Source: a virus. Taken from it: a DNA stretch of 30,687 nucleotides. Location of the stretch: the IMG/VR virus record IMGVR_UViG_3300042389_000221, positions 1 through 30,687 of that record, one strand, 5' to 3'. The position numbers and the translations under genes were made by a program. How positions within the stretch are numbered: position 1 is the first letter of the stretch; every line of letters starts with the position of its first letter. This document shows, piece by piece, positions 1 to 30,687 of this stretch. The notes below the pieces were generated by a model. That model saw nothing but the letters and a program-made list of their open reading frames with translations, was not told the origin of the DNA and did not search any database.

Positions 1-10
1 TCTCTTTGCG

Positions 11-16
11 TATAAT
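11..16 (+). promoter_or_regulatory. -10 box of a candidate promoter ahead of the terminase genes
   Basis: A perfect TATAAT lies 67 bases before the small terminase start codon. The -35 region would fall outside the window, or at the other end if the molecule is circular, where no good -35 hexamer is evident. Unlike the other promoters here, this one would give a leadered mRNA of about 60 bases. Confidence 0.5.
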
Positions 17-28
17 GTCAGCAAATCA

Positions 29-48
29 GCGTTTGACTTATCAAACGC
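29..48 (+). promoter_or_regulatory. 8-bp inverted repeat in the terminase leader
   Basis: GCGTTTGA and TCAAACGC form perfect arms around a 4-base loop (CTTA). The repeat sits just downstream of the presumed transcription start. It could be an RNA hairpin or an operator. It is followed by two copies of a purine-rich AAGAGAGAGAA element, the second of which is close to the ribosome-binding position. Confidence 0.5.
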
Positions 49-82
49 AAGAGAGAGAAACCGTCAAGAGAGAGAAGCCAAC

Positions 83-562
83 GTGGCAGGTAATCGGAAC
101 AGTGGTGGAAGGAACAAGAAACCTGTTGAAGCCAAAGCGCGTTTGGGTCAAGCAAGTGTGACTGAACTTGCAGTTGTGAAACAGACTGCAGCAGTGATTG
201 CGCAGGGAACACCAAAACCAATCAGACCGTTGGTGAAGGGTGGTGCTGGTGAACAGTTGTGGGATTCGTTGTGGTCATCATCTGCTGTGTGGGTTAGACC
301 TGACACTGATGTTGAACTTGTGCAGATGCTTTGCGAGATGACTGAAGAATATGTTGCGTTGCGAACACAGGTGATTGTTGATGGTGATTATCACGACAGA
401 GCAGCGTTGCGAAATCTTGAGAAGCAAAGGTTCTCTTTGATTTGCGCGTTGGGGTTGACACCTGTTGACCGTTCACGATTGGGTTTGCAAGCAGTCAAGA
501 CTGAAAGCCAGATGGAATTGTTCAGAAAGTCTGTTGCAAAGAAGCGTGCAAATGAAGCCTAA
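83..562 (+). CDS. terS: Terminase small subunit (P27-like)
   Basis: This 159-residue protein is likely the DNA-recognition subunit of the packaging motor. The basic, Gly/Asn/Lys-rich N-terminus is followed by a helical region. The C-terminal stretch around residues 115-140, with an LEKQRFSLICALGLTPVDRSRLG-like arrangement, is typical of P27-family small terminases of actinophages. The start is GTG, chosen because the purine-rich AGAGAGAGAAG precedes it and no good ATG is available. The gene overlaps the large terminase gene by 11 bases, which supports the pairing and translational coupling. Family assignment is from recognition of the C-terminal pattern and from position. Confidence 0.85.
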   Translation: MAGNRNSGGRNKKPVEAKARLGQASVTELAVVKQTAAVIAQGTPKPIRPLVKGGAGEQLWDSLWSSSAVWVRPDTDVELVQMLCEMTEEYVALRTQVIVDGDYHDRAALRNLEKQRFSLICALGLTPVDRSRLGLQAVKTESQMELFRKSVAKKRANEA

Positions 563-2021
563 GAAAGCGTGGTCACCTGCGTTCTACACACCAGCCATCA
601 GCAAGGTTTCTGATGGTGATGATGTCATCATGTTTGCTGAACACTTCTTGCGATTGACTAAAGGTGTGAAGGCTCATCAGCCTTTGATATTTACTGAGTG
701 GCAACAGTGGCTTCTGCGTTCTTTGCTTGAACGCAATGACGCTGGCAGGTTGAGATACAAGCGTGCATTGATTGGTTTGCCTAGGAAGCAGGGCAAGTCT
801 TTGATGGGGTCTGCGCTTGCGTTGTATGGGTTGCTTGCTGGTGAAGCAGGTGCAGAAGTTTATTCTGCTGCTGGTGACCGTCAGCAGGCACGCATTGTTT
901 TTGAAGAAGCAAAGACACAGATTCAGCAATCACCATCACTGTTGGCTGAATGCAAAATCTATAGAGATGCAATAGAAGTTCCTGCAACTAATGCTGTCTA
1001 TCGTGTGCTTTCTTCTGATGGAAAACTTGCGCAGGGTTTGAACCCATCACTGGTTGTGTTTGATGAACTGCACGTGCAACGCAATGATGATTTGTATGAC
1101 GCTTTGACTATGGGTTCTGGTGCGCGTCTTGACCCATTGGTGGTTGCTATCACTACTGCTGGATTTGACTTAGAAAGTCTGTGTGGCAGGTTGTACCTGT
1201 ATTCAAAACAGGTTGCATCAGGTGAAGTGATTGACCCATATTGGGGTGCGTGGTGGTGGGAAGCAGACACTGATTGTGACATCACTGATGAAAAGCAATG
1301 GAACAAAGCCAACCCCAACATGGTTCTTGGTTTGATTGACAAAGAAGATATGCGCGTGTCTGTTCAGCAATCCAGTGAAGCAGCAACACGCAGATTCAGA
1401 TTGAACCAGTGGACACGGTCGCAGGAATCTTGGTTGCCTGTTGGCGCATGGGAAAACTGCAACAACCCATCAGGCGCAATCATCAACGCATATGACCCTG
1501 CGTGGGTTGGTATTGACATGGCGTTGAAGCATGACAGTATCGGCATTGTTATTGCACAACCACATGATGACGGAAAGATTGCTGTGCAAGCAAAGATATT
1601 CCACCCTGACATGGACGGTATAGACATTCAAGCGATTGAACAGCACCTGCGATATTTGCACAATGAATACAATGTTCAAGAGTTTGCATATGACCCTGCA
1701 TTCTTCCAGCGTTCTGCTGAAGCACTTTATGATGATGGACTTCCAATGGTTGAGTTCCCACAGTCATCACAGCGCATGATTCCTGCGTGTGGCACAACAT
1801 ATGAACTGATAGTGGGAAAGAAGATTTGTCACGATGGTTCACCAATGTTCACTGACCAAGTGTTGTCAGCAGCGCAACGCATGACTGAACAAGGGTGGCG
1901 ATTGAGCAAAGGTAAGTCACGTAGAAAGATTGACGCGTGCATTGCAATGTGCATGGCTGTTGACAGGGCAACTAGGCGTGGCACTAGCACACCACAACCT
2001 ATGATTGCATCTGTATGGTGA
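552..2021 (+). CDS. terL: Terminase large subunit (ATPase/nuclease)
   Basis: This 489-residue DNA-packaging motor protein cuts concatemers and translocates DNA into the prohead. The ATPase domain shows a Walker A-like GLPRKQGKS (residues 75-83), Walker B LVVFDE (about 167-172) and a TTAG coupling motif (201-204). The RNase H-like nuclease domain has the expected acidic residues at D322 (VGIDMALKHDS), D381 (YDPAFF) and D461 (RKIDACIAM). The start is the ATG inside the end of the small-subunit gene. An in-frame upstream ATG would add 29 residues wholly inside that gene and is not needed. Length is normal for the family. Confidence 0.95.
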   Translation: MKPKKAWSPAFYTPAISKVSDGDDVIMFAEHFLRLTKGVKAHQPLIFTEWQQWLLRSLLERNDAGRLRYKRALIGLPRKQGKSLMGSALALYGLLAGEAGAEVYSAAGDRQQARIVFEEAKTQIQQSPSLLAECKIYRDAIEVPATNAVYRVLSSDGKLAQGLNPSLVVFDELHVQRNDDLYDALTMGSGARLDPLVVAITTAGFDLESLCGRLYLYSKQVASGEVIDPYWGAWWWEADTDCDITDEKQWNKANPNMVLGLIDKEDMRVSVQQSSEAATRRFRLNQWTRSQESWLPVGAWENCNNPSGAIINAYDPAWVGIDMALKHDSIGIVIAQPHDDGKIAVQAKIFHPDMDGIDIQAIEQHLRYLHNEYNVQEFAYDPAFFQRSAEALYDDGLPMVEFPQSSQRMIPACGTTYELIVGKKICHDGSPMFTDQVLSAAQRMTEQGWRLSKGKSRRKIDACIAMCMAVDRATRRGTSTPQPMIASVW

Positions 2022-2025
2022 TGCC

Positions 2026-2154
2026 ATGAGACTGATTATTGCTGAAGCCATAGGTGTTGTTATTGCTTGCGTAGGTGTTTTTATGATTCATGTTCCTAGT
2101 GGATTGATTGTCACAGGCGCAGCCATTGTTGCAATGATTGAAGCGAACGCATGA
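2026..2154 (+). CDS. Small two-helix membrane protein, unknown
   Basis: This 42-residue ORF lies between the large terminase stop and the portal start, and overlaps the portal by ATGA. Nearly all of it is hydrophobic: two possible membrane helices (about residues 3-20 and 25-39) separated by a short HVPSG turn. The tight ATGA coupling to the portal argues that it is translated. I do not recognise a family. It could be a membrane anchor during assembly or a membrane protein unrelated to the head. No obvious Shine-Dalgarno sequence is present, so it probably depends on coupling from the terminase gene. Confidence 0.6.
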   Translation: MRLIIAEAIGVVIACVGVFMIHVPSGLIVTGAAIVAMIEANA

Positions 2155-3362
2155 GCCTATTTAGAAAAGCAGAAGTGCGTGCGCTTCCACCCACGATTGA
2201 CCCCACAGGACTGACTGCTAGACCAGCATTTGCTTCTTCTGCTGGTGAAGTTGTTGACCAGAACAGCGCATTCACATCAACAGTTGTGATTGGTTGTGTG
2301 ACATTGCTTGCTGATTCAGTAGCCATGATGCCATTGGAACTGTATCGGGAAGTTGGTTCACGATATGAGAAACTGCCAAAGCCACTGGTGCTTCGCAAAC
2401 CAAATGCAGAACAAACAATGTTTGAGTTTGTGCATCAGTTCATTGCGACGCTTGCGATTCATGGAACTTGTTTTGTGTATGCACCAAGGGAAGGTGGGCA
2501 GTTGATTGAACTGCGCAACATTCACCCTGACAGGGTCGCAATCCAGATTGATATGGACACCAACAGCCCCACGTATGGTGAGCGCACATACAAGATTGCT
2601 GGCAGCAATGAGACATTCACTGCTGAAGTCATCAAGCAAGTTGATTGGTTGCGTTTCCCAAATCAGGTTCGTGGCATTTCACCAATTGATTCATTGCGTC
2701 AGTCCATTGGCACAAACATTGCAATTGACCGATTCCTTGCACAGTTCTATGGTGATGGTGCAACACCATCATCAGTGCTTGAAACAGATACAAACCTGTC
2801 ACCTGAATCAGCAGAAGTGTTGCGTCAAACATGGGTTGACACGCTTTATAAAAACAGAAAACCAGCAGTGCTAACTGGTGGTCTGAAGTGGCGCAGTGTC
2901 ACAGTGTCAGCATCAGACATGGACACCATCAACTATCGTGAAGCAATTGTGCGTGATATTTCACGTGCATACAGAATCCCACTGCACATGATAAATGGAA
3001 CAGGTGGAGACAACCAGACATATCAGAATGTTGAATCAGCAGGTATCAACTTCTTGCGTCACACTTTGCTTCCTTGGTGCAGAAGGCTTGAAGATTTGAT
3101 TTCTGAATTGCTGCCACGCCCACAGCGCGTCAGGTTTGATGTCAATGAGTTTGCACGTGCAGACCAGTTGACCCGTGTTCGTGCGCAACAGACAATGATT
3201 ATGTCTGGAACTTTGACACCAAATGAAGCACGCCAGATTGAAGGTAGAGAACCATATGAAGGTGGTGACCAGTTCATTCTTGGTATTGCTGGCGCACCTG
3301 TTGCTGGTGTTGAAGGTGGAGATTTGCCCACATTGGGTGTTGACAGTTTGGTGCAGGAATGA
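2151..3362 (+). CDS. Portal protein (HK97 family)
   Basis: This 403-residue protein forms the ring at the head vertex through which DNA enters and the tail attaches. Recognition rests on typical portal sequence features: the N-terminal SLFRKAE start, the VGCVTLLADSVA-like first helix, a central Trp/Pro-rich clip/stem region and the C-terminal MSGTLTPNEARQIEGREPYEGGD segment seen in HK97-type portals. Length fits the family. It starts by ATGA overlap with the preceding membrane gene and ends with ATGA overlap with the next, so the block is translationally coupled. Confidence 0.93.
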   Translation: MSLFRKAEVRALPPTIDPTGLTARPAFASSAGEVVDQNSAFTSTVVIGCVTLLADSVAMMPLELYREVGSRYEKLPKPLVLRKPNAEQTMFEFVHQFIATLAIHGTCFVYAPREGGQLIELRNIHPDRVAIQIDMDTNSPTYGERTYKIAGSNETFTAEVIKQVDWLRFPNQVRGISPIDSLRQSIGTNIAIDRFLAQFYGDGATPSSVLETDTNLSPESAEVLRQTWVDTLYKNRKPAVLTGGLKWRSVTVSASDMDTINYREAIVRDISRAYRIPLHMINGTGGDNQTYQNVESAGINFLRHTLLPWCRRLEDLISELLPRPQRVRFDVNEFARADQLTRVRAQQTMIMSGTLTPNEARQIEGREPYEGGDQFILGIAGAPVAGVEGGDLPTLGVDSLVQE

Positions 3363-3619
3363 AATCACAGTCATATTCAGTCTCTACAACAAGAGTGAAG
3401 ATAGTTGCAGCAGACAACATCAACAGAACTGTCTATCTGCATTGCATAGGAACAGGTGTTGTGTATATCGGTGGTGCTGATGTCACAGCATCAAATGGAA
3501 TGTTGACAGAAAAGAATGCTGTGCCATTTGAAATGTTCTTGCCAGCAACAGAAGAACTGTATGCAATCACAGCAACAGGTACAGAAGAAGTGCGTGTTCT
3601 CACACCTAGTCAGGATTGA
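3359..3619 (+). CDS. Small beta-rich head-region protein, unknown
   Basis: This 86-residue protein starts by ATGA overlap with the portal gene and has a short GGA just ahead of the ATG. The sequence alternates hydrophobic and polar residues (TVYLHCIGTGVVYIGG, then FEMFLPATEELYAITATG), suggesting a small beta-sandwich. There is no signal peptide or membrane segment. Proteins like this often sit between portal and protease genes in actinobacterial and marine siphophages. A decoration or stabilising role is possible but not shown by the sequence. Confidence 0.7.
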   Translation: MKSQSYSVSTTRVKIVAADNINRTVYLHCIGTGVVYIGGADVTASNGMLTEKNAVPFEMFLPATEELYAITATGTEEVRVLTPSQD

Positions 3620-3624
3620 TTCAT

Positions 3625-5022
3625 ATGCCCTACTACATCAGTGACCAAATGACCGACTGCGCAGGGTGGGCAACCATCAAGGCTGATACACCTGACAGCA
3701 CACCAGAAACAATTGGTTGTCATCAAACAAAACAAGATGCAATTGACCAGATGATTGCTGTGTCATTGTCTGAAGAAATAGAACCAATGGGTGATTGGGC
3801 AACGCGCAAACTTTTGACTGATGCAGAACTGTTCAGTGATGATGACATCAATGACCAAGTTGAAGGTATGCCTATGACACCAGAACTGAATCAGGCTGAA
3901 CCTGCAATGGAAGTTGAAGCATTGCAACGTGCATATGAAGCAGTGAAAAGCATTCTTGATGAAATCGCTGAAAAGATTGGTGAAGTATCAGTTGAACCTA
4001 TGGTTGAATCTGAAGATGAAGTTGAACTTGAAGTTGAAATGGATTCAAGAGAACAACGACAGATTGACCTATCAGCACCACAGTTCATGCGTGATAATGC
4101 AAAGCGTGGTCTTGCATACCATGAAGAAGGTTTGTCTGGTGATGGGCTAGAGCCACAGACAGTTGAAGATGCACGCAAGATGGCATCAGGTGAAGTGACA
4201 CCTGAGAAGTGGCGCAAGATTGCACCGTGGATAGCACGACACATGGTGGACTTAGAAGCAGCAGATGGTGAAATCACAGCAGGTGTGGTGGCTCATCTTC
4301 TGTGGGGCAGTGGTTCTACAAAGGAAGAAGCACAAAGAACAATGGACTACGCACAACGCATCATTGACCAACTTGACGCAGAACTTGAAGAAGAACGCAA
4401 TGTGCCTGCACAGCGTGAACACCGTTGGGTGATTAGCGCAACTAATGAACAGCGCAAGCAGATTGCATACACAAATCTAGAACTGCGTGCGCTTGATGAT
4501 TCTGAAGATGGCTGGACTGTTCGTGGATATGCAGCAGTATTTGATTCACCATCAGAACCCCTACCTTGGACTGAGTATGTCAAGCGTGGTGCTTTCACCA
4601 AGACCATCAAAGATGGTGCTGATGTCCGTTTGTTGATTGACCACACTGGTGTTCCATTAGCACGCACCAAGTCAGGCACATTGACCCTGCGTGAAGATAA
4701 CAAGGGTCTGTTCATGGAAGCACGCCTAGACCCCAACAACCCTGACGCAGTGAAGATGCGTAGTGCGTTGATGCGTGGTGATGTCACACAGATGTCTTTT
4801 GCTTTTGAAACTGTGAAGGATTCTTGGAACAGTGACAGAAGCGTACGTGAACTGAAAGAAGTGCGTCTGTATGATGTCAGCCTTGTGACCTATCCAGCGT
4901 ATGAAGAAACCAGCGCAGAGATTCGCAACACACATTCAACTGATACATCAGTTGCTACCGTTGCACCAACAGCACTTCGCAAAGCACAAGTTGCACTTGC
5001 GATTGCTAGAGCCGTCAACTAG
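3625..5022 (+). CDS. Prohead protease (HK97-type) with a long N-terminal extension
   Basis: This 465-residue protein carries the capsid maturation protease in its C-terminal third. Catalytic His340 lies in LLIDHTG and Ser391 in TQMSFAF, with the VRGYAAVFDSPSEP entry motif near residue 299. The first 290 residues are extra: an N-terminal MPYYISDQ domain (1-60), an acidic linker (120-145) and a helical domain at about 150-255 (APQFMRDNAKRGL, then PWIARHM and VVAHLLWG). These may act as scaffold or delta domain. An in-frame TTG nine bases earlier is possible, but the AGGA at 3612-3615 is placed for the ATG used here. Confidence 0.93.
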   Translation: MPYYISDQMTDCAGWATIKADTPDSTPETIGCHQTKQDAIDQMIAVSLSEEIEPMGDWATRKLLTDAELFSDDDINDQVEGMPMTPELNQAEPAMEVEALQRAYEAVKSILDEIAEKIGEVSVEPMVESEDEVELEVEMDSREQRQIDLSAPQFMRDNAKRGLAYHEEGLSGDGLEPQTVEDARKMASGEVTPEKWRKIAPWIARHMVDLEAADGEITAGVVAHLLWGSGSTKEEAQRTMDYAQRIIDQLDAELEEERNVPAQREHRWVISATNEQRKQIAYTNLELRALDDSEDGWTVRGYAAVFDSPSEPLPWTEYVKRGAFTKTIKDGADVRLLIDHTGVPLARTKSGTLTLREDNKGLFMEARLDPNNPDAVKMRSALMRGDVTQMSFAFETVKDSWNSDRSVRELKEVRLYDVSLVTYPAYEETSAEIRNTHSTDTSVATVAPTALRKAQVALAIARAVN

Positions 5023-5083
5023 CCACACGCCAGCGTGACACTCACCCAAACAACACAAACCCACTAAGAGAAGGAAAGCCCCA

Positions 5084-6388
5084 ATGGCACTTTCAGAAAA
5101 GTTGATTGAGAAGCGTGACGCACATTTGGCTTCTGCACAACAGATTGTTGATGCAGCAGAAGCAGAAGCGCGTGACCTGACACAAGAAGAAAACGACAGC
5201 ATTGCTGTTTCTTTGCGTTCAGCAAAAGACCTTGATGCTCAAATTGAGCAGCACAAGGAACTTGAAGCACGCAATGCAAAAGCAGCAGAGATGCGTGCAG
5301 CATCTGGAATCGCAGCACCTGCTGTTGTGAAGTCAGAGCCACGTACATACACCAAGGAAAATCGCAGTGTGTCATTCTTGGCTGACGCATTTGCTGCACA
5401 GTTCAATGGTGACTATGTAGCCAAAGAGCGTCTGGCACGCCACATGAATGAAGAAAAGGTTGAGCGTCGTGATGTCACTTCAGCAAACTTTGCTGGCTTG
5501 ATTGTTCCACAGTACCTGACTGAACTTGCTGCACCACTTGCACGCGCAGGTCGCCCTGTTGCAGACATTGCACGCAAGCACGCACTGCCAGCAGCAGGAT
5601 TGACAATCAGCATCAGCAAGGTGACCACAGGTTCAAGCACTGCTGTTCAGACTGAAGGTGCTGCTGTTTCTGAAACCAACATGGACGACACCAAGTTAGA
5701 CATCAGCGTTGTCACTGTTGCAGGTCAGCAGACAGTTTCCCGTCAGGCTTTAGAGCGTGGCACAGGTGTTGACGCACTTGTGATGAATGACTTGATTCGT
5801 TCATACCACACCACACTTGACGCACAAGTTGTTGCTGAAATCCAATCTTCTGCTGGTCAGTCTGTTACTGCAACAGATGCTTCACCAACAGTTGCTGAGT
5901 TGTATCCAAAACTTCTTGATGCAATCCAGAAGGTTCAAACCACGTACTTTGGGAATCCAAATGTGATTGTGATGCACCCACGCCGTTTGGCTTGGATTCT
6001 CGCAGCACTTGATTCAACCAACCGTCCGTTGGCTGTTCCAGTTCCACAGTCACCAATGAACGCACTTGCTGTTGGTGATGGTGGCGTTGTTCGCTATGCG
6101 AACAGTGGCTATGCAATCGCAGGACTTCCTGTGGTTACTGACGCAAATGTGACCACCAGTGCTGGTGCAGGAACAAATGAAGATGTGATTTACATTGGTG
6201 ACACCAATGAACTTCACTTGTGGGAAGATGGAGATGGTGCGCCAATGTACCTTCGCTTTGACCAGCCAAAAGCAGCAGAACTTGATGTTCTCGCAGTTGT
6301 CTATGGTTACAGCGCATACACAGCAGCGCGTTACCAGAACGCATGGGCAAAGGTAACAGGCACTGCGCTTGTCACCCCAACCTTCTAA
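5084..6388 (+). CDS. Major capsid protein (HK97 fold)
   Basis: This 434-residue protein is the main head subunit. The first about 90 residues are charged and helical with heptad-like spacing (LIEKRDAHLASAQQIVDAAEAEARDL), as expected for the delta domain removed by the protease just upstream. The remainder matches the HK97 family: a VPQYLTELA N-arm region, VAGQQTVSRQALERG, an A-domain with VIVMHPRRLAWI and a C-terminal FDQPKAAELDVLAVVYGYSAYTAAR. A strong AGAAGGAAAG ribosome-binding site precedes the ATG. A 61-base gap to the protease gene is the largest in this part of the operon. Confidence 0.95.
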   Translation: MALSEKLIEKRDAHLASAQQIVDAAEAEARDLTQEENDSIAVSLRSAKDLDAQIEQHKELEARNAKAAEMRAASGIAAPAVVKSEPRTYTKENRSVSFLADAFAAQFNGDYVAKERLARHMNEEKVERRDVTSANFAGLIVPQYLTELAAPLARAGRPVADIARKHALPAAGLTISISKVTTGSSTAVQTEGAAVSETNMDDTKLDISVVTVAGQQTVSRQALERGTGVDALVMNDLIRSYHTTLDAQVVAEIQSSAGQSVTATDASPTVAELYPKLLDAIQKVQTTYFGNPNVIVMHPRRLAWILAALDSTNRPLAVPVPQSPMNALAVGDGGVVRYANSGYAIAGLPVVTDANVTTSAGAGTNEDVIYIGDTNELHLWEDGDGAPMYLRFDQPKAAELDVLAVVYGYSAYTAARYQNAWAKVTGTALVTPTF

Positions 6389-6415
6389 TCACTGAAGGTT
6401 CACCAATAGTTTGTT

Positions 6416-6453
6416 GGTGCTGGCTGTTTGTAGGGACACAGCCAGCCAGCACC
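6416..6453 (+). terminator. 11-bp stem-loop after the capsid gene
   Basis: GGTGCTGGCTG (6416-6426) pairs perfectly with CAGCCAGCACC (6443-6453) around a 16-base loop. No T-run follows, so it may be a weak or partial terminator, or an mRNA-stabilising hairpin that sets capsid mRNA above downstream mRNA. A smaller 6-bp inverted repeat (AACCTT/AAGGTT, about 6380-6401) overlaps the capsid stop codon. Confidence 0.6.
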
Positions 6454-6472
6454 ACACAACTTGAAAGCAATC

Positions 6473-6676
6473 ATGGACACAAAACTTATTGAAGCACTGC
6501 TGGTTGAGCGTGAAGGTTACGTGCGCAGAAATCTTCCTGAACGCATCAAAGCAGTTGATGAAGCATTGCGCAATGCTGGCTACACAAAGACCAGCACACC
6601 TGTTGAAACTGCAACTGCTGAACCAGTAGTTGAACGCGCATCAAAGCCTGCAACCAGAAAGCGCATGACTGACTAG
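6473..6676 (+). CDS. Small head-region protein, unknown
   Basis: This 67-residue protein begins with a predicted helix (residues 2-37, LLVEREGYVRRNLPERIKAVDEALRNAGY) and ends in a low-complexity Thr/Ala/Glu tail with a basic RKRMTD end. Small proteins with this VEREGYVRRxL pattern commonly follow the capsid gene in actinophages, but their job is not established here. An in-frame TTG lies 12 bases upstream. The ATG is preferred because of the GAAAG five bases before it. It ends two bases before the next gene. Confidence 0.75.
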   Translation: MDTKLIEALLVEREGYVRRNLPERIKAVDEALRNAGYTKTSTPVETATAEPVVERASKPATRKRMTD

Positions 6677-6678
6677 CA

Positions 6679-7287
6679 ATGGCAATCACAAATGGATATT
6701 GCACACTTGCTCAGGTCAAAGCAGCACTGCGTCTGACAGACAACGCTGATGACACTCTGATTGAATCAGCAATTCAATCTGCTTCACGCAGGATTGATGG
6801 CTATTGCAACAGATGGTTCTACAAGACCAATCAGACTGCGATTCAGGTTTATCCTGCAAGCATCTATGAATGTGGCGTGTTGAATGACATTGCCAACAGC
6901 AGTGTCACTGTGAAGATTGACAGCAACGCTGATGGCACATATGCGACAACGTGGACGCAGGGTCAGCAGTATCAACTTGAACCATTGAACACAGCCATCA
7001 CAGGAAAGCCGTACAGGCGCATTGTGTGTATCAATGGCTATTCATTCCCTATTGCCTATGACAAGCCACTGGTGCAGGTCACAGCGCAGTGGGGCTGGCA
7101 GTCTGTACCAAGTGATGTTGAGCAGGCTTGCATTCTTTTATCTATGCGCCAGTTTGCACGATTGAACGCAGCACTAGGTGTTGTAGGTTTTGCTGATATG
7201 GCAATTCAAGTTCGTGCCGTTGACCCTGATGTGCGTGACTTGTTGCAACAGTTCATTCTTCCTACTGCTGGCGCAGGCACTGTCTGA
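6679..7287 (+). CDS. Head-tail connector / adaptor protein (gp6-like)
   Basis: This 202-residue protein likely binds the portal ring and closes the filled head. The N-terminal part (YCTLAQVKAALRLTDNADDTLIESAIQSASRRIDGYCNRWFY) is the classic helical start of phage connector proteins. The C-terminal half has VTAQWGWQSVPSDVEQACILLSMRQFARLN, also typical. Position after the capsid and before the tail terminator agrees. The stop overlaps the next start (TGATG), so the genes are coupled. Confidence 0.85.
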   Translation: MAITNGYCTLAQVKAALRLTDNADDTLIESAIQSASRRIDGYCNRWFYKTNQTAIQVYPASIYECGVLNDIANSSVTVKIDSNADGTYATTWTQGQQYQLEPLNTAITGKPYRRIVCINGYSFPIAYDKPLVQVTAQWGWQSVPSDVEQACILLSMRQFARLNAALGVVGFADMAIQVRAVDPDVRDLLQQFILPTAGAGTV

Positions 7288-7697
7288 TGTCATCTGTTGC
7301 TGCTATCGCTGATGGTCTGAAAGCAAGACTTGCCACCATCAGTGGTGTGCGTGCGTACTCTTATCAGCCTGAACAACTAAACCCACCGTTCGCATACCCT
7401 GTGCTGAACACTGTTTCATATCATCAGACAATGGGTATGGGCAATGCTGTCACACAATTTGACTGGACTGTGTACGTGGTTGCTGGCAGATGGGTTGACC
7501 GTACAGCATTCACTTATCTTGATGGGTTCTTATCACCAACAGGTGCAACATCAATCAGGGCTGCACTTGAAGGTGACCTGACACTTGGTGGTGCTTGTCA
7601 AGATTTGATTGTTGCTTCTTCTGCAAACATCAACGCACTAGAACAAGATGATGCAGAATATCTGCAAGTCTCATTCGCAGTAACTATCTACGCGTAA
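7287..7697 (+). CDS. Probable tail terminator / tail completion protein
   Basis: This 136-residue protein is likely the ring that caps the tail tube for head joining. Evidence is its length, its position between the connector and the tail tube genes and an alpha/beta pattern typical of this family: an N-terminal helix (VAAIADGLKARLATISGVRAYSY), a strand pair and a C-terminal YLQVSFAVTIYA. No catalytic residues are expected. The exact family (tail terminator versus a second connector) cannot be settled by eye. Confidence 0.7.
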   Translation: MSSVAAIADGLKARLATISGVRAYSYQPEQLNPPFAYPVLNTVSYHQTMGMGNAVTQFDWTVYVVAGRWVDRTAFTYLDGFLSPTGATSIRAALEGDLTLGGACQDLIVASSANINALEQDDAEYLQVSFAVTIYA

Positions 7698-7707
7698 AGG
7701 AAAATCA

Positions 7708-7881
7708 ATGCAATCATTCAAAGTAACAAGTGACAACTTCACTCATGGCAAGCAGGGAAGCACTGTCACAGAAACAGAACTAGAAGGACTAGATTTGCAT
7801 ATGTTGGTGGAAGCAGGACATCTTGAACCCATCACTGCAAAGTCAAACAACAAAACCCAAACACAAGTGGAAGGTGAATAG
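7708..7881 (+). CDS. Small protein before the tail tube gene, unknown
   Basis: This 57-residue ORF has a good AAAGGAAAA ribosome-binding site and ends two bases before the tail tube start. The sequence begins with a strand-like SFKVTSDNF, followed by a TETELEGLDLHMLVEAGHLEPI segment that resembles the head-of-tail small proteins of actinophages, and ends in a polar Lys/Asn/Gln tail. Start, spacing and coupling make it a convincing gene. Its function is unknown. Confidence 0.75.
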   Translation: MQSFKVTSDNFTHGKQGSTVTETELEGLDLHMLVEAGHLEPITAKSNNKTQTQVEGE

Positions 7882-7883
7882 TC

Positions 7884-8294
7884 ATGGCTGTTCAAGTATT
7901 GAAGGATTGCACCATCAGCATTGGTGGTGTGAACTTGGAATCAAAAGCAAATAGTGTCACGCTGAACTATGAAGTTGAATCAGTTGATGTCACTTCTTTT
8001 GATGGTTCAGGCGCACGCAAGTTTGCTGGTGGTCTTGTCAACTTGTCTGTTGAAGTCGCACTCATGCAGGACTTCGCAGCATCACAAACTGAAGCAACCA
8101 TCTATCCGTTGGTAGGCACAACAACCAACATCATCATCAAGCCAACAAGCGCAGCAGTATCTTCAACAAACCCCACCTACACAATCACTGGTGCATATCT
8201 TGCAAGCCACACCCCTGTCGCAGGTGGCGTTGGTGAGTTGAGTATGACCACGTTGACGCTGACTGGTGGAACTCTCGCAAAAGCAACTTCTTGA
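7884..8294 (+). CDS. Major tail (tube) protein
   Basis: This 136-residue protein is probably the subunit of the tail tube. It is almost entirely beta strand, with VTLNYEVESVDVTSFDGSGARKFAGGLVNLSVEVAL in the middle, a pattern typical of siphophage tube proteins. Immediate placement before the tail assembly chaperone supports this. GGTG just upstream provides the ribosome-binding site. The protein is short for a tube subunit, consistent with a single domain without the Ig-like decoration found in some phages. Confidence 0.85.
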   Translation: MAVQVLKDCTISIGGVNLESKANSVTLNYEVESVDVTSFDGSGARKFAGGLVNLSVEVALMQDFAASQTEATIYPLVGTTTNIIIKPTSAAVSSTNPTYTITGAYLASHTPVAGGVGELSMTTLTLTGGTLAKATS

Positions 8295-8317
8295 TTCATA
8301 GTTAGGACAGCAACAAA

Positions 8318-8611
8318 ATGAAAATGGAAATGCGAATCATCTTCAATGATGGTTCAACAAAAGACTGCACAGCAATTTTCGCTGACTTCGTAGCGTTTGA
8401 ACGCACATGGAATCGCAGTGTCACAAAGTTTGAAACAGAACTGCGCTTGACTGATATTGCGTGGTTGGCGTGGAAAACACAAATACGATTGAAGAACATT
8501 CAAGAACAGTTTGATATCTGGCTTGAAACTGTTGAAACAATTGATGTGATTGCTGATGAAGTTCCTGACCTGCCAGAAGAAGTTGAGACTGCCACAGTCC
8601 CTTTGGACTAG
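8318..8611 (+). CDS. Tail assembly chaperone, short form (G-like)
   Basis: This 97-residue protein coats the tape measure during tail assembly. It lies between tail tube and tape measure, the invariant place for this gene. It has an AGGAC ribosome-binding site at 8304-8308 and an acidic C-terminus (VIADEVPDLPEEVETATVPLD). Typical features are FVAFERTWNRSVTKF and LTDIAWLAWKTQIRL. The last sense codons contain a slippery heptamer, so part of the translation should continue as the longer product. A distant relative appears at 28931-29221. Confidence 0.88.
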   Translation: MKMEMRIIFNDGSTKDCTAIFADFVAFERTWNRSVTKFETELRLTDIAWLAWKTQIRLKNIQEQFDIWLETVETIDVIADEVPDLPEEVETATVPLD

Positions 8612-8778
8612 ACAGCACATATGGCAAGTTCATCACTGTTTGTGTTGAAGCAGGGATTGCGCCGTCTGTGTTGATTGAAGAAGATGCGCGTGATGTTCTT
8701 GCTATGTGGGAATACATCAACAGCAGGAACACTGCTGCTGAACGCTTTGGTCAGGGAATGAATACACGTGGATTGTAA
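8318..8778 (+). CDS. Tail assembly chaperone, -1 frameshift product (GT-like)
   Basis: Slipping back one base on CCCTTTG (8599-8605) bypasses the stop at 8609-8611 and continues at 8605 through 57 more codons to TAA at 8776-8778, giving about 153 residues. The added part (GLDSTYGKFITVCVEAGIAPSVLIEEDARDVLAMWEYINS..., in pieces) has no start codon or ribosome-binding site of its own at the junction and has the character of the T domain of GT chaperones. The heptamer is in the exact X XXY YYZ phase required. This fits the lambda G/GT scheme, where only a fraction of ribosomes shift. Confidence 0.85.
8599..8605 (+). other. -1 ribosomal frameshift slippery heptamer
   Basis: C CCT TTG in the zero frame becomes CCC TTT after a one-base backward slip, with good tRNA re-pairing at both sites. 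It lies four bases before the zero-frame stop, and the -1 frame is open for 57 codons beyond it. No strong downstream stem-loop is evident by eye. Confidence 0.85.
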
Positions 8779-8787
8779 GGTGTAACA

Positions 8788-9438
8788 ATGGCGCAGGCAG
8801 AACTTTCACAGAACCTTGTGCATGGGATTGCACCTGTGTTGCAGACACTGCGACAGTTAGAACCTGAGACATACAAGCAAATTGAAAAAGATTTGAAAAA
8901 CAACACCAATGACCTGCGTGTTGCTGTTCAGAATGATTTCCCTGAAAAGCCGTGGACAAGTTCCACAGGTCAAATCAACTGGACTAAGTATGGGCGTACC
9001 ACTAGGGGTAGAAAACCTAAGGGTGCTGCAGGTGCTTCATTCCCTAAGTGGGAAGCAAAGAAGGTCAAGCGTGGTGTGGTCATTCAGGTTGGTGGGCGCA
9101 AAGTTCGCAGGACTAATTCATATCCAATCTTGCGCATCAAACAAATGAATGCTGCTGGTGCTATCTATGACCTAGCAAAGAATCAGCAAGGTGAAGGTTC
9201 TATTGGCAGACAGTTTGTGCAGAACTTGAATGCGACAGCAAAGCCTTCACGCGTGATGTGGAAATCTGCTGCAAAGAACTATCCACTGGTAGAACACAAG
9301 ATTCTGAAAATCCTTGATGATGTTGGCAGCCGATTCACTGCACAGATTTCAAGACAAACTGAACTGCGTTCAGCGCAATCAATTAGAGCAAGCAAGCAGG
9401 CACGTACTGCACTTGGGCGATTTGGAAAGATGTTGTAG
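8788..9438 (+). CDS. Basic tail-region protein, unknown
   Basis: This 216-residue, very basic protein (many Lys/Arg, e.g. TTRGRKPKGAAGASF and WEAKKVKRGVVIQVGGRKVRR) lies between the tail chaperone and the tape measure. In most siphophages these two are adjacent. The helix-strand-helix layout and the C-terminal helical region resemble HK97 gp10-like tail completion proteins, normally encoded before the tail tube. I see no enzymatic motif. AAGGTG provides the ribosome-binding site. It may be a relocated completion protein or a tape-measure partner. Confidence 0.75.
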   Translation: MAQAELSQNLVHGIAPVLQTLRQLEPETYKQIEKDLKNNTNDLRVAVQNDFPEKPWTSSTGQINWTKYGRTTRGRKPKGAAGASFPKWEAKKVKRGVVIQVGGRKVRRTNSYPILRIKQMNAAGAIYDLAKNQQGEGSIGRQFVQNLNATAKPSRVMWKSAAKNYPLVEHKILKILDDVGSRFTAQISRQTELRSAQSIRASKQARTALGRFGKML

Positions 9439-9440
9439 TC

Positions 9441-12017
9441 ATGGCTGTTGTAGTCCCCATTATCAGCACATTTGATGCAAAGGGTGTCACACGCGCAATC
9501 AAGGATTTTCAAAAACTTGATGGTGCTGGCGAGAAAAGCGCATCAGTATTACTGAACACAAACAAAGCAGTGAACACACTTGGAAAGAACTTTGCAAAGT
9601 TTGGTGGTATTGCTGCAGGTGTTGCTGGCGTGGTTGGTGGTTCTCTTGTCAAGGCTGCATATGAATCACAGAAGGTGATGCGCCAGACGCAAGCAATTGT
9701 GACTGCAACAGGTGGTGCTGCTGGTTTGACTGCAAAGCAGGTCAGTGATTTGGCTGAATCATTATCTGTGAAAACAGGTGTTGATGATGAAGCAATCCAG
9801 ACCAGCATGAATATGTTGCTGACATTCAAAGCAGTACGCAATGAAGCAGGCAAAGGAAACGACATCTTCAATCGTGCATCAATGGTCATGCTTGATTTGG
9901 CGAATGTGTTTGGGTCATCTGATGCTGCAGCAAAGATGTTAGGCAAAGCCCTGTCAAATCCCATCAAGGGTGTGACTGCGTTACAGCGTGCAGGTGTTGA
10001 TTTCACTGACCAACAGAAGCAACAAATCAAGACATTGGTTCAGTCAGGCAAAGTGCTTGATGCACAGAAGTTGATTCTGGCTGAAGTTGAATCACAGGTT
10101 GGTGGAACTGCTGCAGCAGGTGCAACAGGGTTTGACCGTATGCGCGTCGCATTGGGTAACGCTGCAGAAGATTTAGGTGGCGTGTTGATTCCCTACGTGG
10201 AACGATTCGCAAACTTTGTCATTGACAAAGTTGTTCCTGTTCTTGAACAGTTCTCAATGATTCTTGGTGAACGTGGTGTGGCTGGTGCAATCAATTATCT
10301 GATTGGGTCAGTTATTCGTGGTGTCTGGAATATGGGCAACATGGGTAAGACAATCACAATCATCATTGGTTTGTTTGGCGCGTTGAAGATTGCAGTGATG
10401 ACTTTCACTGCTGTTCAAACAGGATTGACTATTGCAGCGCAGGTGACCACTGGTGCATTGAATGCACAGATTGTTGCACTGAATGCAACAAAGGTTGCCA
10501 TGCTTGCAGCAGGTGGTGTGACTGCATTGCTGACTGTGGCTGCATCTTTGTACGCCATCTACGCTGCAACAAAATCAAAAGCAGTAACAAGCACGCGTGA
10601 CTTTTCGGAAGCCTTGTTTCAAGAAGGTGAAGCACAGAAGAACGCAGTGGTTGAACTTGTCAAATCACAAAGGGCTTTTGAGTATCTAGCAAAGATTCTC
10701 AATATGTCTGGTCAAGGGCTTGGTGCATTTGAAGAATATTTGAACAAGGGTTCTGGCGCATTGGCACAGTTGAAAGGCAGAATTGATGCTGCAGCAAAAG
10801 CCAATCGTGACCTAATCATCTTCAATCAAAAGGGTCAAGGTTTCACAATCCCTGCCAAAGATGTCAAGGTGTATCAGAAAGCACTTGAAGATTTGATGTC
10901 TAAGCAGAAAGAATACAAAGACCTGCAAAAAGTTTTGAAAGGTCTTGGTATTGACCCTGACCCAAAGCCTTTGACCACGTTGAACACCACAGTTGAAACT
11001 GCAGCAGAAAAGTTTGCAAAGTTCAGCAATGCAGCAAAGACAGTAACCAGTGACCAGAAGAATCTGCGTGACGCTTTGAAGAACACAGCATCAGCGCAGA
11101 AGTCTTTGCAGACAGCGACAGACAATGTTGCAACTGCACAAGCCAAACTGAATCAGATTGCAAAGGGTTATGGCGTAGGGTCTAAGGAAGCGAACAGCGC
11201 ACAGGAAGAACTGAACAAAGCGAACAGAGATGCAACAAAGGCTGGTTTTGATTTGACCAAAGCCAACTATGCAGTCAGTGACGCTGAAGAAGCACTGCGC
11301 AGGGCGCGTCTACGTGGCAATCCAAGAGAGATAACAGAAGCAGAAATTGCTTTAGGTGAAGCAGTCATTGCACAGACTGAAGCACAAAACAATGTCAAGA
11401 CATCAACTGATGCTGTGACTGATGCACAAACCAAACTGAATGAAACAATCAATGGTGCTTCTACTTCTAGTGAGACATACAAGACAGCATTGACTGAACT
11501 TGAAGCAGCACAGGCTGCACAACTTGAAGCAATTGACAAGGTGCGTGAAGCCAAAGAGCGTGAACTAGAAACCACGCGCAATCTGGCTAAGGCTGAAATC
11601 ATCTTGCGTAAAGCCAAAGGGAAATTGACCAAGAAGCAGAAAGCAGCAGCAGACAAACTTCTTGCTGAACTGAACACACCTGTCACTGTGAATGTGCCAA
11701 CACCAACAACTGTTTCTTCTGTGTCATCTTCTTCTGTTGGTGCAGGGTTTGATTTCTCTGGCTTTGATTTCTCAGGAATCAGTGTTGGTGGTCTTGCCAC
11801 ACTGGCTCAGGGTGGAATCGTGACCAAGCCCACGTTCAGTCTGATAGGTGAAGGTGGTGAACCTGAAGCAGTGATTCCATTGTCCAAGATGGGCATGATG
11901 GGTGGTGACACAATCATCAATGTGACCGTCACCAGTGCAGACCCCAACGCAGTTGTTGATGCGTTGCGTAGATACCAGCGTCAGAATGGCGCGTTGCCAC
12001 TAAGGGTGCAGGGATAA
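9441..12017 (+). CDS. Tape measure protein
   Basis: At 858 residues this is the longest gene in the window, in the standard place after the chaperone. The N-terminus has a FAKFGGIAAGVAGVVGG hydrophobic segment followed by a region typical of phage tail tape measures (KTGVDDEAIQTSMNMLLTFK, then GKALSNPIKGVTALQRAGVDF). Membrane-type helices lie at about 300-375 and a long Ala/Lys/Glu-rich coiled coil at about 545-740, then a Ser/Gly linker and a small C-terminal domain ending in DALRRYQRQNGALPLRVQG. From the usual relation of about 0.15 nm per residue, a tail near 130 nm is inferred. The stop overlaps the next start (TAATG). Confidence 0.95.
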   Translation: MAVVVPIISTFDAKGVTRAIKDFQKLDGAGEKSASVLLNTNKAVNTLGKNFAKFGGIAAGVAGVVGGSLVKAAYESQKVMRQTQAIVTATGGAAGLTAKQVSDLAESLSVKTGVDDEAIQTSMNMLLTFKAVRNEAGKGNDIFNRASMVMLDLANVFGSSDAAAKMLGKALSNPIKGVTALQRAGVDFTDQQKQQIKTLVQSGKVLDAQKLILAEVESQVGGTAAAGATGFDRMRVALGNAAEDLGGVLIPYVERFANFVIDKVVPVLEQFSMILGERGVAGAINYLIGSVIRGVWNMGNMGKTITIIIGLFGALKIAVMTFTAVQTGLTIAAQVTTGALNAQIVALNATKVAMLAAGGVTALLTVAASLYAIYAATKSKAVTSTRDFSEALFQEGEAQKNAVVELVKSQRAFEYLAKILNMSGQGLGAFEEYLNKGSGALAQLKGRIDAAAKANRDLIIFNQKGQGFTIPAKDVKVYQKALEDLMSKQKEYKDLQKVLKGLGIDPDPKPLTTLNTTVETAAEKFAKFSNAAKTVTSDQKNLRDALKNTASAQKSLQTATDNVATAQAKLNQIAKGYGVGSKEANSAQEELNKANRDATKAGFDLTKANYAVSDAEEALRRARLRGNPREITEAEIALGEAVIAQTEAQNNVKTSTDAVTDAQTKLNETINGASTSSETYKTALTELEAAQAAQLEAIDKVREAKERELETTRNLAKAEIILRKAKGKLTKKQKAAADKLLAELNTPVTVNVPTPTTVSSVSSSSVGAGFDFSGFDFSGISVGGLATLAQGGIVTKPTFSLIGEGGEPEAVIPLSKMGMMGGDTIINVTVTSADPNAVVDALRRYQRQNGALPLRVQG

Positions 12018-13708
12018 TGCCACAGCAATTCACTGTTGAATATCGCAAAGAACGATTGAACCAGATTTGGAATCCTTCATTTGAGAACACCACAATCACA
12101 GGTTCTGCTACTTCTGCCACGCTCAACTTGAACACATCACAAGCAGTTGAAGGTTCACTATCACTTGACATTGTTTCTACAAGCAGCAGTTCTTCTGTTG
12201 CATATGAAACGCCTGTGAATGAAAGCAGGTGTGTTGCTGGTCTGCCATATGTGGCATCAACATATATCAAGAACCCTGTTGGTGTCACAAGAAATATGCG
12301 CGTGTGCATCAAGTTCTACAGCAAAGATGGTGCATATGTTTCACAGACAACAGGAACTGCACAATCTGTTGTGAGTGGCGCAGGCTGGACAAGGCTTTCT
12401 GTTCAAGGTACAGCACCATCAACTTCTTACTATGGGACAATTCTTGTTGAAACACAGGTCACCAATGGTGCTGTTGGGAACACAGCAACTATTGACGCAA
12501 TGCTTCTAGAACAGACAACAATTGTTGGTGGTTCTGTTCCTGATTTCTTTGATGGTTCAACAGATAACAGTCCCTACTTTGGGTATTGGCTAGGAACAAT
12601 CAACAATTCTGTTTCAGCCATACCCACTAATCAATGGGTGTATCTAGACAATGTGCAACAGATATCAGGGTTCATAGGCAGACAATCTTTGTCAGATAAC
12701 TTTGAACCATCACGCATGAATATCAGCGCGAGATACCCAACAGGGTTCAGCCTTCCAAACACAGCGTTGAAAGTGAATACACTTGTCAGGGTCAAGCGTG
12801 TTGGCAGCACATACACCATGTGGTTAGGGAAGATAAGAAACGCCACAGTGCAGTGGGCTATCCCATACGATTTGTCATCAGGTGTTGGTGTCGCAGACAA
12901 TATTGATATTGAGTGTGAAGGCTTCCTTGCTGATTGGGGAAGGTTGCAAGGCAATGGTTTATTTGTTGCACCTAGCGATTTGGTGACACAGGTTTCAACT
13001 GCTGCAAGTCCAGAAGGGTTGAACTTTGGTACTACTTATACAGCAGAAACTTCACCACAACTATCAGCATCTGAAATCACTGATTCTTTTGCAACATGGT
13101 TGAACACTGTGTGCGCAACTGTTGGTGCAACAATCAAAGATGGTTCTGATGGTCAGGTTGTTGGTATCTATGGCAGAGACTTTGCAGGCAATCTTCCTGT
13201 GCGATTTAGCGACACAACCAACAACAGTGTCAGTCAAGTTTATGACAGCATCACTTTTGATTCTGTGTCATCTGACTTCTTTACACAGATTGAACTGAAC
13301 ACATATTCATATGGTGATGTGACAGTGAACTATGGCAACGCGCCATATCGCACCCTGCGTCAAACCACGTACAGTGCAAGCATTCCTGCAGCCACTGACC
13401 TGTCAAACTATTTGCTTGGAATCTTTGGTGACAATGGATATGGCATCAGTGAAATCAGTTGCAAATCTGAAGCGCAGAACAGTTGGGCTTTGGATTTGGG
13501 TTATGGCTGGTGGGACATCATTGGGTATTCAACTTTTGTGCAGTTCAGAGATGAAACATTCAGATGCACAATTGTTGGTGCAGCATTTACTGCGACACCA
13601 TCAGAATCACGATTCACTTACTATTTGGCAGATATTGGTTTGACACCGTATCTGATTCTTGATGACGCTACTGCTGGATTATTGGACACCAACAAACTTG
13701 GCTGGTGA
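12017..13708 (+). CDS. Minor tail / tail-tip protein with jelly-roll N-terminal module
   Basis: This 563-residue protein follows the tape measure, where distal tail and tail-lysin-like proteins are encoded. Residues about 15-180 look like a carbohydrate-binding-type beta-sandwich (IWNPSFEN, then YVASTYIKN, WTRLSVQGTAPS and TIDAMLLEQ), a module that often contacts host glycans. The rest is beta-rich with WVYLDNVQQISGFIGRQSLSDNFEPSRMNISARYPTGF-like segments suggesting a baseplate hub. Only this one gene separates tape measure and fibres, so it may combine distal-tail and hub roles. AGGGAT is the ribosome-binding site. Confidence 0.8.
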   Translation: MPQQFTVEYRKERLNQIWNPSFENTTITGSATSATLNLNTSQAVEGSLSLDIVSTSSSSSVAYETPVNESRCVAGLPYVASTYIKNPVGVTRNMRVCIKFYSKDGAYVSQTTGTAQSVVSGAGWTRLSVQGTAPSTSYYGTILVETQVTNGAVGNTATIDAMLLEQTTIVGGSVPDFFDGSTDNSPYFGYWLGTINNSVSAIPTNQWVYLDNVQQISGFIGRQSLSDNFEPSRMNISARYPTGFSLPNTALKVNTLVRVKRVGSTYTMWLGKIRNATVQWAIPYDLSSGVGVADNIDIECEGFLADWGRLQGNGLFVAPSDLVTQVSTAASPEGLNFGTTYTAETSPQLSASEITDSFATWLNTVCATVGATIKDGSDGQVVGIYGRDFAGNLPVRFSDTTNNSVSQVYDSITFDSVSSDFFTQIELNTYSYGDVTVNYGNAPYRTLRQTTYSASIPAATDLSNYLLGIFGDNGYGISEISCKSEAQNSWALDLGYGWWDIIGYSTFVQFRDETFRCTIVGAAFTATPSESRFTYYLADIGLTPYLILDDATAGLLDTNKLGW

Positions 13709-13731
13709 TGAAATGAAGAAAGAATACTGAT

Positions 13732-14283
13732 ATGCCTACCCCACCAGATTTCACAACAGGTGCTGTGTTGACTGCTGCGCAGATGCGCACAATCGGTATG
13801 CACCTAATCAAAGAACAGACAGTTGCATCTTCTGCACAAACAAGTGTTCAGGTGACAAATGTGTTCAGCGCAAATTATGACAATTACAGAATCACATATA
13901 CAGGTGGTGCTGGAACAACAGGTCATGTGATGATGCTTCAACTTGAAGTTGGTGGTGTTGTATCTGCAACTAGTTACTATTCAGGCTTCAGTGGGTACAC
14001 ATATGGTGGTGCTGCAACTGGTGCAGGCACAGCCAATGTTGGTCTTGTCATCTATGGTGGTGGTGGCGATAATGGGTGGTCAATGATGGATATGACTATC
14101 TATGACCCTTTCAAGACTGTGTTCACTAAGTTTTCAAATCCGATTCACTACGCATCATATGGTGGTTTCAATTCTGCTGTTCATGCGTTGGCTACTTCAT
14201 ACACAGGATTTGCTATCTATCCCAATTTAGGCACAATTTCAAATGGTGTTGTGCGTGTCTATGGAATGAGAAACTCACTATGA
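13732..14283 (+). CDS. Tail fibre / receptor-binding-type protein (short)
   Basis: This 183-residue protein has the N-terminal PDFTTGAVLTAAQMRTIG motif shared by many phage tail-spike-like proteins, followed by a Gly/Thr/Tyr-rich beta domain (SANYDNYRITYTGGAG, then FTKFSNPIHYASYGG). The N-terminus is similar in style to that of the longer fibre at 14424 (PTSSGFQTSEILTAQNTN), suggesting a common attachment peptide. There is no enzymatic motif. AAGAAAGAA upstream serves as ribosome-binding site, and it overlaps the next small gene by ATGA. Confidence 0.75.
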   Translation: MPTPPDFTTGAVLTAAQMRTIGMHLIKEQTVASSAQTSVQVTNVFSANYDNYRITYTGGAGTTGHVMMLQLEVGGVVSATSYYSGFSGYTYGGAATGAGTANVGLVIYGGGGDNGWSMMDMTIYDPFKTVFTKFSNPIHYASYGGFNSAVHALATSYTGFAIYPNLGTISNGVVRVYGMRNSL

Positions 14284-14420
14284 CCAATGGACAATTGAAA
14301 CCACTGATTCAGATTGATGATGTGGTGCGTGAAATGACTGAAGAAGAATACGCACAATATATTGCGCTGATGGCTTCACTTCCACCTATCGCAATAAATA
14401 CAGAACTGCCAGAAGGATAA
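14280..14420 (+). CDS. Small fibre-associated protein, unknown
   Basis: This 46-residue ORF is coupled to the preceding fibre gene by ATGA and ends three bases before the next fibre gene. It has a polar, acidic sequence with VREMTEEEYAQYIALMASLPP, reminiscent of short tail-fibre accessory proteins. Tight packing on both sides is the main reason to accept it. A comparable small gene (15527) follows the next fibre gene, giving a repeated fibre-plus-accessory arrangement. Confidence 0.65.
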   Translation: MTNGQLKPLIQIDDVVREMTEEEYAQYIALMASLPPIAINTELPEG

Positions 14421-14423
14421 ACA

Positions 14424-15527
14424 ATGCCAACTAGCAGTGGTTTTCAAACAAGTGAGATTTTGACAGCGCAGAACACCAACACATATCTGCTGCGCCCATA
14501 TACCAACTGCATCATCAATGGTGCAATGAATATTGCACAGCGTTCAACAACTGTTGCTGGTATCACAACTTTTGCGTATTACACAGCAGACAGATGGTTT
14601 CACAGCATCAGTGGTGCAGGCACATGGACAGACACTGTTCAATCATTGACAGCATCTGACGCGCCAGTTGCTGAAGGCATACGCAATTCTTGGAAAACAA
14701 CCTGCACTACAGCAAATGGTTCACTTGCTGCTGGTGCTTTCAAGGGTCTAGTTCAAGCAATAGAAGGTGCAAATGTTCAACAGTTCGCAAAGGGAACAGC
14801 ATCAGCAAAACCTTTTGCGCTTTCTTTTTGGGTGCGTAGCAATCTCACAGGAACATATATTGCAGAACTGATTGACCAAGACAACAACCGTTCTGTATCA
14901 GCGTCTTACACAATTACTTCTTCTAATGTGTGGCAGAAAGTCAGATTGATTTTCCCTGCTGATGCCACAGGTCTGTTCAGCAATGGCATCAGCGCATCAT
15001 GTGTTTTGTTCATGTGGCTGGCTGTTGGTAGTGACCGTTCAGGTGGTGCATTGCAAACAGTGTGGGCAACGCAAGTTCAAAACAAACGCGCAACAGGACA
15101 GGTCAATCTTGCTGCATCTGTCAACAACTTCTTTGAAATCACAGGTGTGCAGTTAGAACCAAACAGCGTTTGCACACCGTTTGAAATGGAAGATATCCAA
15201 GTCACATATGCTAAGTGCTGGCGATACTTTCAACGCCATCTTCAACCTTCAATGCGTGGTGTCTGCGCTGGTGGATTTTCAAGAATGGGAATGTCTTATC
15301 CCGTGATGAGAACCAGCCCATCTTTGACTTCTAATGGTGGGACAATGGGTTATTGGACAGGGTATGCAGCATTACAAGCAGCAGTTGTCATCACTGCTGT
15401 ATATAACAATTCAAACACCACTATTGAGATAGACACAAACAGTTCAGGCTTTGGTACAGGTTGGGCAGCAGTGTTCTATCAAAACGCAGCACACACTTTC
15501 TATGTTGATTTGAGCGCAGAACTGTAA
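14424..15527 (+). CDS. Tail fibre protein with carbohydrate-binding-like fold
   Basis: This 367-residue protein has an N-terminal attachment peptide (residues 1-25), then a segment with CIINGAMNIAQRSTTVAG and TADRWFHSISGAGTW, the standard opening of a jelly-roll domain found in many phage fibres. ALSFWVRSNLTGTYIAELIDQ, WQKVRLIFPADATG and FEITGVQLEPNSVCTPFEMEDIQVTYAKCWRYFQR follow. The C-terminal about 100 residues form a variable beta tip. It likely contacts the host surface. AAGGAT upstream is the ribosome-binding site, and the stop overlaps the next start (TAATG). Confidence 0.85.
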   Translation: MPTSSGFQTSEILTAQNTNTYLLRPYTNCIINGAMNIAQRSTTVAGITTFAYYTADRWFHSISGAGTWTDTVQSLTASDAPVAEGIRNSWKTTCTTANGSLAAGAFKGLVQAIEGANVQQFAKGTASAKPFALSFWVRSNLTGTYIAELIDQDNNRSVSASYTITSSNVWQKVRLIFPADATGLFSNGISASCVLFMWLAVGSDRSGGALQTVWATQVQNKRATGQVNLAASVNNFFEITGVQLEPNSVCTPFEMEDIQVTYAKCWRYFQRHLQPSMRGVCAGGFSRMGMSYPVMRTSPSLTSNGGTMGYWTGYAALQAAVVITAVYNNSNTTIEIDTNSSGFGTGWAAVFYQNAAHTFYVDLSAEL

Positions 15528-15733
15528 TGAGTTACTACATCAGCCATCACCCACTAACTAATGAAGAACTGTCTGTTGTGTTGAAGCATGATGGTCTGTT
15601 CACATTCATTCCATTTGACATCAACAACACTGACTATCAGAAATATTTGTCATGGGTTGAAGAAGGAAACACAGCATCTATCTGGATACCAGCAGAACAT
15701 GACCTGCCGATTGTGACACCAGATGAACACTGA
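15527..15733 (+). CDS. Small fibre-associated protein, unknown
   Basis: This 68-residue protein is coupled to the fibre gene stop (TAATG). The pattern FIPFDINNTDYQKYLSWVEEGNT is common in small proteins encoded next to tail fibre genes of aquatic phages, but its biochemical role is not known. No membrane or secretion signal is seen. It overlaps the next gene by 11 bases. Confidence 0.75.
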   Translation: MSYYISHHPLTNEELSVVLKHDGLFTFIPFDINNTDYQKYLSWVEEGNTASIWIPAEHDLPIVTPDEH

Positions 15734-15917
15734 AATCATTGTTGCTTTGATTGGTGCATCAGTCACGCTGATAGTCACGCTGATTGAAGTGACACGCAGA
15801 CAAAACAACAAAGACCACGCAAGCAATGCTGACAAACTAGACAGGATTGCAGAAAAGATAGACACCGTTGACAGCAGATTGGGCGCACACATTGAATGGC
15901 ACGCACACAAAGACTGA
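15723..15917 (+). CDS. Single-pass membrane protein with coiled-coil tail
   Basis: This 64-residue protein has one N-terminal membrane helix (about residues 4-22, IIVALIGASVTLIVTLIEV) followed by a charged helix (RRQNNKDHASNADKLDRIAEKIDTVDSRLGAHI). This layout is common for phage holin-like or antiholin-like proteins next to lysis genes. It overlaps both neighbours. It may be a holin component or an anchor. It is less holin-like than the gene at 17287. Confidence 0.7.
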   Translation: MNTEIIVALIGASVTLIVTLIEVTRRQNNKDHASNADKLDRIAEKIDTVDSRLGAHIEWHAHKD

Positions 15918-17080
15918 TACGCCTAGCAACAGGGGTGGCATTCATCTTGTTATTGCTGGCGAATGGGCAAGCAAACGCAGACACAAACGCTGGTGGCGTT
16001 CACGTGGCTATCTGGAACAATCTTGGATACAACGCGTCACCACCACTACCAACAACAGAACCAACAGGTGAACTGATTGACGCTGACATCTGGCACAACT
16101 TTGACCAGCAACCACTATTCAATCTGTATGAAGATTTCATAGTCCGATTCCAAAGCAACATCACAACTGATGTTGATGCGCAGGTCAGGTTCTATGCACC
16201 AGCAGATGATGGTGTGCAACTGTTCATCAATGATGCACAACTGATTGATGATTGGGTTGACAAGGGTGGTGGTGGGTCTTTCTCACAGCCTGTGCAGTTC
16301 ACTGCTGGAATGTCGCAGCCAATCACCCTTTGGTTCTATGAGAATGGTGGTGGCGCATGGGTGCAGTTGTATTGGCAAATCAATGATGGCGATTGGCAAC
16401 CTGTGCCTGCATCAGCGTTCAGTCTTTCAGTATCCACGCCAACAACAACAGAACAACCCACAACGACAGATGCCCCAACAACCACACAAGAACCATCAAC
16501 AACCACCACTATTCAAACGCAGACCACACTGAATCTTCAGACAACAATTCCTGCGACTGTTCCTGAGACAACCACAACTTCTCTTGCTGCGACCACAGTT
16601 CCTTCAACTGTTCCTGTCTCAACTGTTCCTGTGCCTGCACCAACTTATGCGCCAACCACAGAACCACAGATGCCAACAACAACACTGCCAATTCCAGAAC
16701 CACCATTGCTTGTCCCTTCCACTACAACACCAACACTACAACTGATAGCAGATGGTGATGTCAACGCTGAAGAAGCCACAGCAATTGCAACAGATGCTGA
16801 AGCCCTGCAAGAAGTAACACCAGAACAAGCACAAGAAATCTTCAGTGAACTACCACTGGACACACTCACAGAAGAACAACTTGACGCGCTTGTGGAAGCA
16901 GTGCAAGACGCACCAACAGAAGTACGTGAAGCATTTGAAGAAGCAATCAACATCTTTGATGGTGCTGTTGATTCATATGTTCCTATTGGCTCAACAGTTC
17001 CAATCAGCACACGCAGACTTGTCATTGCTGCTGGTGCAATGCTGGCTGCTGCACCTGTGCCATCAGCACGACGCAAGTGA
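15896..17080 (+). CDS. Secreted PA14-domain protein with Thr/Pro-rich stalk and C-terminal hydrophobic tail
   Basis: This 394-residue protein has a signal peptide (residues 1-28, basic start, hydrophobic core, ANA cleavage site). A PA14-like sugar-binding domain follows (about 33-178, with RFYAPADDGVQLFINDAQLIDDW and ITLWFYENGGGAWVQLYW). A mucin-like Thr/Pro stalk (179-283) and an acidic helical domain (284-356) come next. The C-terminus is a hydrophobic stretch ending SARRK (374-394) that resembles a membrane stop. It therefore looks like an exported, surface-anchored protein rather than a virion component, although virion assembly via tail fibres is possible. It overlaps the previous gene by 22 bases. 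Confidence 0.8.
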   Translation: MARTQRLIRLATGVAFILLLLANGQANADTNAGGVHVAIWNNLGYNASPPLPTTEPTGELIDADIWHNFDQQPLFNLYEDFIVRFQSNITTDVDAQVRFYAPADDGVQLFINDAQLIDDWVDKGGGGSFSQPVQFTAGMSQPITLWFYENGGGAWVQLYWQINDGDWQPVPASAFSLSVSTPTTTEQPTTTDAPTTTQEPSTTTTIQTQTTLNLQTTIPATVPETTTTSLAATTVPSTVPVSTVPVPAPTYAPTTEPQMPTTTLPIPEPPLLVPSTTTPTLQLIADGDVNAEEATAIATDAEALQEVTPEQAQEIFSELPLDTLTEEQLDALVEAVQDAPTEVREAFEEAINIFDGAVDSYVPIGSTVPISTRRLVIAAGAMLAAAPVPSARRK

Positions 17081-17119
17081 CATTGCATTGACACAAGTTG
17101 AGAGAGACTAGGTACAACT

Positions 17120-17290
17120 ATGAAAAGGTTTTGGGGAGAGTTCGCAGGTCTTGTCTGGACATTGGCAGGAACTGGATTGGTACTCATCACCCTTTCAGGT
17201 ACAACACGCACAATGGGGTTGTGGATTAGCGCAATAGCGTTGACACTCAATCTTGTTGCATTGGCTCTATCTGGAGAAGAAGAAGAATGA
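17120..17290 (+). CDS. Small two-helix membrane protein, holin-like
   Basis: This 56-residue protein has two hydrophobic helices (about residues 7-25 and 31-50), a basic N-terminus (MKRF) and an acidic end (GEEEE). It overlaps the next membrane gene by ATGA and lies directly upstream of the endolysin, so a holin or antiholin role is plausible. AGAGAGACTAGG provides a partial ribosome-binding site. It is preceded by a 39-base gap that contains a TTGACA (17088-17093). Confidence 0.7.
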   Translation: MKRFWGEFAGLVWTLAGTGLVLITLSGTTRTMGLWISAIALTLNLVALALSGEEEE

Positions 17291-17538
17291 AAACACTGGT
17301 ATCTATCGTGCAGCGCATCATCAGCACATTCATTGTGAATGCAATGGCAATCATTGGTGGTGCATCAATACTTGGTGGAATCCCTGTCGCAAAGTCAGCG
17401 TTGCTTGCTGGCATCAGCGCAGTGGTCACAGTCATTGAGCGTTTAGCACGTGCATCTGTTGACGGCAATTTGACCACAGCAGAAATCAACGCAGCGTTCA
17501 CAGGTGTTGTCCCTGAAAAGAAAGATGAACAACAGTGA
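17287..17538 (+). CDS. Probable holin (r1t-like)
   Basis: This 83-residue protein has an amphipathic N-terminus and two membrane segments (about 11-30 and 33-52) separated by GGIPVAKSA, followed by an amphipathic VIERLARASVDGNLTTAEINAAF and a charged end. This pattern is typical of actinophage holins placed just before the endolysin. The next gene starts inside its end, with the GTG overlapping its stop codon. The holin would form holes that release the endolysin to the cell wall. Confidence 0.75.
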   Translation: MKTLVSIVQRIISTFIVNAMAIIGGASILGGIPVAKSALLAGISAVVTVIERLARASVDGNLTTAEINAAFTGVVPEKKDEQQ

Positions 17539-18125
17539 AGTATCCATATCAGAAACTTGTATTGCCATCTGTCTTGAAGGGTCAGGTGAACGGCAGACTT
17601 GATAAGTCTTTGCTGGCACGCGTGAACACAGGTGGCAAGATGGTCAAGCCTGCAGCAGTTGCATTCAATGCTTTGTATGAAGAAGCAAAGAAGGCTGGAA
17701 TCACACTGCGCAACATTGGTGACTATCGTTCGTACGAAGGACAGTTGGCAATGTTCCTTGACCGTTACGAACCAGCAAAACCAAATGACCCACGATTGAA
17801 CAAGCCACGTACAGTCACGCGCAAGTTTGAAGGCAAGGTGTGGATTCTCAAAAAAGGCAAAGCACCATCTGCTGCACCAGACCCCACAGGCAAGTCAGGT
17901 TCAAACCATGGTTGGGGTCTTGCAATTGATTTGGCTGTTGAAGGTAAAGGTGGACAGATTGTTGCGCTTGCTTCTGCAAAGCGTGCGTTGAAGTTCATGT
18001 GTGAGACAGCACCCAAGTATGGGTTCTTTCTTCAGGGTGATAATCCAAAGTCACCTGAGTTTGAAGCGTGGCATTGGCAGTATTGCGCTGGTGATTCCAC
18101 GCCACCTGCGTTGCAGGTTCAGTAG
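17535..18125 (+). CDS. Endolysin, D-Ala-D-Ala carboxypeptidase-like (peptidase M15)
   Basis: This 196-residue zinc peptidase cleaves cell wall peptides for lysis. Zinc ligands are visible as His125 and Asp132 in SGSNHGWGLAID and His180 in EAWHWQY, with Glu177 as likely catalytic base. YRSYEGQLAMFLDRY (residues 64-78) is also characteristic. No signal peptide is present, consistent with release by the adjacent holin, and no separate wall-binding domain is seen. The start is GTG, overlapping the holin stop. Confidence 0.92.
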   Translation: MKYPYQKLVLPSVLKGQVNGRLDKSLLARVNTGGKMVKPAAVAFNALYEEAKKAGITLRNIGDYRSYEGQLAMFLDRYEPAKPNDPRLNKPRTVTRKFEGKVWILKKGKAPSAAPDPTGKSGSNHGWGLAIDLAVEGKGGQIVALASAKRALKFMCETAPKYGFFLQGDNPKSPEFEAWHWQYCAGDSTPPALQVQ

Positions 18126-18131
18126 GTCATG

Positions 18132-18167
18132 GGTGGGGCTGGTTGCTGTCCATCAGCCCTGCCCACC
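18132..18167 (+). terminator. Possible terminator after the endolysin gene
   Basis: GGTGGGGCTG (18132-18141) can pair with CAGCC and CCACC (18154-18167) with a four-base bulge. The outer GTAGGT/ACCTAC (18122-18127 and 18165-18170) offers an alternative pairing. No T-run follows. It would separate the late structural/lysis transcript from the promoter below. Confidence 0.4.
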
Positions 18168-18170
18168 TAC

Positions 18171-18242
18171 CTGAAACCCTTGCGCCATAAGGCTTTGGGG
18201 AATAGTTGCATCTCCCCTGATAAATGGTGCTAATCTGTCTGC
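18171..18242 (+). promoter_or_regulatory. Leaderless promoter with upstream dyad element (copy 1)
   Basis: The dyad AAACCCTTG-N6-AAGG (18174-18192, extended by CTTTGG) lies upstream of TTGCAT (-35, 18206-18211). A 19-base spacer and a TGC-extended -10 TAATCT (18231-18236) follow. The ATG of the next gene begins six bases later, where transcription should start. The dyad centre is 60 bases upstream of that ATG. The same layout recurs at 23120 and 26865. Confidence 0.75.
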
Positions 18243-18644
18243 ATGACATCACGCAAGCACAACACACTTCTTCCACGCACAATCATCTTTGTTGCAACCA
18301 AAGCAGGCATGGAAATAGTCGCAAAAGACAATGCACCACAGCGTTGGGTCAAGTCCATCAGCAAGTCTGGTGAATTGACATATACAACAGACCCACGCAT
18401 GGCACGCCGATTCAAAACAAAAGAAGCAGCAATTGCTGTTTGCAACAACTACGCATCAGCAATCGTGATTGAACTTTATGTTGATGAACTGCGCTGGACA
18501 GACCCTGCTGATGATTGTGGTTTCACTTACATGGGCTACTACAACGGCAAGACTGGTTTGAACTACAACCTTGGAACAGGTGAACCTGTGCAACCACCAG
18601 CGAACTACACGCGCATGATGGAAATCTTGAATGGTGGTGAGTGA
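18243..18644 (+). CDS. Hypothetical protein from a leaderless message
   Basis: This 133-residue protein has no recognised family. The N-terminal half has alternating strands and helix (RTIIFVATKAGMEIVAKDNAPQRWVKSIS, then DPRMARRFKTKEAAIAVCNNY), resembling small phage proteins that read a value and adjust it. The second half has DCGFTYMGYYNGKTGLNY. No signal peptide or membrane segment. The ATG is six bases after a -10 box, with no Shine-Dalgarno sequence. It is the first gene of a three-gene unit ending at a strong terminator. Confidence 0.75.
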   Translation: MTSRKHNTLLPRTIIFVATKAGMEIVAKDNAPQRWVKSISKSGELTYTTDPRMARRFKTKEAAIAVCNNYASAIVIELYVDELRWTDPADDCGFTYMGYYNGKTGLNYNLGTGEPVQPPANYTRMMEILNGGE

Positions 18645-18838
18645 TGAACACACCATTGACACACCAACTGCAATCAGGAACAGTCACCTATCTTGACCCA
18701 CAGATGCAACAGCAATCAGTGCAGGGTGATTTCTACATTCAGCACAACAACATTGTGGTCTGTCGCAAAGTACGTGGGCGCAATATGTTTGCACTGTGTC
18801 ACATTGATTCAGTGCTGGACTTCACACCAGCCGAATAG
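18644..18838 (+). CDS. Hypothetical small protein
   Basis: This 64-residue protein is coupled to the preceding stop (TGATG), with GGTGGTGAG as a likely ribosome-binding site. It is probably beta-rich (GTVTYLDPQ, then GDFYIQHNNIVVCRKV and MFALCHIDSVLDF), like a small SH3/OB-type fold. The function is not recognised. An in-frame GTG three bases earlier is possible but is less well placed. Confidence 0.65.
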   Translation: MNTPLTHQLQSGTVTYLDPQMQQQSVQGDFYIQHNNIVVCRKVRGRNMFALCHIDSVLDFTPAE

Positions 18839-18853
18839 AGAACAGCAGAAGAT

Positions 18854-19099
18854 ATGAACAAGACAGGCTTCACCAATCAATCCAAAGCCAAATGCAAAAC
18901 CTGTGCAACAGTCATTGCTGCTGGAACAGGAATCTACGACAACGGCAGCACATACTGCACTGAAACAACCATCTATCAAGATGGTGATGACACGTGGTTC
19001 TTGTGCTTGCCTGCATACAACTTACGCACGAACAGCAATCATCAAGACATTGATGCTGCATATCTTGCAGAGAAAAAGCGTCGCACTTCACGACAATAG
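18854..19099 (+). CDS. Hypothetical small zinc-binding-type protein
   Basis: This 81-residue protein has a CxxC (residues 15-18, KCKTCATVIAAGTGIYDNG) followed by further Cys at about 35 and 51, which suggests a zinc-ribbon-like fold. The end is basic (EKKRRTSRQ). It is the last plus-strand gene before the terminator hairpin and faces the convergent minus-strand genes. Small CxxC proteins of this sort are common in actinophage accessory regions, but their roles are unknown. Confidence 0.7.
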   Translation: MNKTGFTNQSKAKCKTCATVIAAGTGIYDNGSTYCTETTIYQDGDDTWFLCLPAYNLRTNSNHQDIDAAYLAEKKRRTSRQ

Positions 19100-19104
19100 A
19101 AAAA

Positions 19105-19146
19105 GCCCCACAGCAGGCAGGAAACCAAACAAGCCTGCTGTGGGGA
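19105..19146. terminator. Bidirectional terminator hairpin between convergent operons
   Basis: CCCCACAGCAGGC (19106-19118) and GCCTGCTGTGGGG (19133-19145) form a perfect 13-bp stem with a 14-base loop. A run of five A residues (19100-19104) precedes it, giving a U-tract for the minus-strand transcript. For the plus strand the downstream ATCTTT is weaker. It separates the plus-strand unit ending at 19099 and the minus-strand unit ending at 19152. Confidence 0.9.
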
Positions 19147-19151
19147 CATCT

Positions 19152-19409
19152 TTACAGTGACCACCATTCCCTGCCCCACATGGCAGATGGGTGGCAACCA
19201 AGCCTGATGGCGATTCTGTCGGCGCGTGAATAGTGAATCGTTGCTGAACCTTCAGATGCACGCCACTTCATAAGTGTGCCTACATTGACACCAAGCAGGT
19301 CTGCAGCGTCTCGCACAGGTAGGTCATTGACCACGCGCAGAATTGGTGTTGTTGATAGGCGTGCTGTCCGTTCACGCTTCCAGACATCTTCAACACCAAC
19401 TTCTGCCAT
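19152..19409 (-). CDS. Small DNA-binding protein, helix-turn-helix (excisionase-like)
   Basis: This 85-residue protein has a helix-turn-helix at about 31-50 (PVRDAADLLGVNVGTLMKWR), similar to MerR/excisionase-like small regulators. A C-terminal motif follows (residues 60-85, YSRADRIAIRLGCHPSAMWGREWW). The C-terminal motif recurs in the protein at 29218, so it appears to be a shared module. It is translated just after the Cro-like gene, 3 bases downstream. There is no integrase in the window, so it may regulate transcription rather than excision. Confidence 0.75.
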   Translation of the reverse strand: MAEVGVEDVWKRERTARLSTTPILRVVNDLPVRDAADLLGVNVGTLMKWRASEGSATIHYSRADRIAIRLGCHPSAMWGREWWSL

Positions 19410-19412
19410 GCG

Positions 19413-19670
19413 TCAACTTTCTGTGTGCTGCCAATAAGCAATCGCCATAATCACTGAACCTTGTGTTGCACCTGTTGCTTCTTCAATTGCTGCAAGATGG
19501 TTCACTGATGGCAGGGTCTTTCCTTGTTCCCATGAACTAACCAATGGCTGTGTCACGTTGATGCGCTTTGATAGTTCACGCTGGCTGATACCTGCATTCA
19601 TGCGTGCAGCAAGCAACACTGTTGCACATTGCTTCAACTGTTCTGCTGGCACTTCTTGTTTCTTTGGCAT
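19413..19670 (-). CDS. Cro/CI-type helix-turn-helix repressor
   Basis: This 85-residue protein has an HTH_3 domain at about residues 11-75: LKQCATVLLAARMNAGISQ, RELSKRINVTQPLVSSWEQGK and a third helix LPSVNHLAAIEEATG. It is likely a DNA-binding repressor or Cro-like protein. The start is the ATG with AGGACAG upstream. An upstream in-frame extension of 68 residues would run back through the transglycosylase gene and is not used. It lies in a minus-strand operon. Its target may be the dyads upstream of the leaderless promoters or sites in the 20173-20387 region. That is inference. Confidence 0.85.
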   Translation of the reverse strand: MPKKQEVPAEQLKQCATVLLAARMNAGISQRELSKRINVTQPLVSSWEQGKTLPSVNHLAAIEEATGATQGSVIMAIAYWQHTES

Positions 19671-19695
19671 GGTTTGCTGTCCTGTCCTAGAAGGG

Positions 19696-20172
19696 TTACT
19701 TGTTACTGATAGTAGCAGTGCTTGTTGCTTTCCAATGAGAACTGCCACCATTGTTCCAAAGATATGCAGCAACTGCGATATTGCATGAAGGCTTCTGAAG
19801 TATAAGAACATCTGATGATTTGCAGAGTGCTTTGGTAACAGACTTCCACGTTGAATTGATTTGAAGCAACCCAATGTCGTAAGACTTCACAGCACTGCAC
19901 TTTCTGTATGTTCGTGCTGGTGACAACTTGCAATTCTTGTGCGATTTGTTCTTGTGATAGTTCCAGCCGATAGCACGTGGTTGGCAACGACTTTCACGAA
20001 ACATGATTGGCGCGAACACTCTGACAGGCAGACCAGCCTTGCGCAGTGCGTCATGCCATTCAGGGCAGGGCAACCCTTTGATGGGTGCTGCGTCTGCGTC
20101 ACGCAGCGAGAAGGTGAGAAGTAGAAGATTGATGATGAATGCAATGATGATGAATCGGAATGTTCGTGTCAT
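19696..20172 (-). CDS. Secreted lysozyme-like transglycosylase
   Basis: This 158-residue protein has an N-terminal signal sequence (residues 1-29, hydrophobic FIIIAFIINLLLLTF, then ADAA cleavage region). The lysozyme fold shows catalytic Glu60 in PIMFRESRC, YDIGLLQIN (98-106) and the NNGG-x-HW end (141-146). Six cysteines at 36, 63, 81, 92, 117 and 130 suggest disulfides, as expected for an exported enzyme. It would cut peptidoglycan glycan strands. It sits beside repressor-like genes on the minus strand rather than in the lysis cassette. AGGAAAGG upstream is a strong ribosome-binding site. Confidence 0.85.
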   Translation of the reverse strand: MTRTFRFIIIAFIINLLLLTFSLRDADAAPIKGLPCPEWHDALRKAGLPVRVFAPIMFRESRCQPRAIGWNYHKNKSHKNCKLSPARTYRKCSAVKSYDIGLLQINSTWKSVTKALCKSSDVLILQKPSCNIAVAAYLWNNGGSSHWKATSTATISNK

Positions 20173-20300
20173 GGTTGTGCCTTTCCTGCCACGCTCAATG
20201 GGTGTTTCAGGGTTGCTGGCTGTCTATGTACCCATCTGGCGTTTGCGCTTGTCTGAAGCCCATACAGCGTTGCTGGTAGTGCGCTGGCAGATTGTGTATG

Positions 20301-20315
20301 ACCACCTGTGGTGGT
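20301..20315. repeat. 15-base dyad in the minus-strand intergenic region
   Basis: ACCACC and GGTGGT are perfect arms around TGT. It lies in the 215-base space between the replication-initiator gene and the transglycosylase gene and could be an operator for the latter. Nothing else clear is seen in this space: no convincing -35/-10 pair could be fixed on the minus strand. Confidence 0.4.
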
Positions 20316-20387
20316 TGAGTAGGGGACAGGTTCAGGTTCTACCCTAGACAGACCCTGTGCCATTTCCGTGTCACCTGTCTGAAATCC

Positions 20388-21152
20388 TTACTGTGTGCGA
20401 CATTCGCACCAGCGTGATTTGTGTTGCTGTTCATCAGCGTCAAAGTCAACAATGAAACCAGCACCACCACACACAACACAATCAGCATCACCAATGACAT
20501 CTGGCATGATGCGCTTCACCAACGCAGGCTGAGTCGCAATCAACTTGTTCAACTGCACATCAAGCATTGTTGCGCTAGGCACACTCAACTGCATCAACGC
20601 TGTCGTGACCTGCTGTTCAGTCCAGCCAGACTTCAATGCACCATTGATGATTGCCAGCAGTGAATGCCATGCACCCTTTCCTGTTGGTGTCTTTCCACCT
20701 GTTCGTTCTTTGTATGCAGTCCACCATTGTTCAGCAATTGACTGCGCAGCAGTAGGTTCTTGACTTTGTTTCACACTGACTATGGTTTCTGTGTCGTTTT
20801 TGTCCCTACCCCTTGTGGCGATTTTGTCGCTAGGTAGGGACATTTCTGACGCTACCTGTGGAACAGTTATCACTTGATAGTGATTGCTTGTCAGGTCACC
20901 ATTTGCGCTCACACGTTGACGCTTGTTGACAGCACCAATTGCAATCAGTTCTGTCAATGCTCTATCAATTGACTTGACTGTGCAGTTGCATTTGGCTGCA
21001 AGTGTTGCGCGTGATGGGTGGCATTCACCTGTGTCTTTGTCTGCATATCGTTGCAACGTGGCGTACAGTCGCACAGCAGTTGCTGTGATGTCTGCGTACA
21101 AGACCCATTCAGGAATGATGCTGAAGTAGTTATCTGCTGTGATGCGTTTCAT
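20388..21152 (-). CDS. Replication initiator-like protein (winged helix plus C-terminal zinc motif)
   Basis: This 254-residue protein has three parts. The first (1-95) is a winged helix-turn-helix of the type found in phage initiator and DnaD-like proteins (IPEWVLYADITATAVRLYATLQRYADKDTGECHPSRATLA, then CTVKSIDRALTELIAIGAV). The second (about 135-215) is helical, resembling a DnaD-like domain. The third is a Cys motif (C225, C228, C249, C251) typical of a zinc site. In the absence of polymerase or helicase genes, it probably loads the host machinery. The start is the ATG after GGTAGGA. An upstream in-frame ATG adds 23 unlikely residues. Confidence 0.75.
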   Translation of the reverse strand: MKRITADNYFSIIPEWVLYADITATAVRLYATLQRYADKDTGECHPSRATLAAKCNCTVKSIDRALTELIAIGAVNKRQRVSANGDLTSNHYQVITVPQVASEMSLPSDKIATRGRDKNDTETIVSVKQSQEPTAAQSIAEQWWTAYKERTGGKTPTGKGAWHSLLAIINGALKSGWTEQQVTTALMQLSVPSATMLDVQLNKLIATQPALVKRIMPDVIGDADCVVCGGAGFIVDFDADEQQHKSRWCECRTQ

Positions 21153-21237
21153 TGTTCCTACCGTTGACAGTTGATGCGACAGCCAGAGATACAATGACAT
21201 CTGGCTTCTTGTCCCCCACAAGGATTCATCAAGATAG

Positions 21238-21275
21238 TGCCTGTGTGCATCTCTATGTGAGAACGCACACAGGCA
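21238..21275. repeat. 11-bp inverted repeat in the divergent promoter region
   Basis: TGCCTGTGTGC (21238-21248) and GCACACAGGCA (21265-21275) are perfect arms, with an inner TCTC/GAGA pairing. It lies between the divergent initiator-like gene (21152) and the exonuclease gene (21335), in a 182-base spacer. It could be an operator, a transcript hairpin, or part of a replication origin. A smaller inverted repeat (GCCAGA/TCTGGC) lies at about 21182-21205. Confidence 0.75.
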
Positions 21276-21334
21276 TTGTCATTTATCAGCAACAGTTCTC
21301 AAAGGCTGACACACCCATCTGACAAACTGCCAGC

Positions 21335-22255
21335 ATGAAAACAATTCAGAAACCAGAACACGGCAGCCTTCAATGGTTAGAGACACGACACAAGCACAAC
21401 GGTAGAACAATCGTTGGTGCTTCAGAAGTGTCAGCAATCATGGGTGTCAATCCATACAAAACAATTACAGACCTAGCCATTGAGAAACTGCAGCCACCAA
21501 TGGTGCGCGACAAGAATGACGCAATGAAGCGTGGCATCTTTCTTGAACAGGGATTGCTTGACTACGCCAGCGCAGAACTTGGTTGCACAATCGTGACACC
21601 AGCAGAAATGTATTTGAATGACAGAATCATCAGCACACTTGATGGTGTCACCAATCAGGCTTCACGATTGTTTGAAGCAAAAACCACAACAGGGTGGGTA
21701 CAAGGTGACGCGCCATTGCCAGAATGGTTTTGGCAAGCACAAGCGCAGATGTATTGCACTGGCTGCACCACAGTCACATTCATTGTTCTTGACCGTCAAC
21801 TACGCATCACAATGTTTGACATCACACGTGATGATGAATCAATTGCAGTGATGGTTGAAAAAGTTGAAGCGTTCTGCACAGCGATTGACAATGAATCCTT
21901 GCCTGATGACAGCCCATTGACAGCAGAGCAGGTCACTGCACTGCACCCACAACCAGATGCAGGCGAGATTGAACTAGGCGCAGCAGGGCTGGAACTACTG
22001 CAACGCTGGCAATCAGCAAAAGAAATGCTGAAGCATTACGAACAAGAAGAACAATCACTGAAAGATGCGCTTGCAAATCTTCTGCGCAACCATGACGCAG
22101 GCACGATTGACGGTCAAAAGGTTGTCACATTCAAATCACAGAACACCACACGCTTTGACCAGAAAGCATTTGGGGAAGCACACCCTGACCTAGTCAAGCA
22201 GTATCAGAAAGCGTCATCATTCAGGGTGCTGCGACCAGTGAAGGGTGCAATCTGA
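21335..22255 (+). CDS. YqaJ-type recombination exonuclease
   Basis: This 306-residue nuclease of the lambda-exonuclease fold (YqaJ family) would chew 5' ends for recombination. Catalytic residues are visible: Glu71 in RGIFLEQGLLDYA, Asp103 in ISTLDG, and Glu114 and Lys116 in LFEAKTT. VGASEVSAIMG (about 27-37) is also typical. It is paired with the ERF annealing gene, which starts at its stop codon (TGATG). No Shine-Dalgarno sequence is seen at the ATG, and a possible -10 CAAACT lies six bases upstream. Confidence 0.93.
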   Translation: MKTIQKPEHGSLQWLETRHKHNGRTIVGASEVSAIMGVNPYKTITDLAIEKLQPPMVRDKNDAMKRGIFLEQGLLDYASAELGCTIVTPAEMYLNDRIISTLDGVTNQASRLFEAKTTTGWVQGDAPLPEWFWQAQAQMYCTGCTTVTFIVLDRQLRITMFDITRDDESIAVMVEKVEAFCTAIDNESLPDDSPLTAEQVTALHPQPDAGEIELGAAGLELLQRWQSAKEMLKHYEQEEQSLKDALANLLRNHDAGTIDGQKVVTFKSQNTTRFDQKAFGEAHPDLVKQYQKASSFRVLRPVKGAI

Positions 22256-22983
22256 TGTCTGAAATATTCAAAGCATTGAATGAAGTGATGAAAGAAGTTG
22301 GTGCTGTTCGCAAGAACGAACGCAACACACATCAGAACTTCAACTTTCGTGGCATTGATTCAGTCATCAATGCTGTGTCACCAGCGTTCAGGAAGCATGG
22401 CATCTTCTGCACACCATCAGTCATCAGCAGTGAATATGAATCTGTGCAGGTGGGACAGAACAGAACAGTGATGGGTCATGCGCGTGTGATGGTCACGTAC
22501 ACATTCCATGCAACAGATGGAACATCAGTGCAAGCAACTGTCAGTGCAGAATCAATGGACAGTGGAGACAAAGCAACAGCAAAAGCAATGAGTGTTGCTT
22601 ATCGCACAGCACTACTGCAGACACTGTGCCTACCAACAGATGACGCAGACCCTGATGCAGACACATATGAACGCTCACCAGTTACTGCACCAGAACGCAA
22701 ACAAGAAACAGTACGAACACCACGCGCACCACAAACAAACAACAACAGCAATCAACAACAGCAACGCAAAGCACCACTGCGAAGTGATGCACAAGCAAAC
22801 CTGATGCGCTCACTACTTGAACAATGTGAAGTTGATGAACAACTTGTGATTGATTCATTCAAAGTGCGCATTGATGAAGCAACAGTTCCACAAGCAAAAA
22901 CAATCATTGATGCGTTACTGCGTTTGAAGAAGAATGAAATTGAAATTGAAATCAATGCAGATGGCACACCAATCATTCGTTGA
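22255..22983 (+). CDS. erf: ERF-family single-strand annealing protein
   Basis: This 242-residue recombinase anneals complementary strands. The N-terminal domain (1-140) matches ERF proteins: VRKNERNTHQNFNFRGIDSVINAVSPAFRKHGI, then VMGHARVMVTYTFHATDGTS and GDKATAKAMSVAYRTALLQTLCLPTDDADPD. A polar Gln/Asn/Pro-rich linker (about 155-175) separates it from a C-terminal helical domain that often binds partner proteins. It overlaps the exonuclease gene by one base, a conserved pairing in phages. Confidence 0.92.
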   Translation: MSEIFKALNEVMKEVGAVRKNERNTHQNFNFRGIDSVINAVSPAFRKHGIFCTPSVISSEYESVQVGQNRTVMGHARVMVTYTFHATDGTSVQATVSAESMDSGDKATAKAMSVAYRTALLQTLCLPTDDADPDADTYERSPVTAPERKQETVRTPRAPQTNNNSNQQQQRKAPLRSDAQANLMRSLLEQCEVDEQLVIDSFKVRIDEATVPQAKTIIDALLRLKKNEIEIEINADGTPIIR

Positions 22984-23152
22984 TGGTGACTTGTTCAAGG
23001 TTGCGAATCAACGTGGTGTGTTCGTGTTCAGGGGCTGGAATGCTGATGGGTCTGTCAGGTGTTTTGGTGGCACTAGGGGCAGGGAAAGATGGCGCAGTTT
23101 CCCTGTGTCAGCAGGGCTGAAACCCTTGCAAAATAAGGACTTGAAGAAATGA
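22961..23152 (+). CDS. Small protein overlapping the ERF end, unknown
   Basis: This 63-residue ORF overlaps the ERF gene by 23 bases in another frame. The sequence DGDLFKVANQRGVFVFRGWNADGSVRCFGGTRGRERWRSF looks like a real small beta protein of a kind seen in actinophage accessory regions. The start is uncertain: in-frame ATGs at 22934, 22955 and 22961 all lie within ERF coding sequence, and no clear ribosome-binding site picks one. Its 3' end contains the dyad of the next promoter. Confidence 0.6.
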   Translation: MAHQSFVDGDLFKVANQRGVFVFRGWNADGSVRCFGGTRGRERWRSFPVSAGLKPLQNKDLKK

Positions 23153-23189
23153 CTTGCAAGCCATGAAAAGTTGTGCTTATAATCCCTGT
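23117..23189 (+). promoter_or_regulatory. Leaderless promoter with upstream dyad element (copy 2)
   Basis: AAACCCTTG-N6-AAGG (23120-23138) is followed by TTGCAA (-35, 23154-23159), an 18-base spacer and a perfect TATAAT (23178-23183). The ATG of the next gene is six bases on. The dyad centre is 61 bases upstream of the ATG. The preceding CTGAAACCCTTGC run is the same as in copy 1. The dyad is inside the end of the small coding region at 22961-23152. Confidence 0.75.
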
Positions 23190-23525
23190 ATGGAAACAAC
23201 ATCAATCAAGTCAGAAAAAAGTTACCCCACTTACCGTGACCCCAACGGCGTTCTGTGCGCATTCAAAGGTGTCACTGAAGGTTCACGTGGCAAGCGTTTG
23301 GTGGCATACATCAAGCGTGATGACCGTGAATGGATTGACGGTCGCACAACAGTTCCTGCTGGTGAATGGGTCATCTTTGGTAACTCAGTAAATGTTGATG
23401 CTATGGACAGGCGCGTGCGCTGGCGACAGAACAACGGCTGGTGCGTGCGATACTGCTGGATTGACATTGACAACCCAATGACCCTGAAGCAAATCGCAGC
23501 CTTCAACAACATCATCAACCAATAA
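23190..23525 (+). CDS. Hypothetical protein from a leaderless message (MET-start family)
   Basis: This 111-residue protein begins METTSIKS. The start is set by TATAAT six bases upstream, although an in-frame ATG exists further up. The body has an alternating beta pattern with many charged residues (LVAYIKRDDREWIDGRTTVPAGEWVIFGN, then VRWRQNNGWCVRYCWIDIDNPM), a soluble small-domain look. There is no family that I recognise. It shares only its start region with the other leaderless genes at 25166, 26934 and 27188. Confidence 0.75.
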   Translation: METTSIKSEKSYPTYRDPNGVLCAFKGVTEGSRGKRLVAYIKRDDREWIDGRTTVPAGEWVIFGNSVNVDAMDRRVRWRQNNGWCVRYCWIDIDNPMTLKQIAAFNNIINQ

Positions 23526-23555
23526 CCAACAACAATCAACAAAGGAAACCAAGTC

Positions 23556-24050
23556 ATGAAAAAGTCAGAGATTGAAACAATCATCACAGCAACACCAGAA
23601 GCAATCTTCACAGAGAACACAAAGTTTGGTGACAACTTCATCATTGTGGGCTTTGCACATCATCACAAGAACAAATATTCAAACGGCACGATTGTTGCAC
23701 AGGTCAAGCGTGTGTATTTCTACAAGGGTGAAGTCAGCGTGTCAGACACAGTTCAACGCAAGTCACTGCGCACAATCGTTGATACACAGTGGCTATCACT
23801 GAAGGAATATGAGACATACTCAATCCAGAAGGAACAGCGTCAACAGAACGCAGCGCAGTATCGCAAGCAACAACAAACACTGATGAGCGACATCAAGCCT
23901 GAACTGTATGAAGCATTGAAGGCTTGTGGCATTGACAACAAAGCATGGAACTTTGGTGACCCCACGTTCAAGATTGAAGTTGATGTAGACAATGCAGAAC
24001 AACTGTTGAAGGTTCTGCGAGCATTCGCAGCACAGCAGGTAACAGCATGA
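23556..24050 (+). CDS. Hypothetical protein
   Basis: This 164-residue protein is preceded by the recurring AAAGGAAACCAA ribosome-binding element at 23541-23552. The N-terminal about 80 residues are beta-rich (NFIIVGFAHHHKNKYSNGTIVAQVKRVYFYKGEV). The middle is a Gln-rich helix (SIQKEQRQQNAAQYRKQQQTLM) and the C-terminus is an alpha/beta region. No catalytic motif is seen. It overlaps the winged-helix gene by ATGA, suggesting a common transcript. Confidence 0.75.
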   Translation: MKKSEIETIITATPEAIFTENTKFGDNFIIVGFAHHHKNKYSNGTIVAQVKRVYFYKGEVSVSDTVQRKSLRTIVDTQWLSLKEYETYSIQKEQRQQNAAQYRKQQQTLMSDIKPELYEALKACGIDNKAWNFGDPTFKIEVDVDNAEQLLKVLRAFAAQQVTA

Positions 24051-24544
24051 GCGACCAGCCAGACCTGTTCAACATCACTGATGATGATGCGCTGCCATAC
24101 AACGGAACAGCAGGTCATGTTGACCAGCCAGCCAGCACTGCACGCGCACACACAGAAGCCGATTCAGGCACAGCCAAAGCAAGAGCATCAGCAGTGCTGA
24201 AACTTCTGTATGAACACCCAATCGGATTGACCTATCAGCAAGTAGGAATGAACCTAAATCTGCATCACGGTCAATCATCTGGTGCGCTTTCAACACTGCA
24301 CAAAGCAGGTCTTGTGTTTATGACTTTTGAACGCAGGAACAAGTGTCAGGTTTATGTTCATGCTGCATACCGTCACGATTATCAAGACCACGAACGGATT
24401 GACACACCTGCACAAACCAAAGCAGGCAAACGCAAAGATGACATGGAACGCCTACTGCAAGCAGTCATCATTGGTATTGATATGGGCAGGGTGCGTGACA
24501 GCGTTGTTGAAGCAATTGTGAAAGAACTGCGCAACACTGACTGA
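24047..24544 (+). CDS. Winged helix-turn-helix protein
   Basis: This 165-residue protein has an acidic disordered start (1-40) and a winged helix at about 43-104 (KARASAVLKLLYEHPIGLTYQQVGMNLNLHHGQSSGALSTLHKAGLVFM, with the wing at ERRNKCQVYV). The C-terminal part is helical. It probably binds DNA and is one of four candidate regulators in the window. The domain is typical of MarR/PadR-type or phage-specific winged helices, but no specific partner can be named. Confidence 0.75.
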   Translation: MSDQPDLFNITDDDALPYNGTAGHVDQPASTARAHTEADSGTAKARASAVLKLLYEHPIGLTYQQVGMNLNLHHGQSSGALSTLHKAGLVFMTFERRNKCQVYVHAAYRHDYQDHERIDTPAQTKAGKRKDDMERLLQAVIIGIDMGRVRDSVVEAIVKELRNTD

Positions 24545-24557
24545 TACCATCAGCCAT

Positions 24558-25010
24558 GTGACAGCAGAAGAACAACCACGCAAAGGTGACTGCCCATGTG
24601 GCTGTGGTCTTTTTGGCAACATCACCAATCAACGCCACGTGCGTGGTTGTGTCTGCAATCGTTGCAGGGGCGCACGCAATCGTCGTAAGGGTCTTGCAAA
24701 GCAGCGCACAGCACGCAAGCAACTTGGTGTTGCACCATCACACAAGTTTGGTGACGGCAATGAAGAACGCTGGCAATCAATGTTCGCCAATGAAGTCAAA
24801 GCAGGGAAACAGATACAGCCTGCTGTCACTGCATGGTTACGAATTGAACAGCAGGTGCTGTCAAACAATCCTGACTTTGGTGGCAGGCACAAACCCACGC
24901 GTGCTGTCTTGATGCCTGATGGCTGGTCTGATGGGCTAGTGATGGTGCGTCTGTCCGTGTGGGCTGAAGTGATTGCGCCAGCCTTGGAAGCCTTCTATGG
25001 GGAAGCCTGA
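24558..25010 (+). CDS. Putative Holliday-junction resolvase/endonuclease with N-terminal Cys-rich region
   Basis: This 150-residue protein has a GTG start. The Cys-rich N-terminus (CPCGCG at 12-17 and CVCNRC at 31-36) is followed by RGARNRRKGLAKQRTARKQLG. The next region contains EERW (69-72) and EVKAG (79-83), the latter resembling the ExK of PD-(D/E)XK nucleases, then DGWSDGLVMVRL. This overall order recalls actinophage resolvase-like proteins. It lies among recombination genes, which fits. Function is inferred from motif order, not from an alignment. Confidence 0.65.
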   Translation: MTAEEQPRKGDCPCGCGLFGNITNQRHVRGCVCNRCRGARNRRKGLAKQRTARKQLGVAPSHKFGDGNEERWQSMFANEVKAGKQIQPAVTAWLRIEQQVLSNNPDFGGRHKPTRAVLMPDGWSDGLVMVRLSVWAEVIAPALEAFYGEA

Positions 25011-25025
25011 CAGCCTGCCAGAGCG

Positions 25026-25106
25026 CACAGGAAGCCCTGTGAGCGTTCGTGGGGGTTTGCAGGGGCTGGATTAGCCCAAGCCCTATCAGCAAGCCTTCTA
25101 GGGGCT
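25026..25106. other. Three consecutive stem-loops in the gap before the leaderless gene at 25166
   Basis: CACAGG/CCTGTG (25026-25041, 4-base loop), GGGCT/AGCCC (25063-25077) and AGCC/GGCT (25092-25106) follow one another within a 155-base gap. GGGGCTGGA occurs twice (25062 and 25101). The gap has no ORF. One stem may be a terminator for the upstream genes, but no T-run follows any of them. It could be a small RNA. Confidence 0.4.
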
Positions 25107-25153
25107 GGAAAAAAATCTGCCCAAAATGCGCATGAAGGGTCATCAGATGTGCT

Positions 25154-25165
25154 TATAATGTCTGT
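25154..25165 (+). promoter_or_regulatory. Leaderless promoter without the dyad (-10 TATAAT)
   Basis: The TATAAT at 25154-25159 is preceded by TGTGCT as in the promoter at 23178, and the ATG begins six bases later. No good -35 is seen, and the AAACCCTTG dyad is absent from the expected position. The stem-loop AGCC/GGCT (25092-25106) occupies the corresponding place. Confidence 0.7.
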
Positions 25166-25363
25166 ATGGAAACCAACACCACCTTCACCAACAAGAACAC
25201 AACCTTCAAGATTGAACACATCAAAGAACACACAAGTGAAGTCATCACCAGCCTTGGTTGGTCACACTTTGCAGCAGTGTCACGTGTGAAGGGTCGCAAG
25301 ACCTACTACGCAAACCTGTTGATTGTTGATGGCGCAATTGTTCACAGCAGCGTGGTGATGTGA
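25166..25363 (+). CDS. Hypothetical small protein (MET-start family)
   Basis: This 65-residue protein has a leaderless start beginning METNTTF. It is predicted alpha/beta (FKIEHIKEHTSEVITSLGWSHFAAVSRVKGRKTYYANLLIVDGAIVHSSVVM). There is no recognised family and no membrane segment. It is coupled to the next gene by TGATG. Its opening bases ATGGAAACCAA are the same as those of 26934 and 27188. Confidence 0.75.
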   Translation: METNTTFTNKNTTFKIEHIKEHTSEVITSLGWSHFAAVSRVKGRKTYYANLLIVDGAIVHSSVVM

Positions 25364-25665
25364 TGCAAGCATCAACCAACACCAGAGCAAAACTCACTGC
25401 AAAGAAAATCAAAGTGGGCGACATGATTGGTCTGATGCACAACTTCATTGGCTGCACAACAGACAACGAATACATCTTTGACACTGATTCGCCATTAGCA
25501 CCTGCCATTCGTGGGTGGGTTGATTATGTTTGTGAATACAAAACAATCATTGAAGTATCAGCGACCAAGCAAGGTAGTCGCACAGTCACAATCGTGACCT
25601 GTGAAGATGGTTCAACATACGAACTGAACTCAAGAAACGCCTATGAAGCAAAGGTTGCGCACTAA
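25363..25665 (+). CDS. Hypothetical small protein
   Basis: This 100-residue protein is coupled to the preceding gene (TGATG). The sequence has KKIKVGDMIGLMHNFIGCTT, a GxTI-type beta segment, then ATKQGSRTVTIVTCEDGSTYEL, consistent with a small beta-barrel (SH3- or Tudor-like) domain. No enzymatic motif is seen. An in-frame GTG three bases upstream is a less likely start. It ends one base into the next gene. Confidence 0.7.
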   Translation: MQASTNTRAKLTAKKIKVGDMIGLMHNFIGCTTDNEYIFDTDSPLAPAIRGWVDYVCEYKTIIEVSATKQGSRTVTIVTCEDGSTYELNSRNAYEAKVAH

Positions 25666-25862
25666 TGACCAAGCCACACACATCAATCAACCAACTGATT
25701 CTTGACAACAAAGACTTGTCAATGTTTTCAATCGTGCGCGTCAACCAAGGCTGGCAAGTCACTGATTCACGTGACGGATTCTGCAACCACCCACGCATCT
25801 ACAAAACAAAGCGTGCAGCACAACTTGCAATCTGCGCTGTCGTAAAGCAGGCAATGCAATGA
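25665..25862 (+). CDS. Hypothetical small protein
   Basis: This 65-residue protein is coupled to the preceding gene by TAATG and to the methyltransferase by ATGA. The sequence reads like a compact domain: IVRVNQGWQVTDSRDGFCNHPRIYKTKRAAQLAICAVVK, with a strand-turn-strand start and a helical end, similar to the small proteins that follow the replication genes in other phages. Its job is unknown. Confidence 0.7.
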   Translation: MTKPHTSINQLILDNKDLSMFSIVRVNQGWQVTDSRDGFCNHPRIYKTKRAAQLAICAVVKQAMQ

Positions 25863-26896
25863 CCAACAATAAGCCAGTCACATTTGGCAGCCTGTTCAGT
25901 GGCGCAGGTGGCTTTGACATGGGACTTGAAAGCGCAGGCATGACCTGCAAGTTCCAAGTTGAATGGGATTCACACTGTCAACAGATACTGCAATACCACT
26001 GGCGCGAGATTCCCAAATGGGAAAATGTGCAGAAAGTCAATGGTGCTGAACTTCCACCTGTTGAAGTAATCGCATGGGGTTCACCATGTCAAGACCTGTC
26101 AACTTCTGGTCAGCGTGCAGGGCTTGATGGCACAAAGTCATCAATGTTTTTTGAAGGAATCAGAATCATCAAAGAAATGCGAGAAGCAACACATGGAAAA
26201 TATCCAGTTGTCTCTATTTGGGAGAATGTATCAGGGGCAATCACTAGCAACAATGGTGATGACTTTCAGACAGTTCTACGGGAGATGGCAGAAGCAGGGT
26301 GTCATCACATTGAATGGAGAGTGCTTGACGCACAGTGGTTCGGAATCCCACAGCGCAGAAGAAGAATCTTTGTGGTCGCTGTGTGGGATTCTGCAACCAT
26401 CAGAACAAGTGGAGAACAAATACTTGCTGCAACCAGCGCACGTGCAAAAGATTTTGACAAAAGCAGAAGTGTTCAACAGGGAGATTCCTTACGAACTGAA
26501 AGCGATACTGGAACAAGCAGCAGAACAAGACAAGTAATCACATTCCTATCAGGTGCAATGATTCGTTTGGGTGGTTGTGTGTGGCACAACATTTCACCAA
26601 CACTTACAGCAGGACTTGAAAAGAACGGTGACAACATGATTTATCTGACTGACACCAAAGACGGCAAGCCCATCATCAGAAGATTCACTGAGATTGAATG
26701 CGAACGCTTGATGGGCTGGAATGATGACCACACACGCTTCAGGGCTGATGGAACAGAGACACGGTCAAGCCAGCGATACAAGATGATTGGCAATGGTGTT
26801 GCTGCCCCTGTGGCTAAGTGGGTTGGTGAACGCGTGATTGGTTTGCTACGTGGGCAAGACCAGCAAACCCTTGTAGGGCAAGGCTTTGGTGATTGA
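25859..26896 (+). CDS. DNA (cytosine-5) methyltransferase
   Basis: This 345-residue enzyme methylates cytosine in DNA using S-adenosylmethionine. Motifs are complete: I FSGAGGFD (13-20), IV GSPCQD with catalytic Cys77, VI ENV (122-124), VIII QRRRRIFVV (165-173) and X IGNGVAAPVAKW (about 310-321). The target recognition part (about 220-280) has GGCVWHNISPTLTAG. No restriction endonuclease gene is present beside it, so it probably protects the phage from host restriction or marks DNA rather than being part of a restriction pair. It overlaps the previous gene by ATGA. Confidence 0.95.
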   Translation: MTNNKPVTFGSLFSGAGGFDMGLESAGMTCKFQVEWDSHCQQILQYHWREIPKWENVQKVNGAELPPVEVIAWGSPCQDLSTSGQRAGLDGTKSSMFFEGIRIIKEMREATHGKYPVVSIWENVSGAITSNNGDDFQTVLREMAEAGCHHIEWRVLDAQWFGIPQRRRRIFVVAVWDSATIRTSGEQILAATSARAKDFDKSRSVQQGDSLRTESDTGTSSRTRQVITFLSGAMIRLGGCVWHNISPTLTAGLEKNGDNMIYLTDTKDGKPIIRRFTEIECERLMGWNDDHTRFRADGTETRSSQRYKMIGNGVAAPVAKWVGERVIGLLRGQDQQTLVGQGFGD

Positions 26897-26933
26897 CTTG
26901 CAATTAGATATCAGAACCCCTAATCTGATGGGT
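26865..26933 (+). promoter_or_regulatory. Leaderless promoter with upstream dyad element (copy 3)
   Basis: AAACCCTTG-N6-AAGGCTTTGG (26865-26889) matches copy 1 even in the extension. It is followed by TTGCAA (26898-26903), a 17-base spacer and TAATCT (26921-26926), and the ATG is seven bases on. The dyad centre is 60 bases upstream of the ATG. The dyad lies inside the end of the methyltransferase gene. Confidence 0.75.
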
Positions 26934-27146
26934 ATGGAAACCAACCACACACACATCACATCAGAAGTTGAACTTGCAGGTTGCCCTGCTGACGGTGGCA
27001 AGTGGGTCATCTACTGCGACCACTTTGACGCAGACAACAACCCAATCGGCACAGGCTTGTTGCAAGACACCAACAAGAAGCGTCTTGCACAGTGGCGCAA
27101 TCACAGCGACCAGTGGTGTCCACTTTGTCAGGAAGAAGGCAACTGA
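26934..27146 (+). CDS. Hypothetical small protein with Cys pair (MET-start family)
   Basis: This 70-residue protein begins METNHTH. It has DGGKWVIYCDHFDADNNPIGTGLLQDTNKKRLAQWRNHSDQWCPLCQEEG, with CPLC near the end and Cys at about 18 and 30, perhaps a zinc site. The leaderless start is set by TAATCT seven bases upstream. No family is recognised. Confidence 0.75.
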   Translation: METNHTHITSEVELAGCPADGGKWVIYCDHFDADNNPIGTGLLQDTNKKRLAQWRNHSDQWCPLCQEEGN

Positions 27147-27151
27147 TGAAT

Positions 27152-27187
27152 GCACAGACCATCAGCACTTGTGATACAGTCTCAGGT
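27152..27187 (+). promoter_or_regulatory. Leaderless promoter, weaker (-10 TACAGT)
   Basis: TACAGT (27175-27180) lies seven bases before the ATG of the next gene, and ATGCAC (27150-27155) is a partial -35. The AAACCCTTG dyad is not present at the expected position, only a distant CTTTG-N8-AAGG (27123-27139). Support comes mainly from the shared start arrangement with the other three MET-start genes. Confidence 0.5.
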
Positions 27188-27568
27188 ATGGAAACCAATC
27201 AGACACCACCATCACAACAGAAGCGCATTGGCGCATTGGGCAAAGTCTCATCAGCATCACAAGTTGATGACCTATGTTGGGAACTTGAACACTTGTGCGA
27301 ATCACTCAACTTGTCATTCACACGCTTTGATGATGTTGAAATTGCAACAACCAACAATCAAATATTCAACGCTGATGTTGTTGAGAAGTTCAAGTGCGAG
27401 ACACAATCGTTCACTGAACACATCTTGCTCATCAGTTCAGAATCGTATTCAGGCAACTACAGCGCACAACGATTGATGAAGAACCTTCGCAACGCAATCA
27501 AGATGCTGAAGTCAACAGAACAACTGTTCATCACTTGCCCTGATGACGGTTGCGACTACTGCCAATAA
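27188..27568 (+). CDS. Hypothetical protein (MET-start family)
   Basis: This 126-residue protein begins METNQTP. It is largely helical (SQVDDLCWELEHLCESLNLSF, then YSAQRLMKNLRNAIKMLKSTEQLF) with a Cys-rich end (CPDDGCDYCQ), which could bind a metal. No recognised family. The ATG follows a -10 box at seven bases with no Shine-Dalgarno sequence, and an in-frame upstream ATG that would add 32 residues is not preferred. Confidence 0.75.
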   Translation: METNQTPPSQQKRIGALGKVSSASQVDDLCWELEHLCESLNLSFTRFDDVEIATTNNQIFNADVVEKFKCETQSFTEHILLISSESYSGNYSAQRLMKNLRNAIKMLKSTEQLFITCPDDGCDYCQ

Positions 27569-27612
27569 GAATCAATCTGACACACCTATCAACTACAAAG
27601 GAAACCAAAGCC

Positions 27613-27741
27613 ATGAGTGACAAAGCAAAGAAACTGAAAGCACAGCGTCAAGCAGACAAGCAAGCAGCAATTGCGTATGCACGCTTGATTGATGCGAAAT
27701 CAAAAGAAGCCAAAAAAAAATCACAAAAGGAAACCAACTAA
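27613..27741 (+). CDS. Small highly basic protein
   Basis: This 42-residue peptide is rich in Lys, Ala and Gln (SDKAKKLKAQRQADKQAAIAYARLIDAKSKEAKKKSQ). It is probably a single amphipathic helix and may bind nucleic acid. It is preceded by the AAAGGAAACCAA element (27597-27608). The coding sequence contains nine A residues in a row (27713-27721), so some polymerase or ribosome slippage is possible. Its end carries the ribosome-binding site for the next gene. Confidence 0.65.
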   Translation: MSDKAKKLKAQRQADKQAAIAYARLIDAKSKEAKKKSQKETN

Positions 27742-27980
27742 TGAAAACCAACAAGCCAACATCAATCAACTACAAGACCCAATATCAGATGATGCGTCTT
27801 GCTGAAGCACTGATGCCATTGATGTCTGAACGCATCATTGACAAGTTCAGCGCAGTGGTCACACCACGCATGGAACAAGCAGAAGAATCAGCACACATAA
27901 TGCACGTAGACCGATTTGACATGATTGTTGATTGGGGCTGCGTTGCACAGCGCATCATCAGCAAGAAAGTCAGCAAGTGA
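27741..27980 (+). CDS. Hypothetical small helical protein
   Basis: This 79-residue protein is coupled to the preceding gene (TAATG), with AAAGGAAACCAA just upstream. It is predicted mostly helical (YQMMRLAEALMPLMSERIIDKFSAVVTPRMEQAEESAHIM), with a hydrophobic, Met-rich first helix and a basic end. No family is recognised. It is coupled to the next gene by TGATG. Confidence 0.7.
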   Translation: MKTNKPTSINYKTQYQMMRLAEALMPLMSERIIDKFSAVVTPRMEQAEESAHIMHVDRFDMIVDWGCVAQRIISKKVSK

Positions 27981-28252
27981 TGAAAGACCAACAAGCGTTC
28001 TGGCAGTTCTGCGACATGGCACGCTGCACACCAACAGCACCAGATATCAACCTTGCATTGATTCACAAGAAGTTTCACAAGCACCCACGCAGACATGAAC
28101 TGCGTTCACAATGGGTTGTTGAACGCGCACAGAAGATTGCCAACATCACACTGAACCTTGAAGAAGTCATTGATGCCAGCAAGCGTGAAGAACAAGACCT
28201 GCGTGACGCAGACAAGCACACCATCACCACAATCAATCTCATCAACAAATAA
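27980..28252 (+). CDS. Hypothetical small basic protein
   Basis: This 90-residue protein begins KDQQAFWQFCDMARCTPTAPDINLALIHKKFHKHPRRHELRSQWVVERAQKIANI and ends in a charged helix. The basic central part (KKFHKHPRRHELRSQ) could bind nucleic acid. No known motif is recognised. It is coupled to the previous gene through TGATG, and a 17-base gap containing AGGACAG leads to the next. Confidence 0.7.
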   Translation: MKDQQAFWQFCDMARCTPTAPDINLALIHKKFHKHPRRHELRSQWVVERAQKIANITLNLEEVIDASKREEQDLRDADKHTITTINLINK

Positions 28253-28269
28253 CAGAACAGGACAGAAAC

Positions 28270-28737
28270 ATGAGAACAGCAAACCAACTGCGCAAAGAAA
28301 TCACTGCGCTTGACCTAGCACTGAAGATGCTGCGAGCAGAAACAGAAGGATTGCGCAGGTCAACAATCACCATGAAGAAAGCATTGAACGCACCACTGGC
28401 ACTGTGGGAAGAACACTGGTTTGATTCACTGCCACAGGCTGAACAAGACAACATCAACAGAACAGCATCACTGATTGCATCTGCTTTGAAGCCAGCACCA
28501 ATCATCAATCAAGTCACCAGCACCACACCAACCACAACAACAGTTCAACCAATCAAGCGCACACGCAAACCAAGCAACGCAACGCAACGCAACAAGCCTT
28601 GGACAGTTGCAGATGACAAGAAATTGATGCGCATGGTCAAAGCCAATGAACCCAATGTCCACATTGCTGATGTCTTAGGGCGCAGTGTCAGTGCGTGCCA
28701 ACAGCGCGTCAACATCATCAAGAATCGTAAGAAGTAA
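28270..28737 (+). CDS. Myb/SANT-like DNA-binding protein with helical N-terminus
   Basis: This 155-residue protein has a coiled-coil-like N-terminus (residues 3-37), a Thr/Pro linker (76-97) and a C-terminal Myb/SANT-like domain at about 109-150: KPWTVADDKKLMRMVKANEPNVHIADVLGRSVSACQQRV. Conserved features are the Trp at 111, the acidic pair and the LGRS-x(4)-C/A-x-x-R helix. Proteins of this kind are known in actinophages as regulators or structural DNA-binders. AGGACAG precedes the ATG. Confidence 0.75.
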   Translation: MRTANQLRKEITALDLALKMLRAETEGLRRSTITMKKALNAPLALWEEHWFDSLPQAEQDNINRTASLIASALKPAPIINQVTSTTPTTTTVQPIKRTRKPSNATQRNKPWTVADDKKLMRMVKANEPNVHIADVLGRSVSACQQRVNIIKNRKK

Positions 28738-28739
28738 TC

Positions 28740-28931
28740 ATGAGCCTTGAAGCAGCATTCTGGTTGTTCTTCATGCTTCCACTAGCAGCCATCATCATTG
28801 GTGGCTTCTTGTGGGAAGCCTTGAAACAACACGCAGATGAAACAGAACAGAACAGGCAACGTGTTCGTGACCTGCACCAACAGAACCATCAACTGCGTGA
28901 TGAAATCGCACGATTGAAACAACAACGCTGA
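28740..28931 (+). CDS. Membrane-anchored coiled-coil protein
   Basis: This 63-residue protein has one membrane helix (about residues 5-27, AAFWLFFMLPLAAIIIGGFLWEA) followed by a long charged coiled coil (QHADETEQNRQRVRDLHQQNHQLRDEIARLKQQR). The orientation would put the coil inside or outside the cell depending on the signal-anchor. It resembles spanin-like or membrane-adaptor proteins in shape, but it is far from the lysis genes. It is coupled to the next gene (TGATG). Confidence 0.7.
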   Translation: MSLEAAFWLFFMLPLAAIIIGGFLWEALKQHADETEQNRQRVRDLHQQNHQLRDEIARLKQQR

Positions 28932-29221
28932 TGGCAATCCACGCACAAGTCACAACCATCAACAATGATTTGTGGACTGTCCCCATCACACTGAAAGTGT
29001 GTATGGATTGGGAACGCTGGTCAGGCAAAACACTTGCAGCAATGGCAGACCCCACAGCAGCAGACTTTGCGTATCTCTGCTGGCGTGCGTGCCGATATGC
29101 AGGTGTTATCAGCAGGCTGACAACTTTTGATGCGTTCTCAGGGATTGTGTGTGGGTGGGAAATCACCAACATTCAACCCAATGGTATTGACCAACTAGAA
29201 GACTGGCTGAAAGACCAGTGA
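28931..29221 (+). CDS. Tail-assembly-chaperone-like protein in the accessory region
   Basis: This 96-residue protein has the pattern WTVPITLKVCMDWERWSGKTLAAM, then PTAADFAYLCWRACRYAGV and TTFDAFSGIVCGWEI. It aligns by eye with the true tail chaperone at 8318 (FVAFERTWNRSV, then LTDIAWLAWKTQIRL and FDIWLETVETI). It may be a second chaperone, an antagonist or an unrelated protein with a similar fold. It overlaps the neighbouring genes, so it belongs to the accessory operon. Confidence 0.6.
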   Translation: MAIHAQVTTINNDLWTVPITLKVCMDWERWSGKTLAAMADPTAADFAYLCWRACRYAGVISRLTTFDAFSGIVCGWEITNIQPNGIDQLEDWLKDQ

Positions 29222-29646
29222 ACAGATGCGCACACTGTGACCAACTGCTGTGGCAGTGTGTATGCCCCAACCACCCAACACCAAAGGAAACCAAAACAAT
29301 GGGACAACCAATCAAAGACATCACTGAACACGGAATCAGTATGTACCGATACAGACAATGCAGATGCGACATCTGCAAAGAAGCAGCAGCACAACAACGC
29401 AAACGCTTCAGACCAAAGAGTGACAACAAGCGCATCAGGCTTGATGGCGCACCGTTCGTGGCGCGTCTTATCAAAGACAATCGGCATGGTGCAATCAACA
29501 CACATCTGATTTCAAAGTGGCGCACATATGGCTTGGATATATACAACGCTGATGAATGGTGTGTGCGTCTTGGATACCACCCATCAGAAATATGGGGTCA
29601 GGACTTCTACCAAGACTGCTGTGAAGAAGAACTGGTTGATGCGTGA
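29218..29646 (+). CDS. Zinc-binding and DNA-binding-like protein
   Basis: This 142-residue protein has a GTG start overlapping the previous stop. The N-terminus has CAHC and CVC (residues 4-16), then RYRQCRCDICKEAAAQQRKR (44-63), common in actinophage Cys-rich proteins. The C-terminal module ISKWRTYGLDIYNADEWCVRLGYHPSEIWG (98-127) matches that of the protein at 19152. A strong AAAGGAAACCAA element (29283-29294) lies upstream of an in-frame ATG at 29299, so a shorter product of 115 residues beginning MGQPIKD is also likely. Confidence 0.65.
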   Translation: MNRCAHCDQLLWQCVCPNHPTPKETKTMGQPIKDITEHGISMYRYRQCRCDICKEAAAQQRKRFRPKSDNKRIRLDGAPFVARLIKDNRHGAINTHLISKWRTYGLDIYNADEWCVRLGYHPSEIWGQDFYQDCCEEELVDA

Positions 29647-29843
29647 TGGACATTGTGAAACGACTGCAAGACTGTTGGGAGTATGACCCTGAAATGATTG
29701 GTGATGCAATGCGAGAGATTGAGCAACTGCGCAAAGATGTGCAGTTTCAAGCCAGAGTCATCAGCAGACACTATGTGGAGTTTTCAGGATTGCACAAAGA
29801 GATTGAACGCTTGCGCAAAGAACTAGCAGAAAAGAACAACTGA
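29646..29843 (+). CDS. Small coiled-coil protein
   Basis: This 65-residue protein has a helical sequence with heptad spacing (IEQLRKDVQFQARVISRHYVEFSGLHKEIERLRKELAEKNN). It is coupled to the previous gene (TGATG). There is no membrane segment. A GTG three bases earlier is less likely. It could be a dimerisation or adaptor protein. No family is recognised. Confidence 0.65.
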   Translation: MDIVKRLQDCWEYDPEMIGDAMREIEQLRKDVQFQARVISRHYVEFSGLHKEIERLRKELAEKNN

Positions 29844-30061
29844 TGGACATTGAAGAAACACGCAACGCATATCAACGTGCAACAGGAATCATCACAGCGC
29901 AACGCTGCACAATCTGCCACTACCCACAAGAGCCATCACTAACAGAAATCATCAGTGATAATCCTGACTTACCACAATGGGTAATCAGTTGGCACTGTGG
30001 CAACACATACCTGCACACACGCATCAAATACCAACAACAGAAAGACAATCACAATGCCTGA
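29843..30061 (+). CDS. Hypothetical small Cys/His protein
   Basis: This 72-residue protein has CxxC-x-Y (CTICHY, residues 22-27) and WHCG near residue 50, so a zinc site is plausible. The rest is helical and polar. It is coupled by TGATG to the previous gene and its end overlaps the next start by eight bases. No family is recognised. Confidence 0.65.
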   Translation: MDIEETRNAYQRATGIITAQRCTICHYPQEPSLTEIISDNPDLPQWVISWHCGNTYLHTRIKYQQQKDNHNA

Positions 30062-30257
30062 TGAATCAACCATGCGTGACCACCTAGAAGATGTCATGCG
30101 CGAGAACCAAGAACTGCGCACACTGTTGCGTGTGTATCGGAAGATTGCAGCAGACGCATACGCCAAATCAGGTGGACACATAGAACCCTGCCTGAAAGCA
30201 ATGATGTGTTCATGTGGCTACACGCAATACACAATGCTTGACAATCAAGAAAAGTAA
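30054..30257 (+). CDS. Small helical protein, unknown
   Basis: This 67-residue protein begins MPDESTMRDHLEDVMRENQELRTLLRVYRKIAADAYA, an amphipathic helix, and then has CLKAMMCSCGYTQYTML near the end. The start is the ATG in the overlap with the preceding stop. An upstream in-frame ATG at 29997 is inside the preceding gene and less likely. Its role is unknown. Confidence 0.6.
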   Translation: MPDESTMRDHLEDVMRENQELRTLLRVYRKIAADAYAKSGGHIEPCLKAMMCSCGYTQYTMLDNQEK

Positions 30258-30259
30258 TC

Positions 30260-30571
30260 GTGCCTAGACCACCACGTACCTGTCTCACCTGTGGCGCAAT
30301 GCACCACAACAGTTCACGCTGCGACAAATGCGAACTTGAACGAAACAACCAACGACAACGCCACAGGAACAAGAAGCACTACGACAGCGAATATCGGCGC
30401 GTAGCCAAACAGGTCAGGGACACAGCACAAGTGTGCTGGCTCTGTGGCGAACCAGCCAGAGCAGGTGACCCATGGACAGCAGACCACCTGATACCAGCAG
30501 ACACCAACAGTCCACTGCTTCCAGCGCACAGGTCATGTAACAGTCGCAGGGGGAACAAACCCATCAAATAG
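30260..30571 (+). CDS. HNH endonuclease
   Basis: This 103-residue nuclease is typical of the HNH proteins beside terminase genes, where they assist DNA packaging cuts. Zinc ligands are C8, C11, C21 and C24 (CLTC, CDKC) and C59 and C62 (CWLC), with the HNH core ADHLIP (D75, H76), H90 and N94 (AHRSCNSRRG). The start is GTG. It is the last gene in the window. If the molecule is circular it would lie directly before the small terminase gene. Confidence 0.9.
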   Translation: MPRPPRTCLTCGAMHHNSSRCDKCELERNNQRQRHRNKKHYDSEYRRVAKQVRDTAQVCWLCGEPARAGDPWTADHLIPADTNSPLLPAHRSCNSRRGNKPIK

Positions 30572-30585
30572 CACCCACACCCCAC

Positions 30586-30677
30586 ACCCCACCCCAAAGT
30601 CGCATCAGAGACGCACACAGAGCGTCTGACAGGCACTGCTGATAGCCCCTGCCCATGCGATTTTTCTAGGGTGGGGT
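30586..30677. repeat. Inverted repeats in the final non-coding segment
   Basis: ACCCCACCC (30586-30594) and GGGTGGGGT (30669-30677) are perfect 9-bp arms, enclosing a smaller AGACGC/GCGTCT hairpin (30609-30614 and 30622-30627). The 116-base segment after HNH has no ORF. If this is a circular or cohesive-ended genome, it precedes the terminase genes and may contain the packaging site. Confidence 0.5.
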
Positions 30678-30687
30678 ACTACTACAC

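Follow-up and report, generated by a model that had tools for sequence, protein, structure and literature searches.

The dyad and its putative role

What does a short inverted repeat do in front of three separate promoters of one phage genome? We examined this for an uncultured, actinobacterial-type phage, using as the window the whole 30,687-nucleotide stretch of IMG/VR record IMGVR_UViG_3300042389_000221 (Table 1). Because the dyad stands at one fixed distance before accessory-gene promoters, in this phage and in its relatives, its 23 bases very probably are bound by a paired protein that would co-activate small accessory genes. Specifically, the dyad would be an operator for a DNA-binding dimer, most likely a phage-encoded one, and would mark a small regulon whose leaderless transcription units sit one per slot in up to four conserved genome slots. 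Bound with its centre at -59, or two helical turns further out at -79, from the predicted +1/ATG, the protein would most likely assist RNA polymerase at promoters with a TTGCA or TTGTG -35 box as a class I activator does, and the accessory genes of all slots would be switched together. From sequence comparison, we put the probability of this reading as a whole, a dimeric-operator regulon with class I-like activation of leaderless accessory genes, at roughly two in three.

Table 1 Features of the putative dyad regulon in the window.
Feature	Position	Strand	Description
Dyad copy 1 (slot A)	18174..18196	+	AAACCCTTGCGCCATAAGGCTTT; profile score 33.8 bits
Dyad copy 2 (slot B)	23120..23142	+	AAACCCTTGCAAAATAAGGACTT; within 3' end of ORF 22934-23152; 25.0 bits
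Dyad copy 3 (slot C)	26865..26887	+	AAACCCTTGTAGGGCAAGGCTTT; within 3' end of methyltransferase gene 25859-26896; 29.7 bits
Degenerate remnant of slot R dyad	20382..20404	-	AATGTCGCACACAGTAAGGATTT; end of replication gene; 2.3 bits only
Promoter 1	18206..18236	+	TTGCAT, 19 nt, TAATCT; 6 nt to ATG at 18243
Promoter 2	23154..23183	+	TTGCAA, 18 nt, TATAAT; 6 nt to ATG at 23190
Promoter 3	26898..26926	+	TTGCAA, 17 nt, TAATCT; 7 nt to ATG at 26934
Cargo gene 1	18243..18644	+	133 aa; predicted leaderless start; no PHROGs match
Cargo gene 2	23190..23525	+	111 aa; predicted leaderless start; no PHROGs match
Cargo gene 3	26934..27146	+	70 aa; predicted leaderless start
HTH protein	19152..19409	-	85 aa; candidate binder ranked first; 94-98% identity in close relatives, 82% in L063
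Cro/XRE-type HTH protein	19413..19670	-	Further candidate binder
MarR-like winged-helix protein	24047..24544	+	Second candidate binder; invariant HHG..SG.LS.LHK segment

Sequence and copies of the dyad in the window

The original prediction described a 19-base near-dyad, AAACCCTTG-N6-AAGG, and its three exact copies were recovered, all on the plus strand (18174-18192, 23120-23138 and 26865-26883), with no further exact copy in the window and none in 100 dinucleotide shuffles of it. The mirrored symmetry stood as well, but comparison with relatives redefined the unit as a 23-bp dyad, AAA(C)CCTTR-N5-YAAGG(G)TTT, in which two 9-bp half-sites (AAA[C>GT]CCTTR) flank five free bases, and the right arm of copy 2 proved to be degenerate (AAGGACTT). 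Since the real unit spans 23 and not 19 bp, the dyad centre falls at -58/-59; the centre of the 19-bp element lies 60-61 nt upstream of all three start codons, as had been proposed. When sites were scored with a profile built from the relatives' dyads, the three copies reached 25-34 bits, compared with 6.3 bits for the next independent site in the window and 14.7 bits for the best among 30 shuffle maxima.

Copies 2 and 3 indeed lie inside coding sequence, in the stretches encoding the C termini of a 72-aa ORF product and of the DNA methyltransferase, respectively. The claim that such embedded copies point to selection is reinforced by slot B, where conservation reaches 100% in the left arm and 91% in the right, compared with an average of 76% at upstream third codon positions; the centre of the dyad is conserved to 64%.

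Spacing to the promoter in related phages

Each of the three window copies lies wholly upstream of the -35 box, ending about 9-11 nt before it, and the dyad start is 57, 58 and 56 nt from the -10 box in copies 1, 2 and 3, respectively; TTGCAT or TTGCAA follows the 19-base element after 13-15 nt in all three, as originally described. Far from being absent or unaligned in related genomes, the dyad was found in 13 of 13 related records searched, and among the 26 promoter-linked copies in these contigs the distance to the -10 box is again 56-58 nt in 24 and 77-78 nt in the other two. Both spacings occur at slot R in different genomes (58 nt in L014, L016 and L063; 77-78 nt in L010 and L012, with an additional copy at 78 nt in L011), and the difference of 20 bp corresponds to about two helical turns, so that the spacing within the family is consistent with steps of whole helical turns. 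The position that had been likened to a class I activator site is thus kept in relatives, with an alternative 20 bp further out.

The proposal that the copies define a phage regulon also gains from two distant phages with nearly the same spacing, L021 (RecE 39% identical; 57 nt, and a second copy at 55-57 nt) and L038 (64% GC; 56 nt, plus 57 nt counted by hand). Other distant relatives differ: the 69 nt of L072 roughly fit the helical phase, whereas the 72-73 and about 82 nt of L047 do not. Allowing up to three mismatches, the dyad was absent from Pontimonas phage phiPsal1 and from the examined part of Microbacterium phage Gingerbug.

The -10 box stands 6-7 nt ahead of the start codon in all 26 promoter-linked copies, and because of this short distance the transcripts should be leaderless. 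A TAnnnT motif about 10-12 bp before the start is an accepted mark of bacterial leaderless genes, which are commonest in Actinobacteria (PMC3160421), and every one of the 26 copies shows this arrangement, with no room for a ribosome site. Two other window promoters of the leaderless ATGGAAAC type, with starts at 25166 and 27188, are without the dyad, as are about half of the ATGGAAA leaderless promoters across the phage family, which indicates that the dyad is not required at each such promoter.

Alternatively, the dyad could be the operator of a repressor or silencer that keeps accessory genes off in the lysogen or in early infection, possibly acting with the divergent regulator operon beside slot R. 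Cro-like and HTH genes do lie in this divergent minus-strand operon adjoining slot R, and phage operators are often repeated genome-wide, as are the MrpR sites of SPbeta (PMC10516654). We nevertheless regard repression as unlikely, given that simple repressors usually overlap the promoter, while every promoter-linked copy lies upstream of the -35 box at a fixed distance and none covers the -35 or -10 box; moreover, a shift by two helical turns with all else kept is typical of activators.

Independent half-sites and the hairpin question

A second alternative, an intrinsic terminator or insulator that stops upstream transcription shortly ahead of the following promoter, could account for the dyads of slots A, B and C lying at or just past the 3' ends of upstream genes, and among the matches listed for many unrelated AT-rich phages, a T run and a TTGACA promoter come after the palindrome, which looks terminator-like. 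In this phage family, the two half-sites vary independently, with position 4 unpaired in 14 and position 9 in 7 of 25 copies and no compensating change at the broken position-4 pairs; no T run follows the dyad, its RNA is not more stably folded than shuffled sequence (z -0.7 to -1.6), and no terminator was called at the dyads. Slot R, in addition, sits between divergent genes, and a terminator could work at any phase relative to the promoter that follows. The combination of independent half-sites, a slot between divergent genes and folding no better than shuffles argues strongly, at the level of sequence, for the operator of a dimeric protein rather than a hairpin terminator; lacking both a stable paired stem and a T run, an intrinsic terminator was rejected for this family and is very unlikely.

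Fixed slots and changing cargo

The dyads occupy four conserved genome slots (A, B, C and R), slot R dyads being recognisable in L009-L012, L014, L016 and L063, and the genes behind them are mostly unrelated from genome to genome; a relative of cargo gene 2 was found only in L018. L013 and L014 share one cargo gene at 100% identity, in slot B of the former and slot C of the latter, and this identity begins at ATGGAAACC, while dyad and promoter remain typical of the respective slot. The exchange point therefore is the start region, which fits homologous recombination. Such cargo turnover and the shared gene might also be expected if the dyad were itself a site-specific recombination site of the tyrosine-recombinase type, with inverted arms around a 5-7 bp overlap, but this is highly improbable: no integrase was seen among the larger window proteins scanned, the crossover does not lie in the core, and a fixed distance to the -10 box would not be needed.

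An activator operator of this kind would give an uncultivated phage group a concrete, testable regulon, in which the 23-bp site and its strict spacing predict which accessory genes are co-expressed, and in which the dyad separates fixed genome slots from fast-changing cargo.

Candidate binding proteins

Four binders had been put forward, of which the 85-aa HTH protein (19152) and the winged-helix protein (24047) gained support; the Cro-like protein (19413) keeps its place as a possible candidate, and for the Myb-like protein (28270) only presence in relatives was found. We would rank the HTH protein first, the MarR-like winged helix second and a host protein third. The HTH family is present in L020, L021, L047 and L072 (E from 1e-39 to 1e-12) and matches weakly in L038 (E 0.003), all of them actinophage-like records carrying the dyad, and was found in none of 17 other palindrome-bearing records tested. 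L019 has a homologue (31%), yet no dyad in its 49.7 kb, and sequenced phage isolates yielded no homologue. Structure searches with both proteins returned only general HTH and MarR-like folds. A role of the winged helix as reader in all palindrome-bearing phages was not supported. Speaking against the operator reading, unrelated phages that lack both candidate proteins carry the same palindrome.

Comparison with known regulatory systems

Class I activator sites of the CRP type in E. coli are dimer dyads upstream of the -35 box with centres at -61.5 or -82.5, and transcription from class I promoters relies on contact between the activator and RNA polymerase alpha. The phage dyad resembles them in its dimer-type symmetry, its centre near -60 and its alternative positions further upstream by whole helical turns; it differs in sequence, in centres at -59/-79, in its predicted leaderless transcripts and in belonging to a phage regulon, where activation would be deduced from position. 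Ogr and Delta are late activators of P2-like phages, and the P2 sites, bound by the zinc-binding Ogr, control late genes. Here too, a dyad lying some 55-60 bp ahead of several promoters would mark a phage regulon, but the genes behind it are small accessory genes, and no match to an Ogr-type zinc-binding protein appeared among the window proteins scanned, a set that covered part of the small ORFs.

In cluster K mycobacteriophages, the inverted repeat of the ESAS belongs to a 46-47 bp motif in which the promoter is included, and a ribosome-site-like SAS comes next (PMC11373665). Both systems place a repeated inverted repeat and a SigA-like promoter before several actinophage genes; in our phages, however, the dyad is fully upstream of the promoter and the genes are predicted to be leaderless. 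SPBRE of phage SPbeta is likewise an operator repeated at many promoters of one phage, but it is a repressor site bound by the tyrosine-recombinase-like MrpR (PMC10516654), and no protein of that type was seen in the window.

A wider palindrome in other phages and replicons

The stricter palindrome CTGAAACCCTTR-N5-YAAGGGTTTGCGG recurs in unrelated phages, with 62 viral stretches compared with 0 and 1 for two control palindromes, and in nine cellular genomes of several phyla with only one or two copies each. The ninth base of the left half-site is a purine in all 46 cases not selected for one, and in AT-rich phages, with relatedness not removed, the palindrome precedes TTGACW boxes at periodic distances of 30, 40, 50 and 61 nt. 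On these four grounds, the palindrome might be a single regulatory word of mobile elements across several bacterial phyla, read by a conserved protein; actinobacterial phages would employ it as a phased activating site upstream of leaderless promoters, other phages and plasmids as a central part of their replication regions. We consider this rather doubtful. If the palindrome does reflect one reader protein, it would be an unnamed common control element of mobile DNA across phyla. That the family dyad is primarily a replication-origin element, near promoters by happenstance, is scarcely credible, for although palindrome forms lie by replication genes of unrelated replicons, often with flanking repeats (in Streptococcus phage CHPC1152 and in BcepF1 they adjoin genes of the primase region, in a Priestia plasmid repL), and one family slot is near the replication gene, the other three of the four slots are away from that gene and a 30-kb genome holds as many as three or four copies, each of them tied to a promoter at fixed spacing.

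Neither a match to a known RNA family nor anything relevant in a literature search for the palindrome sequence was found. An integrase neighbourhood was not supported, with no integrase among the ten larger palindrome neighbours scanned, which include phosphoesterase, DnaB, lysozyme, terminase and VapE-like proteins. The relaxed palindrome scan has ordinary terminators mixed in among the matches listed, and many palindromes of the AT-rich-phage set look like terminators. In SPbeta, a copy of the palindrome lies upstream of yonX and is annotated in its record as a stem-loop.

A 23-bp dyad in three copies

Exact AAACCCTTG-N6-AAGG occurs three times in the window, as originally predicted, always on the plus strand, and not once in 100 dinucleotide-preserving shuffles of it; a search with two mismatches adds only copies 1 and 3 read in reverse, which appear because the element is a dyad. 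With a scoring profile derived from the relatives' copies, the three window copies reach 33.8, 29.7 and 25.0 bits, against 14.7 bits for the best of 30 shuffles and 6.3 bits for the next independent site in the window. The predicted distances to TTGCA(A/T), the -10 box and the ATG were correct as measured in the window. The dyad itself likewise stood, its size of 19 bases did not: the unit is 23 bp and consists of two facing half-sites AAACCCTTR around five free bases, so that its centre lies at -58/-59 from the ATG.

Phage, relatives and slots

The window is a 30,687-base virus contig with a siphovirus gene set (terminase, portal, protease, major head protein, tape measure, tail fibre), along with genes for a RecE-like exonuclease, an Erf-like annealing protein, a DnaD/O-like replication protein and a DNA methyltransferase. 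No near DNA relative was found in the INPHARED collection. The host is probably an actinobacterium, because the nearest isolate by terminase is Pontimonas phage phiPsal1 (38%) and relatives of the winged-helix protein are encoded by Microbacterium and Arthrobacter phages. Relatives were gathered via the exonuclease and two cargo genes, the small accessory genes behind the dyads, giving nine viral contigs at 77-92% identity plus two more, and additional ones were taken from the palindrome scan; all are metagenomic contigs, mostly incomplete, and related to one another, hence non-independent. The element, which the original prediction proposed to seek in related phage genomes, is present in 13 of the 13 related records searched, and many of their copies are nearer perfect than those of the window, e.g., AAACCCTTACGCCACAAGGGTTT.

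The copies fall into four slots, i.e. conserved genome positions. Genes upstream of the dyads are conserved; the first genes behind them are small and mostly unrelated between genomes, with only a few kin pairs found. One cargo gene is identical in two relatives, L013 and L014, in different slots. Since the promoters of this pair remain slot-typical and identity starts at ATGGAAACC, the exchange of cargo seems to take place at the start region, probably through homologous recombination.

Locations of the dyad slots and of other features
Feature	Record	Position	Context
Slot A dyad	window	18174	after the last tail gene
Slot R dyad			opposite the regulator operon
Slot B dyad	window	23120	after Erf and a 72-aa ORF
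Slot C dyad	window	26865	after the methyltransferase or the counterpart of gene 24558
85-aa HTH protein	window	19152	candidate binder
MarR-like winged helix	window	24047	candidate binder
Lytic-transglycosylase-like protein	window	19696-20172	minus-strand operon adjoining the HTH regulators; weak Pfam SLT match
Unrelated proteins encoded after predicted leaderless promoters	window	23190, 25166, 26934, 27188	common first bases ATGGAAACC or ATGGAAACA (MET..)
Identical cargo gene	L013	2518	slot B
Identical cargo gene	L014	15550	slot C
Repeat-rich region	plasmid pJ34 (L082)	264-550	beside replication genes
Repeat-rich region	phage CHPC1152 (L240)	2393-2700	beside replication genes
Three dyads within 180 bases	L020	10600-10790	DnaA-box-like TTATCCACA between two of them

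Spacing and predicted leaderless starts

The dyad starts 56-58 nt before the -10 hexamer in 24 of 26 promoter-linked copies and 77-78 nt before it in the other two, a count restricted to those offsets, which were chosen after a wider look permitting 30-115 nt. Slot R has the long form in two relatives (L010, L012) and 58 nt in three (L014, L016, L063), and L011 holds one more long-spaced copy (78 nt); the 20-bp shift is about two helix turns. Among distant records, L021 (exonuclease identity only 39%) has copies at 57 nt and L038 (64% GC) at 56 nt and 57 nt (the latter counted by hand on the sequence); spacing deviates in L072 (69 nt) and in L047, which has 72-73 nt and, by hand count, about 82 nt for its third copy.

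In every one of the 26 copies the start codon follows 6-7 nt after the -10 box, and because so little separates the two, transcripts should begin at the start codon and are predicted to be leaderless; TAnnnT about 10-12 nt upstream of the start is an accepted mark of leaderless bacterial genes (PMC3160421). The common ATGGAAACC/ATGGAAACA start occurs with or without a dyad, also in relatives and in L047, and may serve leaderless initiation or mark a recombination boundary.

A putative activating site

The evidence fits best with a class I-like upstream activating site, where a dimer bound at -59 or -79, on one fixed helix face, would activate promoters with weak -35 boxes. The position, phase and repetition of the dyad are observed; we infer protein binding and activation. 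The main rival is a repressor working from the upstream dyad.

In an RNA- or cruciform-acting element, a change in one arm is expected to be matched in the other. Such a hairpin was rejected: 14 of 25 distinct copies lack pairing at position 4, with no compensating pair there, and seven lack it at position 9, the half-site edge; predicted RNA folds of the window's and relatives' copies show no clear advantage over shuffles; no terminator was called at the dyads; and at slot R, which sits between divergently transcribed genes, a cargo-strand terminator would be pointless. The selection originally proposed for copies inside coding sequence is supported at slot B, where the left and right arms are conserved at 100% and 91% versus 76% for third codon positions of the overlapping gene; conservation averages 64-67% in the central five bases and in the spacer between dyad and promoter. 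This pattern is expected of a dimer that has two half-sites independent of each other.

Both the HTH protein and the winged helix are candidate binders. In close relatives the former keeps 94-98% identity; in L063 it keeps 82%, against 65% for the exonuclease. Family members occur in L020, L021, L047 and L072, weakly in L038, and were not found in 17 other palindrome-bearing records. The winged helix has an invariant HHG..SG.LS.LHK segment; of the distant records tested, only L021 and L072 have it. The argument for these candidates is weakened because the phages are related, and one record, L019, has an HTH homologue without the dyad.

Palindromes in other replicons

A stricter form, CTGAAACCCTT-N7-AAGGNTTTG, occurs in at least 62 viral stretches (same-composition control, 1; shape-keeping control, 0) from phages of 29-64% GC, and a still stricter one in at least nine cellular genomes of several phyla, each with 1-2 core-palindrome copies. 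In some cases the palindrome lies near replication genes, for example in Streptococcus phage CHPC1152, in Burkholderia phage BcepF1 and in a plasmid with repL. The CHPC1152 region resembles that of pJ34, a small plasmid of Streptococcus thermophilus, the host of this phage; the region common to both holds two or three palindrome copies. Looser forms in AT-rich phages are often terminator-like, yet TTGACW boxes follow them at 30, 40, 50 or 61 nt. A common reader protein was sought and not found, and a literature search turned up no paper on the palindrome sequence; these palindromes are possibly the same functional element as the window dyad.

In four unrelated replicons (L086, L090, L093, L025), the palindrome is nested in element-specific outer inverted repeats resembling iterons. 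Six AT-rich phages (L126, L143, L152, L174, L190, L199) carry many TTGACA promoters whose -35 and -10 boxes enclose an AAGAC(G/A)TCTT dyad, which is probably an operator belonging to another regulon. The dyad cluster of L020 is perhaps an origin.

Follow-up and report, generated by a model that had tools for sequence, protein, structure and literature searches.

A dyad at a fixed distance from promoters of exchangeable phage genes: a putative positional operator

Comparison with described systems

Phage morons are accessory genes that bring a promoter and a terminator of their own. In Aca systems, a small helix-turn-helix (HTH) repressor is combined with inverted repeats at the promoters of variable small genes, and the sites overlap the core promoter. 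Cluster K mycobacteriophages have repeated imperfect inverted repeats with SigA-like promoters (ESAS) before a subset of small right-arm early genes, with seven copies in Adephagia; the function of ESAS is unknown (PMC3203893, PMC11373665). The 17-bp TGTTCGG-N3-CCGAACA repeats of cluster O mycobacteriophages, for which a dimeric binding protein is predicted, lie for the most part away from promoters (PMC4351075).

The window analysed here is the whole of IMG/VR record IMGVR_UViG_3300042389_000221 (30,687 bp), from a phage whose host is probably an actinobacterium. We regard the ESAS promoters as the closest published analogue of its dyad promoters, since an inverted repeat with a SigA-like promoter precedes small genes in several copies. 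The sequences differ, and the 13-bp SAS near the start codon to which ESAS is linked (GGGATAGGAGCCC) has no match in the window with up to two mismatches. Promoter and inverted repeat of ESAS lie together in 46-47 bp, whereas our dyad is wholly upstream at -58 and the transcripts are predicted to be leaderless. Like the cluster O repeats, the dyad is a phage-specific repeat with a predicted dimeric binder, but it is locked to promoters. It shares with class I activator sites (CRP-type, centred near -61) a position 5' of the -35 box, a helical-phase spacing and weak -35 boxes; the sequence, however, is not CRP-like (the consensus of 39 sites in relatives does not fit the CRP/FNR consensus TGTGA-N6-TCACA), the activator would probably be phage-encoded, and contact with alpha-CTD is hypothetical. 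With Aca, the dyad shares inverted repeats before variable small genes and a small HTH protein, a resemblance of arrangement with no Aca or Acr similarity shown, and differs in leaving the core promoter free.

The dyad and its spacing from promoters

A sequence-only reading of the window had reported a 19-base element, AAACCCTTG-N6-AAGG, at three places. A pattern search of the whole record returned exactly these, all on the plus strand (18174-18192, 23120-23138 and 26865-26883), and no further exact match. The element is better described as a symmetric 23-bp unit, AAANCCTT-N7-AAGGNTTT, from which two copies show no mismatch and the other shows one (Table 1). No copy at one mismatch or fewer arose in 600 dinucleotide shuffles of the window, the reversed control pattern has no match in it, and the chance expectation is nil. 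A literature search for the sequence returned unrelated papers only, and no Rfam family was found in the window or at nine dyad-bearing loci.

Table 1. Positions of the dyads, promoters, cassette features and candidate regulators in the window
Feature	Position	Strand	Remarks
Dyad copy 1, AAACCCTTGCGCCATAAGGCTTT	18174..18196	+	centre 18185; non-coding
-35-like TTGCAT, copy 1 promoter	18206..18211	+	19-bp spacer; from sequence
-10 TAATCT, copy 1 promoter	18231..18236	+	46 bp from dyad centre
Leaderless-looking ORF under copy 1	18243..18644	+	no homologue in relatives examined
Dyad copy 2, AAACCCTTGCAAAATAAGGACTT	23120..23142	+	centre 23131; within 3' end of ORF 22934-23152
-35-like TTGCAA, copy 2 promoter	23154..23159	+	18-bp spacer
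-10 TATAAT, copy 2 promoter	23178..23183	+	47 bp from dyad centre
Leaderless-looking ORF METTS... under copy 2	23190..23525	+	homologue in L017 only
Dyad copy 3, AAACCCTTGTAGGGCAAGGCTTT	26865..26887	+	centre 26876; within 3' end of C5-methylase gene 25859-26896
-35-like TTGCAA, copy 3 promoter	26898..26903	+	17-bp spacer
-10 TAATCT, copy 3 promoter	26921..26926	+	45 bp from dyad centre
Leaderless-looking ORF METNHT... under copy 3	26934..27146	+	homologues in G001 and G024 only
Hairpin 5' of cassette 1	18120..18175	+	strong, fold z -3.9; probable terminator of preceding gene
Cassette 1 (dyad, promoter, ORFs 18243, 18641, 18854)	18170..19099	+	missing as block in relative G009/L155
Hairpin at cassette 1 end	19098..19152		strong, fold z -6.0; between convergent genes; probable terminator
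Scar of lost dyad cassette	20382..20404	+	left half-site AAATCCTTA retained, remainder replaced
85-aa HTH protein	19152..19409	-	predicted lambda-repressor-like; best candidate dyad binder
Cro/CI-like HTH_3 protein	19413..19667	-	less likely binder; also in dyad-free relatives
CRC-motif protein	29218..29646	+	second candidate binder

Copies 2 and 3 do lie within coding sequence, as had been noted, and more precisely at the 3' ends of their ORFs, in different reading frames; it is therefore the DNA and not a peptide that is conserved. The conserved ORF 22934-23152 carries copy 2 in its last codons (LKPLQNKDLKK stop), where the AAA and CCC codons of the dyad arms are kept and the middle varies. 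We rejected selection on the peptide (K-P-L-x-x-K-G-L when in frame) on account of this difference in frame and of copy 1 being non-coding. A role as RNA hairpin or terminator was also rejected: the folding of the dyad RNA (z -0.9 to -1.5 against shuffles) is unremarkable and there is no T run.

The start codons had been placed 60-61 bases from the element's centre and TTGCA(A/T) boxes 13-15 bases after the element. Measured from the centre of the 19-mer, the distances to ATG are 60, 61 and 60 bases (58, 59 and 58 from the true dyad centre), and the boxes begin after 13, 15 and 14 bases. The -35 boxes are weak, and a loose sigma-70 filter was passed by one of the three promoters, the second. 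Two further leaderless-looking promoters in the window (ATG at 25166 and 27188) have no intact dyad.

The element is present and aligned in related genomes, where its absence or misalignment would have counted against the sequence-only reading. We found 39 distinct dyad promoters in relatives, with the same consensus as the 23-bp unit. The dyad centre is 45-47 bp from the -10 box in 37 of them, as in the window, and 66-67 bp, two helical turns further, in the other two; the distance to ATG is 58-60 in 37/39. Information content is about 1-2 bits per base in the arms and low in the dyad centre. The centres of the half-sites are separated by 11 bp, one helical turn. Each arm variant is found both on the left and on the right (AAAGCCTT...AAGGGTTT and AAACCCTT...AAGGCTTT), as would be expected if the binder were a symmetric dimer. 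There are exceptions to the spacing rule: in clade C (L206, L217) the dyad is 61 or 71 bp from the -10 and adjoins TTGACA/TTGACT -35 boxes. A putative divergent promoter, whose TAGGGT is on the opposite strand at 47 bp from the dyad, recurs in relatives, and no leaderless start follows it.

The proposal that the copies define a phage regulon is supported, because the 39 sites precede genes of 32 unrelated protein groups and the dyad-plus-promoter pattern, found in nine viral contigs (at least seven of the window phage's family), has one match, a Clostridiales MAG, among the 84,980 prokaryote species of GTDB. These data suggest that a phage regulon of swappable genes has the dyad as its positional operator.

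Cassettes behind the dyad

Relatives differ in the presence or absence of entire dyad-promoter-gene cassettes. The first cassette of the window (18170-19099) is absent from L155 and has hairpins on both sides, its promoter and terminators being predicted. At the scar, relatives hold a cassette of 400-770 bp that is missing from the window at 20389/20394. The arrangement recalls phage morons in its small genes between conserved genes, the promoter, the flanking hairpins and the precise presence or absence between relatives; it differs in that many cassettes share one operator and would be co-regulated rather than autonomous.

The dyad could alternatively be a recombination site for cassette exchange, its arms resembling a recombinase core around a 7-bp spacer and its nearness to promoters being secondary. 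Homology between relatives often stops at the dyad (18168-18169, 20389 and 23127-23138), and arm and spacer lengths are like those of tyrosine-recombinase cores. However, the empty site of L155 has no dyad, which weakens this reading, no cassette is flanked by two dyads, and the 45-47 bp phase to the -10 would be needless; we consider it very unlikely. That the repeats are simply duplicated promoter sequence, alike by recent descent with no bound protein, is more improbable still: whole blocks including spacer and first codons are alike within subclades, and blastn aligns window copy 1 with the copy-2 locus of relatives, but the arms stay near 2 bits and vary symmetrically while spacer and centre drift, and the two-turn shift in spacing preserves phase.

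Possible function and candidate binding proteins

Our preferred reading, which we hold with moderate confidence, is that the dyad is the operator of a dimeric phage-encoded HTH regulator that activates small unrelated genes in a class I manner. The regulator would bind the dyad at one fixed distance (58-59 bp), on the same helical face, before the start at weak leaderless promoters, and would most likely recruit RNA polymerase from upstream, so that a group of small genes unrelated to one another is switched on. A single block of operator, promoter and first codons (ATGGAAAC...) would head cassettes that are gained and lost as units, and a newly acquired gene would thereby come under the phage's own control. 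The class I activation put forward in the sequence-only reading is thus plausible from the geometry and the weak -35 boxes, although unproven. If true, it would give a concrete, testable rule (one operator, one distance, before genes otherwise sharing nothing) by which a phage whose host is uncultured could control accessory genes that it has newly acquired. One could then read off the sequence which genes are regulated in such phages and name a candidate regulator, and the genes behind the operator would be promising candidates for functions in host takeover or counter-defence. It would also provide a point of comparison for the mycobacteriophage ESAS promoters, which are still unexplained.

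A repressor is possible but rather unlikely. In this case the protein at -58 would be a repressor of lysogeny or of the early phase, silencing the accessory genes through looping between sites or by hindering polymerase from upstream; such a role would suit the candidate HTH protein, which is predicted to be lambda-repressor-like and is encoded beside the Cro-like gene in the leftward group, and the cluster K ESAS analogue is proposed to be repressed in lysogens (PMC11373665). Against this, the dyad overlaps the -35/-10 region in no copy, the fixed phase to the -10 and the weak -35 boxes suit activation better, and no integrase was found among the right-arm proteins scanned, a survey that covered the right arm only.

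Of the four binder candidates proposed from sequence (the proteins at 19152, 19413, 24047 and 28270), the 85-residue HTH protein at 19152-19409 is the best. It is 76-96% identical in every dyad-bearing close relative covering its locus, and no counterpart of it turned up in the sister clade without dyads, G025/G026, a comparison that rests on few independent lineages. The Cro-like protein at 19413 and the winged-helix protein at 24047, and also RepO, are less likely since they are present in that dyad-free clade, and the Myb-like protein at 28270 diverges to 37%. The AlphaFold model of HTH 19152 has a pLDDT of 87, and residues 19-85 align to DdrO, SinR, N15 Cro and P22 c2 (VIA Z 5-6.3; Foldseek E above 0.2); the structural matches include Aca10 (7xi5), and the Pfam matches are to HTH_23/HTH_17 and similar only, below cut-off. 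Among lambda-fold regulators, repression is at least as common as activation. A tblastn search of INPHARED for HTH 19152 found none. The assignment is not secure, because phages further removed (L330, L337, L341, L347 and L354) have orthologues (E below 1e-24) and no AAACCCTT dyad in the stretches examined. The L330 group, whose HTH orthologue has diverged, carries a different element about 43 bp ahead of the -10; at leaderless promoters of distant HTH-bearing contigs, the palindromes include that dyad in clade C only. The protein at 29218 could also be the binder. It shares with HTH 19152 a C-terminal signature (AD-x2-A/C-x2-LG-x-HP-x2-IWG), and in the dyad-bearing lineages L351, L375, L368, L016 and L191 the stretch examined holds only the 29218 type.

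We think it unlikely that the phage borrows a host regulator, CRP-like or another actinobacterial activator. Similar dyads do occur in unrelated phages, one of them a contig of 64% GC (L191) in which the -57 geometry is the same; the single match in GTDB tells against a host regulon, at least one with this spacing, and the core, CCTT-N7-AAGG, resembles no actinobacterial CRP or LexA consensus known to us.

Searches beyond this phage group gave an unexpected and strong enrichment in unrelated contigs. The stricter form AAACCCTTG-N6-AAGGNTTTGCG occurs in 66 stretches of viral contigs against none for the reversed control; the contigs range from about 25 to 70% GC, and the dyad frequently has integrases and VapE/DUF5906 primases with iteron-like repeats as neighbours. 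On a broader and doubtful reading, the dyad would belong to a cross-phylum operator family, in which many unrelated phages have a common undescribed recognition event that governs their accessory, replication or integration modules and which actinophages would have tied to leaderless promoters of swappable genes. An apparent -58 promoter in the unrelated contig L007 was rejected, the ATG there being directly followed by TAA. The dyad is also found in phages of quite different composition that lack such promoters.

The dyad and its promoters

The sequence-only reading reported three copies of a motif, and these proved exact and unique in the 30,687-bp IMG/VR viral record. The complete symmetric unit is AAANCCTT-N7-AAGGNTTT, 23 bp long and with one turn (11 bp) between its half-site centres; two copies fit it perfectly and one with a single mismatch. 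No copy with ≤1 mismatch arose in 600 dinucleotide shuffles of the window, the reversed control pattern has 0 copies there, and RNA folding of the dyads is no better than that of shuffles.

The same dyad is present in the terminase relatives of the window and their right arms; counting every site that has a -10 box as well as an ATG yields 39 distinct promoters there. The -10 box starts 47 bp (25 sites), 46 bp (11), 45 bp (1), 67 bp (1) or 66 bp (1) after the dyad centre, the 20-bp shift of the two long-spaced sites being two helical turns, and the ATG lies 58-60 bp from the centre in 37. The arms carry ~1-2 bits of information per position, the middle little. By blastp, the downstream proteins form 32 unrelated groups; otherwise unrelated ORFs (such as 23190 and 26934 in the window) share their first four codons (ATGGAAACMAAC), perhaps a signal for leaderless initiation or initial transcription. 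The spacing rule is lineage-specific, since in the clade C phages 61 or 71 bp separate the dyad, which stands beside TTGACA/TTGACT boxes, from the -10 box.

The dyad lies entirely upstream of the core promoter elements with helical phase kept, and the -35 boxes are weak (a loose filter accepts just one of the window's three promoters). Judged from sequence, class I activator sites are built in this way, and we infer activation: a regulator on the dyad, upstream of weak -35 boxes, would activate the promoter in the class I manner. Cluster K mycobacteriophages have the closest analogue, the ESAS promoters, defined by a linked 13-bp SAS (PMC3203893, PMC11373665); however, no SAS was found in the window, and its dyad sits upstream of the promoter. 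Cluster O mycobacteriophage repeats are mostly away from promoters (PMC4351075), whereas the window dyads stand before them.

Two more leaderless-looking promoters with ATGGAAACC starts, at 25060-25166 and 27140-27188 in the window, have no intact dyad; the former is similar to L152 10884, a promoter with long spacing and an almost intact dyad. In relatives, TAGGGT recurs 47-48 bp from the dyad centre on the strand opposite the dyad promoter, on the side of the leftward genes; this may be a promoter in mirror image, but no leaderless start follows it.

Coordinates of dyads and promoters, and contigs carrying the wider palindrome
Feature	Record	Position	Strand	Centre to -10 (bp)	Centre to ATG (bp)
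Dyad copy 1 (centre)	window	18185	+	46	58
Dyad copy 2 (centre)	window	23131	+	47	59
Dyad copy 3 (centre)	window	26876	+	45	58
Dyad with opposite-strand TAGGGT	L152	10906	+		
Dyad with opposite-strand TAGGGT	L153	9269	+		
Dyad with opposite-strand TAGGGT	L154	8719	+		
Dyad with opposite-strand TAGGGT	L159	7693	+		
Dyad with opposite-strand TAGGGT	L173	6370	+		
Leaderless promoters (ATGs)	L330	4626, 13561, 14728, 15810, 16416			
AAACCCTTG-N6-AAGGNTTTGCG or looser forms	L005, L028, L044, L086, L100, L121, L191, L213, others				

Candidate binding proteins

Four binders had been proposed. Comparison of dyad-bearing phages with their dyad-free sister clade (G025/G026, terminase 66%) retained HTH 19152 and Myb 28270, found, like 29218, on the dyad-bearing side only; it counts against the Cro-like and winged-helix proteins, which, like the replication proteins, occur on both sides. 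Of the three, HTH 19152 shows the strongest conservation (76-96%), and its close family turned up in 14 viral loci, with none found in GTDB genomes. Its AlphaFold model is confident (pLDDT 87), and residues 19-85 align with lambda-repressor-type domains such as those of DdrO, SinR, N15 Cro and P22 c2 (VIA Z 5-6.3; Foldseek E values weak).

Contigs retrieved through the HTH domain rather than the dyad (842 kb) hold 17 dyads with ≤1 mismatch against 0 reversed controls, a count that takes in L239 (the same contig as L206, first found via the dyad) and several related contigs, the independent number being smaller. In an Erf-retrieved set, contigs beyond the window's clade that have dyads also encode an HTH with the signature that 19152 shares with 29218 (L334, L351, L368, L375), except for two fragments of <9 kb (L329, L332). 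An exclusive partnership is weakened because L330, L337, L341, L347 and L354 have HTH 19152 orthologues and no dyad in the stretches examined. In the related phage L330, whose orthologue is diverged, another element stands close to the usual position, ~43 bp upstream of the -10 box: about ATTTYnnGAAAT with a CAC-containing stretch before it, common to five leaderless promoters (TATACT...ATGGAAAAC or close to it). We suggest that either the operator co-varies with its regulator or another protein binds the dyad.

Cassettes, host and the wider palindrome

Homology between the window and its relatives often stops at the dyad and restarts beyond the gene or genes. Cassette 1 (18170-19099), bordered by strong hairpins (fold z -3.9 and -6.0), is absent as a unit from L155, where the flanking hairpins remain without a dyad; conversely, a 400-770 bp cassette of the relatives is missing from the window at 20389/20394, leaving the left half-site alone. 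The cassettes are moron-like units with one common operator.

The window encodes a terminase, RecE/Erf recombination, a replication initiator and a C5-methylase. Its terminase has no INPHARED match >60% identity; an actinobacterial host is likely, since the best match is the Pontimonas phage phiPsal1 (38%). The right end (30640-30687) reads ...CTAGGGTGGGGTACTACTACAC, and homology with L153 and L154 reaches the last base of both records; it is possibly a genome end.

The palindrome AAACCCTTG-N6-AAGGNTTTGCG, for which we found no literature name, occurs in 66 stretches of viral contigs (reversed control 0), a few from the window's own family, and with its looser forms, some of them ordinary terminators, is strongly enriched in unrelated viral contigs. 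The palindrome often lies between iteron-like repeats, visible in the sequence of several stretches, or next to integrase and VapE/DUF5906 genes; many stretches have as neighbours either tyrosine integrases, which make up 10 of the 40 larger flanking proteins, or DUF5906/VapE primases.
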